Source: Candidatus Geocrenenecus huangii | GTDB taxonomy: Archaea; Thermoproteota; Nitrososphaeria_A; Caldarchaeales; Wolframiiraptoraceae | Assembly (NCBI GenBank): GCA_023268155.1 | Contig: JALNKM010000006.1 | Coordinates: forward strand, 1 to 64,000 | Reading direction: 5' to 3' | Length of the DNA: 64,000 bases | Notes under the pieces: model-generated | What the model was told of the DNA's origin: nothing | Database searches by the model: none | The model's input: the letters and a program-made list of their open reading frames with translations, nothing else | Shown: piece by piece, positions 1-64,000 of the stretch | How the letters are laid out: every line of letters starts with the position of its first letter | Position numbering within the stretch: the stretch's first letter is position 1 | Program-made: the position numbers and the translations under genes

Positions 1-11
1 TCTGAGTTCAA

Positions 12-29
12 TATCATTATATAATGATA
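12..29. repeat. Perfect 18-bp AT-rich palindrome
   Basis: The sequence TATCATTATATAATGATA reads the same on both strands. It lies at the left edge, downstream of the stop of the secreted-protein gene (227-1312, minus strand). It could be a terminator hairpin or a protein site; AT-rich palindromes also arise by chance. Nothing else is recognisable in 1-226. Confidence 0.3.
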
Positions 30-226
30 AGGATGACGTATATAATGCATATGAGAAGCCAAATGATTTAATACTTTTCCTATCCGAACACTACTCTTTT
101 TAGCACAATGACAACATCTATAAAACTACGTATATCTCATTAGATTCTAGAAAAATTGTTTTTGTATTTTTGATTATTTTTCCTAGATCTTAAGACTGTT
201 AAATAAAAAAGATGGAAAGTTTAGGA

Positions 227-1312
227 TTAAAATGAAACGTCGGAGAGCCAAGTGAAGATTGAATTTTCATAGATCTTGTATAAAGTTCTAGAGTCTAGAT
301 CATAGAGATATATTGAGGATCCGAAAGTTGTGAGAAGGAGACCTTTATTGACGCTAACCCGACGTCCTTCAGCTTGAAGTATGATCCCCTTAACATATCT
401 TATTCCCATAACTGGGAAGTTGAAGGTAGCTATCTTGCTTGGAGCTCGATTAACATCAACTACTACGTAAAGGTTTGCTGGAACAACATTTCCTGAAGAG
501 AGGTAAAGTTTACCCTCGTCATCAAACTCAAAGTTCCCTGCCCAAGAACCACCGACATCCTGTAACTTTACCTCATAGTACAGTTTTGCTTCATTCATAA
601 CTATTTTGTAAATTTTCCCGTTCTCACGAGCTCCAGTCGCTTCGCTAAAGTATAACCTGTTTTCAGGCCCAAACCTAATACATCTAATATACGTAGTGTG
701 ATTGAAGACTTTACCATAGTCTCCTACACCTAAAAGATACAATCTTATTTCTCTAGTATTAGCATCTACGTAGTAGACCTTTTCAGCTATTCCTGGATGG
801 AATGTAAAGCAACTTATAAGCCCTCTTGTCACATTAAATAGTATCCCAAGATTATGGTATTGATAATCGTATACATATACTGCTCCAGGAACTTTGAAAG
901 CGTCTGAAAAGTAGATTCGAGAGGGATTTATGAGTTCTGCTGAAATAGCAGTAGTGCCAGAAGGGGTAGTTGTAGATGTAGTAGTGGTAGGAGTGACAGT
1001 TGTAGTACCCCCAGCCGTCACGGTTGTTGTAACAGTCCTGGTAACTTCCGTCACAAAGGAAGCAACCTGAATTAGGGTGGTTGTAATAAACTCTTTTGAA
1101 GTCACAGTATACGTAGAAGTACTAAGCATTGTAGTCGCTATAGTAGTCTGAGAAGTTAAGGTAGAAGTTAAGGTTGTTGGAACAGTCCTAACCTCAGTAA
1201 TTACAGTCCCCTTCAAACCTAAATATCCAGCCATGGGCGGATAATTTACAGCAGCATATGCTCCAGCTACGAACATTAATATAGACATAACCACTATAAG
1301 GATTTTACTCAT
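227..1312 (-). CDS. Secreted Thr-rich protein with beta-propeller-like domain
   Basis: 361 residues. An N-terminal hydrophobic signal or anchor segment (about 3-21) is followed by a Ser/Thr-rich stretch (about 40-122, many TTT and TVT runs) of the kind that links archaeal surface proteins to the envelope and is usually glycosylated. The rest (about 123-361) is beta-rich, with repeated phrases such as RIYFSD, KVYYVD, RLYFSE and KLYLSS. These resemble the blades of SMP-30/NHL-type propellers. The start is supported by GAGGTG seven bases upstream and a TATA-like ATTTATATTTT about 30 bases before that. It is probably exported and anchored at the cell surface. The ligand or enzymatic role cannot be told, and the propeller assignment is an inference from the repeated pattern only. 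Confidence 0.7.
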   Translation of the reverse strand: MSKILIVVMSILMFVAGAYAAVNYPPMAGYLGLKGTVITEVRTVPTTLTSTLTSQTTIATTMLSTSTYTVTSKEFITTTLIQVASFVTEVTRTVTTTVTAGGTTTVTPTTTTSTTTPSGTTAISAELINPSRIYFSDAFKVPGAVYVYDYQYHNLGILFNVTRGLISCFTFHPGIAEKVYYVDANTREIRLYLLGVGDYGKVFNHTTYIRCIRFGPENRLYFSEATGARENGKIYKIVMNEAKLYYEVKLQDVGGSWAGNFEFDDEGKLYLSSGNVVPANLYVVVDVNRAPSKIATFNFPVMGIRYVKGIILQAEGRRVSVNKGLLLTTFGSSIYLYDLDSRTLYKIYENSIFTWLSDVSF

Positions 1313-1444
1313 CTCTCACACCTCGTAGTTATGGCCTCTTCAAAATATAAATGTTCTGCTGTTAGAAGCTTCCGGTAAAACAACATTTCATCCATTTTAA
1401 GACAATTTATTAGTGGTCGTAGAGATAAAAGATTCTAAGACAGT

Positions 1445-1620
1445 TAACCTGCGACCAAGATTAAAGAAGAGCTTGTAAAGTATGCAACAAAGAATAAAGA
1501 TGTTACTACAATGATAGGGCTAATGTAGATAACCCTATTGAGGAGCTTAAAGATGGAACAAAGAGATTCTACAACACACTCATAAAAACCAGGATAGAAG
1601 GAGGCAAATTACCTGGTTGA
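1445..1620 (+). pseudogene. Short decayed ORF, unidentified
   Basis: Two adjoining reading frames look like one broken gene. The first gives about 26 residues beginning TKIKEELVKYA and ends at a stop near 1530. After a frameshift the next gives about 32 residues including IEELKDGTKRFYNTLIKTR and ends at 1620. The amphipathic KIKEELVKYA phrase recalls small ribbon-helix-helix antitoxins, but that is a guess. The remainder of 1313-1700 holds the promoter of the secreted-protein gene and nothing else I can support. Confidence 0.25.
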
Positions 1621-1700
1621 CAGTACCAGCTGGACAATGGTAGAAGATTTCTTAAAAATTTTGGAAAACTAATACGGCACTATTTTAGATTGCTAAATAT

Positions 1701-1798
1701 GCCCCGGGCAGGATTTGAACCTGCGACAACCCGGTTTCTAATGTTTCCTATTCTAGCGATCTTCAGCCGGGCGCTCTCCCGGGCTGAGCTACCGGGGC
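1701..1798 (-). tRNA. tRNA-Phe (GAA) with 25-nt intron
   Basis: Read on the minus strand: acceptor GCCCCGG pairs with CCGGGGC, D-arm GCTC/GAGC, anticodon stem CCCGG/CCGGG, T-arm GCAGG-TTCAAAT-CCTGC. The anticodon loop is CTGAAG plus A, giving anticodon GAA. A 25-nt intron (1736-1760) sits at the canonical site after position 37. The bulge-helix-bulge is visible: CTGA pairs with TTAG, flanked by 3-nt bulges AGA and AAA. The gene is a GC-rich island in AT-rich surroundings. No CCA is encoded. Confidence 0.95.
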
Positions 1799-1888
1799 CG
1801 TTCTTCTAAATGTTCATCGTTTCTTAAAAACCTTAACCATCTTTATAGATTCTATTTCTTTATTATTCCTCGATTTTTCAAGCGTCTC

Positions 1889-3193
1889 TTATTGTTTTAC
1901 TATATTTTTTGCAAATTCTTCTGTTGCTTGTATTAGTTTTTCTATGTCTTCTATTGTGTGGGCCGATGAGATGAAGAATTGGGGGTTTTCATATGTTAAA
2001 GCAATTATCCTGTTCTCTAATAGATGCTTGAAGTATTTTCTTGATTTTTCTTTATCCTTCATTGTTTGAGCCGTCTTTACATCCCTAGGTCTGACAGGCG
2101 TGAAGTGTACCCCTACAAGTGAGCCAATACCGGTAGTGTAGCCTAACCCAAGCTTCTCTAATATTTCTCCAATATTCTTTCTTAGCTTTTCTCCGAGATT
2201 GTCTAGGTAAGTGTATATCTCGGGTCTTCTCTCTAATTCTGAAAGGAGAGTGTATCCAGCTACTGTCATGAGCATATTGGCTGTGAATGTCCCGCCCTGG
2301 AAGACTCTTTCGTGGTATTCTCTATGTTTTGTTTGGTCGAGTAGCTCCATAAACTCGTTTCTTCCTCCAAACGCTCCTACCGCGAATTCTCCTCCTCCAA
2401 CTATCTTGCCTAGTGTCGTTATGTCAGGCATAACGTTATATATCTTCTGAGCTCCTCCGGCCGATAGCCTGAAACCTGTTATCACTTCATCGAATATAAG
2501 TAATGCATTCTTACGGTCACATATCTCTCTGAGACCCTTCAAGAATTCTACATCAGCAGGTATCATTCCCCCCGCTCCTGCGACTGGCTCAACGATAATT
2601 CCTGCGATTTCAATCTTCCCGACTGCTTTTTCTACTCTTTCTAGGTCATTATATGGTAAGACCATTGTATCTCCTATTGCTTCACTAGTTAGACCTGCAC
2701 ATACTTTATCATAGGGAGGGGATACAGCGACATGCAGTGCATCGTATCCGCCATGCCAGTTTCCTTCAAATTTCACGATAACTGTTTTCCTAGTATATGC
2801 TCTGGCAAGCCTTACTGCATACATGTTTGCTTCCGTTCCACTATTCGTAAATCTAACTTTATCTATGCTTGGAACCATTCTAGAGATCTGTCTTGCGAGA
2901 TTTATCTCCCATTCATGTGGTAAACCAACATGTATACCGTACTCGATCTGTCTATTGATAGCTTCCATGACGGGCGGATATTTGTGGCCCATGAGTTTTG
3001 CGCCGTGACCGATCCAGTAATCAGTATACTCGTTTCCATCAACATCGACTAGTTTCTGTGCATAAGCTTTATAGACATAGAAAGGATAAGGCTCGAAGTA
3101 TCTAATAGAGTAGGTTACCCCGCCTGGCAGATATTGTTTAGCTTTCTCAAATAATTCTCGAGATCTAGGAGTTGAAGATTCATATGTTGTCAT
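1889..3193 (-). CDS. Class III PLP aminotransferase, glutamate-1-semialdehyde aminomutase family
   Basis: 434 residues, the usual length for HemL (about 430). Visible family marks are NSGTEANMYA (about 117-126, phosphate binding), FDEVITGFR (about 234-242, with the Asp that holds the pyridine nitrogen) and TTLGKIVGGG, with the Schiff-base Lys at about 263. HemL converts glutamate-1-semialdehyde to 5-aminolevulinate for tetrapyrrole synthesis. The N-terminal substrate loop (GGVTYSIRYFE) differs from the common HemL form, and no other heme genes are nearby, so it may be a HemL-like paralogue acting on another substrate. Minus-strand signals GTTTATAGG and GAGGAAGG precede the ATG. It lies 100 bases downstream of a corrinoid/iron-type ABC permease, which would fit tetrapyrrole metabolism. 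Confidence 0.8.
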   Translation of the reverse strand: MTTYESSTPRSRELFEKAKQYLPGGVTYSIRYFEPYPFYVYKAYAQKLVDVDGNEYTDYWIGHGAKLMGHKYPPVMEAINRQIEYGIHVGLPHEWEINLARQISRMVPSIDKVRFTNSGTEANMYAVRLARAYTRKTVIVKFEGNWHGGYDALHVAVSPPYDKVCAGLTSEAIGDTMVLPYNDLERVEKAVGKIEIAGIIVEPVAGAGGMIPADVEFLKGLREICDRKNALLIFDEVITGFRLSAGGAQKIYNVMPDITTLGKIVGGGEFAVGAFGGRNEFMELLDQTKHREYHERVFQGGTFTANMLMTVAGYTLLSELERRPEIYTYLDNLGEKLRKNIGEILEKLGLGYTTGIGSLVGVHFTPVRPRDVKTAQTMKDKEKSRKYFKHLLENRIIALTYENPQFFISSAHTIEDIEKLIQATEEFAKNIVKQ

Positions 3194-3293
3194 AACCTTC
3201 CTCTACTAAAGGCATATCCTATCCTATAAACATAACTATCACTGAAATCCGATGAACATATTCAGTATTCAGCTTATTTCATACATTATATCA

Positions 3294-4325
3294 CTAAGTT
3301 CTTCTGTATTTCTTGGAGAGCAGGATGAGAAAGATGGGCGCACCGATCGATGATGTTATCGCTCCTACTGGAAGCTCGGCTGGAGCTATTATCGTTCTGG
3401 CCACCATATCTGCCAAGACTAGGATAGAAGCTCCAGTAAAGATGCTTGAGGGCAAAAGTATCCGATAATCTTCGCCTGAGAGTATTCTCGATATGTGTGG
3501 AGCTATTAACCCCATGAAGCCTATTATTCCATTAAATGCTACGGAGATAGAAGTTAGAAGAGATAATGAGATTATCATTGTCTTTCTCAGAAGGGGCACA
3601 TTTACACCGAGCTGCCGTGCCTCGTCTTCTCCCAGCATCATTATATTCAACTTCCTTGCATTAAGTAAGATATAACCCACAACAGTAGCTGAGACAGAAA
3701 CCATTATGAAGAGATATCTCCAAGACGAAGTTATTAAGCTTCCGAAGAGCCAGAAGATTATGCCATAAGTCTTCCCAGCGGAGATCGTGACGACAATGGT
3801 TGTAGCTGCTGAGAATAGAAAGCTTACGGCCACGCCTGAGAGTAGGAATGCTGTGTACGTTTCACCACCTAGCCTAGAAAACATTAACGTTAACGTTAAG
3901 GCGGTTGCCGCCCCAATTAAAGCCATAGCGGGTAGAGCGTATGATGAAGAAGGTGACAAGAACGTTATCCCGAGGAGAGCTGATAAAGAGGCTGTAAAAG
4001 CTGCTCCAGATGCGATGCCGGTAACATACGGGTCTACTAATGGATTCCTGAAAATGTTCTGCATAACTGCTCCCGCAACAGATAAAGAGGCACCGATAAC
4101 AATAGCTGACACTATTCGAGGAACTCTAGTATTCATTATTAATTCGATGTTTCTCACATCTCCACGATTAAGAAGTAGATTTAAGATGTCTTCTAATCCG
4201 AATTCCGCGGTTCCATGCACTAACGATATTAGACTTAATGTTACTGTTAGTAATAACCCCACAACTATGACTAGAGTAAGCTTCTTCTTCTTTAAAGCTA
4301 GGATGGAGACCGAAATGTTGTACAT
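3294..4325 (-). CDS. FecCD/BtuC-type ABC transporter permease
   Basis: 343 residues with about nine or ten hydrophobic helices, the typical size and shape of the FecCD family. Recognisable family phrases are TRVPRIVSAIVIGASLSVAG near 68-87, RNPLVDPYVTGI (about 91-103) and the cytoplasmic coupling segment GFMGLIAPHISR (about 268-279) that contacts the ATPase. It imports an iron chelate, heme or corrinoid together with the binding protein encoded just upstream (stop at 4344, 18 bases before this start). No ATPase gene is adjacent. The matching ATPase is most likely the one at 22700-23473, which shares an operator with the binding-protein gene. Which ligand is carried cannot be told. Confidence 0.9.
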   Translation of the reverse strand: MYNISVSILALKKKKLTLVIVVGLLLTVTLSLISLVHGTAEFGLEDILNLLLNRGDVRNIELIMNTRVPRIVSAIVIGASLSVAGAVMQNIFRNPLVDPYVTGIASGAAFTASLSALLGITFLSPSSSYALPAMALIGAATALTLTLMFSRLGGETYTAFLLSGVAVSFLFSAATTIVVTISAGKTYGIIFWLFGSLITSSWRYLFIMVSVSATVVGYILLNARKLNIMMLGEDEARQLGVNVPLLRKTMIISLSLLTSISVAFNGIIGFMGLIAPHISRILSGEDYRILLPSSIFTGASILVLADMVARTIIAPAELPVGAITSSIGAPIFLILLSKKYRRT

Positions 4326-4343
4326 CTGGAACCCTTCGATACA

Positions 4344-5450
4344 TCATGCTAGGATAGAGATTGTAAATAAGTATTTAGTATATTCTTCATCAATAGTCCT
4401 CGGAATTTCTACATTGAATATCTCAGGATACAGTATCTTGGCTAGAAGTTCTACCGCTTCCCCTATTCTTGGACCAGGTCTAAGGAAGACGTTTTCAGCT
4501 TGACCGTACAGTAGGTAGACTCTATTATTCTTGACAGCGTTGACCGAGCTGAACCCGGGGATACTCATCAGCTTCTCCATTACTTCTTCAGGTTTCATAC
4601 CTATAGACATAGCGGTGACGATTATCACTTCAGGATTTCTTGTAACTATTGTTTCAGGATTCGTCATAAACCATCCATTAGAATCAACTAGAACATTATA
4701 TCCGCCTGCATACCCTATAATGTCGTTGAGGAAAGTACTGTTCCCCGCCGTCCATATAGGCTCAAGCCATATTACTGATAGTACGCTTGTCTTTGATTTT
4801 ACCTGAGTGATCTTGGATTGAACATAGTCTATCCTATCCCTTATGCTGTTGACTAGGCTCAAAGCTTTGTATTCGATATTCATTATTTTGCCTACAATCA
4901 GTATCTCTTTGTAGACATCATTCACCGTGGAAGCATCCAGGGCTACTACGGTAAGCCCTTTTTCTTCCAGTATGGGGACGATCCCTCCCTGTACCCCTGG
5001 GCTAACGAATACTATGTCAGGTCTTAGAGCTAGGATCTTTTCAATGTTCAGAGTAGTTACTCCACCGACGTTCTCTATAATGCCTTCTTCCCTGAAACGT
5101 TTAATCTCTGGTGGATAATCACTATACTCGTCTACACCCACGATATACTCTGTTAGTTCTAAGGCTGCAAGTATCTCCGTAATACTTGGAGCACAAGACA
5201 CTATTCTCTGAGGCTGCTTATCTATGGTGATATCTCTCTTCATGAAATCGATTATCTTTAAAGGGTAAGGGCTCTCAGTGATACGGGTCGTCTCAAGAGT
5301 GGTTATAGTCAATGTTTTTGTCTTCTCAATAGTCATGGAAAACGTTGTAGTTTGACCTGCTTCGCCTATAATCTGATTTGAGGCGAAATAGATGTTGAGG
5401 CCTATGCTTACAAGAAGTATTAACAACATTGCTAGAGTAGAGGTTCGCAT
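4344..5450 (-). CDS. BtuF/FepB-type substrate-binding protein, membrane anchored
   Basis: 368 residues from the ATG at 5450. An N-terminal membrane helix (about 5-24) is followed by a Thr-rich linker and a two-lobed periplasmic-binding domain that begins RIVSCAPSITEIL, a standard BtuF/FepB opening. A longer reading from 5528 adds 26 residues, but a TATA-like TTTAAATA (5473-5480, minus strand) lies about 25 bases before the 5450 ATG, so a leaderless transcript starting at or next to 5450 is more likely. A perfect palindrome (5453-5471) fills the space between TATA and start. The protein would deliver iron-siderophore, heme or corrinoid to the permease encoded downstream. No lipobox Cys is evident; the N-terminal helix serves as anchor. 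Confidence 0.88.
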   Translation of the reverse strand: MRTSTLAMLLILLVSIGLNIYFASNQIIGEAGQTTTFSMTIEKTKTLTITTLETTRITESPYPLKIIDFMKRDITIDKQPQRIVSCAPSITEILAALELTEYIVGVDEYSDYPPEIKRFREEGIIENVGGVTTLNIEKILALRPDIVFVSPGVQGGIVPILEEKGLTVVALDASTVNDVYKEILIVGKIMNIEYKALSLVNSIRDRIDYVQSKITQVKSKTSVLSVIWLEPIWTAGNSTFLNDIIGYAGGYNVLVDSNGWFMTNPETIVTRNPEVIIVTAMSIGMKPEEVMEKLMSIPGFSSVNAVKNNRVYLLYGQAENVFLRPGPRIGEAVELLAKILYPEIFNVEIPRTIDEEYTKYLFTISILA

Positions 5451-5452
5451 GT

Positions 5453-5471
5453 TGGATGGATTATCCATCCA
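5453..5471 (-). promoter_or_regulatory. Palindromic operator of ABC importer, copy 1
   Basis: On the minus strand: TGGATGGATAATCCATCCA, a perfect 8-bp inverted repeat with a 3-bp centre. It lies directly between the TATA-like box (5473-5480) and the leaderless ATG at 5450, a position where a bound protein would block initiation. The same element with one central change occurs at 22673-22691 before the ABC ATPase gene. A metal- or cofactor-sensing repressor is the natural expectation; its identity is unknown. Confidence 0.7.
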
Positions 5472-5627
5472 GTATTTAAACAAAACGTTGAATAGTGCTT
5501 GGGAATATATACTATTCACTACATTCATCCATCAACTCGAGTGGGAGGGGTAATAGGATAATTCTTAAAGATGTTTCCCTTAGTGAAAACTGGAAAACTT
5601 TAATAGAGTATCGATATACCATGTGAT

Positions 5628-5960
5628 ATGAATAGTTACATCCAGGTCTTGACGACGACTAATTCAAGAGAAAAAGCTGAAGAGATTGCTAGAAGACTTT
5701 TGGAGAAAAGACTTGCAGGATGCGTTCAGATCATTGGTCCAATTAGATCGATGTATTGGTGGAGAAACGTTATTGAAGAAGCTGAAGAATGGATTTGTTT
5801 TATCAAGACTAGGGCTGAGCTATACGATGATGTCGAGAAACTGATTAGGAGCCTGCACAGCTATGAAGTCCCAGAAATAATATCACTACCTATAACTACT
5901 GGTTACAAGAGATATCTAGAATGGCTATCGAGTGAGGTGGAAGATCGCTCAATGAGATAA
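5628..5960 (+). CDS. cutA: CutA1 family protein
   Basis: 110 residues, the full CutA length. Family features are the opening YIQVLTTTNSREKAEEIARR, the core LEKRLAGCVQI, SMYWWRN and the closing YEVPEIISLPI. CutA is a very stable trimeric ferredoxin-like protein originally linked to divalent metal tolerance; its real role is unsettled. A TATA-like TTTAATAGAG lies about 30 bases before the ATG. The gene is convergent with the HTH gene, with only three bases between their stop codons. Confidence 0.95.
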   Translation: MNSYIQVLTTTNSREKAEEIARRLLEKRLAGCVQIIGPIRSMYWWRNVIEEAEEWICFIKTRAELYDDVEKLIRSLHSYEVPEIISLPITTGYKRYLEWLSSEVEDRSMR

Positions 5961-5963
5961 TGG

Positions 5964-6467
5964 TTATGCTTTCTCAACCTTCTCAATAATTTCTTTCATA
6001 GAGTTCTTGATCTCGGAAAGCAACGATTCCAGTCTATCAGCTCTCTTCTTTTCTTCTTCCAGTCTAGCTTTAACTTCTTCAAGCTCGACCGTAGTTAAGT
6101 CTCTCACCGGTCTAACTTGTATCTGTGGAAACTCTATTCTTACACCTTCTCTCTGAAACTTCTCTAGAGTCTGCCTTACTAGTTGACCTGCCTTAGTCTT
6201 CCCGGTGAGGTGACTCCTTATCGTCGCTTCGCTTCTACCAAGGTCTTCAGCTATCTGGCTCACCGTCATCTTAGCTCTTTCTCTAGCTATTGCCGCTGCA
6301 GCTACGGCGAGTGAGTCTACCCAAGTTAATCTCTCGGCAGGGTTTCTTAATTCTTCTAAGACTTCTGGTCTAAACATTGTTCCTACTAGAAGTGCGTACT
6401 CGAGTTTGTGGATCTGTTCTCTACCGATGGGAGATAGGGGTATCTCTTCACTCACGTATACCACCAC
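5964..6467 (-). CDS. HTH protein with C-terminal coiled coil, partner of KaiC-like ATPase
   Basis: 167 residues. A helix-turn-helix is visible around 66-90 ([21 protein letters not shown]), preceded by a helical region with [13 protein letters not shown]. The last 40 residues (about 124-167) are charged and heptad-like, a coiled coil likely to mediate pairing. The start overlaps the end of the KaiC-like gene by 20 bases, so the two are translationally coupled. Such ATPase/HTH pairs recur in archaea and are thought to act in signalling or transcription control. Direct targets cannot be inferred here. Confidence 0.75.
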
Positions 6468-7191
6468 CTACTCTTATAACTTCATCTGCTTTTATCTCTA
6501 TCCCCTTATTCGTGATTATGAATGGGTGCCTCCTCATGGAATGGGCTGTACTACGCATCTTCCACACAATAATGCTCCTTTTCAGTTCGCCATTAATCTC
6601 ATCTAGGTCGAGCCTTACGATACCGTCTGCAGCATGTTCAACGCCTGGTCCTCCGAAGCCTCTTTCTGTAACACTTACTTGAGAGACAAGTATTGATGTG
6701 CACCCCATGCCTGATAAGACTTTCTTTAATTGAAGAACCATGCTTCTAGCTAGTGCCGGCCTAGTTATATAGAGTGTTGTAACAGAATCTATCACTACTC
6801 TTTCAGCATTTACTTCTTTTATCGCTTCTCTGAGCACGTCTATAAGTAGATTGAAGTCTCCGGGATCCCTAACGACGTATTTTTCTCTTTTAGCTGCTTC
6901 TCCAATCCCTGCGGTGAAAGCATCTACTAAAGCGAATGACCCCTTCTCCTCAAATATTCTGACGTCCCATCCAAATTGGGCCATAGATATTCTAACTTGT
7001 ACAGGGTGTTCTTCTAATACTACAAGTATTCCCGGCTCTCCTCTCTGTAAACCATTGTATAGATATTGCTGACCGAAGATGGATTTACCTGTGCCCGGCC
7101 CACCTGACAGTAATACAACATTTCTCCTCGGTATTCCGCCTCCTAGTATCTCATCTAATCCTGGTATGCCGGTAACTACTCTCTCAATCAA
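6448..7191 (-). CDS. KaiC-like RecA-fold ATPase (single domain)
   Basis: 247 residues with a single KaiC/RecA domain. Walker A is GGPGTGKS (30-37), the catalytic Glu pair is at 60-61 (VLEEH), and the Walker B Asp is near 135 (VVIDS). The SQ motif at 170-171 and the [12 protein letters not shown] strand are typical. The start overlaps the DUF429 stop by 4 bases and its own stop overlaps the HTH gene. It is probably a cytoplasmic ATP-driven switch working with that HTH protein. It is also an intein-free paralogue of the ATPase at 56121-57497 and so marks exactly where that gene is interrupted. Confidence 0.88.
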
Positions 7192-7805
7192 TCTCCATCA
7201 TGTAAAACTTCATTATTCTTTTTCAAAAACGTTTCAGGTCTAGGCAGTATGACAATACACTCCTCGGGGTCTCCGACAGCGATGTACTTGCCTTCTAGGT
7301 ATGCTATACCTACTAGAGAACACGTAATAGCGTCTAGCTCGTGGCCTGTTTCGTCACATCTTAAACCTTTTACGCCCAGCTCGGCCAGCCCCCTCTTCAG
7401 CAGGTGTAGACCTTTATTCTTTCTAGGAATCTTGAGTACGTCTTGTGCACCTCCAGGATAAACTTCGATCACCTTGTATCCTGAGACCTCCAATCTCTCT
7501 TTTAGCTTGATGGCTCTATCTGTTAGAATTCTCATTCCATGGAGGGTTGGAGGGAGGATGTGGATATTCATTTCTATTAGCTTCCTGTCACATGTCCTTA
7601 ACGCTTGACCAGGTTTGGGGAGGTTTAGGGGAGCATCTATTGCAACGACCGAAGGGTCTGAAGATACTATGAATTCTATAACTTCGTCATCTTCTTTGCA
7701 TAAAGATGATTCACAGGATAGGTCTACCCTCATCCTGCATAAACCTGTATATTTCCTAGGTGTTCCTGCAAGGTCTACACCTACTGAACTCCACTTCACC
7801 CCCAT
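7188..7805 (-). CDS. DUF429 family protein, RNase H-like fold
   Basis: 205 residues. The family marks are an N-terminal GVDLAGT (9-15), [11 protein letters not shown] (about 54-64) with a second acidic residue, YPGGAQDVL, and [12 protein letters not shown] near 155-166 carrying the last acidic residue. This layout of conserved acids on an RNase H-like core is why DUF429 members are considered possible nucleases; activity is not established. The gene ends in a 4-base overlap with the KaiC-like gene. It starts 62 bases after aroC on the same strand, so it may share that transcript. Confidence 0.8.
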
Positions 7806-7867
7806 ATTCCCAACCCAGTCTAAATTAACTCCAACATCACCGTGATTACTATGTTTTCGAATACTCT

Positions 7868-8971
7868 CTAGCGATTCTTGATTACTGGTGGGATTAACCC
7901 ATATCTTATAGCGTGGTCGGCTAAGACTAATGCCGTCATTGCTTCAACGACTGGGACGGCTCTAGGGACAATACATGGATCATGTCTTCCTCCAACAGAT
8001 ATCTCCGTCCCTAACCTTTTTCTGAGATCCACCGTTTTCTGTTTTAATGCAATTGATGACGGGGGTTTAACTGATACTCTAAAAACTAGTGGCGCTCCAG
8101 TCGAGATGCCTCCAACTATTCCTCCAGCATCATTCTTCTCCACCTTTATTTCTCCGTCAACTACTACGAGTGGGTCGTTGTGTTCTGAGCCGAGCATTCT
8201 TGCTGCTTTGAATCCTGCTCCAAATTCTACGCCTTTCACCGCTGGGATTGAAAATAACGCTTTTGCTAGGTCTGAGTCTAGGGCATCGAATACTGGTTCA
8301 CCTAGACCTGGGGGGATCCCTGTTACTATACATTCAATTATTCCTCCAACACTATCTCCCCGAGACATCGCTTCGAGAATTTTTTTCTTCATTTCAACTG
8401 CTGCTTGAGTCGTGGGTGCTCTACATTCATTCTCGTATCTGTATCTTCTAGCATCTTCTAGTGTAAAGTTCTCTGCTTTCTCTCCACCTATCTCCAATGC
8501 GTATGCTGTTATCTCTACATCTAGAAGGCTTTTGAGCAACTTCTTTGCGACCGCTCCAGCCATTACAAATCCCGCAGTAATTCTTCCAGAGAAACGGCCT
8601 CCACCTCTATAATCATTAAATCCACCATACTTTACATAAGCGAAGTAGTCTGCGTGGCTAGGCCTAGGAGTGTATCTGAGGGATTCATAATCTTCGCTTC
8701 TAACATCTCTATTCCAGATAACCATACATATTGGAGCACCAGTAGTATATCCGTTAAAGACTCCTGATAGGATCTCGACTCTGTCTTCTTCTCTTCTAGT
8801 AGTGGTGAGGTTTGAGGCACCAGGTCTTCTTAAGTCTAGGTCTCTCTGAATATCGTTTTCTGAAAGCTTCAACCCTGCTGGGCAACCATCCACGACTACC
8901 CCTACGCATTTTCCATGGCTCTCCCCAAAGCTTATTACTCTGAACATTTCTCCAATTATATTCCCAGCCAC
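7868..8971 (-). CDS. aroC: Chorismate synthase
   Basis: 367 residues, normal for the family. It catalyses the last step to chorismate, the anti-1,4-elimination of phosphate from EPSP with reduced FMN. Visible marks are FRVISFGESHG (10-20), RPGASNLTTTRREEDRVEI (about 49-67), RPSHADYFAYVKYG and GGGRFSGRITAGFV (about 126-139). The start is GTG with a strong GGAGGAGAG ribosome site just before it. It lies 34 bases downstream of aroA on the same strand. With aroA it completes the pathway whose earlier steps are encoded at 12.7-19.2 kb. The source of reduced flavin is not visible in the window. Confidence 0.97.
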   Translation of the reverse strand: MAGNIIGEMFRVISFGESHGKCVGVVVDGCPAGLKLSENDIQRDLDLRRPGASNLTTTRREEDRVEILSGVFNGYTTGAPICMVIWNRDVRSEDYESLRYTPRPSHADYFAYVKYGGFNDYRGGGRFSGRITAGFVMAGAVAKKLLKSLLDVEITAYALEIGGEKAENFTLEDARRYRYENECRAPTTQAAVEMKKKILEAMSRGDSVGGIIECIVTGIPPGLGEPVFDALDSDLAKALFSIPAVKGVEFGAGFKAARMLGSEHNDPLVVVDGEIKVEKNDAGGIVGGISTGAPLVFRVSVKPPSSIALKQKTVDLRKRLGTEISVGGRHDPCIVPRAVPVVEAMTALVLADHAIRYGLIPPVIKNR

Positions 8972-9005
8972 TTCTCTCCTCCTACTATATTTGCTGGAGG
9001 CTTAT

Positions 9006-10298
9006 CTATATTTCTTTGAATGAAACATTAAGTCTCTCTAGATCTTTTAGAAAGCCTGGATACGAGATCTCCGCCCATCTTAATCCGTTAACTATGCATC
9101 CCTTCTTCGTTGATGCAGAGAGGATTGTGAAAGCCATGAATAATCTATGATCTTTATGTGCGTCTAGTTCGACGCCGCCTTCAAGCTCTTCTCTCCCCAC
9201 AATTTTCATCCCATCTTCAAATACTTCTACTTGGACGCCAAGCTTCACCAGCTCATCCGCTACACAGGATATCCTATCACTTTCCTTGAATCGAGCATGT
9301 TTAACTCCTTTGATGATTGTTTGGCTAGGGGTTTTCGCTGCCATAACCGCTAAGACTGGGAGGAGGTCGGGTGAATCTCTAAGGATGAACTCTTTATCAC
9401 GTGGGGAGGGGCCCGAGCTTTCAGCCGAGACTGTATCCTCGACTATTCTTATCTTTACATCGAATTCTCTTAGAACATCTAATATTGCGGAATCTGCTTG
9501 TGGTAGGCTGAGGTCGAGATTTCGAACTTCTACTTTACTTCTAGTCAGGTATGCTCCAGCTAGGATGAATGATGAGGAGCTGAAATCTCCTGGAACCTTG
9601 AAAGATGTTGGGCGTCCACTTTGGCCTGGGTCTATCATGAACACCGAGTATCCTTCTCTCTTGATCTCGAAACCATATCTTTTCAAGACTTCGATAGTTG
9701 CATCAACATAATTTCTCGAGACTAGTTGTCCAACTATTCTTATCTCTGTGTATTTTTCAGCTCTAGTTGAAGCTATTAGGAGAGCCGAGATAAATTGGGA
9801 AGATATGTCTCCTCGAATAGTTGCTTCTCCACCCTTCATTCCGCCTGATCTTACGATTATTGGTGCGCACCCATTCCCCCTACTTGACCAGCATTCTACT
9901 CCCAGCATCTTTAGAGCGTCAAGCAAAGGCTGCATAGGTCTCCTTCTTAGACTATCATCTCCAGTAAGTATAACATAGCCTGGCGGAGCGAGAGAAGATA
10001 TCGCCGTGAACAATCTCAACGTGGTTCCAGAGTTTTCAGCATCTAGAATATCGTCAGGCAAGCATAGCCTACCGCCTTTAACGATTATACTATTTTCTTT
10101 TTCCTCGACGAGTTCTGCCCCTAGCTGCTTACAGATTCTCATGGTTGCTTTTGTATCACCTGAGACGAGAGGGTTGGTGATAACGCTTTCTCCATCGATT
10201 ATGAGAGAGATTGCAAAAGCTCTATGTGTATAGCTTTTACTAGGGGGGGCATTAACCTTTCCAGTCACAATCGACGGAGCCACATATAGCCTATCCAA
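9006..10298 (-). CDS. aroA: 3-phosphoshikimate 1-carboxyvinyltransferase (EPSP synthase)
   Basis: 430 residues. It transfers the enolpyruvyl group of PEP to shikimate-3-phosphate. Substrate-binding marks are APPSKSYTHRA (about 17-27), NSGTTLRLFTA (about 88-98), RRRPMQPLLDAL (about 117-128), the DSPDLLPVLAVMAA segment and RFKESDR (about 339-345). The initiator appears to be TTG at 10298. A TATA-like CATATATCTC lies about 20 bases upstream on the minus strand, so the exact first codon, and whether the message is leaderless, is uncertain. It is followed by aroC. Confidence 0.97.
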   Translation of the reverse strand: MDRLYVAPSIVTGKVNAPPSKSYTHRAFAISLIIDGESVITNPLVSGDTKATMRICKQLGAELVEEKENSIIVKGGRLCLPDDILDAENSGTTLRLFTAISSLAPPGYVILTGDDSLRRRPMQPLLDALKMLGVECWSSRGNGCAPIIVRSGGMKGGEATIRGDISSQFISALLIASTRAEKYTEIRIVGQLVSRNYVDATIEVLKRYGFEIKREGYSVFMIDPGQSGRPTSFKVPGDFSSSSFILAGAYLTRSKVEVRNLDLSLPQADSAILDVLREFDVKIRIVEDTVSAESSGPSPRDKEFILRDSPDLLPVLAVMAAKTPSQTIIKGVKHARFKESDRISCVADELVKLGVQVEVFEDGMKIVGREELEGGVELDAHKDHRLFMAFTILSASTKKGCIVNGLRWAEISYPGFLKDLERLNVSFKEI

Positions 10299-10488
10299 AT
10301 CTCGCGTCGAGAGATATATGTTCAGCCTGAATATATCTATTCTCCAACCAGTTATGATCCATACACTGCAAAATGGTTAGGAGCGTAAGTTCTTTAACCA
10401 TGTCATCATTTGAGGAGGGCGTTAAAATCCTTTAGAGATAGATTTCGTTTAGTGAAAGCTTATTTCTTGGGTTTAACCTCAATGTAGT

Positions 10489-11310
10489 ATGTCTGCTTCT
10501 GAACCTCGGGTAGGCGAGGAATTTTACCATGTTAGAGTGAAGCCTGGGGAAATCTCCGAGTACATCTTGCTTCCAGGAGATCCGGATCGTGTATTGAAGA
10601 TTGCTCGTTACTGGGATGAGGGGAAAGAGATTTCTTTCCATAGAGAATTTAGAGTCTGGACAGGTAAAGTGAACGGAAAAGCCATCTCTGCATGTTCGAC
10701 AGGTATAGGTGCGCCTTCAACTGCTATAGCCGTGGAAGAGCTCGCTAGGGCGGGTGGTAGAACGTTCATCCGTGTTGGGAGTACAGGCGCTATCCAGAAA
10801 GGTATAGACATTGGAGACGTTATAATATCTAAAGCTGCTGTAAGGCTTGAAGGTACTTCTAGACAATATGTGGTTGACGGCTACCCTGCTTCTGCAGATT
10901 ACGAGGTCATGTTAGCGTTAATCCAAGCAGCTGAAAATCTTGGATTAAGATATCACGTAGGTATAACGGCTTCTACGGATAGTTTCTATGTAGGGCAAGG
11001 TAGGAAAGGGTTTAGAGAGTATAGCTGGAGTTTCTCAGAGAAGATTCTAAGCGATCTACAATCGATGAATGTGCTGAACTTTGAGATGGAGACGTCGGCA
11101 ATCTTTACTCTAGCATCGATATATGGTCTACGTGCAGGAGCTGTATGCGCTGTTTTCGCGAACAGGGTTGAAGATAGATTTGGAGTGGCTGGTGAAGAAG
11201 ACGCTATCAAGACGGCCATTGAGGCAGTAAAGATCCTCTATGAATGGGATGGATTGAAAAAATCTCACGGCAAGAAATATTTCTATCCAGAGCTTGTAAA
11301 GAGTAGGTGA
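10489..11310 (+). CDS. udp: Nucleoside phosphorylase, uridine phosphorylase type
   Basis: 273 residues of the NP-I family. It cleaves a nucleoside with phosphate to a free base and ribose-1-phosphate for salvage. Marks are LLPGDPDRVLKIA (about 27-39, phosphate loop), STGIGAPSTAIAVEEL (about 71-86), FIRVGSTGAIQ (about 94-104) and the ribose-binding FEMETSAIF (about 197-205), where the MET triad is diagnostic. The pattern fits uridine phosphorylase best, but purine or broad specificity is possible. A second, more diverged member is encoded at 11765-12667. Confidence 0.9.
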   Translation: MSASEPRVGEEFYHVRVKPGEISEYILLPGDPDRVLKIARYWDEGKEISFHREFRVWTGKVNGKAISACSTGIGAPSTAIAVEELARAGGRTFIRVGSTGAIQKGIDIGDVIISKAAVRLEGTSRQYVVDGYPASADYEVMLALIQAAENLGLRYHVGITASTDSFYVGQGRKGFREYSWSFSEKILSDLQSMNVLNFEMETSAIFTLASIYGLRAGAVCAVFANRVEDRFGVAGEEDAIKTAIEAVKILYEWDGLKKSHGKKYFYPELVKSR

Positions 11311-11419
11311 GTTAATGATAGGTAATTTATCATCATGTTCATCTGCTCGGAGTAGATTAAGAGGAAATATTTAAAAGACGCCTAGATTCTACATTCACTA
11401 GTAGGGGTGTATTAAGGGT

Positions 11420-11677
11420 TTGAGCCGAGATACATTAATTGGCGTATTATTACTTGTTATATCAATTATTGGCATAGTAGCTTACAACTGGTTGCTCTTC
11501 TTCACCGAGTGGAGCTTAATTGTGTTAAAGTTGACAGCATTCATAGCGGTTACAGGGCTTCTCGCCATATTTGCCTGGATAGGATATACATTGGCCACCA
11601 CTCCACCTCCCAAGCCGATAGAAGAAATCGAGAAAGAATTAGAGAAAGAATTACAAACCGAAGAGCAGAAAAAGTAG
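11420..11677 (+). CDS. Small protein with two membrane helices
   Basis: 85 residues starting from TTG. Two hydrophobic stretches (about 6-27 and 33-58) are separated by a short turn, and the last 25 residues are strongly charged (runs of Glu and Lys). A TATA-like ATATTTAAAA lies about 50 bases upstream and GGGGTG just before the start. I do not recognise a family. The small double-helix form with a soluble charged tail suits a membrane accessory subunit. It sits between two nucleoside phosphorylase genes on the same strand. Confidence 0.6.
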   Translation: MSRDTLIGVLLLVISIIGIVAYNWLLFFTEWSLIVLKLTAFIAVTGLLAIFAWIGYTLATTPPPKPIEEIEKELEKELQTEEQKK

Positions 11678-11764
11678 AGCGTATGATTCTCTATTCATCG
11701 AGTCTGCCGGTTCAACCTTCAACAATTAACCTTTATCTATGTAGTCTTGTATTTGTTTGAGTGT

Positions 11765-12667
11765 ATGAAGATAACGTTTAAGACGCCGACTGGTAAGTCA
11801 GCTCATCTAGAGGTTAGTAGGCTAAACCCTTTCATTCTCACTGGCGGCTCATCTGGCAGGATTAGGAAAGTCGCAGAATTTCTAGAGAGACCAGAGGTCT
11901 TCATCGGAGAAAGGGGCCATGTCATAGTTAATGGACTATATAATGGTTTGAAGATTTCAGCCATCTCGACAGGCATGGGGCCGTCCAGCATAATGATCGT
12001 TCTTCCAGAGGTTATTGAAGCTGTAGAAGATGATTTCACGGTTATCCTAAGGCTTGGGACAGCAGGGTCTCTACAACCATATGTTAGAAGAGGCCACATC
12101 CATATTCCTACATCATGCGTAAGAGATGAAGGAGCCACCACCGCCGTCATAGGTTCAGAGTACCCGGCAACTGCAAGTATAGAATTGATACCCCTTTTGC
12201 TGAGAGCATGTGAGAGGAATGGGTATGTACTTGGCGAGAATCTCTGGGTCGGGCCTGTTCATACGAAAGATGATCTATACTTTAGAGAAAGACCAAATTT
12301 CTCTCCTAGGAGGGCTGAGCTCAGGGAGAAGCTTAACTCTTTCGTGGAGATAGGCGTAATCTCGAGTGAGATGGAGTTCTCGGCATACTGTATACTGAGA
12401 GACTATTATGAAAGGTATCTTGATAAGAGAATATTCGTTGGGTGCGTTCTTATGATTGTAAGCGATTTCTATGAAGAAGGGTTAATTGATACATGTGGAG
12501 TGGAATCATCTAAAGTAGATTATGAGTTGATTAAGATCGGCTTAGAGACTTTCACATTATTCAACTCAGTGAAGAATGGAGAATCAATAGACATGGGTGA
12601 CATTTACAGGGAACTCTTTTCATTACATCCTCGAAGTAGATACTATTCTAAGAAGAGAGACCTGTAA
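11765..12667 (+). CDS. Nucleoside phosphorylase family protein, second copy
   Basis: 300 residues from the ATG at 11765. An upstream ATG-equivalent at 11747 is possible, but a TATA-like CTTTATCTA about 30 bases before 11765 favours the later start. NP-I marks are LTGGSSGRIRKVAEFL, STGMGPSSIMIVLPEV, RLGTAGSLQ and SSEMEFSAYCIL. The last replaces the usual MET ribose-binding triad with MEF, so substrate preference may differ from the neighbour at 10489. It contains extra C-terminal sequence. It is convergent with aroK, with 18 bases between the stops. Confidence 0.82.
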   Translation: MKITFKTPTGKSAHLEVSRLNPFILTGGSSGRIRKVAEFLERPEVFIGERGHVIVNGLYNGLKISAISTGMGPSSIMIVLPEVIEAVEDDFTVILRLGTAGSLQPYVRRGHIHIPTSCVRDEGATTAVIGSEYPATASIELIPLLLRACERNGYVLGENLWVGPVHTKDDLYFRERPNFSPRRAELREKLNSFVEIGVISSEMEFSAYCILRDYYERYLDKRIFVGCVLMIVSDFYEEGLIDTCGVESSKVDYELIKIGLETFTLFNSVKNGESIDMGDIYRELFSLHPRSRYYSKKRDL

Positions 12668-12685
12668 CCTTTCTCCAGGAGAATA

Positions 12686-13561
12686 CTATTCTAAGATTTC
12701 GACTGTCGCTATCTTGTTGTTAGGCTTCGTCTTTATAGTTTTACCGAACCTCTTAAATTCCTGCTCTAACTCATTTTCGTAGTCTGGCCTGGTTACTGCT
12801 ACTATTGCAGGCCCCTTACCTGATACTCCACAAGAGATTATATTCTTCTTCAATACTGCTATCATCGGTTCATAGTCTAGGTCGAGAACTGAGGCTATAA
12901 TGAATCCATTGATCATCATGGCATCCCATATGAGACCGTTTAACGCTAATGTAACAGCTCTATTAGATAGATTTCTAACACTGTTAAAGATTTCTTTATT
13001 CAGTTTTCCAGTGTATATCTTTTCTTCAGGGATACTTATTACGATCGCTATGTCTTCATCCATCTCCCAATGTGCCAGTATTTCCCTCTTAATGTTGTCT
13101 GTGATGTTTACTCCTCCGAGCATGCACGTTACAGAGTCGTCGAACGCTCCAGTAATCGATACTCCCGCATCTATGGAAGCATCAACGGCCAAGTTTACAG
13201 CTTCTACTAGGTCAAGCTTTATCCCTAGAAGATTCGAGACAGCGAGTACGACCGCATCTGAGACAGCGCTTGAACTCTTTAAACCTCTAGCAACAGGGAT
13301 ATTAGAGTAGATGTTCAAATGTATACCTATCTTCTTCTCCCCATAGATGTTTAACAGTCTATTTACTGTTTCTTCAACGAGAGCCATATCTTCGATCTCT
13401 TCATCTTCTATCTTAATCTCTACATCTATTTCTCTGCTACCACTTTCAAAAAATTCTGCCTCAACCGATGTTGTTAAGTCTACTCCTAGAGCTGCTCCGA
13501 GACCTGTTGGAATAGCGTTTACGATCGAGACCGCTCCATGCACTACTGCTCTACTCTTCAC
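12686..13561 (-). CDS. aroK: Shikimate kinase, archaeal GHMP type
   Basis: 291 residues. It phosphorylates shikimate on O3 but belongs to the GHMP kinase fold, unrelated to bacterial AroK. This form is limited mainly to archaea. The GHMP phosphate loop PVARGLKSSSAVSDA (about 89-103) and the C-terminal GVSGKGPAIVAV (about 252-263) are clear. The start is GTG with GAGGCGG in front and overlaps the end of aroE by 11 bases. It is the last gene of the operon that begins at lysC. Confidence 0.96.
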   Translation of the reverse strand: MKSRAVVHGAVSIVNAIPTGLGAALGVDLTTSVEAEFFESGSREIDVEIKIEDEEIEDMALVEETVNRLLNIYGEKKIGIHLNIYSNIPVARGLKSSSAVSDAVVLAVSNLLGIKLDLVEAVNLAVDASIDAGVSITGAFDDSVTCMLGGVNITDNIKREILAHWEMDEDIAIVISIPEEKIYTGKLNKEIFNSVRNLSNRAVTLALNGLIWDAMMINGFIIASVLDLDYEPMIAVLKKNIISCGVSGKGPAIVAVTRPDYENELEQEFKRFGKTIKTKPNNKIATVEILE

Positions 13562-14414
13562 GTCCGCCTCGTCTCCTTAACGCCTCTTCCCCGATCCTCC
13601 ATAGAGTATCCTTGGGAGGCTGAAAACCTGTCCAGATTTCGAAAGCTTTAACTGCCTGCTCTATGAGAGGTTTCAACCCACTTATCGTTTCTGCTCCTGC
13701 CTTCTCGGCTTCTTCTAACAGCTTCGTCTTCAGAGGATTGTAAACGAGGTCTAATACAACAGAGTTTCTTGGAATATCGTTGGAGGATAATGGTGTTTCA
13801 TCCATATACGGCCACATGCCGATAGGCGTCGCATTAATTATTATTGAGGAAGCCCTAGAGTATCTCTTTGCTTCATAGAGGTTTACAGACTTCATCTTTA
13901 ATCCTTCATCCTTAAATATTCTTACTAGTGTAGCGGCTCTCCAAATACTCCTATTAGCGATAACTATCTCTTTTACTCCAAGCTCTTTTAATGCTACTAT
14001 CGCTGCTCTTGCAGCTCCGCCTGCTCCTATAACCAGTGCTCTCCCATCTAGCATACAGTTCGAATCTATTAGAGACCTCTTTACACCTTCTATGTCGGTA
14101 TTGTATCCTATCAATTTACCATCCTTCAATGCGACAGTATTTACTGCTTTAGTCTCCATGGATGTTGAGTCGATAACGTCGAGGAGTCTCATAATCGATA
14201 CTTTATGAGGTATTGTAACGTTAAAACCTGCAACGTTTAACGATTTCAATCCCTTAACTACCCTAGATAAATATCTCGGTTCTACATCGAATGCTAAGTA
14301 TACCATTTTTAATCCAAGTTGTTTGAATGCAGTATTGTGGAGTAGGGGAGAGATAGAATGTTTAACAGGGTGGCCTATCAAGCAGCATAGCTTAGTCTCT
14401 GAATCTATCTCCAT
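13551..14414 (-). CDS. aroE: Shikimate dehydrogenase
   Basis: 287 residues. It reduces 3-dehydroshikimate to shikimate with NADPH. Marks are GHPVKHSISPLLHN (about 14-27), FNVTIPHK (about 62-69, with the catalytic Lys), NTDIEGVKRSL (about 104-114) and the nucleotide-binding GAGGAARAAIVAL (about 131-143). The start overlaps the end of aroD by 10 bases and the stop overlaps aroK by 11 bases. Confidence 0.97.
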   Translation of the reverse strand: MEIDSETKLCCLIGHPVKHSISPLLHNTAFKQLGLKMVYLAFDVEPRYLSRVVKGLKSLNVAGFNVTIPHKVSIMRLLDVIDSTSMETKAVNTVALKDGKLIGYNTDIEGVKRSLIDSNCMLDGRALVIGAGGAARAAIVALKELGVKEIVIANRSIWRAATLVRIFKDEGLKMKSVNLYEAKRYSRASSIIINATPIGMWPYMDETPLSSNDIPRNSVVLDLVYNPLKTKLLEEAEKAGAETISGLKPLIEQAVKAFEIWTGFQPPKDTLWRIGEEALRRRGGREE

Positions 14415-15094
14415 ATATTTCTACTCTCCAGCATAGTTAATATCTCAACCATCTCTCCAACAGTTGGTTGCCCTGGAGCTACTTCTTCTCCTGGAAGGCA
14501 AGTATAAGTTATCGGCGAACCCATGAGCATTGAAAGTATACGTGAAGACACGCCTTTCTCTCCTAGACCGAATGCTATAAGTTTCTGGGGCGGATAAATC
14601 TTGTAGAGTCTAAGTATCCTTAGATTCTCTTCGAAGCCGTTTATCTTGGCAACTATCTTCCCAATACCGCCTAGTTTAAGCATCTCTGAGACAACCTGAC
14701 ATAGTTCATCCAAGTTCGGAGCTCTGTCGAAGCTATGCCATGAAATAATTTTATCAGTTTCTTCACTGATTCTCAGATTATGTTCTTTCATCGTTTTAAG
14801 CTCTATATCAATATACGCGGGTCCGAGATTAGCCAATTCTTCTATTATTTCGATCCTGGATTTCTCTCCCCCCGTAAATTGTCCACCCTCCCACGACGGC
14901 CTAACCGTTATGATAACTCTATCACATATGTCTAGAACAATCTTCTCCAACTCCTTCAAGCATATTTTCTCCAAGTAGTCTATTCGAAGCTCTACGAGGT
15001 CTCCCCCAATATCTAGTGCCCTTTTAGCTTTCCACGCTAGTTCTTGAATAGTTCTAGCTTTGATGCTTACGCAGATTTTAGGCTTCATTTTCAC
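14405..15094 (-). CDS. aroD: 3-dehydroquinate dehydratase, type I
   Basis: 229 residues. It dehydrates 3-dehydroquinate through a Schiff base. Family marks are DLVELRIDYLE (about 35-45), a TVRPSWEGGQF segment and KIVAKINGF with the likely Schiff-base Lys (about 148-151), then GLGEKGVSSRIL. The start codon is GTG overlapping the DHQ synthase stop as GTGA. An in-frame ATG two codons later is an alternative start. Confidence 0.95.
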   Translation of the reverse strand: MKMKPKICVSIKARTIQELAWKAKRALDIGGDLVELRIDYLEKICLKELEKIVLDICDRVIITVRPSWEGGQFTGGEKSRIEIIEELANLGPAYIDIELKTMKEHNLRISEETDKIISWHSFDRAPNLDELCQVVSEMLKLGGIGKIVAKINGFEENLRILRLYKIYPPQKLIAFGLGEKGVSSRILSMLMGSPITYTCLPGEEVAPGQPTVGEMVEILTMLESRNIWR

Positions 15095-16122
15095 CGTTCA
15101 ATAATAAACTCATTGACCGCTTTTCCAAAATGTCTAGCTTTATTTCCAGAGACGTGGACAACGACCTTATCTCCAGGCCTAATCTCGGTGACAGGGATAA
15201 GTGAGCCGCCGCTTCCTACAAGTCTTATCGTTTCAGCATTCTGGAGTATCACGGAACCTTCTATATCGTTGAATTTGGCTTTGACTAGTTTTAGTGGTCT
15301 TCGCTCAATCTTAACTCTACCTATCGAGGCCACTCGTGCTCTACCATTCTTCGATACCATCAATACCCTCATCCCTGAACATAGTTCTGAAAGATATTTA
15401 GTCGACCTATCAGGCATCATCACATAGCAGTGTACTGCTCCAGCATTTACTCTAAAAGGCCGAGGAGAGGTGAAAGCTGAGCCTACACTCTCATTATGCA
15501 CTAGGAAGAAGAATTGCGCCGTATTCCCTACTAGTAGACCTTCTCCCATCTCAAGCATCGCTACAGTATCGACGCATACTCTTTCACCCATCCCTGCGTT
15601 CTTCGTCTCAATAATCTCTGCGTCCACCAATTCCATCTTATCGGCTGATTTGATGACCTCATAGATAATGTCTAGGTCTTCAATTGTATTTACGCTTACT
15701 ACTACTCCATCAACCCCTATCTCTAAGACGCCTAGAAGGGTTTCAACTTCTTCAAGGCTTGAAGCATATGCATACAACATTACACCTACATCTTGGAGTT
15801 GTGCTATCAAGTTTTCGAGAGGGATAATCTTCCATGAAGATGTATCTACGAAAATCTTTTCTGTTCCAAGCGACACCGCCTTCGAGATCTTCTCAATATC
15901 TTCAACGGATTCGACCTTGACCTTTACAATCCTAGAATCCTCCTTTCCAAGTAGTTTAACTGACCCATCCTCTTTCTCTAGATATATATTGAATTCACCT
16001 CGTGAACTCTCGGGGATGTTGTGCTGCACTTTAAGATATAGGTCTCTTATTCCAATGGATAATGCATGCTCTAGTAATCTTCTGTCCAGGTTTCTGGGAG
16101 AGATTATTATTTGTTTATTCAT
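15091..16122 (-). CDS. aroB': 3-dehydroquinate synthase II (archaeal)
   Basis: 343 residues from the ATG at 16122. This start forms the overlap ATGAATAA with the preceding gene and has AAGGAGAG in front, so it is preferred over the ATG at 16140. The enzyme makes 3-dehydroquinate by NAD-dependent oxidative deamination and cyclisation of ADTH, replacing the bacterial DAHP/AroB route. Family marks are GVDGVVVS, the central GLLVGNTAQFFFLVHNESVG and RPFRVNAGAVHCYV (about 241-254) and YLSEL. It lies in the operon directly after the enzyme that makes its substrate. Confidence 0.96.
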   Translation of the reverse strand: MNKQIIISPRNLDRRLLEHALSIGIRDLYLKVQHNIPESSRGEFNIYLEKEDGSVKLLGKEDSRIVKVKVESVEDIEKISKAVSLGTEKIFVDTSSWKIIPLENLIAQLQDVGVMLYAYASSLEEVETLLGVLEIGVDGVVVSVNTIEDLDIIYEVIKSADKMELVDAEIIETKNAGMGERVCVDTVAMLEMGEGLLVGNTAQFFFLVHNESVGSAFTSPRPFRVNAGAVHCYVMMPDRSTKYLSELCSGMRVLMVSKNGRARVASIGRVKIERRPLKLVKAKFNDIEGSVILQNAETIRLVGSGGSLIPVTEIRPGDKVVVHVSGNKARHFGKAVNEFIIER

Positions 16123-16918
16123 TCTCTCCTTCACCAGCAAGTATTCTTAATGCTTCTCTTACTGGTTCCCCATCTATCACTATCCTTCTAAGAGCCCTCG
16201 TCATGAGTTCCGGGTTTTCATGTTGGAAGACGTTTCTACCGAAGGTTATCCCGAAGCCTCCGGCTTTCACGACTGCTGCAGCAAGCTCTAGAACTTGTTT
16301 ATCATCATCTAGCTTAGGTCCACCTGCAGCGACTACTGGTATTGGACATCTCTTCACTATATTCCTTATCTCATCAGGGTTTGAAGAAGGCATGGGAACT
16401 TTCACTATATCTGCTCCTAGCTCAGCAGCTATTCTAGCTACGTGCGCAATTATCTCGGGGTCGTTAGGGTTCTTGATATTCTCTCCACGGGGATACATCA
16501 TAGCTATGAGCGGCATCCCCCATTCATCACATTCATCAGCCATCATCCCTAGCTTGACGAGCATTTCTTGTTCATCCTTGTTTCCCACATTGATGTGGAG
16601 AGAGATAGCGTCTGCTCCTAGTCTTATAGCTTCCTCGACTGTTCCAACCCTAACCTTCAAGTTAGGGTTAGTTGATAGATTGGTTGAAGCTGAAAAATGT
16701 ATTATCACTCCTATCTTTAACGGTGATGGTAAGCTCTTGAATATTCCCTTATGTACAAGTACTGCTGTAGCTCCCCCCTTCTCAACCTTCCTTATCGTTC
16801 CGTGAATATCATCTATCCCCCTTATGGGACCTACTGTTATTCCATGATCCATGGGGATACAGAGCATCCTACCGTTGAAGGTTATCCTAGAGATTCTAAC
16901 TTGTTTGCCTGAAACCAT
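16115..16918 (-). CDS. aroA': 2-amino-3,7-dideoxy-D-threo-hept-6-ulosonate (ADTH) synthase
   Basis: 267 residues of the class I aldolase (DeoC/FbaB) family. It condenses L-aspartate semialdehyde with 6-deoxy-5-ketofructose-1-phosphate to give ADTH, the first step of the archaeal shikimate route. Marks are CIPMDHGITVGP (about 15-26), ADAISLHINVG (about 99-109), the PLIAMMYPRG segment and VVAAGGPKLDD (about 184-194). Its aspartate-semialdehyde substrate is made by the preceding asd gene, six bases upstream. A plain fructose-bisphosphate aldolase is the alternative, but the operon argues strongly for ADTH synthase. Confidence 0.93.
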   Translation of the reverse strand: MVSGKQVRISRITFNGRMLCIPMDHGITVGPIRGIDDIHGTIRKVEKGGATAVLVHKGIFKSLPSPLKIGVIIHFSASTNLSTNPNLKVRVGTVEEAIRLGADAISLHINVGNKDEQEMLVKLGMMADECDEWGMPLIAMMYPRGENIKNPNDPEIIAHVARIAAELGADIVKVPMPSSNPDEIRNIVKRCPIPVVAAGGPKLDDDKQVLELAAAVVKAGGFGITFGRNVFQHENPELMTRALRRIVIDGEPVREALRILAGEGENE

Positions 16919-16924
16919 CTTCCA

Positions 16925-17971
16925 TCACCCTATGTATCCTTTGGCTGTAAGAAGCTCAGCGGTAAGAATTGCTGTACCAGCTGCCCCCCTAATCCTATTA
17001 TGGCTCAAGACAAAGTATTTTAGAACATTATTGGATTCTCCTCTTCTAACTCTTCCGACGACGATGCTCATCCCTGGAACCGAACCAGCATCTACGTCAA
17101 GTCTGGGTTGAGGTCTATCTTCGATCTCGGTGACAATTATCGGCTCTCTAGGAGCCGTCGGGAGACTAAGCTTCTGAGGCTCACCTCTAAATCTTCTGAA
17201 TATCTCTACTGCTTCATCTAAATGAACTTCTCTCTCGGTCTCCACATATACTGCTTCGAGATGACCGTCTATTGTAGGGACTCTAGCACATGATGCTTCA
17301 ACAGGAAAACTAGCATACTCTATGCTGCTTCCATTAAATCTTCCAAGAATCTTTTTCGTCTCCTCTGAGACCTTCTCTTCTTCTTTCTTTATGTAGGGTA
17401 TTACGTTTCCTAAGATCGAGTAAGATGGTACTCCCGGGAAGCCTGCGCCGGTAATTGCCTGATATGTTGCTACTACAACCTTCTTTATTCCATAATATTC
17501 TAAAACTGGTTTTAGAGAGAGGACAAGACCCACCGCTGTGCAGTTAGGCGTAGTTACTATGAAGCCTCCTGAATTCTTTTTCTGGTTTCTGATCAATTCT
17601 AGATGTTCAGGATTTACTTCAGGTATAATTAGTGGGACATCTTTCTCCATCCTGTACGCTGACGCTTCACTGATTACTGGAAAACCATGATCGATGAATT
17701 CTCGTTCAACCTCTCTTGCGGCCTCTGAAGGTAATGATGAAAAAACTAAGTCGGCATCGAATTTCCTCGGATCTGGATCTATAACTTCTAGATCTCCAAC
17801 CTCCCTGGGAACGTTGCTAAGAGCTTTCACTGCTTCTCCATACTTCCTCCCAACACTCTTCTTTCCGGATAGAGTGGATATCTTAAACCATGGATGATTT
17901 ATTAGAAAGTCAACGTACTCTACTCCAACCATACCCGTGGCCCCAAGTATACCTACCTTTATTTTCTTCAT
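16925..17971 (-). CDS. asd: Aspartate-semialdehyde dehydrogenase
   Basis: 348 residues. It reduces aspartyl phosphate to aspartate semialdehyde with NADPH. Marks are the N-terminal GILGATGMVGVEY (8-20), the active-site TTPNCTAVGL (about 140-149) with the catalytic Cys, QAITGAGFPGVPSY (about 172-185) and the late GHLEAVYVE, where the His acts as general base. It belongs to the archaeal/fungal-type ASADH. The start overlaps the lysC stop as ATGA. The product feeds ADTH synthase and, through homoserine, threonine and methionine. Confidence 0.97.
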   Translation of the reverse strand: MKKIKVGILGATGMVGVEYVDFLINHPWFKISTLSGKKSVGRKYGEAVKALSNVPREVGDLEVIDPDPRKFDADLVFSSLPSEAAREVEREFIDHGFPVISEASAYRMEKDVPLIIPEVNPEHLELIRNQKKNSGGFIVTTPNCTAVGLVLSLKPVLEYYGIKKVVVATYQAITGAGFPGVPSYSILGNVIPYIKKEEEKVSEETKKILGRFNGSSIEYASFPVEASCARVPTIDGHLEAVYVETEREVHLDEAVEIFRRFRGEPQKLSLPTAPREPIIVTEIEDRPQPRLDVDAGSVPGMSIVVGRVRRGESNNVLKYFVLSHNRIRGAAGTAILTAELLTAKGYIG

Positions 17972-19191
17972 GTCTCCACACCCTCCTCATTCTTAAGTTC
18001 ACTGATTATCATATTTTTAGCTCTCTCAACATCTCGGCTGGACAATATTAGCCTGATGGAGGAGCTTATGGTTAGTAGTCCGTAAAGGTTTATGCCAGAT
18101 TCAGCTAATGGTTTAGTAACTTTGTAGATTATCCCTGGGCTCGTCTCAAGCATTCTTCCAGATATTACTAGCATTGATAAGTCTTGGTAGAGGCTGATAG
18201 CCTTCCCTAAGCTGCCCGATACTAGAGTTGAGTGGATGTCGGCAATAATTCCATCTTTTTCTTCGACGTAGAGAACTAGGGAATGCTCTTCGCTTGTTAT
18301 CCCAATAATCTTGAGGCCTCGCTCCTTTAGTTTGTTCACCAGTTTCTCGAAGGCTACGGCTCCATTAAGCTGGTCGCCGACGATGGTCGCCATAGTAATC
18401 CTGAGAGGCGGAGAATACACCTCTATATCAGGTTCATATCCTTTGATCACTGTTCCACCATTACTTAGTAACTCTTTCAAACTAGCAATCCTAAGTCTTA
18501 AGTTCTTGCCTAGGTACCTCAATGCTTTTGTATGAATTATCTTTGAGCCGCCTCTCACTAAAGCTTGAACTTCTTTGAAGTCTAGTTCACTAAGTATCTT
18601 TGCATCTTCAACCATATCTGGGTCGGCTGAGAATATTCCTGGAACATCTTTGACCAGCACTATCTCCTCAGCGGATAGACAGCTGCCGACTAAGACAGCT
18701 GTTGTATCGCTACCACCTCTACCCAGAGTTGTTATTCTTCCATCTCTAGTCTTACCTATGAAGCCACAGATTACTGGAATTAATCCTTCAGCCAAGAGTG
18801 GTTCGATCTCTTCTTCTACCTTCTTCTTTGTTTCTTCATAAATGGGCTCAGCATCTAAATGCTTATCATTCGTAATTATTGGCCACCTCTCATCTGAGGG
18901 GTCGATGAACAATGCGTTCACTCCATGTTCCCTTAAGGCTAGAGTGAAGAGTCTTACACTCGTCCTTTCACCCATTGCTAGTATTTCATCCATCATTGAA
19001 GGCTCGGGATTCTTCGATAGATTTTTAACTGTTTCAACCAACTCGTCTGTTACACCTTTCAAAGCTGAGACAACCACGACTACTCCATATCCATTGTCTA
19101 CAAGCCTCTTTACCCAGTTTGCAGCATCAGCAATAGCGGAGACATCTTTTAGAACAGACCCACCCAACTTAACTACTATACTCTTAACCAA
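17968..19191 (-). CDS. lysC: Aspartate kinase with C-terminal ACT domains
   Basis: 407 residues from a TTG at 19191. A GTG at 19209 is also in frame, but it forms part of a strong GGAGGTG ribosome site (19201-19207) that is well placed only for the TTG. The kinase domain carries SIVVKLGGSVLKD and TLGRGGSDTTAVLVG. The last 150 residues hold two ACT-like regions (VLYVEEKDGIIADIH; ISSSIRLILSSRDVE), the usual site of feedback control by Lys or Thr. It is the first gene of the aspartate-to-shikimate operon and is preceded by a structured leader. Confidence 0.95.
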   Translation of the reverse strand: MVKSIVVKLGGSVLKDVSAIADAANWVKRLVDNGYGVVVVVSALKGVTDELVETVKNLSKNPEPSMMDEILAMGERTSVRLFTLALREHGVNALFIDPSDERWPIITNDKHLDAEPIYEETKKKVEEEIEPLLAEGLIPVICGFIGKTRDGRITTLGRGGSDTTAVLVGSCLSAEEIVLVKDVPGIFSADPDMVEDAKILSELDFKEVQALVRGGSKIIHTKALRYLGKNLRLRIASLKELLSNGGTVIKGYEPDIEVYSPPLRITMATIVGDQLNGAVAFEKLVNKLKERGLKIIGITSEEHSLVLYVEEKDGIIADIHSTLVSGSLGKAISLYQDLSMLVISGRMLETSPGIIYKVTKPLAESGINLYGLLTISSSIRLILSSRDVERAKNMIISELKNEEGVET

Positions 19192-19199
19192 AACCAGGC

Positions 19200-19340
19200 A
19201 CACCTCCACAATATAGGATGTTTATCTAGGCGCCCCGGCTCACGCCAGGGCAAAATAGTAAAAGCTCCAGACGCCATAAAAGAATGTTCTCGCAGTAATG
19301 TTAGGTGATCCCAACTTTACCCGCCTCTGGAGCTTGCCTC
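19200..19340 (-). promoter_or_regulatory. Structured 5' leader of lysC-asd-aro operon (candidate riboswitch or attenuator)
   Basis: A minus-strand TATA-like GTTTAATTA (about 19358-19367) predicts transcription from near 19338, leaving about 140 nt of leader. It is GC-rich against its surroundings and folds well by eye. TCTGGAGCTT (19326-19335) pairs perfectly with AAGCTCCAGA (19262-19271). CCCUGGC-GUGA-GCCGGGG (19233-19250) is a 7-bp hairpin capped by a GNRA tetraloop. GTTGG/CC(T)AAC closes a small inner loop. The CACCT within the loop region (19303-19307) is complementary to AGGTG of the ribosome site at 19201-19207, so two alternative states are imaginable. I could not match it to any known riboswitch class. 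Confidence 0.5.
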
Positions 19341-19498
19341 AGTATACTATTATTGCGCTAATTAAACCTTTCCCATACCATTTATAAAAGGGGTCAGAGT
19401 CCTTTAGTTATTAATATAACAATGGCTTGACTTTTATCATGATGGGTCTATTGAAGTTTAATAAGATGAATATTTGATGAAATAGTAGATGATTTAAT

Positions 19499-19687
19499 AT
19501 GAGTACACGCTCCCCTAGATTCTTCAAGATACTAGTTAAATCGTTATGCCTCATAGTCCTAATTGTCTCAGCATATCTTCTGTATCTTGCTTTAAGTCTA
19601 CCTCTAACATATCCAATACTAAACTTTGTTACATTAACGTTTCTCATCCTCTTAGTAATCTTCAGCCTCTTGACATTGTTAACTTAA
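19499..19687 (+). CDS. Small protein with two membrane helices
   Basis: 62 residues, almost entirely hydrophobic in two helices (about 10-31 and 34-61) after a basic N-terminus (STRSPRFFK). A TATA-like GTTTAATAA is about 40 bases upstream; no clear ribosome site. Low complexity in Leu, Ile, Thr and Ser. There is an overlapping 78-codon frame on the other strand (19411-19647) that looks less protein-like. No family is recognisable. Confidence 0.4.
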   Translation: MSTRSPRFFKILVKSLCLIVLIVSAYLLYLALSLPLTYPILNFVTLTFLILLVIFSLLTLLT

Positions 19688-19736
19688 TATGCATCTTTCT
19701 CCAATACTCTAACTCCTCGAATTGAAGAAGACCGTA

Positions 19737-20702
19737 TTATCTTTCTCTGATGATTTCCCTCCAATCTGATTTTATCTTAGCTCCACCTCTTTTCTCTTGG
19801 ATATAATTGTATGCAGATATGGCCGCGATCGCTCCTTGGCTCGCTGATATCACAGCTTGCTTGTAGGGGATATTAGTTACATCTCCTGCTGCGAATACGC
19901 CTCTTCTACTCGTTGCACAAACCGTGTCTACTACTATTTCTCCACTCTCATCTAGTTCAATGAATTCTTTGACCCACTCTGTCTTCATCTGGTATCCGAG
20001 CTCAACGAATACACCATCAACCCTAATCTCCTTAATCGATCCATCGGTTAAGCTCTCTAAGACTACGGACTCGACATTGTTTTCTCCCTTAACTTCTTTG
20101 ATGATTGTCTCGGAGAATTCCATAAATCTCTTATTACAGTCTGCAGGGAGAGTACTTGAGTCTAGTTTACTCTTCCCCTTATGAACCAGGTATACGGTAT
20201 TACCGTAACTACACAATAGGTTTACTGCTTCAAAAGCTTGTGGCCCCCACCCATAGACTACTACCTTCTTTTCACGATATAACGGCGCATCACATATAGC
20301 GCAGTAGCTTATCCCTCTCCCCTTAAATTTCTCTTCACCGGGGACGTTCATCTCTCTGGGGGTCTTCCCGAAAGCCAGGATCACCGCCTCTGAACTCAAC
20401 TCATATCCATTCTTAGTCCTCACAGTAAACACTCCATCCCTTTCTGCTATACCAACAACTTCATCGAACAGTATCTCCACACCATATTGTTGTGCCTGTT
20501 CTAGAATCTTCGATGCAAGCTCGTAGCCTGAAATAGACCTAAAACCTGGAAAATTCTCGATACTTGAAGTTAGGGTTAGCTGCCCACCAATATCTTTAGT
20601 GATAATCACTGTAGTCAATTTTTGTCTTGAAGCATATAATGCCGCTGTAAGACCAGCCGCTCCTCCTCCAACTATTATTACATCGTAATCGATGTATACC
20701 AT
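19737..20702 (-). CDS. trxB: Thioredoxin reductase family flavoprotein
   Basis: 321 residues with FAD motif VGGGAAGLTAALYA (11-24), redox pair CAIC (134-137) and the C-terminal GVFAAGDV segment. It would pass electrons to thioredoxin or glutaredoxin-like proteins. The NAD(P)-binding loop reads VVVYGWGPQAFEA (about 147-159). The usual GGGDSA pattern and the following HRR..R pair that binds the NADPH phosphate are missing (the equivalent place is VHKGKSKLDSS). Use of NADH or another donor is therefore likely. Divergent from thrB, with a short shared promoter region. Confidence 0.9.
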   Translation of the reverse strand: MVYIDYDVIIVGGGAAGLTAALYASRQKLTTVIITKDIGGQLTLTSSIENFPGFRSISGYELASKILEQAQQYGVEILFDEVVGIAERDGVFTVRTKNGYELSSEAVILAFGKTPREMNVPGEEKFKGRGISYCAICDAPLYREKKVVVYGWGPQAFEAVNLLCSYGNTVYLVHKGKSKLDSSTLPADCNKRFMEFSETIIKEVKGENNVESVVLESLTDGSIKEIRVDGVFVELGYQMKTEWVKEFIELDESGEIVVDTVCATSRRGVFAAGDVTNIPYKQAVISASQGAIAAISAYNYIQEKRGGAKIKSDWREIIRER

Positions 20703-20794
20703 ATTCCTAACTAGTTAACCCTGTTTTATAAGAATATTGTGTTGTCTTGAACCTATGGAGATACAATATTTATCAGCAACCATATTCCAGCATC

Positions 20795-21745
20795 ATGTTA
20801 GATATGAAGTCTGTTGAAGTGTCCGCTCCTGCAACCATCGCCAACCTCGGGCCTGGATTTGACGTTGTTGGTCTAGCCATTGAAAATTACAGAGACGTAG
20901 TCCATATAGAGTTAACCGACGATAAAGTTATCTCCTTCGAGATAGTTAATAATACGAGCGTAGCTGTGGCCTCCAAGGCGGAAGAGAACTCCGCAGTAAT
21001 CTCGGCATTAAAGGTAATGGAATACTCAGGTGTAAGAAAAGGATTTAAGATGAAGCTTGTGAAAAACGTTCCCGTAGGAATAGGTCTAGGAAGCTCGGGT
21101 GCATCTGCCGCCGCAGCAGCATTCGCCATGAATATCCTCCTTAGTGGAAAGCTTCCAATGGAGGTTCTCGTTAAGTCTGCTGGCGAGGGAGAGAAAGTCG
21201 CATGCGGTGCACCACATCTTGATAATGTTGCTCCCTCGCTTTACGGCGGATTTACAATGATACTCGATGTTGAGAAGCCCGAGATATTCAATATCAAGCC
21301 ATCTGTAGATTTCTCTATCGTGTTAGTCACGCCTAGAGTATCTCTACCGAGGAATAAGACGGAGTATGCGAGAAGCCTTCTTCCCAAAAAGGTTGAGCTG
21401 GAAACAATGGTCAAGCAGACGGCCAGCTTAACCCGGCTAATAGTTGGATTAATGAGTGGCAACCTAGAAATGGTTGGCAGAGCGATCAGTAGCGACTTCG
21501 TGGTGGAGCCTGCTAGAAGCATAATGATCCCAAGATTCTATGAAGTGAAAGAAGCTGCTTTGAAGTCTGGAGCACTTGGATTCACTATAAGTGGGGCAGG
21601 CCCGTCGGTGTTCGCATTAACATATCCCGAAGATGCGGAGAACATACTCTATGAAGTTTTAAGAAAATTCAATGAGAATGATATAGAAGCTAAGGGAATA
21701 GTAGCGAAACCTTCATGGATAGGTGCAAGGATTGAAGAACACTAG
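20795..21745 (+). CDS. thrB: Homoserine kinase
   Basis: 316 residues from the ATG at 20795. A TATA-like TATTTAT (about 20767) lies 27 bases before it, so the message is probably leaderless and the in-frame ATG at 20747 is upstream of transcription. GHMP kinase marks are SAPATIANLGPGFDVVGLAI (about 8-27), the phosphate loop PVGIGLGSSGASAAAAA (about 93-109) and GFTISGAGPSVFAL near 260-273. It phosphorylates homoserine for threonine synthesis, drawing on the aspartate semialdehyde made by the lysC-asd operon 1.6 kb away. Confidence 0.95.
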   Translation: MLDMKSVEVSAPATIANLGPGFDVVGLAIENYRDVVHIELTDDKVISFEIVNNTSVAVASKAEENSAVISALKVMEYSGVRKGFKMKLVKNVPVGIGLGSSGASAAAAAFAMNILLSGKLPMEVLVKSAGEGEKVACGAPHLDNVAPSLYGGFTMILDVEKPEIFNIKPSVDFSIVLVTPRVSLPRNKTEYARSLLPKKVELETMVKQTASLTRLIVGLMSGNLEMVGRAISSDFVVEPARSIMIPRFYEVKEAALKSGALGFTISGAGPSVFALTYPEDAENILYEVLRKFNENDIEAKGIVAKPSWIGARIEEH

Positions 21746-21833
21746 AATAATGAAAACTAACCACAACACCTACAAATATTCAATCTTTCTATAGAGATAA
21801 TTCTTAAGAAGACGCTTCACATGATCGTCCATA

Positions 21834-21905
21834 GGGCCGGTAGATCAGTGGGAGATCGCCCGCCTCGCACGCGGGAGGACGCGGGTTCAAGTCCCGCCCG
21901 GTCCA
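21834..21905 (+). tRNA. tRNA-Ala (CGC)
   Basis: Acceptor GGGCCGG/CCGGTCC contains the G3-U70 wobble pair that identifies alanine tRNA. D-arm GATC/GATC, anticodon stem CCCGC/GCGGG with loop CTCGCAC (anticodon CGC), T-arm GCGGG-TTCAAGT-CCCGC, discriminator A. No intron and no encoded CCA. Outside the anticodon loop it is almost identical to the intron-bearing tRNA-Ala at 27242. Confidence 0.95.
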
Positions 21906-22105
21906 TCATCCCAAATACAGCTCTACTTGAGACAACCACAATCAAGGCTTCTACTGTTACGGTAACAGAAACCATAACGACGATTAAAACAGAAAGTCTA
22001 AAAGTTTCAAAAAGTGCTCCGGGTATCACAGAGACGGTTACAACTACGGTTGCACAAGGAGTAAGACTCAAAGTGTATAATCGCAACGGCAGCATACGAT
22101 TCTAA
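21906..22105 (+). pseudogene. Remnant of a Thr-rich surface or binding protein
   Basis: An open frame continues from inside the tRNA-Ala gene to a stop at 22105 without any usable start codon after the tRNA. It encodes a Thr/Val-rich linker (ETTTIKASTVTVTETITTIK, later ITETVTTTVAQG) followed by VRLKVYNRNGSIRF. Such linkers join the membrane anchor and the mature domain of archaeal binding and surface proteins, as in the gene at 227-1312. It looks like an internal piece of such a gene cut off by rearrangement next to the tRNA. Confidence 0.45.
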
Positions 22106-22159
22106 AATTGCTCCTCAAGTTTAAGTCTTAAGAGAGTTTAGGGATGACTATTTTATTAA

Positions 22160-22546
22160 GACATTTGCGGGCTCGAACTTCATGAAAGTATTTAATGTCT
22201 TCTACTATCTTTGGAGCCTATATATCGCTGAAGCTTAATAGGACGACCCTACCCTAGGAAGTACTACTAAACTCATGATATATCTGTTAATCTCACTGTC
22301 GGAGTTCTCTAAGAATGCTTCTACGATTTTCTCAATAGTCCTTCTCAATCTTCCAAGAGGTTAGCTGTTATAATTTCAGGCTTAGTAGCTAGCATTCTGA
22401 TAAGCTTAATCTACTTAACTCCTATAGCTTTGATCATATACTCGATCTTAAAGCTGAAAAAGATAAGTGCTGATTTCATCATTTTCTATGCTGCTGATGA
22501 TAAGAATATTATCCGCGATAGGGAAAATCGTCTTAAACATTCATAA
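22160..22546 (+). pseudogene. Decayed membrane protein gene
   Basis: One frame gives NFMKVFNVFYYLWSLYIAEA, then two stops, then an ATG at 22275 with about 30 residues (LISLSEFSKNASTIFSIVLL). A single frameshift near 22360 continues it into RLAVIISGLVASILISLIYL and a charged tail ending at 22546. Together these look like a small membrane protein broken by stops and a frameshift. I cannot name the family. With the preceding remnant it makes 21906-22560 a patch of gene debris; no intact gene is visible there. Confidence 0.35.
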
Positions 22547-22672
22547 AGCTCAATAAGTAAACAAGTTCTCTAACCTAGGCTATTTCAATTTATATAGATG
22601 TAGATAAGTAGCATCAACTACGTCATTTATAACACATATTAATCTTTCTTATCTTATCGGTGAATGTTTATA

Positions 22673-22691
22673 TGGATGGATAAACCATCCA
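22673..22691 (+). promoter_or_regulatory. Palindromic operator of ABC importer, copy 2
   Basis: TGGATGGATAAACCATCCA differs at one central base from the minus-strand element at 5453-5471. It follows a TATA-like TTTATAT (22667-22673) and ends eight bases before the ATG at 22700. The geometry is the same as for copy 1, and both genes encode parts of one class of ABC importer, so a common regulator is inferred. Confidence 0.7.
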
Positions 22692-22699
22692 TAGCTGAA

Positions 22700-23473
22700 A
22701 TGATAAGTGTAGAGAAGCTATCTTTTAGCTACGGCGATTTACAAGTTCTCGAGAATATTTCATTCGACCTATATTACGGTGAATTCGTTGGTGTAATAGG
22801 ACCTAATGGATCAGGCAAGACGACCTTACTGAAATGTCTCTGCAGACTTCTTAAACCCTTTGGTGCAGTATACATAGACGGTGAAGAAATCTCCAGAATA
22901 GACTTCAACAAATTATCTAGAAAAATCTCCTACACATCATCAGAGTTGGACTCATCAATAGATGGGTTAACAGTATTCGAGCTTGTTTCGAGTGGTAGGA
23001 CCCCATACATGAAGGGTATCTGGTGGGAGAGCGGAGAAGACGAGAGGATCATATTCGACTCGATAAGGATAATAGGTCTAGAAGATAAAGTAAACAGGAG
23101 AATAGGAGAACTAAGTAGTGGAGAGAAGCAGAGAGCCAAAATCGCTAGGTTGCTTAGTCAAACACCTGAAATATTTCTGGTAGATGAGCCTACGGTTCAC
23201 TTAGACTTAAAACATCAAATAGAGATAATGAATATTCTCAAAAGCTTAAAGTTGAAGAAGAAGATCGTGGTCGCCGTATTCCATGATCTAAATCTGGCAT
23301 CTCTTTACGCTGACAGAATAATCGTGTTAAAGAAGGGTCAGATATCTGCGATAGGTAGGCCAGCAGACGTTCTTAATGAAGACATTCTTAGAGATGTATA
23401 CGGGGTAGACGTCAAAATACTTCATACAGGCTTATATGGGACTCCGATAATAGTGCCTATGCCGAGTATATGA
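22700..23473 (+). CDS. ABC transporter ATP-binding protein, FepC/BtuD type
   Basis: 257 residues from the ATG at 22700, about 30 bases after the TATA-like TTTATAT. The longer frame from 22664 would start before the predicted transcript. It has Walker A GPNGSGKTT, Q-loop, signature LSSGEKQRAKIARLL, Walker B IFLVDEPTVHLDL and the switch His in VFHDLNLA. It powers import of an iron chelate, heme or corrinoid. No permease is adjacent; the shared palindrome points to the permease and binding protein at 3294-5450 as its partners. Its stop is 21 bases from the convergent pus10 stop. Confidence 0.9.
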   Translation: MISVEKLSFSYGDLQVLENISFDLYYGEFVGVIGPNGSGKTTLLKCLCRLLKPFGAVYIDGEEISRIDFNKLSRKISYTSSELDSSIDGLTVFELVSSGRTPYMKGIWWESGEDERIIFDSIRIIGLEDKVNRRIGELSSGEKQRAKIARLLSQTPEIFLVDEPTVHLDLKHQIEIMNILKSLKLKKKIVVAVFHDLNLASLYADRIIVLKKGQISAIGRPADVLNEDILRDVYGVDVKILHTGLYGTPIIVPMPSI

Positions 23474-23494
23474 GAAAAACGGTGAATCAATCTG

Positions 23495-24850
23495 TCAGTT
23501 TTCTTCTATATTCTCAACATCTAGGACAGATAACTGGATCATAATAGGCTTATTCCCGAGCAGCTCCATTACGTTTGGTCTGGTTCTACCGTTATCACCA
23601 TCTATTAATTCTTTTACGTACAATCCTCCCTGAGCTTTTATCCTGAACTTGACGATCTTCGGACCTATCTTCTCAGCTTCAACGTAGTATAATTTCTTTC
23701 TTCTAAGTTTGTCCGCCCTTCTCTTCAGGACACGTGTGGGCGTCCACTGCTCGACAACTATGTTATTCATATCGGTTGTAATCTTTCTTAGGTTTTCCTC
23801 ATCTACCTCATTCTCGAATTCTACTGTTGCTTCATAAGTCTTAGAGACTAAAGGAGAAGAAGTCTTCAATATTCTTAGTTCCCTCCTACTCGAGTATCTT
23901 AAATCTTGGACCTCGATCTTGCCGGCAGCTTCTCTATTAATTTTTTCCTCGAGAATCTTCAATTCTAGGAACCTCTTACGTGGATGCTTCAATTCTAGAA
24001 CGAACGGTCTTCCAGACCCGAGGACTACTGCATCTACATCTTCTCTACCTGCCCCATGAAACTTAAAGTCTACCGCCTCAAAATATTCCACGGCTGGTCC
24101 GCCAATCAATTCACTTATAGATTCAGGGTATTCTCTACCACTGTAATTACATTTAATGCATCCTCTACCCCAACATTCTCTACAAAGCCATGGAGTTTGA
24201 GGTATGTCTTTACGTAGTTTCCTATATCTTCCGTATATGAATAGTGGGTTAACTTGTATTTCGAATACTTCTGAAAATATATCAACCAGTATGACTATCT
24301 CCGGGGTCTTATACTCGATGTCTCTACCTAGTTCTTTCTGGATAAGTAGACCAATCTCTCTAGTAATATCTTCTTTAATGTCTTCGCCGGTCGTAATCAT
24401 GTACTCTGAATAGATTGCATCTTCCCTCTCTCTAACCTCTACAGGGACTTTCGCACCGACTAGGAAATCTCTAAATTCATATTCTTTTAATTGCTCAGCT
24501 ATCTTGGAAGAAATCTCTATGAATCTCTTAGGATTGAGTGCGTCTCCGCATATATAGCAGGGTTTCGATTCAGGCTTGTTGTAGCCCATTTTTTCCAGAA
24601 ACTTACTCGCTGGATTATAACCACATGTGGATAGCATTCTTAGTCTTCTTACTCCTTCTTCAAGGTTATCTCTCGCTAGTCTGTGTGCCTCCATGAAGAG
24701 CATAGTCTTTAATGTTCTGCCTCTCTCCTTATTACTAATACCGTATCCTATTGAGGCGAAATGCCTGCCTAAACAGTAGTCGCAGAGAGGATACTTCGAT
24801 AAGATCTTCAAAGCTAGATCTACAATCTCTGAAGACCCCAAGAAAGCCAT
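23495..24850 (-). CDS. pus10: tRNA pseudouridine synthase Pus10
   Basis: 451 residues, the archaeal Pus10 length. It makes pseudouridine 54 and/or 55 in the T-loop of tRNA. The N-terminal zinc-finger/THUMP part carries CDYCLGRHFASIGYG (about 19-33) and CYICGDAL (about 97-104). A second Cys cluster CRECWGRGCIKC (about 223-234) precedes the catalytic core with GAGREDVDAVVLGSGRPFV (about 261-279), where the DVDA Asp is the probable nucleophile. It is followed upstream by srp54 on the same strand, 14 bases apart. Confidence 0.95.
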   Translation of the reverse strand: MAFLGSSEIVDLALKILSKYPLCDYCLGRHFASIGYGISNKERGRTLKTMLFMEAHRLARDNLEEGVRRLRMLSTCGYNPASKFLEKMGYNKPESKPCYICGDALNPKRFIEISSKIAEQLKEYEFRDFLVGAKVPVEVREREDAIYSEYMITTGEDIKEDITREIGLLIQKELGRDIEYKTPEIVILVDIFSEVFEIQVNPLFIYGRYRKLRKDIPQTPWLCRECWGRGCIKCNYSGREYPESISELIGGPAVEYFEAVDFKFHGAGREDVDAVVLGSGRPFVLELKHPRKRFLELKILEEKINREAAGKIEVQDLRYSSRRELRILKTSSPLVSKTYEATVEFENEVDEENLRKITTDMNNIVVEQWTPTRVLKRRADKLRRKKLYYVEAEKIGPKIVKFRIKAQGGLYVKELIDGDNGRTRPNVMELLGNKPIMIQLSVLDVENIEEN

Positions 24851-24864
24851 CTCTAATCTTCTCC

Positions 24865-26202
24865 TTACTGCATTGTTTTTAGAAACTTTTTCGGAAGCCT
24901 CTTAGCAGTCTTCATAAACTTCTTCGCAATTCTGTACTGCTTTATTAGGTTCTTAACATCTTTCTCTAAGACCCCTGCTCCTCTAGCAATCCTCTTAATT
25001 CTTGACGAATTAATTATGTGTGGGTCCATCCTTTCCTCGGGAGTCATAGAACAGATTATCGCATCCCATTTCTCTATTTGTTTTTCAGCACTCTTAAGGG
25101 TCTCGTCTGGAATATTCTGAACCCCTGGTAGAGGGAGCTTAGATATGAGTTTGGAGAGTGGGCCGGCTTTTCTCAGGTCCTTCAATTGTTTAACAAATTG
25201 CTCTAGCGTGAACTCTCCACGCATGAATGCTTCTGCTCTCTTCTCATCCATTTCGAGTTCAGCTAGCCTGAACTTCTCTAAGAGCCCCTCAATGTCTCCT
25301 AAACCTAGTAGTCTGCCAACGTAGCCGGTCGGGCTGAATAACTCGATGTCATCTATCTTTTCCCCAGTCCCTATGAATTTTATCTTTGCATTTGTAACAG
25401 CGATCGCTGAGAGTGCTCCTCCACCTTTTGCGCTTGTATCCATTTTCGTCAAGAATATGGACCCTATCGGTGCTGCTTCATGGAATGCCTTTGCATGTAA
25501 CCCTGCCTGCTGGCCTATACCAGCATCTATAACTAACATGACTTCATCTGGGTTGATCTCTTTCTGCAGAGTTCTCACTTCTTCCATCAAGGTATCTTGG
25601 CTCTTGTGCCTCCCAGCAGTGTCTATCAACACCACTTTCACTCCATCTGATGTAAGCTTCACGATCCCTTCCTTTACAATCTTAACGGGGTCTTCCTCGT
25701 TATCGCTTCTATACACTGGTATCTTTGTATCTCTTAGTAGCTGTTCCAGCTGGTCGCATGCTCCAGGTCTATAGGTGTCTGCGCATATTACTCCAACATT
25801 ATACCCGCTCTTCTTAAGATAATATGCTAGCTTGGCTACACTAGTTGTCTTCCCGAAGCCTTGTATTCCCACCATCATTATTATGTATCTACGGTCTTTA
25901 GGAATGTTGAGCTTAGCGGTCTCTTCGCCTAGCAGGTTAACCAGTTCTTCATAGACAATCTTGATTACCTGATCTTTACGTGAGATCCCTGGGGGGAGCT
26001 TTTCTTCTACTGCCCTCTTCTTAACATTCTCGGATATCTTCTGTACGATTTCTACGTTAACGTCTCCGATTAGTAGAGATCGTTGAATACCTCTTACGAG
26101 CTCATTTATAGCGCCTTCATCAACAGTAGTAGATGAGATGAACTTGCTGATAGCTTTCTTTAACATCTCGCTTAGCGACGTCATCCCTATCAAACTCTGC
26201 AA
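24865..26202 (-). CDS. srp54: Signal recognition particle GTPase SRP54
   Basis: 445 residues. An N-terminal four-helix bundle, a G domain with GIQGFGKTTSVAKLA (112-126), DTYRPGACDQL, DTAGRHKSQD and TKMDTSAKGGGAL, and a Met-rich M domain (about 305-445) that holds 7S RNA and signal peptides. It targets nascent membrane and secreted proteins to FtsY. The RNA gene and ftsY are not in the window. The first in-frame start at 26202 gives a slightly extended N-terminus; the Met at residue 7 is an alternative. Confidence 0.98.
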   Translation of the reverse strand: MQSLIGMTSLSEMLKKAISKFISSTTVDEGAINELVRGIQRSLLIGDVNVEIVQKISENVKKRAVEEKLPPGISRKDQVIKIVYEELVNLLGEETAKLNIPKDRRYIIMMVGIQGFGKTTSVAKLAYYLKKSGYNVGVICADTYRPGACDQLEQLLRDTKIPVYRSDNEEDPVKIVKEGIVKLTSDGVKVVLIDTAGRHKSQDTLMEEVRTLQKEINPDEVMLVIDAGIGQQAGLHAKAFHEAAPIGSIFLTKMDTSAKGGGALSAIAVTNAKIKFIGTGEKIDDIELFSPTGYVGRLLGLGDIEGLLEKFRLAELEMDEKRAEAFMRGEFTLEQFVKQLKDLRKAGPLSKLISKLPLPGVQNIPDETLKSAEKQIEKWDAIICSMTPEERMDPHIINSSRIKRIARGAGVLEKDVKNLIKQYRIAKKFMKTAKRLPKKFLKTMQ

Positions 26203-26295
26203 GGTAAGTATTAAGATTTGACTAGATGACCGAAATCAGAGCTTTCCTATCAAGATAGAGTTTTATTTTGGCGTCTAAAGTATATGCTAGCATCT

Positions 26296-27213
26296 ATGAA
26301 GGTCCTGGTCACCGGCTCAGAAGGGTTTGTCGGTAAGAACTTGGCAAAATACTTAAAGAATAAAGGGTTTGAGGTCATTGGGCTGGATGTCTCTAGTGGA
26401 GAACTAAATGTAGATGTGACAGATTTTAACGGTCTCTATGAAGCTTTATCCAAGATAGATTTTGATGCGGTAATTCATCTAGCCGCGGTCGCTAACATAC
26501 CTGAAAGTATCAGAGACCCGTATAAATGTTTCAGAACCAATGTTTACGGAACATTGAATGTACTTGAGGTGGCCTCTAGAATGAATGTTCGAAGATTCAT
26601 ATACGCTTCTTCTGCCAACGTTTATGGATTACCACTAAAACTTCCAGTAGATGAAGATACGCCATTCAATCCTAGAACCCCGTACGATTATTCTAAAGTA
26701 GCTGCTGAAACACTCGTTCAAAGCTACTGGAGGAGTAAGAAGCTGCCGACAGTGATCTTCAGGAGCTGGAAGTTGTTCGGAGAATACGATGTTCCTACAA
26801 CGGCTATTCCAAGCTTCATTAGAGCATGTTTAAGAAATGAGCCCATTAAGCTCTACAATGATGGAAGAGATACAACCGACCCAACATATGTTGAGAATTA
26901 TTGCCTCGCAGTAGAGCTAGCTTTAACTAGAGAAGAAGCGGTTGGCGAAGTATTCAATATAGGTACTGGAAACGAGGTCTCGATAAGGCAATTGGCTGAA
27001 TTAATAAGAAAATTAACGAACTCCGATAATGAAATATTACTACTACCCCCTAGAACAGAAGCAGAGAAAGAACCTATGAGGAGCTATCCATCAATAGAGA
27101 AGATAAAGAAAACTTTAGGATATACTCCGAAGATCCCGCTTGAAGAGGGATTGAAAAAGACAATACAATATTATAGAGAACAACTAGTTAAGGATAAACA
27201 ATCAAATAGCTAA
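26296..27213 (+). CDS. NAD-dependent sugar-nucleotide epimerase/dehydratase
   Basis: 305 residues from the ATG at 26296 (a TATA-like TTTTATTTT lies about 30 bases before). Extended SDR family: NAD motif VTGSEGFVGKNLAKYL, active-site YASSANVYG and YDYSKVAAE (Tyr and Lys), and substrate strand RSWKLFGEYD. GalE-like UDP-glucose 4-epimerase is the closest description, but dTDP- or GDP-sugar activity cannot be excluded. It probably supplies sugars for surface glycans, such as those on the Thr-rich exported proteins. The tRNA-Ala gene follows after 28 bases. Confidence 0.88.
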   Translation: MKVLVTGSEGFVGKNLAKYLKNKGFEVIGLDVSSGELNVDVTDFNGLYEALSKIDFDAVIHLAAVANIPESIRDPYKCFRTNVYGTLNVLEVASRMNVRRFIYASSANVYGLPLKLPVDEDTPFNPRTPYDYSKVAAETLVQSYWRSKKLPTVIFRSWKLFGEYDVPTTAIPSFIRACLRNEPIKLYNDGRDTTDPTYVENYCLAVELALTREEAVGEVFNIGTGNEVSIRQLAELIRKLTNSDNEILLLPPRTEAEKEPMRSYPSIEKIKKTLGYTPKIPLEEGLKKTIQYYREQLVKDKQSNS

Positions 27214-27241
27214 ATATAGCTCGTTAAACAATTATTATCGT

Positions 27242-27327
27242 GGGCCGGTAGATCAGTGGGAGATCGCCCGCCTGGCGAAGAGTATCTAGAATGCGGGAGG
27301 TCGCGGGTTCAAATCCCGCCCGGTCCA
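27242..27327 (+). tRNA. tRNA-Ala (GGC) with 14-nt intron
   Basis: Acceptor GGGCCGG/CCGGTCC with the G3-U70 alanine pair. Anticodon stem CCCGC/GCGGG, loop CTGGCG plus T, anticodon GGC. The 14-nt intron (27278-27291) has the canonical bulge-helix-bulge: CTGG pairs with CTAG (one G-U), with 3-nt bulges CGA and AAT. T-arm GCGGG-TTCAAAT-CCCGC. The exon sequence nearly matches the intronless tRNA-Ala(CGC) at 21834. Confidence 0.95.
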
Positions 27328-27598
27328 CTCAAATATCTCCCATACATAGCTGGTTCCAAGTCCGTCTCCTGTTAATAGCGATTAATTATAGACTTCATGT
27401 CCTAAATCCTATCCTATTAATTTATGCAGGTTTATAGAAAAAGTGGGAAGAGCTGAGTTTAGTCCCTTGGCTTGAATCTCAGAATTTAGAGATAAGTATG
27501 TGGAGGGTGACGAGAGTTTAGTGTGATGTCTTCAAAAGTATTAGAAAGGTTGTGCTTCCAGCCGGTTTATCAGACTATGGACTTCATTTCACCGTATC

Positions 27599-28816
27599 TC
27601 ATCTATTCGATGAGAGCGGGTGAAGTGATTCACTGTATATTCTTTCTATATCCTTCTCGGTTACGTTTATCGGTGCAGCTTCTAACCCATTACGTAAGCC
27701 GGGTGTTTCTTTAACTAGCCTGACTAGATCAGGTATATCAGATTCATCGAATCCGTAATCTGAGAGTTTTATCCTCAGTCCTATACTGTAGAGCCATTCC
27801 TCTATTCTTGATGCGGCAACTTTTGCTTCGCCAGGTCTTCCAGATAGTTCAGGCACTATGGGCTTCAATATCTCTGTTAAAGTCTCCGGGACTGCAGGAT
27901 ATATCGTCTTGACCATTGCGGGAAGCAGGATTCCTAGCCCCATTCCATGGGGTATTTCGGTTTTAACAGCGCTTAGAGGATGTTCCAGACTATGAGTTAT
28001 ATGTGTTCCAACATGATCTATCGCTATGCCAGCTATCATCGAAGCATATAGGAGATAGTATCTAGCTACTAGGTTTTCAGGGGTAACTGTGGCCACAGGC
28101 AGGTATCGTGCGATCAAGCGCGCTGCTTCTACCGCTAGTTCTATCGAGAACGGTGTAGTATTTCTATTAGTAGCGGATTCTACAACATGGTTCAAGGCAT
28201 CCACAGCTGTTGCTATAGTCTGCCAACTATCCAATCTAACGAGCAGCTGAGGATCATCGATAGAGTATTCAGGATATGTTAGAGACATACCGATCTTGTA
28301 TTTTGTCTCAGGTATTGTCTCCACCCCATACCTATCAATCTCTGTTCCTGTTCCATGTGTAGTATTTATACAGATTATTGGTAGAGATGTAGGAGGCTGT
28401 TCTCTCTTCTTGAAGAGTTCTCTAGCGGTCTTCTCCAATTTCAGCAAGACCGCAACTGCTTTAGCTGTATCTATGGGACTCCCACCCCCGATTCCCAGGA
28501 CTGCCTGCGCCTTAAACTCTCTCCCAGCTTTTACTGCTTCATCAACCATATCTACCGTTGGGTTGGCGGAGACTTTATCATACAGAGCGTACTCAATCTC
28601 ATGTTCTTCTAAGGCTGGCTTAACATGATCCCATGCGCCGCAGATCTTGTATGATGATTTTCCTGTAACTATTAGTAGCCTAGATATACCCTTATTCCTT
28701 AGTTCTGCGCATATATCTCTTATCTTGTTAATTGCTCCAGCACCAAAGTAAAGATTTACTCCACCGTACTTTAATTTGAAGACATTAGTAATGCTTATCT
28801 TATTCTCCCAAATCAT
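27599..28816 (-). CDS. Iron-containing alcohol dehydrogenase
   Basis: 405 residues of the group III (Fe-ADH) family. The N-terminal dinucleotide domain has GIGGGSPIDTAKAVAVL (about 112-128). The C-terminal helical domain carries the metal ligands: an Asp/His region around DALNHVVES, DHVGTHITHSLEHPLS and IPHGMGLG. The family oxidises or reduces alcohols and aldehydes with NAD(P). The substrate cannot be inferred. The gene stands alone, after a 270-base gap following tRNA-Ala in which I see nothing else. Confidence 0.9.
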   Translation of the reverse strand: MIWENKISITNVFKLKYGGVNLYFGAGAINKIRDICAELRNKGISRLLIVTGKSSYKICGAWDHVKPALEEHEIEYALYDKVSANPTVDMVDEAVKAGREFKAQAVLGIGGGSPIDTAKAVAVLLKLEKTARELFKKREQPPTSLPIICINTTHGTGTEIDRYGVETIPETKYKIGMSLTYPEYSIDDPQLLVRLDSWQTIATAVDALNHVVESATNRNTTPFSIELAVEAARLIARYLPVATVTPENLVARYYLLYASMIAGIAIDHVGTHITHSLEHPLSAVKTEIPHGMGLGILLPAMVKTIYPAVPETLTEILKPIVPELSGRPGEAKVAASRIEEWLYSIGLRIKLSDYGFDESDIPDLVRLVKETPGLRNGLEAAPINVTEKDIERIYSESLHPLSSNR

Positions 28817-28920
28817 GTTTATTATTTTTTACAACCACTATATAACTTGCTATATCCTACAAGGTTCAGATACTTCAGATATAGGCTTTTCAAAACATGT
28901 CCGTGGTTTCACTATATTGC

Positions 28921-30393
28921 TTACTGCCCAATATTTACTTCTTCCCCCTCATACATTATTTCTACTTTAATATCTTCTTTTTCGAGTAGCCTCTTGAATT
29001 CTCTCGGGTTCTCAGTATGGATGGGGATGACTATTTTCGGCCCTATTTCTTTGACTAATTTTAGCAGGTCTTCTCTATTGGCGTGGCCTGAAGCATGTAT
29101 CCTTCTAGTATCGAGCCTAAGGAGGTTTATCCATCTCTCAACTTTTTCCCACTCTATTTCTTGTTCTTCATCATGGGGCTCACTTGTCGATTCAATGAAT
29201 AGTGATCCAGGAATCGGCTGTATCTCCGCTAGCTCAAATAGACATTGATGACTATTGAAGATAAGAAAGAATTCATCTTGATCTTTAGATATTTCCTCGG
29301 ACTTGATAAGCTTGTCAGTTCCAGACAAAGATTCATAGATCTTCTTTACCCAGCCTCTGTAATGAGGGGATCCGAGAAAGTAGCCTTCATCGATTATGGA
29401 CCTTTTCTCAAAATATATCTTCGCATTTTCTAGTTTCGGAAGCTTAACTTTGCTTTCTACTTCATGCAGCGTCTTTATTAAATGATAGATCCTAGGTGAG
29501 AGAACTGGTATCCTATCGCATTCTTCTGCAGCTTCGATTAATGTTCTGATTCTATCTATATCTAATGATGAAACCAGCACGGTGATAAGTTTTTCCTTCT
29601 TCTTCAAGGTTTCTGATACAACTTCTTTCTTAACATCGTCTTCAGACTTGGTTGTTGAATCATTTATTCTAGTTCCTTCGACTAAGAGAACGTCTATGCC
29701 CTTCACATTTTCCACGAAGTCCTGCGTGTATGTACTAACGATACCGTGAAACCTGATATCACTCGTGTAAGCTATTGAGGCTTTACTTGTCTCTATTCTG
29801 AAGCCGAAGGTAGCTGGAATTGAGTGGTCAACCGGGATCGGCAAGATTTCAATAGGTGCTCCACGGATCTTTTTGTCTTCCTCAAAAATTATCAATGGAC
29901 GTTCTACTTCCTCTACTTCCTCTTTCCCGGTTTTCTTTCTTAACTCTTCCTTCTTCCTATCCTTGTAGATGAAAATCTCTCTATCGATACCGGATCTCCC
30001 AGATGTTTCAATTGCATGTTCAATCAATGCTTTCATACTCTTACTTACTGCTATAGGTGTCTCCATCTTTAGAAACGTTACTGCACCGTAATGGTCTAAA
30101 TGCCCATGGGAGACTATACAACAATCTATTGAAAAAGCTCTTTCGCTACTGATAAGCCCCTCATCCAACATCAAGTCTTCCCTGTATATCCCGTTAATCT
30201 TCGGAAGTATACCTACGAGTAAATAATTCTTCAATATCCTGTTCGTCCTCTCGAACCCGTAACCTATTTCGTATTCTCTCCTCTTCTTAAGACTGAGACC
30301 AAAATCTAAGAGTATAGCCCATTCCTTTTCATGTAAGAGTATTTTGTTCCCTCCAATCTCTCCAGCTCCACCTAGTAAACAAATACTAACCAA
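28921..30393 (-). CDS. Metallo-beta-lactamase ribonuclease, RNase J-like
   Basis: 490 residues. A beta-CASP-type hydrolase with GGAGEIGGNKILL (8-20), the zinc motif HGHLDH (96-101), later Asp/His ligands in VDHSIPATFGF and YTSDIRFHG, and the C-terminal HASGHANREDLL and PIHTENPREF. RNase J-type enzymes trim RNA 5' to 3'. The distal motifs agree with RNase J, but the middle is diverged and includes a charged insertion (KKEELRKKTGKEEVEEVE). A different nucleic-acid hydrolase of the same superfamily is possible. The promoter region is shared with the divergent CBS gene. Confidence 0.85.
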   Translation of the reverse strand: MVSICLLGGAGEIGGNKILLHEKEWAILLDFGLSLKKRREYEIGYGFERTNRILKNYLLVGILPKINGIYREDLMLDEGLISSERAFSIDCCIVSHGHLDHYGAVTFLKMETPIAVSKSMKALIEHAIETSGRSGIDREIFIYKDRKKEELRKKTGKEEVEEVERPLIIFEEDKKIRGAPIEILPIPVDHSIPATFGFRIETSKASIAYTSDIRFHGIVSTYTQDFVENVKGIDVLLVEGTRINDSTTKSEDDVKKEVVSETLKKKEKLITVLVSSLDIDRIRTLIEAAEECDRIPVLSPRIYHLIKTLHEVESKVKLPKLENAKIYFEKRSIIDEGYFLGSPHYRGWVKKIYESLSGTDKLIKSEEISKDQDEFFLIFNSHQCLFELAEIQPIPGSLFIESTSEPHDEEQEIEWEKVERWINLLRLDTRRIHASGHANREDLLKLVKEIGPKIVIPIHTENPREFKRLLEKEDIKVEIMYEGEEVNIGQ

Positions 30394-30480
30394 TCCTAAT
30401 AGAGTATTGTTTGAAGCATATTTAAAGATAGAATATAAAATCTTCGAACTACTTGACTAGTATGCGAAGCATATTCCTTA

Positions 30481-30492
30481 AGGATATATCCT
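30481..30492. repeat. 12-bp palindrome in divergent promoter region
   Basis: AGGATATATCCT lies between the RNase J-like gene and the CBS-domain gene, just upstream of the TATA-like CTATATAC (about 30500) of the latter. It may be a regulatory site; a palindrome this short in AT-rich DNA could be chance. Confidence 0.25.
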
Positions 30493-30523
30493 AGATAATC
30501 TATATACTCTATCAGAGTTGTCC

Positions 30524-31696
30524 ATGTCTTCACCTATTCCAAGTGTTGAAGAATACATGAGGAGAGAAGCATATTTTATCGATGTAGAAGACACTCTAAG
30601 TAGAGTCGTCGGAATATTTAGAGAAACAGGCATCCCCATAGTTATCGTCTTAAGTAATTCTCAAAACTATCTCGGAGTCATTACGGATAGGATAGTATTG
30701 AGATCTATGTTAAACATTGATGCTGTAAAAGCAAAAAATGTTGTTATGAAGGTTCCAACGGTCAATATATCTGACTCTATCGCAAAGGCTGCACGGATAA
30801 TGCTCGAGAACACGGTTAAAGGCTTACCCGTCTCTGGACATGATGATCGAATAGTAGGTATAATTACGGTAGACGATATAGGTAGAGCTGCTGAGAAACT
30901 TTATCCGTCATTAAAGATTAGAGAAATTATGACTAGAGACCCTATAACGATATCGGCTGATTCCACAATAGGTAAAGCATTAGTGCTCATGAGAGAGAAC
31001 GGAATATCTAGGCTGCCGGTAGTCGAGAATAATAGACTGGTAGGACTAGTTACTATTAGAGATATAATTGATAAAGTACTGCAGCCTAAGACGAGGGCAA
31101 CACGAGGAGAGGTGGCTGGAGAGAAGATTAGAAGCCTCGGATACAAGGTCTCGGATATTATGACCAAGAGTGTGGTTCAGGCCTCTCCTGAAGAAGAACT
31201 TTCTACTGTTGTCAAGAAGATGATTAAAAACGATGTTTCATGTCTAGTAATCGTCTCTCATAATAGAGTGTCGGGAATAATCACTTGGACAGACATACTC
31301 GAGATCGTTGCTTCTCTAGAAGAAAGAGGGAAACCGCCAATCCATATCCAGGTAAGCTTCAAGATTGAAGACATATCTCCCGCTGAGAAATCCGAGATAA
31401 TTAAAATCTCAGAAAAGTATGTTTCAAAACTTGGGAAGGCTTTGGGCAATGGACATCTCTTACTACACTTCAAGGAACATAAAGAGAAACATGGTGAAAC
31501 TCATTTGATACATTGTAGGGCTGTTCTTAGAACAGATAAGGTGAACTTCACAGGTGTCGGTGAGGCATGGAGTGCCAGCCAAGCGGCCAGGGTAGCTTTA
31601 GATAAGATCGAGAGGCAGTTATTAGTAGTTAAGGAATTAGCTGAGAAATATCCATACAGTGAGGAAATCTTGAAGAGGTGGATTGCAGAGTTCTAG
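30524..31696 (+). CDS. Four-CBS-domain protein with ribosome-hibernation-like C-terminal domain
   Basis: 390 residues from the ATG at 30524 (TTG at 30518 is upstream and less likely given the TATA at about 30500). Four CBS repeats fill about 1-270, with recurring phrases such as VSDIMTKSVVQASPEEEL and REIMTRDPITISADSTI; CBS pairs bind adenine nucleotides. The last 110 residues (IHIQVSFKIEDISPAEKSEI onward, ending VALDKIERQLLVVKEL) match the layout of HPF/RaiA (S30AE) domains that sit in the ribosome and silence it. The join suggests an energy-sensing ribosome hibernation factor. It overlaps the next gene by four bases, tail to tail. Confidence 0.82.
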   Translation: MSSPIPSVEEYMRREAYFIDVEDTLSRVVGIFRETGIPIVIVLSNSQNYLGVITDRIVLRSMLNIDAVKAKNVVMKVPTVNISDSIAKAARIMLENTVKGLPVSGHDDRIVGIITVDDIGRAAEKLYPSLKIREIMTRDPITISADSTIGKALVLMRENGISRLPVVENNRLVGLVTIRDIIDKVLQPKTRATRGEVAGEKIRSLGYKVSDIMTKSVVQASPEEELSTVVKKMIKNDVSCLVIVSHNRVSGIITWTDILEIVASLEERGKPPIHIQVSFKIEDISPAEKSEIIKISEKYVSKLGKALGNGHLLLHFKEHKEKHGETHLIHCRAVLRTDKVNFTGVGEAWSASQAARVALDKIERQLLVVKELAEKYPYSEEILKRWIAEF

Positions 31697-32256
31697 AAAT
31701 CAGGTTCAACCATTACCCTGTATAGGGTACGGGGAGAAAGAACCAGCCTAGATAAACTTGTCTTGATCTTCACGGTAGAGTAGACCAGTATCAAAATAAG
31801 TATCACCGCCGATACAATATGCAGGATGAGAGATGCATAGAAGTAACCTAAGGTTATCGTTAGAGGACCCTCGAAGTAGGTAGGTAGAAGAGGCCACAGC
31901 AATGGATTATAGGAGTGGTGTAGATAGTCTATTATTACGTGGCTTAATGCTCCAATACTAGCAATTGCCCATAAGTACCCTATATCCTCTCTAAGATTAT
32001 TTTTTATTCCAAGCACCTTTCTTACCTTCATAGAACTGTAGAGTAACCTTGCGGTTAAGACGGCAAGTAAGCTATCGATGGTTATAGCCCCTATTATTGA
32101 GTGCGCTAATCCTCTAGGGATACTGTATCCTAGCACTGCCAAGATCGGTATCTCGATGTCAGGGATCATAGATCCGAGGAACAGCGTGATCCTTCCATTC
32201 TTTAGTTTCCTCAAGATCGGCCAAACATAGACTATGTGGAGAATCGTAACTGGCAT
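31693..32256 (-). CDS. DUF4184-like membrane protein
   Basis: 187 residues with four to five membrane helices. It opens MPVTILHIVYVWPI and has GSMIPDIEIPIL, GLAHSIIGA and GALSHVIIDYLHH. His and Asp residues at the membrane face are typical of the DUF4184/DUF457 group of predicted membrane-bound metal-dependent hydrolases. The substrate is unknown. Its stop overlaps that of the CBS gene by four bases. Confidence 0.65.
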   Translation of the reverse strand: MPVTILHIVYVWPILRKLKNGRITLFLGSMIPDIEIPILAVLGYSIPRGLAHSIIGAITIDSLLAVLTARLLYSSMKVRKVLGIKNNLREDIGYLWAIASIGALSHVIIDYLHHSYNPLLWPLLPTYFEGPLTITLGYFYASLILHIVSAVILILILVYSTVKIKTSLSRLVLSPRTLYRVMVEPDF

Positions 32257-32355
32257 CTAGCTCAGCTCCCTGCTAGAGTCACTATTCGGCTAAAGCTTAT
32301 CTTAAGATGTAGCTTCCTCATATTATAGTGTTGCTATTCATCATTAATGGAATCC

Positions 32356-32808
32356 CTACAACCTATATTTTGAAACCTTTAACGTTATCTCATATTCTGA
32401 TGGAGGGATCTCCATTTTATCTGGATACTCTCTCTGAGGTTCAACTCGTAATAGTTCAACAACATATCCTCTAAATTCTTTTACATCTTCGACTGGGATA
32501 GTTAAGTTAAATCTACCGATAGGCGTATTCTTGTCTATGAACTCTAATTCTACTGTTACTCTACCTGCCCAGAAGCAATAAACATTTACAGGACATCTAG
32601 TATCTTCAACAACCCTTACAAAAAATAGGGATATATCAGCTTCGCGAATTAATACTTTCTCACCTATTCTAAGCTGGAATTCTTTGTCTAGCGATGTAGT
32701 TACCACGGCAGCATCTTTTCTCTTCTCACAGAGGGTAATAAGACTTACTGCAAGAAGAATAACAATGAAGACTGTGGTCAAAGCTATTCGAAAAGGCTTT
32801 TTAGGCAT
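32356..32808 (-). CDS. Exported protein of unknown function
   Basis: 150 residues. An N-terminal basic-hydrophobic signal anchor (about 6-26) is followed by a beta-rich domain with DTRCPVNVYCFWAGRVTVEL (about 69-88). This Cys-x5-Cys-F/I-WAG phrase recurs in small secreted proteins of many prokaryotes and probably forms a disulfide. No function is known to me. It stands alone between the DUF4184 gene and glnA. Confidence 0.6.
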   Translation of the reverse strand: MPKKPFRIALTTVFIVILLAVSLITLCEKRKDAAVVTTSLDKEFQLRIGEKVLIREADISLFFVRVVEDTRCPVNVYCFWAGRVTVELEFIDKNTPIGRFNLTIPVEDVKEFRGYVVELLRVEPQREYPDKMEIPPSEYEITLKVSKYRL

Positions 32809-32874
32809 ATATAGTAGATTGGAGTCTGTTAGAAAAACTTTTCATCATTACTCTTAGCTGACCTAGATTGTGTT

Positions 32875-34317
32875 CTAGACGTCGAAGTATAGATAGAATT
32901 CATACGGGTGTGGCTTAGAGTTTACTTCAATGAAGTAATTCATTTCTAGTTCAATTATAGTATCGATTAAGTCATCTGTCATGACAGGCTTCAAAAATTC
33001 TCTATCAGATTCCAGAGATTCCACGGCATCCTTTAAGCTTACAGGCAATTCTTTTATCCCTAGTTCTCTTCTACGTTCTGATGTCAGCTTATAGATGTCT
33101 TCGTCAACCGGGTCTCCAGGATCGATCTTATGTCTCACACCATCAAGTCCAGCTGCAAGTATAGCTGCGAAGGATAGATACGGATTAGCTGAAGAATCAG
33201 GCGTCCTAAATTCTATTCTTTTGAAGGATGAGTTATTTCTTCCTCGATGATATGCGGGGACCCTGATGTTCGCGGACCGGTTAGACTTACTCCATGCAAT
33301 GTATATTGGAGCTTCGTAACCCGGAACAAGCCTTCTATAAGAATTCGTTGTCGGTGCAACAATCGCTGCTAGAGCTCTACTATGTTCAAGTAATCCTCCA
33401 ATAAAGTATCTCGCAGTCTGGCTTAACTCAGCATATTCATCCTCCGAATCGTAGAATACGTTTTCCCCATCCTTCCATATGCTTACGTGTACATGCATCC
33501 CGGAGGCATTATCCCCATAGATTGGTTTAGGCATAAAAGTAGCGATCAAACCCAATTGTTTAGCAACGTTTTTAACTACATACTTGTATGTCTGAACATT
33601 ATCAGCAGTTTTTACTAACGTGCTATACTTCAAATCAATCTCACATTGACCTGCAGTTGCTACCTCGTGGTGATGAGCGTCTACATCTATGTTAAAGTAA
33701 TCCATCAAGATTTCGCAAACCTTGTTCCTGAAATCCATTAAAGTATCTTGAGGTGGTGCGGGGAAATATCCTTCTTTGACCCTAATAGGATATCCTTGAA
33801 TAGCATCCAACGTATTCCAGGGAGCTTCTCTAGATTCTATATAGTAGCACATACCTCTACTCGGGTTCGAGGTATCCCAGTACACCTTATCGAATACGAA
33901 GAATTCTACTTCAGGTCCCCAGTAAGAAAGGTCGTATCCAAATTCTCTTAGGTACGCCTCAGCTTTTTGGGCAACATATCTCGGGTCTTTGCTAGACCTT
34001 CCTCTACCATATCCAAGGTATACATCACATATCATTCTACAGGTCTTACCAGTAGCATGATGCCATGGAAGTACTGCGAAAGTCGAGAGGTCAGGCTTTA
34101 AAACCATATCAGAGTTGTATATCTCTGTAAAACCCTTAATCGACGATCCATCAAGTTTAGGTATTCCTTCCTCGAATGATTGCTCATCTATGTATTCGGT
34201 CGTTACAGTAGTATGGTGTAGCTTACCTAGAATATCCGTAAAATGTAAATCGATAAACCTGACGCTATTTTTCTTCAAATAATCAATTATCTGCTCTACG
34301 GTAGTTTCCGCCCTCAT
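32875..34317 (-). CDS. glnA: Glutamine synthetase, type I
   Basis: 480 residues. It makes glutamine from glutamate, ammonia and ATP. Marks are the beta-Grasp opening with DLHFTDILGKLHH, DGSSIKGF (about 56-63), WGPEVEFFVFD (about 133-143, metal Glu), DAHHHEVATAGQCEID (about 213-228), GSG-equivalent NASGMHVHVS (about 270-279), and NRSANIRVP. The late adenylylation-loop region is FRTPDSSANPYLSF. A TATA-like TTATATAG (about 34345-34352, minus strand) lies about 30 bases before the ATG. Candidate regulatory sites lie on either side of the TATA (34330-34403). Confidence 0.97.
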   Translation of the reverse strand: MRAETTVEQIIDYLKKNSVRFIDLHFTDILGKLHHTTVTTEYIDEQSFEEGIPKLDGSSIKGFTEIYNSDMVLKPDLSTFAVLPWHHATGKTCRMICDVYLGYGRGRSSKDPRYVAQKAEAYLREFGYDLSYWGPEVEFFVFDKVYWDTSNPSRGMCYYIESREAPWNTLDAIQGYPIRVKEGYFPAPPQDTLMDFRNKVCEILMDYFNIDVDAHHHEVATAGQCEIDLKYSTLVKTADNVQTYKYVVKNVAKQLGLIATFMPKPIYGDNASGMHVHVSIWKDGENVFYDSEDEYAELSQTARYFIGGLLEHSRALAAIVAPTTNSYRRLVPGYEAPIYIAWSKSNRSANIRVPAYHRGRNNSSFKRIEFRTPDSSANPYLSFAAILAAGLDGVRHKIDPGDPVDEDIYKLTSERRRELGIKELPVSLKDAVESLESDREFLKPVMTDDLIDTIIELEMNYFIEVNSKPHPYEFYLYFDV

Positions 34318-34329
34318 CCTAGCCGATCT

Positions 34330-34403
34330 ATCTGACAGATGCTCTATATAACCGTTCTTCTTCTAGAAAAATGAACAACAAATCTAAATAATGGACGACA
34401 AAT
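34330..34403 (-). promoter_or_regulatory. glnA promoter with paired direct repeats and a small palindrome
   Basis: Given on the plus strand: ATGAACAACAAAT (34371-34383) and ATGGACGACAAAT (34391-34403) are 11/13 identical and spaced 20 bp, two helical turns, upstream of the TATA-like box at 34345-34352. Between TATA and start lies ATCTGACAGAT (34330-34340), a perfect 5-bp inverted repeat. The arrangement suggests one activator face and one repressor site, as expected for a nitrogen-regulated gene, but no regulator is identified. Confidence 0.4.
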
Positions 34404-34581
34404 GAACATTGATCTGCTAGATTTCTAGTTAAATATTCGCTAATAAGTTTTACTATATTCGGACAATGCAAATTTCAATAATTGAATAAATGCTAAACCT
34501 AGAAATTGAGGACTTCTCAGCTAGTAATACGGTAAATAGCAAAGTTTAAACTTAAATTTTAAAAAGAAACCATACGATGCA

Positions 34582-34748
34582 GGGGGCGTAGCCTAGCAAT
34601 CCAAGAGGGCTAAAGGTCTACGGCGCCGGGCTCCAGCGCTAAAGATATTCGGGACACTACTGATCCATTTGGAGATGAAGATGCGCTGGAGCGCAGTCCT
34701 GTTGAAGGAGATACCCGGAGACCGTGGGTTCAAATCCCACCGCCCCCA
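34582..34748 (+). tRNA. tRNA-Trp (CCA) with two introns
   Basis: Acceptor GGGGGCG/CGCCCCC with discriminator A, T-arm GTGGG-TTCAAAT-CCCAC, anticodon stem CCGGG/CCCGG, loop CTCCAG plus A, anticodon CCA. The anticodon intron (34637-34712, 76 nt) has a canonical bulge-helix-bulge: CTCC (34631-34634) pairs with GGAG (34707-34710), with 3-nt bulges AGC and ATA. The D-loop holds an extra insert of about 16 nt (around 34599-34614) between TAGC and GGTCTAC. TAGC/GCTA forms the central 4-bp helix, with bulges AAT and AA, and an inner CC-AAGA-GG hairpin: a relaxed bulge-helix-bulge. Mature length is about 74 nt. Confidence 0.92.
34637..34712 (+). ncRNA. tRNA-Trp anticodon intron, possible C/D-type guide
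   Basis: The 76-nt intron contains CTGA (34660-34663, box D'-like) and ATGAAGA (34675-34681, one mismatch to RTGATGA). It also contains GCGCTGGAGC, the exact complement of GCTCCAGCGC, which spans the anticodon and the exon-intron border. In euryarchaea the tRNA-Trp intron guides 2'-O-methylation of C34 and U39. Here the boxes are imperfect, and the same bases can instead form a local hairpin (TGCGC-TGGA-GCGCA), so guide function is uncertain. Confidence 0.4.
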
Positions 34749-34790
34749 AATAGCTTACACATTTATTAAAAGGTTAGGAGGCTTTGGGAA

Positions 34791-35000
34791 CTACCATGTT
34801 AAGAGTCCTCTATTTCTAAGATGTTCTTCTAGTCTCTTTCCCTCCCTTATAATAGTGAAGTTCACTTTTTGATAGAACCTTAGTAGACTATTTCTTCTAA
34901 TGTATATGTGGTAAGCGTCCTTCTTTATTCTATACACTCTTCCAGTTTTTAGACAAGTCATTGGGGTTCCCTTCTTTTTATAAAGATACAGACCAGCCAA
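34791..35000 (-). pseudogene. C-terminal remnant of a LAGLIDADG homing endonuclease
   Basis: 69 codons beginning at TTG, directly preceded by an in-frame stop. The opening LAGLYLYKKKG aligns with the second LAGLIDADG helix but has lost the catalytic acid. It is followed by TGRVYRIKKDAYHIYIRRN and YQKVNFTIIREGKRLEEHL, the usual closing pattern of these enzymes (substrate strand, then the IGF..R...L helix). No N-terminal half is present. It lies 42 bases from the end of the two-intron tRNA-Trp, a fitting place for a relic of intron mobility. Too short to be an active enzyme. Confidence 0.5.
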
Positions 35001-35042
35001 TCAAAGGAAAGAGTTTAATGGACGGCACTAATATCTACTTGT

Positions 35043-35840
35043 GTGGATCTACCGAAATTGTATGATTTAATTTCTTTGAAAGGTAAGAAGGCGCTAGTTA
35101 CAGGTGCGGCTTCAGGTATAGGTAGGGCAACAGCATTCCGGCTAGCTGAAGCAGGTGCAGACCTACAACTAATAGACATAAATCTCGAAGGGCTGGATAC
35201 GGTTGTAGAGGAAGTTTCATCACATAGTGTAGAAGCGGAGAAATTTAGAGTTGACCTCTCGAGTAAGAAAGAAATAGACAATTTTTGGAATACGATTAAG
35301 GGAGATGAGCCAGACATACTTGTAAATAATGCGGGGATATATGTTTTCAGAGAATTTCTAAAGATTGAAGAAGAGTTTCTAGATAGAATTATGAGAGTAA
35401 ATCTTTATTCAATGTTCTGGATGTGTCAACATATGATCAGGTCTAGACTTGAGAAAGGGGGCGTAATAGTGAATGTCAGCTCTATTGAGAGCATGCTGCC
35501 GTTTGCTAAGAATCTGGTCCATTATGATATTAGTAAGATAGGTGTAATAGCTTTGACTAGAGCTTTAGCGAAAGAATATAGTAAATATGGTTTTAGGATA
35601 AACGTTATCATACCAGGCGGTATAGAAACTGAGAGTGTAAAGAAACTTAAAGAAAAGACATTACTAACACTAGATATAGATGTAATCAAGAGTGGAGTAG
35701 AATTCAAGTCTAGACTACCTATAGGAAGATTTGGGCATCCAGATGAGGTGGCAAGAGTAATCCTATTCCTAGCAAGCGATCTGTCAAGCTATGTTACAGG
35801 GGCAGCAATAGTTGTAGATGGAGGCTTTACATCAACATAA
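35043..35840 (+). CDS. Short-chain dehydrogenase/reductase
   Basis: 265 residues from a GTG start. Classical SDR marks are VTGAASGIGRATAF (about 18-31), LVNNAGIYVF (about 91-100), the catalytic Ser (NVSSIES, about 146-152) and YDISK (Tyr and Lys, about 164-168), and a C-terminal YVTGAAIVVDGGFTST. It oxidises or reduces an alcohol or ketone with NAD(P); a sugar or polyol substrate is common for this subtype, but the context gives no clue. It stands alone. The 260 bases that follow contain no gene I can support. Confidence 0.88.
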   Translation: MDLPKLYDLISLKGKKALVTGAASGIGRATAFRLAEAGADLQLIDINLEGLDTVVEEVSSHSVEAEKFRVDLSSKKEIDNFWNTIKGDEPDILVNNAGIYVFREFLKIEEEFLDRIMRVNLYSMFWMCQHMIRSRLEKGGVIVNVSSIESMLPFAKNLVHYDISKIGVIALTRALAKEYSKYGFRINVIIPGGIETESVKKLKEKTLLTLDIDVIKSGVEFKSRLPIGRFGHPDEVARVILFLASDLSSYVTGAAIVVDGGFTST

Positions 35841-36101
35841 ACATACTTACCAGTTTTACTAATACTAATAGATGAATTAATTTCTGAATATCTTGGGTAA
35901 AGACTGCAGAGTAATTAATTTAAGCAGAATGGACCTACTTGAACATCGAATCATATTTCTATGACTGTTTTCCAAAACTACACGCAGCCTCCATCTGCTC
36001 GTTATACCACCTATTCATTGTCCAAATTAACACTATAATTTCCATTTCTCGGATTCAATAGGTAATAGATATATTTTATCGATTTCTATCAATATTGTGG
36101 T

Positions 36102-37424
36102 ATGGGTTTCTCTGATAGATTGGAAGGATATACAGGTAAGGTTAGAGAAGTCCTTGAGTCTGCTGAGGTAGATATTGGTGATGAAGTCGAGATAGTTGTT
36201 GATGAAAGTAAAAAGTTTAGAGGTATCCTGATGAGTAGATACGAGTTAGCTGATCCGGATTTTATCGTATTAAAGCTTCCGAACGGATACAACCTAGGTA
36301 TAAGATTCAGAGAAAAGATTAAGGTGGAGAAACTTTCAGAAACAAAGAAACCCATCTTCAAGCCTTTGGGAAAACCTCAACATCTTCCTAGTCTACCTAA
36401 AGTAACGATAATAGGCACGGGGGGAACAATAGCTAGTAGAATCGATTATAGAACAGGCGCTGTCAGACCCGTCCTCACAGTTGAAGACCTTCTTTCGATC
36501 ATGCCTGAGCTTGCGAGCATAGCTGAACTTGACGCATCAATCTTATTCTCAATGTTTAGTGAAGATATGACTCCAAGGGAATGGTCCATGATGGCGGAGA
36601 AGATTGATCAGTATATTAAGAAAGGGGTAGACGGGGTAGTCATTGCTCACGGAACAGATACGATGGGATATTCGGCTGCAGCCTTAAGCTTCGCTCTCCA
36701 GAAACCTCCTATACCGATAGTACTCGTAGGAGCTCAGAGATCTTCTGATAGACCATCGAGTGATTCAGCTACGAATCTAATCGCCGCCGTTAAAGTAGCT
36801 GGACATGCTCCTTTCGGAGAAGTATGCGTAGCGATGCATCATTCTTATTCTGATGATATAATAGCAATTCACAGAGGAACTAGAGTTAGAAAAAATCATA
36901 CTAGCAGTAGGGATGCCTTCAAGTCAGTAAATACAGAACCTGTAGCTTTTTACAAGAATGGTGAAATAATTGTAAATAGGAAGGATCTGAATACTAGGTA
37001 TAGTGGACAATATGTTTTCAATCCAAAGTTTTCTGATAAAGCATTATTGTTAAAATTCTTCCCAGGAATGAGCAGTGAGATAATTGAGGATATTTGGATG
37101 AGGGGCTACAGAGGGATAATCATTGAGGGAAGCGGTCTAGGCCATGTTGCTAGAAGATTACTGCCTATGCTTAAGAAGATCCTGGATGACGGCATATTCG
37201 TCGGGATGACTTCTCAATGCATTTACGGCAGAGTAAACATGAGGGTCTATTCTACGGGAAGAGACCTCTTAAGAATAGGCGTCACACCCCTAGATGATAT
37301 GCTTCCGGAGACCGCCTATGTTAAATTATCGTGGGCTCTCGCACAATCAACAGACATCGAGGAAATAGTGAAGATTATGCTGACTCCCTTGGCGGGAGAG
37401 ATAGGTGAGAGAAGCCTACCATGA
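36102..37424 (+). CDS. gatD: Glu-tRNA(Gln) amidotransferase subunit D
   Basis: 440 residues. GatD is the archaeal glutaminase subunit that releases ammonia for turning Glu-tRNA(Gln) into Gln-tRNA(Gln). It has an N-terminal beta-barrel domain (about 1-90) and an L-asparaginase-like core with IIGTGGTIASR (103-113, nucleophile Thr 109) and AHGTDTMGYSA (182-192). A TATA-like ATATATTTTATC lies about 30 bases upstream. gatE follows after 12 bases, so the two subunits are co-expressed. Confidence 0.97.
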   Translation: MGFSDRLEGYTGKVREVLESAEVDIGDEVEIVVDESKKFRGILMSRYELADPDFIVLKLPNGYNLGIRFREKIKVEKLSETKKPIFKPLGKPQHLPSLPKVTIIGTGGTIASRIDYRTGAVRPVLTVEDLLSIMPELASIAELDASILFSMFSEDMTPREWSMMAEKIDQYIKKGVDGVVIAHGTDTMGYSAAALSFALQKPPIPIVLVGAQRSSDRPSSDSATNLIAAVKVAGHAPFGEVCVAMHHSYSDDIIAIHRGTRVRKNHTSSRDAFKSVNTEPVAFYKNGEIIVNRKDLNTRYSGQYVFNPKFSDKALLLKFFPGMSSEIIEDIWMRGYRGIIIEGSGLGHVARRLLPMLKKILDDGIFVGMTSQCIYGRVNMRVYSTGRDLLRIGVTPLDDMLPETAYVKLSWALAQSTDIEEIVKIMLTPLAGEIGERSLP

Positions 37425-37436
37425 AAGGTGAAGTGA

Positions 37437-39341
37437 ATGGAGCACGATTATAGGAAGATAGGGTTGAAAGTAGGGTTGGAGATTCATAGACAGCTCGATA
37501 CTATACATAAGCTTTTCTGCGAATGTCCAACGGATCCTCATGAAACAGGTAGAGAAATAGTATTCACTAGATGGCTGAGAGAGGCTCAGAGTGAGCTTGG
37601 AGAAGTTGATCCAGCAGCTGTCTTCGAAGCAAAGAAGAGAAAGAAGATATTTTATCACGGTGATGATAAGTCTATATGTCTCGTTGAGATGGATGAAGAA
37701 CCTCCACACGACTTGAATAAAGAAGCAGTTGAAATATCTTTAATTGCTTCTCTCTTAATGAACAGTAATCCCGTTGACGAAATTCATGTAATGAGGAAGA
37801 TCGTAATCGACGGATCGAATACCACTGGATTCCAGAGAACATGTATAGTCGCTTTAGGCGGATGGATCGAGGTAGCTGGAAAAAAGATACCTATACAGAC
37901 TATATGCCTTGAAGAAGATGCGGCAAAGATACTAGAACAGAAAAGAGGCGAAGTACATTACGATTTAAGGAGGCTTGGAATCCCGTTGATAGAGGTCTCG
38001 ACCGCTCCAGTCATAGAATCTCCGAAAGAAGCTTATGAGGTCGCCTACGCAATCGGTAGGCTTCTTAGAGCTACAGGGAAGGTGAAGAGAGGTATTGGAA
38101 CCATCAGACAAGACCTCAATGTTTCTATTAGAGATGGCGCACTAGTTGAGATTAAAGGTGTTCAAGAATTGGAACTGATTCCAAAAGTAGTTGAGCTCGA
38201 AATAGTAAGACAACTCCACCTACTAAGAATTAAAGAAGAATTATTGGGTAGAGGTGTAACCGTAGAAGAAATCCTGACGCAGCCGATAATTGACGTAACA
38301 GATGTCTTCGTTAATACTAATTCAAAGATTTTGAAGAAGAAGATAAATGAAGGCTGCAAGGTCTTAGCATTAAGGCTACCAAAGTTTAGTGGTCTAATTG
38401 GATTGGAGGCCGCTCCAGGCATCCGGCTTGGTGTGGAGTTTGCCAGTAGAGCAAGAGCATGGACCGAGGTTGAAGGACTATTTCATACGGATGAATTGCC
38501 AGGGTATGGTATAACAGTTGAAGAAGTTAATAACCTCCATCAAAAAACTAATTCAAACGATATTGATGCGATAGTGATAGTCGCAGACGAAGAAGAAAGA
38601 GCGAGAGAAGCATTGGAGTGTGTTAGGGAGAGAGCTATAGAAGCTTTGCATGGTGTTCCGTCAGAGACTCGTGCAGCAAGACCTGATGGTACAACTATAT
38701 ATATGCGTCCTAGACCAGGTGCTGCAAGAATGTATCCAGAGACAGATCTTCCGCCATACCCAATAAGTCCAGAATATATTAGTAGGCTTAGAGAGAATCT
38801 TCCGCCAACCCTAGACGAGGTAGCGAAAAAACTTGCAGAAAAATACAATCTAAGTAAGCAGATAGTTGATGAACTGATCGATATGGAGAAAGTTGATTTA
38901 TTTGAGAAGGTGTTTGATGAGACAAAGTTGCAGCCGACTATCATAGCATCCATTCTTACAGAGCATGTGAAAAGCTTGAAAAGAGAAGGTGCTAGAGTAG
39001 AAGAGTTAAAGGATGAGCATTTCATAGAGTTTTTCAAATTGGTCTCAGAGGGGATAGTGGCTAAGGAGGCGGCGTATGATGTATTCAAATGGTTGACTGA
39101 GAATCCCGGTAAGAATATTTTAGAAGCAGTGGATGCACTCGGACTTGGACCTGCAAGAATGGATGAAGTTGAGGAAAAAATAGCTCGATTAATTGATCTT
39201 CACAAAGAAATTGTTTCAATAAATCCTGGTAAAGCCATCTCTATAATAATGGGCGAGTTAATGAAGGAATATCGTGGGAAGATCGATGGTGCAAGGCTAC
39301 ATAGGATGGTTTCTTCCAAGGTCTATGGCCAAAAATCTTGA
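37437..39341 (+). CDS. gatE: Glu-tRNA(Gln) amidotransferase subunit E
   Basis: 634 residues. GatE binds Glu-tRNA(Gln), phosphorylates the glutamyl group and accepts ammonia from GatD. The GatB-like core carries KVGLEIHRQLDT (about 10-21), DGSNTTGFQRT, the QTICLEEDAAK metal site and KRGIGTIRQDLNVSI. A GAD-like insertion (about 285-400) and a helical/YqeY-type tail (about 455-625) complete the archaeal form. GTGAATGG provides the start. A perfect hairpin follows the stop. Confidence 0.97.
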   Translation: MEHDYRKIGLKVGLEIHRQLDTIHKLFCECPTDPHETGREIVFTRWLREAQSELGEVDPAAVFEAKKRKKIFYHGDDKSICLVEMDEEPPHDLNKEAVEISLIASLLMNSNPVDEIHVMRKIVIDGSNTTGFQRTCIVALGGWIEVAGKKIPIQTICLEEDAAKILEQKRGEVHYDLRRLGIPLIEVSTAPVIESPKEAYEVAYAIGRLLRATGKVKRGIGTIRQDLNVSIRDGALVEIKGVQELELIPKVVELEIVRQLHLLRIKEELLGRGVTVEEILTQPIIDVTDVFVNTNSKILKKKINEGCKVLALRLPKFSGLIGLEAAPGIRLGVEFASRARAWTEVEGLFHTDELPGYGITVEEVNNLHQKTNSNDIDAIVIVADEEERAREALECVRERAIEALHGVPSETRAARPDGTTIYMRPRPGAARMYPETDLPPYPISPEYISRLRENLPPTLDEVAKKLAEKYNLSKQIVDELIDMEKVDLFEKVFDETKLQPTIIASILTEHVKSLKREGARVEELKDEHFIEFFKLVSEGIVAKEAAYDVFKWLTENPGKNILEAVDALGLGPARMDEVEEKIARLIDLHKEIVSINPGKAISIIMGELMKEYRGKIDGARLHRMVSSKVYGQKS

Positions 39342-39345
39342 AGAT

Positions 39346-39366
39346 ACAGTCATCCTAGATGACTGT
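39346..39366 (+). terminator. Hairpin after gatE
   Basis: ACAGTCATC and GATGACTGT form a perfect 9-bp stem with a CTA loop, four bases past the gatE stop. There is no following T-run, so it may protect the 3' end or act as a protein site and not terminate transcription by itself. Confidence 0.4.
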
Positions 39367-39459
39367 GCTTATTGCGTGCCAAACCATCGTTTTAGCTTGA
39401 GTCCATTTTAACCTATCCGTAAAAAGCTTATAATATAGGATTAGGAAGCAGAAAATAGT

Positions 39460-39942
39460 ATGTGTGCACAGACTACGTACAGGATCAGATTGAACTTAAA
39501 TGGGTTGGAGATAGAAGTTGAGGGTGATAAGGAATTTGTTGAATCTAAAATATCCGACTTAAGCTGGATAGATACATTGTCTCAAAAACTTCAAGCACAA
39601 GTGGCTCGACATGCTACACCTACTTCAAAGACCATATCTACTGAGAGTAAGCTATCGTTTACAGAATTCTCCACAGAGATTAATCCACAAACCCATCTGC
39701 AAAGAATTCTTACTATTGCATATTATCTCTATAGGTTTGAAAATCGTGATTTTACTTATGATGATGTAGAAAGTTTCTATGAGCAGAGGAGGTGGCCACG
39801 GCCATCGAACCCTAGACAGGCTGTCTCAGACTTAATAGAACAAGGATACATAGAAGAAGCCGGGAAATCGAATGGTAAGAAAAGCTTTAGAATACTTGAG
39901 AAGGGAATAAGATATGTTGAGTCTAGATTCAAGGAGGAGTAG
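39460..39942 (+). CDS. Winged-helix protein, first of a tandem pair
   Basis: 160 residues. The N-terminal beta stretch YRIRLNLNGLEIEVEGDKEFVESKI (about 6-30) is followed by a linker rich in Ser and Thr, then a winged-helix-like region (about 78-158). The latter includes RILTIAYYLYRFENRDFTYDDVESF, PSNPRQAVSDLIEQGYIEEAG and a C-terminal EKGIRYVESRF. The next gene has the same plan and begins two bases after this stop. I do not recognise a named family; a DNA- or RNA-binding pair is the likely role. Confidence 0.6.
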   Translation: MCAQTTYRIRLNLNGLEIEVEGDKEFVESKISDLSWIDTLSQKLQAQVARHATPTSKTISTESKLSFTEFSTEINPQTHLQRILTIAYYLYRFENRDFTYDDVESFYEQRRWPRPSNPRQAVSDLIEQGYIEEAGKSNGKKSFRILEKGIRYVESRFKEE

Positions 39943-39944
39943 TT

Positions 39945-40409
39945 ATGGAGGAAAAAAGAATTAAGGTTACGATAAAAACTTCTGAAAACGAGGTTGTCGA
40001 GTTTGAGGGCGGATATGAAGAGGTTTGGATGAGCGTAAACAAGTACTTCTCTGAAATTTACCCTTCTCTATCAACTGTCAGGAAACTTGTCGGAGCAGTG
40101 GACGTCGAAGAGCTCGTAAACAAGCTCTCGGGAAAAATCGAGATCAAAGAAGGCAGAATAAACATAGTTTCTGGAGGAGATGCTAAGCAAAAGATATTGT
40201 TATGCTTGGCGGGAGCATTCATAGGTAAAAGACTCGGCTTATTCGAGAAAGAATTTTTAACACCGAAAGAGATCGCTAATTATACAGGGATAGATGAAAG
40301 AATAACGAGAGCTAGATTGAGTGAGCTTAGGAAGGATGGGTTAGTCATAAGAAAAGAAGATGGATTATATGGGTTTACCATTGCTTCACTTAAAGAAATA
40401 ATCGATTAA
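39945..40409 (+). CDS. Winged-helix protein, second of a tandem pair
   Basis: 154 residues. It opens with a similar beta region (IKVTIKTSENEVVEFEGGYE). A central helical part follows, then a clear winged helix: LTPKEIANYTGIDERITRARLSELRKDGLVIRKEDGLYGFT (about 103-143). A GGAGGAGTAGTT ribosome site lies in the end of the previous gene, so the two are translated together. It probably works as a partner of the preceding protein. The target is unknown. Confidence 0.62.
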   Translation: MEEKRIKVTIKTSENEVVEFEGGYEEVWMSVNKYFSEIYPSLSTVRKLVGAVDVEELVNKLSGKIEIKEGRINIVSGGDAKQKILLCLAGAFIGKRLGLFEKEFLTPKEIANYTGIDERITRARLSELRKDGLVIRKEDGLYGFTIASLKEIID

Positions 40410-40552
40410 TAGATTGCGTAGATCGTAGACGACGAGACCTTCTGTTATGGACTTTAACCCATCGTCTTGTTTTCTTTTCAGATAACCATCATAGTCTACT
40501 ATTTATAACACAGTCTTTAACTTACTATACCCGAGAATAGGGGTAGATCTAG

Positions 40553-41944
40553 ATGAGGACTAAGATGGCTGTAACAATAGGTCCAGCATCAGCAGATCCT
40601 GAGAAGATTAAGAAATTCATCGAGCTCGGAGTCTCAGCTTTTAGAATAAACTTCAGCCACGGAGATGTTGAAGAATGGAAGAATTATGTAGATCTAATAC
40701 AAGACGCATGCAGAAAGTATGATAGATACGTTGCTTTGATAGGAGATCTTCCAGGGCCATCCATTAGGCTCGGTGAATTAAAAGATAAAATACGTTTAGA
40801 AAAGGATGATGTAGTAAAGATAATTCATGGAGACAGGTCAGAAGAGGCCGATGAGAAAGTTTTACCGATACCGCTTGAACTCTTCTTCAAGAACATAAGT
40901 GTTAGAGACATTCTATTGATGGATGATGGACGGATCCAGCTAGTTATTCAAGAAGTCGGTAAGAATGAAGCTACAGCTAAAGCTTTAACATCTGCAGAGA
41001 TAGGTTCGAGGAAAGCCGTAGTAATAAAAAATAAAGAAATAGGTTTACCAACACTCTCGAGCAGAGATCTTGAAGCTCTCAAGTTCAGCGTAGAAAATGA
41101 TTTTGACTACATTGGGTTAAGCTATGTGAGAAACATAGGAGACGTAGAGATCCTTAGGTCTACTCTAGTCTCACTAGGTAGTAGAGAGATTGGGGTAATA
41201 AGTAAGATAGAAACGGTGAGCGCGTTCAATAATCTCGAGGAGATAACTGATTCTTCTGATGCATTACTTGTGGCGAGAGGCGACCTCGGAATGCATTTCG
41301 GATTAGAGCAAGTTCCCAGACTTCAAGAATTAATTGTTGAGAAATGCTTAGGGAAAGGTAAGCCAGTCATCGTGGCCACGCAGTTACTGGGCTCGATGGT
41401 AGAGAACCCTGTTCCAACTAGAAGCGAAATAGTAGACATCTTATCAGCCGCTAGAGATGGAGTAGACACTTTAATGTTAACAGGTGAAACGGCTGCGGGT
41501 AAGTACCCCCTAGAAGCCGTAGAATGGTTGAAGAAGATTATTGAAACGTATGATTCAACAATTACCCCTAGGAAGATCAAGCTAACGAGAGATGCTGATG
41601 TCAGAGATAGATTCGCAGAAGGGATAACAATGCTTGCTGAATCTCTTAGAGCTTCTATAGCGATCTACACCAAGACAGGAAGAGTAGCTCTAAGGATATC
41701 GCGTAACCGTCCAAACGTAAACATATATGCTTGCTCAGGCTCGATCAAGACAATCCGTAGAATCTCGATATTATGGGGGGTGAAGCCGGTGAAGGTTGAT
41801 GCCCAAGAATACTTTGAAGGTCTGGAGGAGATGCTTTCTACATTAAGATCTTCCGGAGAAGTTAAAAACGGAGATGTTGTGATCCTAACTTATGGTTTGA
41901 AAGATGAGCCTATGCATCTTGTTAAGATAATCCAGGTTCGGTAA
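40553..41944 (+). CDS. pyk: Pyruvate kinase
   Basis: 463 residues. It makes pyruvate and ATP from PEP. Marks are KMAVTIGPAS (4-13), FRINFSHGD (about 32-40), IGDLPGPSIRLGEL (about 65-78), ISKIETVSAFNNLEEI (about 222-237, catalytic Lys), LLVARGDLGMHFG (about 245-257), TQLLGSMVENPVPTRSE and LTGETAAGKYPLEAV. It has the B domain and the C-terminal domain. A TATA-like CTATTTATAA about 50 bases upstream and GGGGTA before the ATG are visible. Confidence 0.97.
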   Translation: MRTKMAVTIGPASADPEKIKKFIELGVSAFRINFSHGDVEEWKNYVDLIQDACRKYDRYVALIGDLPGPSIRLGELKDKIRLEKDDVVKIIHGDRSEEADEKVLPIPLELFFKNISVRDILLMDDGRIQLVIQEVGKNEATAKALTSAEIGSRKAVVIKNKEIGLPTLSSRDLEALKFSVENDFDYIGLSYVRNIGDVEILRSTLVSLGSREIGVISKIETVSAFNNLEEITDSSDALLVARGDLGMHFGLEQVPRLQELIVEKCLGKGKPVIVATQLLGSMVENPVPTRSEIVDILSAARDGVDTLMLTGETAAGKYPLEAVEWLKKIIETYDSTITPRKIKLTRDADVRDRFAEGITMLAESLRASIAIYTKTGRVALRISRNRPNVNIYACSGSIKTIRRISILWGVKPVKVDAQEYFEGLEEMLSTLRSSGEVKNGDVVILTYGLKDEPMHLVKIIQVR

Positions 41945-41960
41945 CCCGATTCACAGAATC

Positions 41961-42533
41961 CTAGATAGCAAGCTCAGGTCTAACTTCTCTTATAATTGGC
42001 AGAATCCTGAAATAGATTTTTCTCAAGACTTCCAGATCGTCTCTACAATGCTTTTTTATCTTTGCAGCAGATCGTCTATCATTTTTCATGGCTTTAAGAT
42101 ACAGTGAAGGGACATCTATTCCTTCTACACTGACATCTTTAGATATATCGAGAAATCTAGCAACATGATATAGATTTACGAGTGAAAGCTTCAAGTAGTT
42201 TCGGACGAATTCGGCAAGATCGAAGTGTGACGCCCTATATATCAATTCTACTCTAAGATCATGCTTGAGCGCTCTTGCCGCTAGGAACGGTATATCGAAT
42301 TTACTGCCATTCCAAGTGAATACTATATGATATTTAGACAAGTAATTTATAATTGAAGATAATGCTTCTCTTTCCTTCGAAGGAGTACTTGCATAAAACC
42401 ATTTGAATCTACCTTCCTCATCCATGAATCCTCCTCCAACAAGATAACCTACATCTGCATCTAGAGAAGTGGTCTCCAGATCCATAAAACAGATCCTAGG
42501 CTTAACTATTCTCATCTTCCCGGTCTTAGACAT
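41961..42533 (-). CDS. DEDD-family 3'-5' exonuclease (RNase H-like)
   Basis: 190 residues. Exo I motif FMDLETTSLD (about 13-22), Exo II FTWNGSKFDIPFL (about 75-87) and Exo III CRDDLEVLRKIYF (about 169-181) give the acidic metal-binding set of the YprB-like ribonuclease H superfamily. It is shorter than DNA-polymerase-type exonucleases and stands alone. It may act on single-stranded DNA or RNA in repair or processing. Convergent with pyk. Confidence 0.75.
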   Translation of the reverse strand: MSKTGKMRIVKPRICFMDLETTSLDADVGYLVGGGFMDEEGRFKWFYASTPSKEREALSSIINYLSKYHIVFTWNGSKFDIPFLAARALKHDLRVELIYRASHFDLAEFVRNYLKLSLVNLYHVARFLDISKDVSVEGIDVPSLYLKAMKNDRRSAAKIKKHCRDDLEVLRKIYFRILPIIREVRPELAI

Positions 42534-42768
42534 CTAGAGATTAATTCATGCTCTGCTAGATAAGATTTCCTAATCAATACTCTCGTCAAATTTTTGATAG
42601 AGGAAGTGGCCTCTTCAAATTCCGTTGGAAGATAAACTTTCACAATACTAGGGAGAAAATAAAGCTAAGAAGAACCATTATGAAGTAGATTATTGAGGAT
42701 AGACCTAATCACATCCACGTTATTAAACTTACATCATTAGTCAAGATTGCTTGAAGACATACCAAATG

Positions 42769-42853
42769 TGCGGGGGGTGGGATTCGAACCCACGAACCCC
42801 TACGGGACAGGGTCCTAAGCCCTGCGCCTTTGACCAGACTTGGCTACCCCCGC
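42769..42853 (-). tRNA. tRNA-Leu (TAG)
   Basis: Read on the minus strand: acceptor GCGGGGG/CCCCCGC with discriminator A, anticodon stem GCAGGG/CCCTGT with loop CTTAGGA (anticodon TAG), a long class II variable arm (CCCGTAGGGG), and T-arm GTGGG-TTCGAAT-CCCAC. No intron. It decodes CUA and CUG. Confidence 0.95.
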
Positions 42854-42888
42854 TTCTCTGGATCATGTAACAGGCTGATTTTTATCTT

Positions 42889-43251
42889 TTAGCCGCATGG
42901 ATACTCATAGACTAACTTGTAAATCTTATCGTTATGTCTTATTTTTGCATGGTCTCCTAATAATTTGTCTAGGATTTCTTCAGGTATTCTTCTCAACTCA
43001 TCTTTAGAGATTACCAGTATAGCTGGTTCGGGCAGCGTCCAGACATATTCCTCGTTTATCTCTATTCCATACTCTCGGCGAATCTTGCTTAGATGTTCTT
43101 CAAACTTAATGTCCGCCTCCAGAAGTTTTGCCACTAACCCACTTATAGAATCTAAAAAGGAGCTATCGAATATTTTCTCTCCTAGATCGGTGGTTAAAGC
43201 GTATCTCCAGATCTTTATCTTTACATTGTCCGGCAATTCATCTAGATCCAT
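42889..43251 (-). CDS. Hypothetical protein
   Basis: 120 residues, acidic, without membrane segments. Helical first half (ISGLVAKLLEADIKFEEHLSK) and a beta/helix tail with EPAILVISKDELRRIPEEILDKLL and HAKIRHNDKIYKLVYEYPCG. It ends 36 bases before the tRNA-Leu gene on the same strand. No family recognised. A small hairpin (GTCCTC/GAGGAC, 43315-43338) lies upstream of its start. Confidence 0.5.
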   Translation of the reverse strand: MDLDELPDNVKIKIWRYALTTDLGEKIFDSSFLDSISGLVAKLLEADIKFEEHLSKIRREYGIEINEEYVWTLPEPAILVISKDELRRIPEEILDKLLGDHAKIRHNDKIYKLVYEYPCG

Positions 43252-43382
43252 AACTCACATAGAATTTGGTAGATCCCGGGATATAGATTTAATCAGGTCA
43301 GAAAATTATGTGTAGTCCTCGATAGAGTATTAGAGGACCATGAAAGCAATGTCAAAATACTAGTCTTACAGAGATTCTAGAT

Positions 43383-43451
43383 GGCTGTGATGAATGAACG
43401 TCGCGTAGGAGCGGGGTTGGAGCCGTGACAGAACCTCCTCTCATCTGAGCC
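43383..43451 (+). ncRNA. Candidate C/D-box-like small RNA
   Basis: A GC-rich island in AT-rich surroundings. A perfect box C GTGATGA (43387-43393) and box D CTGA (43445-43448) are flanked by a terminal stem GGC/GCC (43383-43385 with 43449-43451). The 12-13 bases before box D (AACCTCCTCTCAT) would be the guide. A possible C' is GTGACAG; I see no good D'. The 62-nt span from C to D is slightly long. It could instead be part of a larger structured leader of the downstream transporter gene. Confidence 0.4.
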
Positions 43452-43496
43452 GCCGCCCGATAACTCATACAGAATAGAATGTCAATATTGCTACGG

Positions 43497-43560
43497 ATTC
43501 CATCGGAATTTCTAGGCGGATATAAATCCGCATATCGATGAACTGGCTGAATAACCAGTT
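43497..43560 (+). repeat. Row of three small hairpins upstream of QueT-like gene
   Basis: Three perfect stem-loops follow each other: ATTCC-ATC-GGAAT (43497-43509), GCGGAT-ATAA-ATCCGC (43516-43531) and AACTGG-CTGAATAA-CCAGTT (43541-43560). They lie 110-170 bases before the transporter start. In bacteria queT genes are often under preQ1 riboswitches, so an RNA regulator here is conceivable, but I cannot match it to a known class. The remaining parts of 43252-43669 show nothing further. Confidence 0.4.
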
Positions 43561-43669
43561 TCTAGTTCTCTACAACTGGCATAAACATTCTAGGAATATA
43601 ATAGCATTCTTAAAGTGATGGTGTTAAGATTTTTTACTAAGTATTCTCATAAATATTTGAGAGTATTCT

Positions 43670-44206
43670 TTGAGGAGGATAGCTTTAGCCTCTATGTTTG
43701 CAGCTGTATACGCTGTATTGGTTGTTGGGCTAGCGCCGGTAAGCTTCCTCCCTTTCCAAGTAAGATTTGCAGACGCATTAATACCCTTAAGCATCGCTTA
43801 TGGATGGCCAGCTATCATCGGGCTAACCATAGGATGCACAGTATCAAATTTTATCGCTGGCCAAGCATTCTTCGGTGGATGGACAGTAATAGACGTAGTA
43901 GGAGGTTCACTAGCAAACTTTCTAGCATGCTTTATCGGATGGAAAATATGCTTAAAACATGCTAAGAAGATTATATTCCCAACAACAATTCTCCAATCAA
44001 TTATAGTATCGATGATCGTTGGAAGCTATCTATGGTACATCTTCGGAGCCCCACAGTACTATAATCTTTACTCACTTACTCTACCGGGCCTACCCGCCTT
44101 TATTTTATCTATATTCATAGGTTCTTTCATCTCAATAGTGATCTTAGGCAACATCCTGCTAACAGCTATCATAAGGACAGGCTTCCCAACCCAAAAGAAA
44201 ATTTAA
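43670..44206 (+). CDS. QueT-like queuosine-precursor transporter
   Basis: 178 residues, five to six membrane helices. The family pattern is RRIALASMFAAVYAVLV at the start, then VRFADALIPLSIAYGWPAIIG and GCTVSNFIAG. The start appears to be TTG at 43670, because the family N-terminus begins here and a stop lies four codons upstream. A TATA-like AAATATTT at about 43650 is too near for this start, so transcription probably begins further upstream or translation starts later (ATG at 43694). QueT proteins are S-components that import queuine or a precursor. Archaea make archaeosine from related bases, so salvage is plausible. Confidence 0.75.
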   Translation: MRRIALASMFAAVYAVLVVGLAPVSFLPFQVRFADALIPLSIAYGWPAIIGLTIGCTVSNFIAGQAFFGGWTVIDVVGGSLANFLACFIGWKICLKHAKKIIFPTTILQSIIVSMIVGSYLWYIFGAPQYYNLYSLTLPGLPAFILSIFIGSFISIVILGNILLTAIIRTGFPTQKKI

Positions 44207-44322
44207 AATACTCTAGATTCTTCTATCCTTAGATGTCTATTGAGGAGCCAAAAACACCGATCAGTAAAAATTAGACAATATGAAAGACGATACTGGAAAA
44301 TGTAGTATGGATGGGGTCCAAC

Positions 44323-44529
44323 ATGAATGTAAAAGAGTTCCTTAAGGAGTCTTTGATGCTTGCATTATTAATGACTACCCCACCTATAGCCTTGCTAGTA
44401 TTGATTAAGATAACTGAGCCTAGGATTTCTTGGCTCTCTCTATTTTTATGGACCGTCTTAGCAGTATCATGGACGATCTTCGTAGCTTTAACATACTATA
44501 GGAAGAGTTTAAAAACAATAAGAAAATGA
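44323..44529 (+). CDS. Small membrane protein
   Basis: 68 residues from the ATG at 44323 (72 from 44311). Two hydrophobic helices (about 13-31 and 38-58 of the short form) and a basic C-terminus (YYRKSLKTIRK). It begins the run of plus-strand genes that continues with prephenate dehydratase, 15 bases later. No family recognised. Confidence 0.5.
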   Translation: MNVKEFLKESLMLALLMTTPPIALLVLIKITEPRISWLSLFLWTVLAVSWTIFVALTYYRKSLKTIRK

Positions 44530-44544
44530 TGTAGAGGTGTGAAT

Positions 44545-45369
44545 TTGAAGTTAAAGATAGCTTTCCAAGGAGAAAGAGGTGCATACAGTGAAGAAGCTGC
44601 ACTCCAATTCTTTAATCAGGAAGTAGAGTTCATCCCATGTAGAGATTTATCAACAGTATTTAACGTAGTCGAGGCAGGGATCGCGAACTACGGTGTAGCT
44701 CCAATAGAGAATAGTATCGAGGGGTCAGTCAATGAAACATATGACCTACTCTTATCGACAGGTTTGAAGGTTTCAGGAGAAATATACCTAAAAGTATCGC
44801 ACTGCCTGATAGCTCATCCAGATGCGGAACCGAAAAACATAAAAAAGGTGATTTCTCATCCACAAGCTCTAGCTCAATGCAGGATATACTTGATGAGCAA
44901 AAAGCTTGAAGCTATACCAAGCTACGACACGGCGGGAAGCGTAAAGAAGATATTTGAAGAAAGAATTCTAGATACGGCAGCTATAGCGAGTGAGCGAGCG
45001 GCCAAGATATATTCTATGAAGATTCTAGATAGAGAGATAGAGGATTATGGTAGAAACTATACGAGATTCTTGGTCATGAGTAGGAATGATGCTGAGCCGA
45101 CTGGTGAGGATAAGACCTCGATAATCTTTTCTTTACCACATATTCCAGGCTCACTATATCATACACTTGAAGAATTCGCTGTTAGAAACATAAACTTAAC
45201 CAAGATCGAGTCTAGACCTACTAAACATAGACCCTTCGAGTATTATTTCTACGTGGACTTTGAAGGACATAGAAAAGATCCCCTAATAGAAGAGACATTG
45301 AATGCTATAAGCAAAAAGACGCTTCTACTAAAAGTCCTCGGCTCCTATCCTAAGGCTAGGTTAGTATGA
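44545..45369 (+). CDS. pheA: Prephenate dehydratase with ACT domain
   Basis: 274 residues from a TTG at 44545. The GAGGTG at 44534-44539 is correctly spaced for it, while the GTG at 44539 is part of that site. It converts prephenate to phenylpyruvate for phenylalanine. Marks are IAFQGERGAYSEEAA, PIENSIEGSVNETYDLL, the catalytic TRF motif in RNYTRFLV (about 172-179) and a C-terminal ACT domain with LPHIPGSLYHTLEEF and KIESRPTKHRPFEYYFYVD, the phenylalanine feedback site. It draws on chorismate from the aro genes; no chorismate mutase is visible in the window. Confidence 0.95.
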   Translation: MKLKIAFQGERGAYSEEAALQFFNQEVEFIPCRDLSTVFNVVEAGIANYGVAPIENSIEGSVNETYDLLLSTGLKVSGEIYLKVSHCLIAHPDAEPKNIKKVISHPQALAQCRIYLMSKKLEAIPSYDTAGSVKKIFEERILDTAAIASERAAKIYSMKILDREIEDYGRNYTRFLVMSRNDAEPTGEDKTSIIFSLPHIPGSLYHTLEEFAVRNINLTKIESRPTKHRPFEYYFYVDFEGHRKDPLIEETLNAISKKTLLLKVLGSYPKARLV

Positions 45370-45388
45370 CATATACGGGTCGAAATAC

Positions 45389-46003
45389 TTGGAAGAATGG
45401 GTTATCTTTGTTACTGGAGTAGCATCAGTCGGCAAAACGTTATTCAGTATGAAACTTGCAGAAAAACTTGGAATAAGATTTATCGATCTCCCAGAAGTTA
45501 TCATGGAGATGAAGCTCTATGAGTATTATGATGAAGTAGCTAGAGAGTATGTTGTTGACTTCAGGAAAGTTTCAGGCAAACTAGGATCACTGCTAAAAAA
45601 GGATAAAACGATTATTGCGTCTGTTTACTTGTTTAAACCTAGGAATATAACTGTTAGGCTGGTGATAGTGTTAAGAGTTCGACCAGATATTTTGATGCTG
45701 AGATTAAGGGAAAGAGGCTACCCTGAATGGAAGATCGCAGAAAACCTTCTAGCCGAGATAGTTGATAAGCCACTCCATGATGCTTTAAAGACCTTTGGTA
45801 AGAGAAAAGTAATACAGATAGATGTTACCGACAAGAACATTGATGAACTAGTAGAAAACGTCTATTCAGCTTACCTATCAAGCAATCTAAGGAACCTGGA
45901 TGTTAGAGTAGACTGGATAGGCGAATTAGAAAAGGTCGAAAGAGGTCATGATGTTCTACAATTCTTGGCAAGATACACTAAATTTATTTCCAAGCAGATC
46001 TAG
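45389..46003 (+). CDS. AK6/Fap7-like nucleoside monophosphate kinase
   Basis: 204 residues. The P-loop is GVASVGKTLFS (10-20). The following segment has LRVRPDILMLRLRERGYPEWKIAENLLAEI, typical of the adenylate kinase 6 family, whose members also act in small-subunit ribosome maturation. The usual lid is short. The C-terminal 40 residues (RVDWIGELEKVERGHDVLQFL) extend past the family core. It sits 19 bases after pheA and 12 before the next gene. Confidence 0.75.
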   Translation: MEEWVIFVTGVASVGKTLFSMKLAEKLGIRFIDLPEVIMEMKLYEYYDEVAREYVVDFRKVSGKLGSLLKKDKTIIASVYLFKPRNITVRLVIVLRVRPDILMLRLRERGYPEWKIAENLLAEIVDKPLHDALKTFGKRKVIQIDVTDKNIDELVENVYSAYLSSNLRNLDVRVDWIGELEKVERGHDVLQFLARYTKFISKQI

Positions 46004-46015
46004 GAGATTCAGGAG

Positions 46016-46570
46016 ATGAGGATTGCAGTAGACCTAGATGGTGTTCTAGCAAACTCTATGAAGACCTGGCTCAAGATATGGTATCAAAGAACAGGCCAGC
46101 TTATAGAATTCGAAGAGTTAACTGATTGGTTCTTCTGGAGGAAGCTCAACATCGACGAAGAAACTTTCATAGGAATATTGAATACCGCATGGGCAAGATG
46201 GATCGAGATACCTCCGACAGAAGATAATATTGGTGAGAAGGTTCGTAGACTGAAGATTCTGGGAAATGTAGATATAGTTACGGCCAGACCTAGAAATACT
46301 GAAAAATACGCTATAAGATGGTTAAACTATCACAGGATACCCTTCGATAAATACGTATGGACTCAGAACAGCATGGCTAAAGTAAGACTCGGTTATGACG
46401 TATACATTGATGATTCGCCTAGCATGATCGAGGTCTTAGAAAATACGGGTAAGGTCCTCCTACTATACGCTCAACCATGGAATAGAAACATTCAAGAGAA
46501 AGAAAACGTGAAGATGATTAATAATCTAGATGAAGCATACTCGTTCCTAAGAGAGAAAAAGAGTTTTTAG
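46016..46570 (+). CDS. HAD-superfamily 5'-nucleotidase-like phosphatase
   Basis: 184 residues. HAD motif I IAVDLDGVLANS (3-14) with the nucleophile Asp and general acid Asp, motif II near VDIVTARPR (about 83-91), the Lys of motif III near 121, and motif IV YDVYIDDSPSMI (about 126-137). The cap is short, as in 5'(3')-deoxyribonucleotidases. It may dephosphorylate nucleotides. Co-directional with the kinase before it and the PUA protein after it. Confidence 0.8.
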   Translation: MRIAVDLDGVLANSMKTWLKIWYQRTGQLIEFEELTDWFFWRKLNIDEETFIGILNTAWARWIEIPPTEDNIGEKVRRLKILGNVDIVTARPRNTEKYAIRWLNYHRIPFDKYVWTQNSMAKVRLGYDVYIDDSPSMIEVLENTGKVLLLYAQPWNRNIQEKENVKMINNLDEAYSFLREKKSF

Positions 46571-46596
46571 GTTGATTTAGAAACTATATCCGAGAA

Positions 46597-47103
46597 TTGA
46601 AAGCAAGCTATCTGAGCAAGAAGGAAACATTAAAGCTTCTAGAAAAACTTGAAGAACTATCTTGGTTTAAACCGTTTCTAGATAAGAAGGTCAAGAATGT
46701 ATTCAGGATAGAGGCTGAAGATGCAACATTTTACAAAATCCAGAAGATACTTTTGGTCGAGAAGTCTGGACTGATCTTCCCCACTCTGATAGAACAATAT
46801 AGTGGAGACGTTCTACATAGTATGCCATACATCGTTGTGGACATGGGTGCAGTGTCACACATAGTTAACGGTGCTGATATTATGAGACCAGGCGTAAGAG
46901 AAGTATTCGGGGTCTTCAACGAAGACGATATATTGGTCGTTAAAGATGAGAAGAATAAGAAGCCTATCGCGATTGCTCGATGTCTAGTGAACCATGAGGG
47001 ATTCAAATCGATGTCCAGAGGCAAAGTTGCTGAGAACATTCATCACATAGATGACAAGTTGTGGAAGATGATACGTCAGTACAAAGAATTGATTGAACGT
47101 TAA
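46597..47103 (+). CDS. PUA-domain RNA-binding protein, MCT-1/Tma20-like
   Basis: 168 residues from a TTG. The N-terminal half (about 1-80) resembles the pre-PUA domain. The PUA domain (about 80-155) has MPYIVVDMGAVSHIVNGADIMRPGV and NEDDILVV, then KKPIAIARCLVNHEGFKSMS and GKVAENIHHIDDKLWKMI. In eukaryotes such proteins act in translation re-initiation and ribosome recycling; the archaeal role is likely ribosome- or tRNA-related. Confidence 0.82.
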   Translation: MKASYLSKKETLKLLEKLEELSWFKPFLDKKVKNVFRIEAEDATFYKIQKILLVEKSGLIFPTLIEQYSGDVLHSMPYIVVDMGAVSHIVNGADIMRPGVREVFGVFNEDDILVVKDEKNKKPIAIARCLVNHEGFKSMSRGKVAENIHHIDDKLWKMIRQYKELIER

Positions 47104-47178
47104 TGTAGGGTTTGTATCTTTTTGTACGATACCTCTACAAAGTCAAGAGTTATTAATCTGTGCAACCATGTTGTTATC

Positions 47179-48546
47179 ATGCCTAGATTGGCCATAACGG
47201 TTATAATGGTCTTCACACTAGCACTAATCGTTGCAACTCCCGCAAATGGAGAAGCATACACCGCAATACTGCAAGATGAAAATCTTAGGATTTCACTATA
47301 TTATCCTCCAGAAGTAAAGATAAATTCTTGCTATAATTTTAGATTTGAGGCTCAAGCCTTTGAGTCACTAACAATAGGTGAGATTAGATTAAAAGTAAAG
47401 ATGTATAGAAATGGTGTAACGGAAACTCTCCATGATAGTATACTTGTCGATGATACTGCGGTTGGAAGTGGGTGGACGTTCAGCAAGAACATCGTTGTAT
47501 GTATTCCTACACCGAGGAGACCTGACCCATTCCTAGAAGCAGAGATATATGCAAGCTACACTCTAGACAGTGGAGATACGAAGACATTATCAACAGAATG
47601 GTATATGTCTACCGTTAGAACGAAGACATATGATGAATTATTGTCAGAACTTGATGAAACGAAGAAGAAGATTAAATATCTTGAGGATAGGGTTAGAGAC
47701 CTCGAAGACGATATAGAAGAGTTGGAGGAAAGATTATCTAATATGTCTAGGAGCTATAACGAGCTGTTAACAGATTATAAAGCTTTACAGAAGAGTTTTC
47801 AGAGGCTCCAAGATGATTATGGCTCTTTACAGCAAAAGTACATTGGACTTCAAGATGAGTATAAGAATTTAAGCGAAGAATACAGGAAACTGTTAATCGA
47901 TTATGAGAAGCTCAGAACGCTCTACGAAAAATTAATAGATGAAAATAAACAACTTCAATCAAACTATAATTCTCTTAGAGAAGACTATATCTCATTAACG
48001 AAAGAATACTACAGTCTTCAGGGAGTCCACCAAGACCTGACAGAAAGATACAATGATCTAACGAGCAGGTATGAGCTGAATATTGAGACTATAGGTCAAC
48101 TCCAATCAACTATAGATGGTCTGGAGAAAACTATTAGAGAAAAAGATGAAAAAATAAATGAACTCAACTTGATCTACTCTTCGACGGCGAGCGAGAATAC
48201 GTTGACTAAGAGTATACTCTATGCTCAAACTGCGGCTGTAGTTGGAGTGGGAGCAGGCATATACATTATGAGTTTGAGGAGAAGGAAGTCGGCTCAACCA
48301 TCGACTGGATTTTCTTCTCAGCCTCCGGTGCCTCCTCCTCCAACCACCCCTCTAAAGGAGGAGGTGAAAAACTCTGGGAATGGTAGAGTTCAGAAGATTC
48401 TCTCCGGCAGAAGGATAACCTTACCTAGAGATGCTCTAGAAAAGTTAAACATTAACGAGGGTGGAAAAGTAGTTGTGGAAGTATATGATGATTACGTTAA
48501 GATAATGCCGGTAAAAGGAGAAATACAAGAAAATAACAATAACTAG
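47179..48546 (+). CDS. Membrane-anchored coiled-coil protein with cytosolic AbrB domain
   Basis: 455 residues from the ATG at 47179, placed about 28 bases after a TATA-like AGTTATTAAT. An earlier ATG at 47122 lies before it. Order, in the numbering of the longer form: signal peptide (about 20-43), beta-rich outer domain (about 45-168), long coiled coil (about 170-355, repeated Y..L...Y and L..DY phrases), membrane helix (about 366-384), basic RRRK, Pro-rich linker, and a swapped-hairpin AbrB/SpoVT domain (about 421-465, RITLPRDALEKLNINEGGKVV). The positive charge after the helix puts AbrB inside the cell. It looks like a transmembrane sensor or tether that could reach DNA. It stands alone. 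Confidence 0.8.
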   Translation: MPRLAITVIMVFTLALIVATPANGEAYTAILQDENLRISLYYPPEVKINSCYNFRFEAQAFESLTIGEIRLKVKMYRNGVTETLHDSILVDDTAVGSGWTFSKNIVVCIPTPRRPDPFLEAEIYASYTLDSGDTKTLSTEWYMSTVRTKTYDELLSELDETKKKIKYLEDRVRDLEDDIEELEERLSNMSRSYNELLTDYKALQKSFQRLQDDYGSLQQKYIGLQDEYKNLSEEYRKLLIDYEKLRTLYEKLIDENKQLQSNYNSLREDYISLTKEYYSLQGVHQDLTERYNDLTSRYELNIETIGQLQSTIDGLEKTIREKDEKINELNLIYSSTASENTLTKSILYAQTAAVVGVGAGIYIMSLRRRKSAQPSTGFSSQPPVPPPPTTPLKEEVKNSGNGRVQKILSGRRITLPRDALEKLNINEGGKVVVEVYDDYVKIMPVKGEIQENNNN

Positions 48547-48562
48547 ATAAGTGTAGTAAACC

Positions 48563-48706
48563 ATGATGGAGATGGTGAGAAGGATATATTCTTTAACAAT
48601 TCCAGAAGAATTCTTGTTAAAGATTTCAGAGAACATCTACAAGTTTATAGAAGCTTCGAAGATTCTAGAATACGACTTCGTTGAAGACAATGTTCCAGAA
48701 GAGTGA
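48563..48706 (+). CDS. Very small acidic protein before amidase, possible GatC-like stub
   Basis: 47 residues starting at ATG 48563 (ATG 48566 is an alternative). Sequence includes RRIYSLTIPEEFLLKISENI and ILEYDFVEDNVPEE. It stops at 48704-48706, overlapping the first possible start of the amidase gene as GTGA. The position before a GatA-like amidase, the helix and the closing acidic VP phrase recall GatC or AtzG-type partners, but it is about half their length and the likeness is weak. Confidence 0.45.
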   Translation: MMEMVRRIYSLTIPEEFLLKISENIYKFIEASKILEYDFVEDNVPEE

Positions 48707-50091
48707 GGAAAATGGTGGACTTAGCTAAGACGAGTATTAGAGGAATCCATCGAGAGGTAAGAAGCTTGAGGATAAAGCCTACAAAGATCATTGAAGAGTG
48801 TTTGAGGAGAATCCATAGATTAAATGACGCGTTAAGAATCTTCATACACCTGTCGGAAGAAGCAATTAAACATGCCGAGTATCTTGAGAAGGAGCTGGAA
48901 GAAGGAAAATGTAGAAGCGAGCTACATGGATTACCTATAGCTGTAAAAGATGCTTTCTATACTTATGATATGCCGACGACGGGCGGGTCAATAATACTAA
49001 AAGACTACAAACCACCTAAAGATGCAGAAGTAGTCCGTAAATTAAGAGATGCTGGAGCAATCATAATAGGGAAAACCAATATGCATGAATTCGCTTTCGG
49101 TGTAACGAACAAGAATCCACACTACGGAGTTACTAGGAACCCGTGGAGTATAGATAGAATAAGTGGAGGATCAAGTGGAGGCTCAGCTGTAGCGGTCTCC
49201 GTAGGAGTATGTATCGGAGGTCTCGGAACAGATACGGCAGGCTCTATCAGGATACCTTCAGCACTCTGCGGTGTAGTGGGATATAAACCATCCAACGGTC
49301 TTCTAAGTCTTGACGGGGTAATACCGCTATCCCACTCTCTGGATACAGTCGGTCCAATAGTGAAGACGGTAGACGACGTGTCAATCACGTTGAATATTAT
49401 GACAGGCAAGGTATTAACATCCCAGGAACGAGTAAGTGAATATGAAGATAGAGAGCTGAGACTTGGATTACCTAGAAAACTCATTGAAGAATGGGTTTCT
49501 GATGAGGTCGAAGAAGTATTCTGGAGATCTATTGGCAAAATTACTTCGAGGTCTAATTGTAGGATTGTTGATATAGAGATTGAATGGTTTAAGACTATCT
49601 CTGATGCAAGATATATTATAGTGCTTTCTGAGTCTGCGGCATTCCATCTAAAGTGGCTTAGGAATAGGTGGAGCGAATATGATCCAGATGTTAGAGATAG
49701 GATATTGGGAGGCTTATTCATAACTGCGCCAGTGTATATTCAAGCTCAAATGATTAGGAAATCTTTAAAGAGGAAATTCCTAAAGATGATGAAGAACCTG
49801 GATGCGGTAATTCTACCAACTGTTCCTATTGAGGCACCCAGAGTAGAAGATGAAGAACTAATCGTAAAGAATAAGAAGATAGGTGTTAGACGTGCATTAC
49901 TCTTCTTGACGGAGTGCTTCAACTCTCTAGGAACGCCAGCGATAACTATTCCCTGCGGGTTAACAAAAGGCAATCTACCAGTAGGATTACAAATAGCAAC
50001 TAAACCATACGAAGATACTCAACTTCTAGAGATAGCGGAAAGATTCGAAGGGGTGCTTGGGAGGCTACCCGAGCCCCCGATAATCCGCTAA
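48703..50091 (+). CDS. Amidase-signature hydrolase
   Basis: 462 residues, from GTG 48703 or ATG 48712. The amidase signature is complete: LPIAVKDAF with the catalytic Lys (about 85), GGSSGGSAVAVS with the cis-Ser (about 155-166), and DTAGSIRIPSALCG with the nucleophile Ser (about 176-189). It is GatA-like, but GatB is absent here and the organism has GatDE, so it probably hydrolyses a free amide. Length and architecture are normal. The preceding 47-residue ORF may be translationally coupled. Confidence 0.9.
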   Translation: MRKMVDLAKTSIRGIHREVRSLRIKPTKIIEECLRRIHRLNDALRIFIHLSEEAIKHAEYLEKELEEGKCRSELHGLPIAVKDAFYTYDMPTTGGSIILKDYKPPKDAEVVRKLRDAGAIIIGKTNMHEFAFGVTNKNPHYGVTRNPWSIDRISGGSSGGSAVAVSVGVCIGGLGTDTAGSIRIPSALCGVVGYKPSNGLLSLDGVIPLSHSLDTVGPIVKTVDDVSITLNIMTGKVLTSQERVSEYEDRELRLGLPRKLIEEWVSDEVEEVFWRSIGKITSRSNCRIVDIEIEWFKTISDARYIIVLSESAAFHLKWLRNRWSEYDPDVRDRILGGLFITAPVYIQAQMIRKSLKRKFLKMMKNLDAVILPTVPIEAPRVEDEELIVKNKKIGVRRALLFLTECFNSLGTPAITIPCGLTKGNLPVGLQIATKPYEDTQLLEIAERFEGVLGRLPEPPIIR

Positions 50092-50114
50092 TAAATAACC
50101 ATGTATGTGGACAA

Positions 50115-50720
50115 ATGGGAGTAGAGATATCATGCTTATATATTCGAGAGGTTAGGCTCAAGATAATGGTTGAGCTCCCACCAGGGCAGATGACTGCAAA
50201 AAGATGGAATATCTACGGTGCTTTAGGCACCCCTAAAGTAAACATAGATAACTGGCGTTTGAAAATCTCTGGATGCGTACACAACCCAATTGAACTTACC
50301 TACCAAGATCTTCTATCTCTAGAACAGACTAAAGTCAGAGGAGGTTTTCACTGCGTTGAGGGTTGGAGTATAATAGACGTATTGTGGGAAGGCGTAAAGA
50401 TTAAGACTATCGCTGAGAAAGTATCATATCTCCAAGATTCTAAGTGGATGATCTTTAGAGGTGTTGAAGGATACTCTGCACCCGTACCAGTCGAATATGC
50501 TCTAAGCGAAGACTCTATCATAGCCATAAAGATGAACGGTAGACCTCTACCACTTGAGCATGGTTTTCCAGCACGTCCAATAATTCCAAGACTATATGCA
50601 TGGAAGAGTGTAAAATGGTTGACGGAGATAGTCTTCAATCAAACATACGTTGATGGATACTGGGAGGCAAGAGGCTACCATCCAAGAGGAGATGTATGGC
50701 TAGAAGAAAGAAGAAAATAA
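50115..50720 (+). CDS. Sulfite oxidase/MsrP-type molybdopterin-binding protein
   Basis: 201 residues. The molybdopterin domain carries the Cys ligand in GGFHCVEGWS (about 76-85), then MIFRGVEGYSAPVPVEYAL, LPLEHGFPARPIIPRLYAWKSVKWL and the closing YWEARGYHPRGDVW. It consists of the Moco core only; there is no Tat signal and no C-terminal dimer domain, so it is probably cytoplasmic. Sulfite, nitrate-like or sulfoxide substrates are possible. A shorter start at residue 18 (MVELPPGQ) is plausible. Confidence 0.85.
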   Translation: MGVEISCLYIREVRLKIMVELPPGQMTAKRWNIYGALGTPKVNIDNWRLKISGCVHNPIELTYQDLLSLEQTKVRGGFHCVEGWSIIDVLWEGVKIKTIAEKVSYLQDSKWMIFRGVEGYSAPVPVEYALSEDSIIAIKMNGRPLPLEHGFPARPIIPRLYAWKSVKWLTEIVFNQTYVDGYWEARGYHPRGDVWLEERRK

Positions 50721-51131
50721 CCTAAAAAACTTCTCGGCTGATAAACCATTCGAAACTCTACAACTTACATTCAGGCTTCTTTCTCAAATCATCTTACGAG
50801 TTTAACCTTCATAACGCTTAGGCCTCATGTAAGTGCAGATTATACCGCGTCTTCGGGCCTCTATACTTCTTAATTCTATCAGGGAATAGTGATAGAGGAA
50901 CTTCCATTATACAGTTTAGAAATAGTAGTAGGTCAGTATTCCTTAAGCGTTTCGTCGTTATTTGAGATTGGCGGGATTTCTATCTATTCGGCTCTGAAAG
51001 TGTATACGTCTTTGAATATTTAGAATTTGTATAGTTTGGAGTAATGTAGGGTTGGGCCAAGGATATGATTGTAACTATCAGCGCTATCTCTATTTTAAAG
51101 ATGCTGATAGGCGAATACAGAAAAATAAATA
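50721..51131. other. Intergenic stretch without recognisable genes
   Basis: About 410 bases with no convincing ORF on either strand. CTATCAGC (51075-51082) and GCTGATAG (51103-51110) form a perfect 8-bp inverted repeat with a 20-base spacer, just upstream of the TATA-like AAATAAATATT (about 51123) of the next gene. A slightly GC-rich patch near 50845-50865 has no tRNA or C/D features that I can find. Confidence 0.4.
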
Positions 51132-51158
51132 TTGTGGGACTTATACTCATTCATTGTC

Positions 51159-51392
51159 TTGAGCTCTCGCAAAGTTGATAGACCGAAATTAGTAGACCAT
51201 AGACATTGCAAGATTTGTGCTAGAGCAATCCCTCCAGGTGAGGAATTTTGTTCAGATAAGTGTAGGCAGGTTTTCGAAGATTATAAGAAGAGAGAGAAAA
51301 GAGGCCGTTACCTATTCTACATAGTATACGGGATACTGATGGTGGCACTGCTACTCCTCTTCATCTTAAGACCACTACCATCTCCAGCCTAA
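51159..51392 (+). CDS. DUF2116-type zinc-ribbon membrane protein
   Basis: 77 residues from TTG at 51159, about 35 bases after the TATA-like box. An N-terminal zinc site HCKICARAIPPGEEFCSDKC is followed by a basic helix (QVFEDYKKREKRGR) and one membrane helix (about 51-69). Family function is unknown. The stop overlaps that of carS by four bases, tail to tail. Confidence 0.75.
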   Translation: MSSRKVDRPKLVDHRHCKICARAIPPGEEFCSDKCRQVFEDYKKREKRGRYLFYIVYGILMVALLLLFILRPLPSPA

Positions 51393-51916
51393 TATGGTCT
51401 ATCCTTAAGACGTAAGAAATATGCTATATAATTGGTAGACAAATGTAGGAAGAACGTTATTACTAGTAGGGCAGCGAAAGTGTCTAGGCTAGCCCATGCG
51501 GGTAAACCGTAGAGTATGTACGAGAAGAATAATGAAGATATTAGGAAGCCTAATTGATCTAGTGGGGGGAGCGGTCTCCCCCTCTCTAACCCGATTCTTC
51601 TTTTTACGAAAGATCCCAAGATGTCTCCGATCATGGCTCCTATACTCAATACCAGTGGCTGGAATACGTTGCGGAAAATATCCATCAAAAAATATATTGG
51701 TATACCTGATAATGCTCCAACGAGAATTCCAGATATAAGTCCTTCAACTGTTTTACCATCTCCTAAGATCCGTTTATTATCCCAAGCATACATTCCCCTA
51801 TCCAGCGGTGTTGACCTACCGATAATTTTCACCGAGATAACGGGCGTAGCATTTGCTATATAGGCAGGTAGAACAAAGATCATCGCCTCTAACAGACGAC
51901 TATAGAATTCTATCAA
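51389..51916 (-). CDS. carS: CDP-archaeol synthase
   Basis: 175 residues, about five membrane helices. It activates digeranylgeranylglyceryl phosphate with CTP in archaeal lipid synthesis. Marks are LPAYIANATPVI (about 16-27), LDRGMYAWDNKRILGDGKTVEGLISG (38-63) and GDILGSFVKRRIGLERGRPLPPLDQLGF (about 97-124), the CTP/metal-binding segment. Full length. Confidence 0.95.
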   Translation of the reverse strand: MIEFYSRLLEAMIFVLPAYIANATPVISVKIIGRSTPLDRGMYAWDNKRILGDGKTVEGLISGILVGALSGIPIYFLMDIFRNVFQPLVLSIGAMIGDILGSFVKRRIGLERGRPLPPLDQLGFLISSLFFSYILYGLPAWASLDTFAALLVITFFLHLSTNYIAYFLRLKDRPY

Positions 51917-52058
51917 TCCAATAGACAGAAGTCAATCTCTAATTTTAGTGTTTTCCGAAATTTCCTAAATTGTTAACTAACTACTAAATGTCATATATGT
52001 GTCCTACTATGATGTAAAGACTTAATTAGGGATTTATACTGTTAGAAATGATGGGACT

Positions 52059-52490
52059 ATGCACCTGTTTAAAGATTACGAGATAGACTTCATAAGTAAG
52101 GCTAGAGTTATGAGGTTTGCTTCTATTACTGAGGAGAACTACCCCCACGTTGTTCCATTATGCCATGTTTACTATAATGGATGCATATATGCTGTTACAG
52201 ACTATGGTACAAAGAAGCTTGAAAACATAAAACATAATAACCGTGTAGCGGTAATCATCGATGAGTATTATGAGCCTTGGGGAAAGAATAAAGGAATCAT
52301 GATTCAGGGTAAAGCAGAGATACTTGAAGGTGGTGATGAGTTTAAGAAGGTGGCGGAACTTCTTACAAAAAAGTTTCCATACTATAAGGATGAGCCATAT
52401 GGTCCAATAATTGAAGGAGAGGCTCCGATCGTAAAGATTATCCCTGAGAAAGCAGTTAGCTGGGGGTTGAAACCAAAACGAAGAAGATAG
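52059..52490 (+). CDS. Pyridoxamine 5'-phosphate oxidase-fold protein
   Basis: 143 residues of the split-barrel flavin-binding family. It opens with FISKARVMRFASITEENYPHVVPL and continues with YAVTDYGTKKLENIKHNNRVAVIID and KGIMIQGKAEILEGGDEF. Such small members bind FMN, F420 or heme and reduce or sense small molecules; substrate unknown. The last residues (WGLKPKRRR) are strongly basic. Confidence 0.82.
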   Translation: MHLFKDYEIDFISKARVMRFASITEENYPHVVPLCHVYYNGCIYAVTDYGTKKLENIKHNNRVAVIIDEYYEPWGKNKGIMIQGKAEILEGGDEFKKVAELLTKKFPYYKDEPYGPIIEGEAPIVKIIPEKAVSWGLKPKRRR

Positions 52491-52584
52491 AATCTTCAGG
52501 TATCTCTCTGGAGAATACCTGCTGAATAACCTGAGAAACTATTATGGGAAGGTTTATCATATCGTATAACGAGCAGAAGTAAGG

Positions 52585-53154
52585 ATGTGGACATTATTTA
52601 AGAAGAAGAAAGACGTTAAGGTTGTTCAACCATTGTCTAAAAAGATAGATGATGCAGTAGCTAGGCTAGAAGTTGTTAGGAATAGACTAAATAATAGAGT
52701 TAAAGTTCTCGAAGCGAGGAGTAAGGAGATCTTTGAAGCCGTAGTCAAGGCACAAGCGGAAAGAGATAAGGATAGAGCAGTATTATATGCTAATGAGTTA
52801 GCGGAATTAAGAAAAATGCTTAGAAAAGCAATACATAGCGAGTTATCATTAATGGGTGTAGTTCATAGACTACAAACAGTCAGAGACTTTGACGAACTAG
52901 CAGATGTCCTCGCCCCACTTAGAGAGATCTTGATCCAAGTCAGCGGAGACGTCAGGGGAGTAGCACCCGAGCTATCTGAAAACCTAAGAAACATTACAGA
53001 TACATTTGATGAGGTATCAGTAGAGCTTGGAACATTCCCCGAGATAGTTGGCGCAGGTCCATCGGTCAGCGATGAGGCGGAAAAGATACTGGCTGAAGCT
53101 AGCGCAATCGCTGCTGAGAGATCGAAATCAAAGTTAAGCGAAGTAGAAATCTAG
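52585..53154 (+). CDS. ESCRT-III/CdvB-family protein
   Basis: 189 residues. The basic N-terminus (WTLFKKKKDVK) and long helices with KKIDDAVARLEVVRNRLNNRVKVLEARSKEIFEAVVKAQAERDKDRAVLYANELAELRKM reproduce the Snf7 core: a basic first helical hairpin and an acidic C-terminal part. ESCRT-III polymers constrict membranes at division or budding. It lacks the C-terminal winged helix of Sulfolobus CdvB, so it is closer to the short CdvB1/B2 paralogues. Vps4 and CdvA are not in the window. Convergent with nfi, four-base overlap. Confidence 0.85.
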   Translation: MWTLFKKKKDVKVVQPLSKKIDDAVARLEVVRNRLNNRVKVLEARSKEIFEAVVKAQAERDKDRAVLYANELAELRKMLRKAIHSELSLMGVVHRLQTVRDFDELADVLAPLREILIQVSGDVRGVAPELSENLRNITDTFDEVSVELGTFPEIVGAGPSVSDEAEKILAEASAIAAERSKSKLSEVEI

Positions 53155-53792
53155 CAGCCAACTTCATTAATCTTTTTTCTGGCTAATCTATCAGCTAACT
53201 CTAGAGGCTTCGGGTAACCTCCCATAATATTGATTATCTCAGGGATCTCTTCTACCCTAACCTTATATCCTGGGCTGGCATAGAATCTTCTCTTATTTTT
53301 AAACCAGAAACCCAGTATCCTCCCCTCGAGATATACTGGCCCCTTACATCCTTCCCCTGCCTCCTCTCCAACTAGAAGTTTCTTAGCTAAACCCAAAGTT
53401 GGTTTATCGAGTATGAATCCTACAATTACGGCTAATCCAGCCTTTCTAGGATGAAGTATGCCGTGGCCATCCACTACAAGTAGATCCCATATGTGCTCTC
53501 TGCTTATCTTTTCAACGACCTCGATAATTGAGGGGGCCTCCCTCATAAATAATAGACCAGGAATATACTCATAGGTAGGTTTACTCAATACTTGAGCTAC
53601 AGAGATGATCTCTTCACTTTTTAGACTCCACAAAACGCCTACTGTAATCATTAATTCTCCTTTATATGCTGAATCAACGGCTAAAACGGTCTCGACTCTA
53701 TGAGCATCTAAACCTGACGATAAATCTATGCTTCTAGATATAGCTATCTGCAATTTCTCTAGGAACTTGTTAAGTAGAAAAGCCGACTCCAT
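53151..53792 (-). CDS. nfi: Endonuclease V
   Basis: 213 residues. It cuts DNA or RNA next to inosine. Marks are TVLAVDSAYKG (about 36-46, metal Asp), YIPGLLFMREAPSIIEV (about 76-92), LLVVDGHGILHPRKAGLAV (about 102-120) and the closing GYKVRVEEI. Full length for an archaeal enzyme. Confidence 0.95.
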   Translation of the reverse strand: MESAFLLNKFLEKLQIAISRSIDLSSGLDAHRVETVLAVDSAYKGELMITVGVLWSLKSEEIISVAQVLSKPTYEYIPGLLFMREAPSIIEVVEKISREHIWDLLVVDGHGILHPRKAGLAVIVGFILDKPTLGLAKKLLVGEEAGEGCKGPVYLEGRILGFWFKNKRRFYASPGYKVRVEEIPEIINIMGGYPKPLELADRLARKKINEVGC

Positions 53793-53902
53793 GTAGTTTT
53801 CATCCCCGGCATCTATGGAGAGATTAAAACTTCAACCTAGATTAACTTATACTAGTGGATAAATATTGTTTTTAAGCTAGGTTGAGCTAGTTACTAAATA
53901 GA

Positions 53903-54904
53903 ATGTATAGGATCGACTTCGAAAAGCTTGATGAATGGATAAGAGAAAACAATATACAGAAGGTATTGATACAGGCACCTCTAGGTCTTAGATTGCAGCT
54001 TCCACTAATTGTAAAGTATTTGAGAGAAAAGAAGATCAAACCGATAATCTCCACAGGGAAATGTTGGGGTGCATGCGATGTAGCTTACATGGAAGCGAAG
54101 GCGATTGGAGCCGACGGCATTATACATATGGGGCATGCGGGATTCGCAAATAACGGTGAGTTACCGGTATTTTATATGGAGTGTAGAATCACAGACCCTA
54201 AACCATTGCTAGATATAGTTGACAAGATTCCAGAAGCAATTGGAGAAAAGAAGACAGTAGGTATCGGAGCAACGATACAGTGGATCGATTTTCTAGACTT
54301 ATTCTTGGAGAAGCTTGAAGAAAAAGGTGTTAAGTGTGTAATAGGTAGGAGAAGCCACAAGACGCCTTATAGGGGGCAAGTAGTTGGATGCGAATACGCC
54401 TGTCTATGGAGTATAATCGACGAGATTGATTGTTCAATAATCATTGGTAGTAGGTTCCATGGAGTTGGAGCTTCAATAACTACTCCTAAACCTGTATACG
54501 TAGTAGACCCTGAAATGAAGAGACTATATGAAGTTAACTCTGAAGCGGAAGAAATCTTGAAACGTAGATATGCTTGGATACAAGTATTTAAGAACTCGAA
54601 TAGAATAGGCGTATTAATTAGTACAAAGCCAGGGCAGAAGAAGTTCAGTACAGCCGTTAAATTAAAGAGTATTCTTGAAGAATGCGGCAAAGAAGCTGAT
54701 CTTTTAACTGTTGATGAATTAAACGTTGACCAGCTCGATAACCTACCATATGAAGCGTATGTTAATACGGCGTGCCCTAGGCTCTCCATAGAAGACCAGA
54801 TGAAATTCCGAAGTCCTCTACTCCTCCCATCTGAAACGCTCATAGCATGTGGAAGACTAAGATGGGAGAATACAATTTATTGTAGGAAGTATCTTATAAC
54901 TTAG
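53903..54904 (+). CDS. dph2: Diphthamide biosynthesis enzyme Dph2
   Basis: 333 residues. The homodimeric archaeal radical-SAM-like enzyme transfers a 3-amino-3-carboxypropyl group to the diphthamide His of EF-2. The three cluster cysteines are seen in STGKCWGACDVAY (C54), VVGCEYACLWS and VNTACPRLSIEDQ. It begins the conserved archaeal row dph2-csl4-rpo11. A TATA-like AAATATTGTTTTTAAG is about 35 bases before the ATG. Confidence 0.95.
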   Translation: MYRIDFEKLDEWIRENNIQKVLIQAPLGLRLQLPLIVKYLREKKIKPIISTGKCWGACDVAYMEAKAIGADGIIHMGHAGFANNGELPVFYMECRITDPKPLLDIVDKIPEAIGEKKTVGIGATIQWIDFLDLFLEKLEEKGVKCVIGRRSHKTPYRGQVVGCEYACLWSIIDEIDCSIIIGSRFHGVGASITTPKPVYVVDPEMKRLYEVNSEAEEILKRRYAWIQVFKNSNRIGVLISTKPGQKKFSTAVKLKSILEECGKEADLLTVDELNVDQLDNLPYEAYVNTACPRLSIEDQMKFRSPLLLPSETLIACGRLRWENTIYCRKYLIT

Positions 54905-54916
54905 TGAGATAGGGGA

Positions 54917-55507
54917 ATGGTTTACGTAGAAGATGGCGGGTTCGTGATGCCGGGTCAAGAGATCTGTGTTGCCGAGGAATATCTGCCAGGATTAAACGTC
55001 AGGAATACGAAAGACAACATAATCGTCTCGATGAAGACTGGTTTTGTTAAATACAATAGAGAAAAGAGAACAGTTAATGTTCACCCAGTAAAAATCGTGG
55101 AGAACCTAAATCTGGGAGATAAGATTCTCGCTTTAGTTAGAGAGGTTCAGGAAAAAATAGCAGTAGTCGAGATACTTGCGGTCAACATGAAACCAATAAA
55201 GCATAGAAGAGTCGCAGTTATTCTTCCTCCCGTAAAGGCGAAACAAGACATCAGTGAATGTATAGGAGTAGGAGACCTGGTAATCGCAGAGATAGTTACA
55301 TTATTCTCTGGCGTAATCGGCTTAAGCATATGGAAGAATGATCTAGGGTCAGTTATAGCAATATGTAGCAGATGTGGAAGTCCATTAAAGAGGAAGGATA
55401 GAATACTAGTCTGCTTTAAATGTGGAAGTAAAGAAAAACGTAAACTAGCATACTATGATCCAGCGGTTCTTGATAGATGGATTCTAAGTAAGAGCCCCAC
55501 CGGATAG
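54917..55507 (+). CDS. csl4: Exosome subunit Csl4
   Basis: 196 residues. It has an N-terminal domain (FVMPGQEICVAEEYLPG), a central S1 RNA-binding domain (about 65-145) and a C-terminal zinc ribbon CSRCGSPL...CFKCGSKEK (about 153-175). It caps the archaeal RNA exosome together with Rrp4 and DnaG. It follows dph2 after 12 bases. Confidence 0.94.
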   Translation: MVYVEDGGFVMPGQEICVAEEYLPGLNVRNTKDNIIVSMKTGFVKYNREKRTVNVHPVKIVENLNLGDKILALVREVQEKIAVVEILAVNMKPIKHRRVAVILPPVKAKQDISECIGVGDLVIAEIVTLFSGVIGLSIWKNDLGSVIAICSRCGSPLKRKDRILVCFKCGSKEKRKLAYYDPAVLDRWILSKSPTG

Positions 55508-55519
55508 ACGAGGTACTTG

Positions 55520-55535
55520 CCTAGAACAATCTAGG
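55520..55535 (+). terminator. Hairpin after csl4
   Basis: CCTAGA-ACAA-TCTAGG is a perfect 6-bp stem-loop 13 bases after the csl4 stop. It may mark the 3' end of the dph2-csl4 message, since rpo11 has its own TATA-like TATTTATAT at about 55623. Confidence 0.35.
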
Positions 55536-55662
55536 ATTTAGTAATCGTATGTTCAAACAGAAAAAGACGGCTATTCAGTCATTGGGAGCGCCCTTAGAAT
55601 AGTTAAAATCAAGCATTATCGATGTATTTATATTGAGTTGAGAATGATAAGAGGGGACTGAA

Positions 55663-55938
55663 ATGGAGTTAAAGATAGTTAGTATAAGAGATGACTTTAT
55701 AGAGTTAGAGGTTCTAAATGAAGATCCATCGATTCTCGATTCGTTAGCTGAGATTCTCGAGAAGATAGAGGGAGTAGAATATTCAGGAATAATCATAGAA
55801 CATCCATTAACAAACAAAACTATATTAAGGATAAGAACGAATAAAGAGAAAATATGTGCGAGAGATGCATTGGTTAGCGCTGTCGAGCTTCTCTCCTCGA
55901 TTGCGAACGAGCTTGTAGAGAAAGTAAAACAATTCTGA
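55663..55938 (+). CDS. rpo11: RNA polymerase subunit Rpo11 (RpoL)
   Basis: 91 residues, the normal length. It pairs with Rpo3 to form the alpha-like assembly platform of archaeal RNA polymerase. Marks are FIELEVLNEDPSILDSLAEIL, VEYSGIIIEHPLTNKTILRI and the C-terminal helix DALVSAVELLSSIANELVEKV. Strong GAGGGGA ribosome site and TATA-like TATTTATAT upstream. Confidence 0.93.
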   Translation: MELKIVSIRDDFIELEVLNEDPSILDSLAEILEKIEGVEYSGIIIEHPLTNKTILRIRTNKEKICARDALVSAVELLSSIANELVEKVKQF

Positions 55939-56120
55939 TAGAAAACCTTCGTATAGATAGGCCAAGGCTACTTTATGATTGTTGATATAGTTTAGAGATA
56001 TGGCCATATACCTTTATGGAATGTAATAAAGGTAAGTATGAGAATTGATAGTTCAAGTCTTCCTTCTGAATGGTTTTCCGTAAATTAATATACTTACGGG
56101 AAACAAGATATTGATAGGAA

Positions 56121-57497
56121 GTGGAGGTTAGAAGACTTAGAACAGGTGTCGAAGGGCTGGACAAACTAATCCAGGGAGGTATACCTGAGGGTTTCTTCAT
56201 AGCTGTAACAGGTGAACCAGGATGTGGAAAAACGATCTTCGCTATACACTTTATCTATCAGGGTGTTCTCGATAATGATAAATCGATATACGTAACAACC
56301 GAGGAAAGTAGAGAATCGATAATAAAGCAGGCTTCCCAATTCAATATGGATTTCGAGAAGGCCATCCAAGAAAATAAACTAGTAGTTATTGATGCCCTAA
56401 TGGGTAGAGAAGACAAATGGAGCTTGCAGAGCTTAGATCTCGAAGCATTGGTAGGTAGGATCATTGAAGCCAAGAGAGAACTCGGATATGGTAGAGCGAG
56501 AGTAGCGATAGATTCCATAAGCGCATTCTGGCTCGATAAACCTGCAATGGCTAGAAGATACTCTTACTACGTTAAGAAAGTCTTATCAAAATGGAATTTT
56601 ACGACTGTTGCAATAAGCCAATATGCAATAACAACTTCTCTCCCATATGATCAACCAATACTAGTAAGGATAAGTGGGGAAGCGAGGACGGTGCAAATAG
56701 GTGATTTAGTAAACAAGCTAATATATGGTGCATCTCCATGGAGTATGGAGGTCGCCTGTCTCGATTGGAAAGACCTTAAGATTAAATGGGCGAAACCATG
56801 CTCGGTCATCAAACATTTGTACAGTGGATTAATCTACAAGATTAAACTACAGGATGGAAGAGAAGTCTCCGTTACGAGAGACCATAGTTTATTTGTTGTT
56901 AGGGACGGCAAAATAAAATGTGTTCCAACAAATGAAATTCGGATAGGCGATTACCTATTGGTGCCAGCGAAGCATATTGATGAGGATAAGCGAGTCGGCA
57001 ACCTTATAGGAGAACGCTTGCAACATGTGGGAGAGTACGTCTTTTCTCCTCCACGATCTACTGGTCATTTACTCGGAAACAACGGAGAACTAGGCGATGC
57101 GAAGACATTAAGAGTTGAAGACATGGATGTTAGAAATGTTCTAGGAGTAGATGTCTACGATATTTCTGTACTGGGTCTAGAAAACTTTATTGCAGGTGTA
57201 GGCGGAGTAGTCTGCCATAACTCTGAAGCATTTGGATGGGGGATAGAGCATATAGCGGATGGGATAATAAGATTTAGAAGGAGTATTAGGTCTGGAGAAC
57301 TGAAAAGATATGTTCTCATAGAAAAGATGAGACAGACGAATCATAATAGATATCTACATGAGATAGACATTGTATCTGGTAAAGGACTAACCATACTAGG
57401 GCCAGTTGAGAGAAGAAGAGAAGATCTCAGTCTCCCTAAAGAGGTTTTTAAGAAGATGATTGAATCTAGGAAGAAGGCAGAAGGAGAGATTCCCTGA
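56121..57497 (+). CDS. KaiC-like ATPase precursor containing a mini-intein
   Basis: 458 residues from GTG. The host protein (263 residues after splicing) is a single-domain KaiC/RecA ATPase: Walker A GEPGCGKT (31-38), Glu pair at 61-62, Walker B Asp 131, and the SQ motif at 166-167. The exteins end ...ISQYAITT and resume SEAFGWGIEHIADGIIRF, which lines up without a gap with [22 protein letters not shown] of the paralogue at 6448-7191. Residues 173-367 are an intein. The interruption falls right after the SQ strand, in the loop corresponding to RecA loop L2. The downstream primase-like gene overlaps its stop by one base. Confidence 0.9.
   Translation: MEVRRLRTGVEGLDKLIQGGIPEGFFIAVTGEPGCGKTIFAIHFIYQGVLDNDKSIYVTTEESRESIIKQASQFNMDFEKAIQENKLVVIDALMGREDKWSLQSLDLEALVGRIIEAKRELGYGRARVAIDSISAFWLDKPAMARRYSYYVKKVLSKWNFTTVAISQYAITTSLPYDQPILVRISGEARTVQIGDLVNKLIYGASPWSMEVACLDWKDLKIKWAKPCSVIKHLYSGLIYKIKLQDGREVSVTRDHSLFVVRDGKIKCVPTNEIRIGDYLLVPAKHIDEDKRVGNLIGERLQHVGEYVFSPPRSTGHLLGNNGELGDAKTLRVEDMDVRNVLGVDVYDISVLGLENFIAGVGGVVCHNSEAFGWGIEHIADGIIRFRRSIRSGELKRYVLIEKMRQTNHNRYLHEIDIVSGKGLTILGPVERRREDLSLPKEVFKKMIESRKKAEGEIP
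56637..57221 (+). mobile_element. Mini-intein, 195 residues, no endonuclease domain
   Basis: Residues 173-367 of the KaiC-like precursor. Block A SLPYDQPILVR with Ser as residue 1, block B VTRDHSLFV with the Thr and His of the TxxH motif (252-255), block F VYDISVLGLENFIAG (345-359) and block G VVCHN (363-367), followed by Ser as the +1 residue. All residues needed for protein splicing are present. The roughly 90 residues between blocks B and F are too few for a LAGLIDADG domain, so it cannot home by itself. Confidence 0.88.
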
Positions 57498-58363
57498 TGA
57501 GTAGGATACTGGAACACTACGTGAAGGAAGAAGTAGTGCGAGAGATAGTTGATTTTTCAGTAAATAAATGGGTTGCAATCCACTGCAGTACAACCACCGA
57601 CAACCAAGAAAAAATCATGCTCAGATATTTTCCTAGAAGTAGGAGACCTCTAAGAATAGACAGTGAAGATGATTTTAGAAGACTGTTTAATCTGGTAGGA
57701 GTCTATAGGCCTAGAACGTTTTATGCCTCGATAAACGTTTACGCTAGGATAGATTCGCTCGAATACGCTTTAGATAGAATGAATATAATCGGCTCAACTC
57801 CTACTTGGGATATAGATTCGACAGATAATGATTATAGGAAAGTTGTAGCAGCCGCACGTGAAATCTTAGACATCCTAGAAAAACTACACATCTCAAGATC
57901 TCTAATAATTAAATGGAGTGGGAGGGGGATGCATATCCATGTTCATCCGAATGCTTTTAGCCCTGAATTATACTCGAGGATACACCCCGTGGATGTAGCA
58001 TACTCGGTGACAGAGTATGTTTTAAGAAGAATTACACCCGTGGAAGGGGTAAATATTGAGAACAAAATAGATATGGGGAGAGTATTTACAACCCCTCTAT
58101 CACTTCATAGAGAACTTGATAGAGTAGCTGTATGTATAAATGTAGATGAGCTTGAAGATTTTGATTTAAGCTGGACAGATATAGGTAACTTTAAACACGA
58201 TAAATCATGGAGAAGACATATAACAGGTGAAGGAGATGACTTGGCAGAGAAAGCATTCGTCGAAATAGGACCATACATCTATAAGGGTGGGAGGAGAAGA
58301 ATCCATAAACCATTAGATAAACAGATTATGGAGACGTTTAATAGATTCAAGAACGTATTCTAG
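57497..58363 (+). CDS. Archaeo-eukaryotic primase-like protein
   Basis: 288 residues. The catalytic pattern of the AEP superfamily is visible: TWDIDSTD (about 114-121, metal Asp pair), KWSGRGMHIHVH (about 145-156, the SxH motif) and NIENKIDMGRVFTTPLSLHRELD (about 193-215, third Asp and SLH). It is shorter than PriS, and the zinc stem is not apparent, so it is probably a paralogue used in repair, translesion synthesis or a special priming step. The start overlaps the KaiC-like stop by one base, tying its production to that ATPase. Confidence 0.78.
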   Translation: MSRILEHYVKEEVVREIVDFSVNKWVAIHCSTTTDNQEKIMLRYFPRSRRPLRIDSEDDFRRLFNLVGVYRPRTFYASINVYARIDSLEYALDRMNIIGSTPTWDIDSTDNDYRKVVAAAREILDILEKLHISRSLIIKWSGRGMHIHVHPNAFSPELYSRIHPVDVAYSVTEYVLRRITPVEGVNIENKIDMGRVFTTPLSLHRELDRVAVCINVDELEDFDLSWTDIGNFKHDKSWRRHITGEGDDLAEKAFVEIGPYIYKGGRRRIHKPLDKQIMETFNRFKNVF

Positions 58364-59609
58364 ATTTCCTATACTCTAGCTCGGGTGAAAGTTTCTCTAA
58401 TCCGTTTTCTTCAACATATCCTGCTAGATATCCCGCTGCACAACATGCCCTGAATGGATCTACATCGTGTGATAGGAAGAATAAGGTCATTGCTCTTAAA
58501 GTCGATGAACCGATTACCCCCAATGGTCTAGAGACCCATGAAGCCTTAACCCTATCACCATCACTAACGACGTCTACATGAGATTGATGATAGATAACTT
58601 TTCCCTGCTCAACCGCCAGCTCTCTAACTTTTCTCAACCTATCATTGAAAGGCTGCATCTCGATAGAAAGATCTCTAACGATAGCTATAGTGGACTCTTT
58701 TCCTAACCCCTCGGTCACTATTATATTGTTTCCAGAGCATTGCTCGTGAAGATTTTCTCCTCCTTCGCCGATGTATACTATCGGAGACGCGGAGGGCTTA
58801 TCCAGAATGATTTTGGAGCCAAGCTTATCGAGGATCTCGCTTATCTTTTCGCCCGGGCTTATCAACCCAATGGGTTTAGATTCTTGGGAGAGATCTATCA
58901 GGGCGTCTTGCAGATCTCCTGGCCCCATCAGTAATTCTGCTTCCAATGGTATTCCTATAGATGCAACAATGACCTCTCCGCAGTATTCCGCAGATGCGGG
59001 TATCCCCTTCTTAATTCTGTGGAACGTTATACTCATATCTGCTTTTACTGCTATGTCTTCAACTTCTCCAGTATCCGGATTTATTCCTGAAGGTATATCT
59101 ACTGAAAGCTTGAACGCTTTAGTAGAATTAATTATCTGGATCGCTGTTCTATATGGTTCTTTAATCTTACCTCTAACGCCTGTCCCGAAGATCGCATCGA
59201 CTATGGCCTCGGCTTTTTCGATAATGGACCTGAGTTCCTGTAGCTTGTTAACATCATCAGCCGTGAAGAACTTTACACTCTCTTTCATAGCTCTTACGAT
59301 CTCTAAGTTTTTCCTAGCTTCGGGTGTTCGGATCTTCTCAGGTGGGGATAAGAGTATGACCGTCGTATTGGCACCCATGGAGGCCAAGTGTCTCGCTGCC
59401 GCCATCCCATCTCCACCATTGTTTCCAGGTCCGCAGAATACTACCACATTAACTCCTTTCAATGTACCGATCCAGTTATAGACAGCTCTAGCAACATTTG
59501 CTCCAGCATTCTCCATTAAGAGGATCCTCGGTATACCAAGCCATTCAGAATTCTCATCGGCTATCATCATTTCTCTACTCGTTATTGTAAATCTTTCCAA
59601 CTCAAACAT
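58347..59609 (-). CDS. nnr: NAD(P)H-hydrate epimerase with a degenerate dehydratase domain
   Basis: 420 residues. The N-terminal YjeF domain (about 1-215) is intact: MENAGANVARAVYN, FCGPGNNGGDGMAAARHL, DAIFGTGVRGKIKEPY and VDIPSGINPDTG. The epimerase repairs damaged NADHX and NADPHX. The C-terminal 200 residues correspond to the ribokinase-like ADP-dependent dehydratase, but that domain is usually about 280 long. The closing motif with the catalytic Asp (GTGDVLAG) is replaced by GVIGSSTLRAMTL, so dehydratase activity is doubtful. Its 3' end overlaps the primase-like gene by 17 bases. Confidence 0.88.
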   Translation of the reverse strand: MFELERFTITSREMMIADENSEWLGIPRILLMENAGANVARAVYNWIGTLKGVNVVVFCGPGNNGGDGMAAARHLASMGANTTVILLSPPEKIRTPEARKNLEIVRAMKESVKFFTADDVNKLQELRSIIEKAEAIVDAIFGTGVRGKIKEPYRTAIQIINSTKAFKLSVDIPSGINPDTGEVEDIAVKADMSITFHRIKKGIPASAEYCGEVIVASIGIPLEAELLMGPGDLQDALIDLSQESKPIGLISPGEKISEILDKLGSKIILDKPSASPIVYIGEGGENLHEQCSGNNIIVTEGLGKESTIAIVRDLSIEMQPFNDRLRKVRELAVEQGKVIYHQSHVDVVSDGDRVKASWVSRPLGVIGSSTLRAMTLFFLSHDVDPFRACCAAGYLAGYVEENGLEKLSPELEYRKSRIRS

Positions 59610-59694
59610 GGTTTTCCTTCAACTATCATTCAAGTAAACTATATAATTAGTTTATCTTTTTTCCCGGATACAGAGAGCCAACTCTCAGTAGACA

Positions 59695-60324
59695 TTATAG
59701 TAAGCGGAGATAACGTATGACTTTATCAGCAGCGTGCTCTACTAGTTCTTTTGGAATACCCTCTACTCCGTATGCAACTATCAATACCCTCTTTGTACTC
59801 CATCCTATCATTGTTCTTAAACTATCTCTATAGGGGAAGACATGTATTATACCTACATCGTCTGATAAGACTATCGATCTCGGCTCAAGTTTTATTATTC
59901 TTCCAGTAAAATCTATGAACTCTTCACCTTGTCTTGCAAATCTTAAAACTGGTTCTCCAACGATCTTATCCAAGTCGTACAGTCCTATAGGTATGAGCGT
60001 TTCAGCTGATGCTAGATTTCCAGCATCTACAACATTATTTATTAATGGAAATGATGATCCACCAAGTATCCTCCTGACTAGTGCTTCACTAGTAGGGCGA
60101 ACCCTTGTTGGGTCAACGCCGATCTTCCAGAAAAAATCTCTAAGAGATTTGACAACACGATTTTCTTTTAAATTTTCCAGAGTATAATTAATAGATGATC
60201 TGAGTTCTTTTACTAATTCTTCGAGATTTCTAGATTGTCTAACTTTTACGTCTACCTCTCTGGTTGAAATGTAGATTTCAGGAAATTCTTGAGCTAGCGT
60301 TGGCTCTATCTGAACTGTTACCAT
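59695..60324 (-). CDS. B3/B4 tRNA-binding-domain protein
   Basis: 209 residues from ATG 60324; a longer frame to 60399 would run into the preceding gene. The B3/B4 domain found in phenylalanyl-tRNA synthetase beta is visible: WKIGVDPTRVRPTSEALVRRILGG and FPLINNVVDAGNLASAETLIPIGLYDLDKI, then VLRFARQGEEFIDFTGR. Stand-alone members are thought to edit or bind tRNA or amino acids. Exact role unknown. Confidence 0.85.
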   Translation of the reverse strand: MVTVQIEPTLAQEFPEIYISTREVDVKVRQSRNLEELVKELRSSINYTLENLKENRVVKSLRDFFWKIGVDPTRVRPTSEALVRRILGGSSFPLINNVVDAGNLASAETLIPIGLYDLDKIVGEPVLRFARQGEEFIDFTGRIIKLEPRSIVLSDDVGIIHVFPYRDSLRTMIGWSTKRVLIVAYGVEGIPKELVEHAADKVIRYLRLL

Positions 60325-60358
60325 ACGCGTTTCGTGGGTCTGCTCAACTCTTAAGGAT

Positions 60359-61033
60359 TCATTCTGGAGGTGGAGGCAAGTACGGAGGAGGTCTTTCACG
60401 CTTGGCTTCCGGTATACTAAAGAACGATACAGCTGAGAATATTAATGATAGTAGGCCGAGTAATGCTATGCAACCTATTCCAATGAAGTATATGCCGAGT
60501 ATGTTGAATATTTCTGAGGGTGTAGTAAAGAAAGGTGTGTAGAAGTCTACAGTCAATGCTAGGAGTATGAATGATGCGATTATGATAATGCCCACGATCA
60601 CGGTGATTATCCTCATCCATCCTGCTCTCTTAAACCATTTAACATCATATACAGTTGCCGCTCTGAAATGGGATACTAGCTCGAATATCCACACAACTAA
60701 TGCTAAGACCGCAGATACTCCTGCCAATAACAAGAATAATCCAATAGTGTTTAGGAATTCACTGAATAATCCTGGTGGAACACTAGGGTATCCTCCTAGA
60801 AGTGATTCACTCATTAAACTTCGCATGAAGGGGAACAAGATAGCTAATATAATCGCACTCATTATCATGTTGATGAACATTAGTATGCCTGTTGCCTTAA
60901 AGATCCCTTGCTTAGTATCACTTCCAGCCATAATCCATGCAATTCCAACGATAATCAGCCCAACGAGATTTACAAACGGTATGAACATCAATATATATCC
61001 AATCCCACCCAGCCATTTATAACCTCTATTCAT
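60359..61033 (-). CDS. DUF996-family membrane protein
   Basis: 224 residues with five to six membrane helices and a Pro-rich cytosolic tail (RERPPPYLPPPPE). It opens GYKWLGGIGYILMFIPFVNLVGLIIVGIAW, typical of DUF996. Function unknown. It precedes the B3/B4 gene on the same strand. Confidence 0.75.
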   Translation of the reverse strand: MNRGYKWLGGIGYILMFIPFVNLVGLIIVGIAWIMAGSDTKQGIFKATGILMFINMIMSAIILAILFPFMRSLMSESLLGGYPSVPPGLFSEFLNTIGLFLLLAGVSAVLALVVWIFELVSHFRAATVYDVKWFKRAGWMRIITVIVGIIIIASFILLALTVDFYTPFFTTPSEIFNILGIYFIGIGCIALLGLLSLIFSAVSFFSIPEAKRERPPPYLPPPPE

Positions 61034-61197
61034 TAGCTAAATAAGTTCACACCTAATATATAAAGAATGATAGGTTAAGTAACTGCATATATTATAGGGG
61101 AGTCTTCTTACTTAATGGATTAATGTCTAGATGAAGCTCTAGCTTAGAAACGACCTTGCTAAACCATGTTTAAGAGTACTCGCACATGTAAAGTCAT

Positions 61198-61776
61198 TTA
61201 CAATTTCTTGAAGAGTGGTAGGATCCCTAGATGATATACGTCCGTTCTGTATTCTCCTTCTACTAGTATTGCTGCTACTTTTGTTACTTTTCCTCCTGCT
61301 TCCTCAACTATTTGCTTCATAGCTCTTATCGTTTCCCCGGTGCTGATTATATCGTCAACTATTCCTACTCTCTTTCCCGAGATTCTATCCTTGTATCTTC
61401 CATCTATGCAGAGAACCAGCTCATGTCTACTGGTTATCGGTTTAAACTTTACCACTATAGGGTTCTTCATGAATGGCTTCATTTCTTTTCTACATACTAT
61501 GTAGTATGGATGTCTGAGCTTAAGTGATATTTCATGAACTAAAGCTATACCCTTACTCTCAGCAGTCATTAAAACATCGGTGTCCTTAAGATACTCTGAC
61601 AATATGTTTGCACAGTGAGCTATAAATTCTCTATCACCTAGACTATCAAAGTATGCTATCCACGTATCTTCGCTCACTTGAACCATAGGTAATCTCCTCT
61701 TAAATCCCTGAATATTCAGTTCATAATACTCTTGACCAGTATACGGTAAGATACTACTTCCGCTCATATCAAACAC
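61198..61776 (-). CDS. apt: Adenine phosphoribosyltransferase-like protein
   Basis: 192 residues. The PRPP-binding motif VGIVDDIISTGETI (about 137-150) is clear. AESKGIALVHEIS (about 73-85) and YYIVCRKEMKPFM are as in archaeal apt/hpt-like PRTases. It salvages a purine base, probably adenine, to the nucleotide; hypoxanthine is an alternative. It links in function to the nucleoside phosphorylases at 10.5-12.7 kb, which release free bases. Confidence 0.85.
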   Translation of the reverse strand: MFDMSGSSILPYTGQEYYELNIQGFKRRLPMVQVSEDTWIAYFDSLGDREFIAHCANILSEYLKDTDVLMTAESKGIALVHEISLKLRHPYYIVCRKEMKPFMKNPIVVKFKPITSRHELVLCIDGRYKDRISGKRVGIVDDIISTGETIRAMKQIVEEAGGKVTKVAAILVEGEYRTDVYHLGILPLFKKL

Positions 61777-61948
61777 CTAGACGTTTCAGCAAGTAAATAC
61801 GATGTCTGAACTAATAATTAAAGATATTCTTCAACCGCAGATGACCATTGAGGAATCAATCACATTCTTTCAGAATACTCTCCACTTGATACTGTAAACT
61901 TTCCAGACTACTTATCTCACCTCGTCTAGAAGCTAATGATTAAAACTA

Positions 61949-63196
61949 TTGATTTTTGAAGAGACCACCGCATTGAGTAGATACGAGATTATCCAAAGCA
62001 TCAGCATAAAAGATTCTTGGAAGTATGCCGAAGATGGATGGGGAGTAAGCCTACATAGAATCTGTTCTAGAACGGGCTCATTCCCACCTCCTCTTGCCTA
62101 CTACTTCATAGTAAAATATTCGAGACCTGGAGACAAGGTCTTAGATCCTTTCAGTGGCAAGGGGACTGCGCCTCTAGAAGCATGTTTGAATGATAGAGTA
62201 GGAGTAGGAAACGATCTTGCTCCTGAGGCTTACGTTTTGACTAGGGCGAAGGTCAGACCTGTGAGCTATCGTGATGTCTCGAGATGGGCTGAGTGGGCTA
62301 AGCCGAGAGTATTACGGGAAGCACATGAATACAGAATAGAAGATATCGAAGATGAAGTCAAGATATTCTACAATAAGTATACTTTAAAGCAGATACTTGC
62401 TGTCAGAGATTTAGTCGAAGAACTTGAGGATGAAGACTTATCAAACTTCCTGAAAGCATTAATGCTTGGAATACTTCATGGGCCCTCTGGCATCCACCTA
62501 AGTATTAGGTGTTCTCACTCTTTTTCCATGTCTCCTGGATACGTGAAGAAATACATTAAAGAAAATCATCTAAAAAAACCTCGAAGGGATGTTCTGAAAT
62601 GTCTAATGCTTAAAGCTGAGAGAGTCTTTAAGGACGGCATTCCAGCAGTAAAAGGATATGCTTTCATGAATGATGCTAGAAGTCTCCCCATAGAGGATGA
62701 AAGTATAGATTTCGTGATCACCTCTCCACCATACTTCAACATGCAGACGTACGCTTGGGACAATTGGCTCAGATTGTGGTTTCTCGGATACCGATACAAG
62801 GATGTAAGAGAAAAACTCTTCCATACAAATTCTCTAAAGAAATTCAATGCTTTCTTCAAAGATTGTCTAAGAGAGATCTTTAGAGTATTGAAATGGGATA
62901 GAGCTGCCGTGATAGTTCTTGGAACGGTTAAACTAAATGGTAAGATAATAAATATGGCTGAAGAAGTAGCTCCGATAGCTGAGGAAATTGGCTTCAATGT
63001 TCAATCGGTAATATATGATGGTATACCAAAGTCAAATAAATACCTATGGTACCTAGATGGAGGCCAGGGAGTAGATAAAGAAGTAGTACTGATATTGACG
63101 AAAGGAGAATTCACTCCAAACATTATCCGGATAGATTGGAGGAATGCTAAGCCGACTTCTATAATTAAAGAATGTGTTGAGGTGATGGCGACATGA
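61949..63196 (+). CDS. SAM-dependent DNA methyltransferase (TSPPY type)
   Basis: 415 residues from a TTG start. Motif I KVLDPFSGKGTAPLEA (63-78) binds S-adenosylmethionine; motif IV FVITSPPYFNMQTY (255-268) is the catalytic segment, and TSPPY suggests N4-cytosine or N6-adenine. About 180 residues between them would recognise the target. The motif order (I before IV) is that of alpha/gamma-class enzymes. An RNA target cannot be fully excluded. The stop overlaps the next start as ATGA, so the two proteins are made together. A restriction or other defence partner is one explanation. Confidence 0.82.
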   Translation: MIFEETTALSRYEIIQSISIKDSWKYAEDGWGVSLHRICSRTGSFPPPLAYYFIVKYSRPGDKVLDPFSGKGTAPLEACLNDRVGVGNDLAPEAYVLTRAKVRPVSYRDVSRWAEWAKPRVLREAHEYRIEDIEDEVKIFYNKYTLKQILAVRDLVEELEDEDLSNFLKALMLGILHGPSGIHLSIRCSHSFSMSPGYVKKYIKENHLKKPRRDVLKCLMLKAERVFKDGIPAVKGYAFMNDARSLPIEDESIDFVITSPPYFNMQTYAWDNWLRLWFLGYRYKDVREKLFHTNSLKKFNAFFKDCLREIFRVLKWDRAAVIVLGTVKLNGKIINMAEEVAPIAEEIGFNVQSVIYDGIPKSNKYLWYLDGGQGVDKEVVLILTKGEFTPNIIRIDWRNAKPTSIIKECVEVMAT

Positions 63197-64000
63197 TATT
63201 TGAAACACATGGAGATACATGTAGGCTGGGTTACCTAAGACTGATTCCGTGCATAATGGAGGATGATGAACCTAGAAGCTTCGACTTCATCTCAAGTATA
63301 CTCTACGACATGGTTAAGAACGTAGGTGGAGTAGAAGCTGTTTCACGAAACACCATTGGATTGATTACGAGAGCGGTAAACTCTAGAAATTACGTTACGT
63401 TGGCCGCTGAAATGAATATAATTGATAGGAAGACTCAGAAACTTGGACATTTTGGGAAGATCTATCTAATCCTGAACTCCAGCAACTTGGTTAGAGAGTT
63501 TATTGAGGGCAGGTATCTTCCATCCATGAGAGAGTTGATAACCTTAAACGATGCTGAGAAGCTCTACTTCTTATGGGTTCTAGTCTCTACAGACTACCCC
63601 TTCATAGAACTGATAATTAGCTGGATTGTAGAGAAAGAAAAATTTACAAGACAAGAGGCCATGACTTATATAATGGAGGAGGCTTATCCTGCATCATTAA
63701 GAAAGATAGTGACCACGCTTCCTGAAAGCAAGAGGAAAAGTATCGAGTTGGAAGCTTCTGAAGCAGAAAAGTTTAGAGAGAAACGTCTATCTATAAAAGA
63801 TAAAACAGAGTGGATTAAGACAAGCCTGTATGCGAAGTACCGTCATATAGCTCCCCCTCGCCTTGAATGGCTAGTGGACATAGGAGTCCTGAGGAGAGAC
63901 GGTAGAGGTAAATACTCGGTAGATGAAAGATTGATAAAAGGTCTCGACAAGATCTCTAGGATTCCAAGGATGAGCTTGCATAAGGTGGAAGAATACATAT
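63193..64000 (+). CDS. Partner protein of DNA methyltransferase, cut by window edge
   Basis: At least 269 codons, open to the right edge. It begins ATGATA inside the methyltransferase stop. Mostly helical and charged: GYLRLIPCIMEDDEPRSFDF, NDAEKLYFLWVLVSTDYPFI, a Lys/Glu-rich part, and a winged-helix-like stretch near 215-245 (YRHIAPPRLEWLVDIGVLRR, GKYSVDERL). No nuclease motif is visible in the part present. I do not recognise the family. It may be a DNA-binding specificity or effector protein; the missing 3' end would decide. Confidence 0.7.
   Translation, partial: MIFETHGDTCRLGYLRLIPCIMEDDEPRSFDFISSILYDMVKNVGGVEAVSRNTIGLITRAVNSRNYVTLAAEMNIIDRKTQKLGHFGKIYLILNSSNLVREFIEGRYLPSMRELITLNDAEKLYFLWVLVSTDYPFIELIISWIVEKEKFTRQEAMTYIMEEAYPASLRKIVTTLPESKRKSIELEASEAEKFREKRLSIKDKTEWIKTSLYAKYRHIAPPRLEWLVDIGVLRRDGRGKYSVDERLIKGLDKISRIPRMSLHKVEEYI

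Follow-up and report, generated by a model that had tools for sequence, protein, structure and literature searches.

A repeated 19-bp palindrome before a split BtuCDF-type importer in Candidatus Geocrenenecus huangii is a likely operator of an archaeal corrinoid regulon, with a DUF4443 protein as its predicted reader

The window analysed here is a stretch of 64,000 nucleotides from Candidatus Geocrenenecus huangii (contig JALNKM010000006.1, positions 1 to 64,000). It carries two copies of a 19-bp palindrome. Each copy has a TATA box on one side and, on the other, the start codon of a gene for part of an ABC importer. The features are as follows.

1889..3193, minus strand: class III aminotransferase, GSAM-like, 100 nt past btuC on the same strand (PF00202; TIGR00713 at 388 bits, under its cut-off)
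3294..4325, minus strand: BtuC/FecCD permease, next after btuF (PF01032, 2.2e-87; top NCBIfam model BtuC, under its cut-off)
4344..5450, minus strand: BtuF-like substrate-binding protein, leaderless start 2 nt past operator 1 (PF01497, 1.2e-33; PRK03379, a BtuF model, 5.8e-25)
5453..5471, minus strand: operator 1, TGGATGGATAATCCATCCA (from the sequence and a genome pattern search; kept in sister species)
5473..5480, minus strand: TATA box TTTAAATA adjoining operator 1 (from the sequence; an A/T-rich box abuts the site in aligned promoters)
22667..22673, plus strand: TATA box TTTATAT, sharing the first base of operator 2 (from the sequence)
22673..22691, plus strand: operator 2, TGGATGGATAAACCATCCA (from the sequence and a genome pattern search; kept in L073 and L075)
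22700..23473, plus strand: BtuD/FecE-type ATPase, start 8 nt past operator 2 (PF00005, 5.9e-30; FecE-type models)

The two operators are identical at 18 of 19 positions, and in both the 7-bp arms, TGGATGG and CCATCCA, are perfect and enclose a 5-bp centre. On the minus strand the TATA box is followed by operator 1, 2 nt and the ATG at 5450; on the plus strand TTTATAT is followed by operator 2, 8 nt and the ATG at 22700. An in-frame ATG upstream, at 22664, is unlikely to be the start of the ATPase, as it sits inside the TATA box, and the homologues in L073 and L075, which likewise lie behind an operator, start at the position equivalent to 22700. The space between a TATA box and a leaderless start is a usual spot for archaeal repressors that block polymerase recruitment.

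With a binding protein, a FecCD permease and an ATPase (PF01497, PF01032, PF00005), the genes behind the operators meet the criteria for a Type II (BtuCDF/FecBCD) ABC importer. The substrate is less directly indicated. BtuC is the top model for the permease, and the binding protein matches BtuF (PDB 1n2z) at 4e-16 while heme and iron binders score higher; cobalamin as the substrate is an inference from the regulon context described below. The GSAM-like aminotransferase may possibly be an operon member together with btuF and btuC.

A pattern search of the whole window found no further copy with fewer than three mismatches; at up to three mismatches there were six matches, against 1.9 expected. 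Across the 1.70-Mb genome as a whole there are three exact copies of the arms, compared with 0.003 expected from composition, so there is one more copy beyond the window, at C12:211805. A one-mismatch match elsewhere (L004), which precedes a sugar-nucleotidyltransferase-like gene, is probably due to chance, and the two-mismatch matches that we inspected lie mostly within long open frames.

In two sister species of the same genus (G002 and G003) the same two importer genes are also split, and each is preceded by the operator. In a three-species alignment the operator is invariant at 18 of 19 positions before btuF and at 15 of 19 before btuD, as against only 9 and 5, respectively, of the 40 bases to its left. 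More widely, 37 of 61 relatives carry the operator at up to one mismatch, whereas a reversed control pattern is found in 2 of 61. These findings bear on a preliminary description of the window, made from sequence alone. Its claims that the two 19-mers are palindromic and agree at 18 of 19 positions, that both lie between a TATA-like box and a leaderless start, and that both genes behind them are parts of a FecCD/BtuF-type importer all held when the sequence was re-read and family models were applied. Its statement that the pieces of the importer are 17 kb apart held only in part, as the ATPase gene alone is distant and the permease gene adjoins the binding-protein gene. No third copy lies in the window, as claimed, yet there is one more elsewhere in the genome. 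Two outcomes that would have refuted the idea were not seen: the genome holds three copies rather than many unrelated ones, and the operator is kept wherever the genes were seen to be kept in the genus. The proposal that one operator joins the two parts of the importer has strong support, since two sister species keep the element in front of both genes.

The btuF-btuC pair occupies a slot between the GSAM-like aminotransferase gene, which marks the slot by synteny in sister species, and cutA. In the window, G002 and G003 the slot is filled by BtuF-BtuC, whereas in G001 and G004 an ECF S-component (ECF-S) gene and a DUF4430 gene occupy it behind the same operator. The exchange is seen when window positions 1889-6467 are compared with L071, L074 and L183. 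Thus, two unrelated importers have been swapped in place behind one operator.

The third genomic copy precedes a frame of 70-84 codons, before a decayed ECF-S/DUF4430 operon with NrdD-NrdG downstream:

C12:211480-211823 of the window's own genome (L016 9480-9823), minus strand: decayed fusion of an ECF-S gene start with DUF4430, operator intact, upstream of nrdD-nrdG (from nucleotide identity to sister species)

The first stretch of this fusion is 72% identical over 116 bp to the start region of the ECF-S gene of a sister species, and the next part is 70% identical over 221 bp to the DUF4430 gene; the part between is deleted and the frame is broken. We take it to be what remains, in the window's genome, of the other type of importer. 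As the operator here now stands before a pseudogene, about 340 nt from NrdD, control of NrdD in this species is no more than likely. The relic promoter may possibly now drive NrdD, which is inferred and not shown.

We extended these observations with a scan of all prokaryotic species (one genome per species) for the exact pattern TGGATGGATNATCCATCCA, using the DNA pattern alone. The scan returned 106 stretches, 93 archaeal and 13 bacterial, against about four matches expected by chance according to our own estimate from the size of the collection. The archaeal stretches come from Bathyarchaeia, Caldarchaeales, Nitrososphaeria, Conexivisphaerales, Methanomethylicota, Methanomassiliicoccales, Methanofastidiosia and others. 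At 67 of 95 archaeal sites the adjoining gene belongs to one of seven families: ECF S-component (30), BtuF (13), DUF4443 (13), NrdD (8), DUF4430 (7), ABC ATPase (4) and a 223-aa membrane protein (2). These counts exceed 67 because a site may carry one family on each side; the labels are similarity clusters of open frames whose representatives were named by family models. The start codon lies mostly 0-10 nt past the site for the transport and NrdD genes and mostly about 40 nt past it for DUF4443, and alignment of 83 promoters places an A/T-rich box immediately upstream of the site. At the remaining 28 of 95 archaeal sites no adjoining gene carries a regulon label; some of these sites precede mcrB (L106), and some, for example L093, are likely to be chance matches. 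A common element before B12 transport genes in many genomes, one criterion of a cobalamin regulon, is therefore met.

A second criterion is a site before a B12-independent isozyme where the B12-dependent one coexists. The operator lies directly before NrdD, the class III B12-independent ribonucleotide reductase (identity confirmed by PF13597 and TIGR02487), in G017, G018 and G019 (L081, L087 and L077) and in other lineages. These three genomes, and the window's own, also encode the class II B12-dependent NrdJ (761 bits for the latter). This criterion is thus also met, although control of NrdD is inferred from the site.

The scan also yielded several observations beside the main families. The 223-aa membrane family (L078-L083, L089, L175) has no Pfam match and stands behind the operator, often before DUF4430 as ECF-S does elsewhere; it is possibly an unrecognised B12 S-component. 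On one Bathyarchaeia contig (L168 2416-4210), sites lie beside genes for a DUF7839 HTH protein, DUF4443 and a CobD-like aminotransferase, a layout suggesting, by inference from gene placement, that B12 biosynthesis genes belong to the regulon there. In another euryarchaeal group (L244-L253) the TGGATGG arms are kept, the centres vary and often contain G/C, and there are several sites per genome, near DUF4430, DUF4443, ECF T/A-like and corrinoid-methyltransferase-like genes. An exact site is found upstream of mcrB in L096, L106, L129 and L178. Methanomassiliicoccales (L273-L278) encode a DUF4443-DUF2111 fusion, whose neighbour in L273-L275 is a dual ABC ATPase similar to component A2 of methyl-CoM reductase; a degenerate site separates the two. 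The L244 proteins we take to be methyltransferase-like, and those of L273 ATPase-like, on the basis of reading their sequences.

The company of the operator suggests a corrinoid as the signal. The ECF S-component profile has a single PDB match, 6fnp_A (ECF-CbrT), at E 1.6e-7, and ECF-CbrT is a vitamin B12 transporter (PMC5997447). The top PDB match of DUF4430 is transcobalamin-1, at an E-value of only 0.09, which is weak support. CbiC was not found in the window's own genome, so that dependence on imported corrinoid is plausible. The preliminary description had guessed at a corrinoid or at iron with a DtxR/Fur-like regulator; the first is supported by the neighbours of the site, namely the CbrT-like S-components, DUF4430 and NrdD beside NrdJ, with the ligand itself remaining an inference, and the second is not supported.

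Which protein reads the operator can be inferred from co-location only, and DUF4443 is the most probable candidate. The window's own genome encodes one such protein:

C7:164805-165428: DUF4443 protein, PF14544/PH0730-like (PF14544 94.4 bits and PF22167 42.6 bits, both above cut-off)

DUF4443 proteins consist of a winged helix-turn-helix (wHTH) and a DUF4443 domain, are usually encoded once per genome, and share a nearly invariant recognition-helix segment, GEGxVRTL. Their genes lie in or near 21 named archaeal site loci, where roughly 0.5 would be expected by our own estimate (about one gene per genome, 8-kb windows). The arrangements vary: DUF4443 may stand on the opposite side of the site from DUF4430 and be transcribed divergently, be divergent from ECF-S, or share an operon with both ECF-S and DUF4430. 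In L248, from the phylum that includes Thermococcales-like genomes, it follows DUF4430 behind a site. Of the 61 relatives, 54 encode DUF4443. Among the 37 that carry a site the figure is 35, and the two lacking it have genomes that are 76% and 81% complete. It was also found in 35 of 40 further site-bearing genomes, compared with 1 of 14 control genomes. However, 19 of 24 relatives without a strict site encode it too, which makes co-occurrence alone weak, and it is co-location that carries the argument.

The AlphaFold model of the window genome's DUF4443 protein has a pLDDT of 94.7, and its nearest PDB folds are PH0730 (2p8t) and, for the HTH, the DNA-bound CggR domain. PH0730 has the same two-domain architecture (E 5.3e-14 by sequence, 1.3e-11 by fold), but is an uncharacterised structure with no operator or ligand assigned. 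The model (m0a6ce815879e) also gave partial fold matches, over about 100 residues, to aspartyl-tRNA synthetases, possibly a hint to the origin of the effector domain. In the open-access literature that we searched, no paper names DUF4443, and PH0730 is mentioned once in passing.

We propose that a DUF4443 repressor reads the palindrome as the operator of a corrinoid (vitamin B12) regulon in archaea, and we consider this explanation likely (probability about 0.76). The sites, their placement and conservation, the downstream genes, and the co-location and co-occurrence of DUF4443 are shown by computation; the binder, the ligand and repression are inferred, and there are no binding, expression or ligand data. 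The symmetry of the operator suggests a dimer with TGGATGG half-sites. In this view, a dimeric winged-helix repressor, most probably DUF4443, would bind both half-sites when corrinoid is sufficient and, sitting between the TATA box and the leaderless start, would block polymerase recruitment or initiation. When corrinoid is scarce the repressor would release the operator, and the importer would be made: BtuF, BtuC and BtuD here, ECF-S and DUF4430 elsewhere. In several genomes release would also allow NrdD/NrdG to be made, standing in for the B12-dependent NrdJ.

The strongest alternative, which we consider unlikely, keeps the operator and the corrinoid regulon and assigns them to another repressor. 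In its favour, DUF4443 occurs in genomes without strict sites, the DUF4443 gene of the window's genome follows an ftsY-like gene, has no site of its own and is unlinked to regulon genes, and other HTH genes lie near some sites, namely that of the near-KaiC HTH (TIGR03879) in the window's family and that of DUF7839 in L168. Against it, DUF4443 borders 21 site loci in varied arrangements and in different phyla. As general regulators the two other HTH proteins were rejected. DUF7839 is absent from all 61 relatives; TIGR03879 passes its cut-off in no more than 28 of the 61, is lacking in site-bearing genomes that are nearly complete (e.g. G003, G027 and G047) and borders sites in one family only.

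Far less probable is that the signal is iron, heme or a siderophore, acting through a DtxR/Fur-type repressor on a FecBCD-type importer for iron complexes. FecCD/FecE-type models do score well, and the binding protein encoded in the window finds its top PDB matches in a protein that binds iron and in heme binders. However, the same operator stands before CbrT-like S-components and NrdD, and one euryarchaeal group has it in front of a corrinoid-methyltransferase-like gene as well; no iron-specific gene recurs among the site neighbours. Iron or heme explains neither the CbrT match, nor the placement and control of NrdD, nor the importer swap in the syntenic slot. Fe_dep_repress gave a weak HTH-level match, under cut-off, in one DUF4443 protein (L130), and none is listed for the protein of the window's genome. 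Finally, an RNA or generic promoter feature such as a leader hairpin or riboswitch, suggested by a near-perfect inverted repeat near a start codon, is all but excluded: there is no Rfam riboswitch in the window (at the gathering threshold, tRNAs only), a leaderless transcript would exclude a site that lies between TATA box and start, the exact sequence and not pairing alone is conserved, and the site, being near-symmetrical and found in divergent promoters, reads alike on both strands.

A DUF4443-read corrinoid operator would not be without precedent as a kind of regulon, since CblR, a cobalamin regulon of Thermococcales including Pyrococcus furiosus, has already been predicted, with the factor given as unknown (PMC10746257, citing RegPrecise and others). 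Like the present system it is archaeal, acts at the DNA level and concerns cobalamin genes. In Thermococcales-like genomes, palindromes of the form TGGA-N7-TCCA, for example TGGACAAATAATCCA, stand before many btuF homologues (L305-L316 and others); that they are the CblR motif is our inference. These share the outer TGGA/TCCA with the 19-mer and look like a respaced relative, but span 15 bp with 5-nt arms, as against 19 bp with 7-nt arms in the window. The TGGATGG operator itself, when looked for in Thermococcales-like genomes, was absent apart from chance-like matches; two apparent ones (L263 and L264) lie within ABC ATPase coding sequence. DUF4443 is encoded in 12 of 12 such genomes, and its presence there with a palindrome of different spacing counts against our main reading. 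Bacterial cobalamin riboswitch regulons similarly control B12-related genes and B12-independent isozymes such as MetE (PMC4428469), but there an RNA leader senses B12, whereas here we have a DNA palindrome for a predicted protein and no Rfam match. The S-component family described here aligns with CbrT along its length (ECF-CbrT, 6FNP); it differs in that it is archaeal, stands behind the operator and frequently has a DUF4430 gene after it.

A bolder reading, which we suspect is slightly more apt to prove wrong than right, takes DUF4443 as an ancient, archaea-wide family of corrinoid-sensing repressors that would include the Thermococcales CblR with its respaced operator, as well as a DUF2111-fused Methanomassiliicoccales branch controlling methyl-coenzyme M reductase genes.

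The operator, its spread and the assignment of a regulator appear to be new in the literature that we searched, mostly without subscription papers. Together they supply the exact operator sequence, a set of target genes from many uncultured lineages and the name of a regulator family whose structure is solved but unexplained; the operator may also serve as a sequence tag for unannotated archaeal B12 importers. The question can now be tested with one purified protein and one 19-bp duplex. How most archaea sense B12 appears to be unknown, with one predicted archaeal cobalamin regulon recorded without a regulator, and a DUF4443 repressor, if confirmed, would be the protein counterpart of the bacterial B12 riboswitch.
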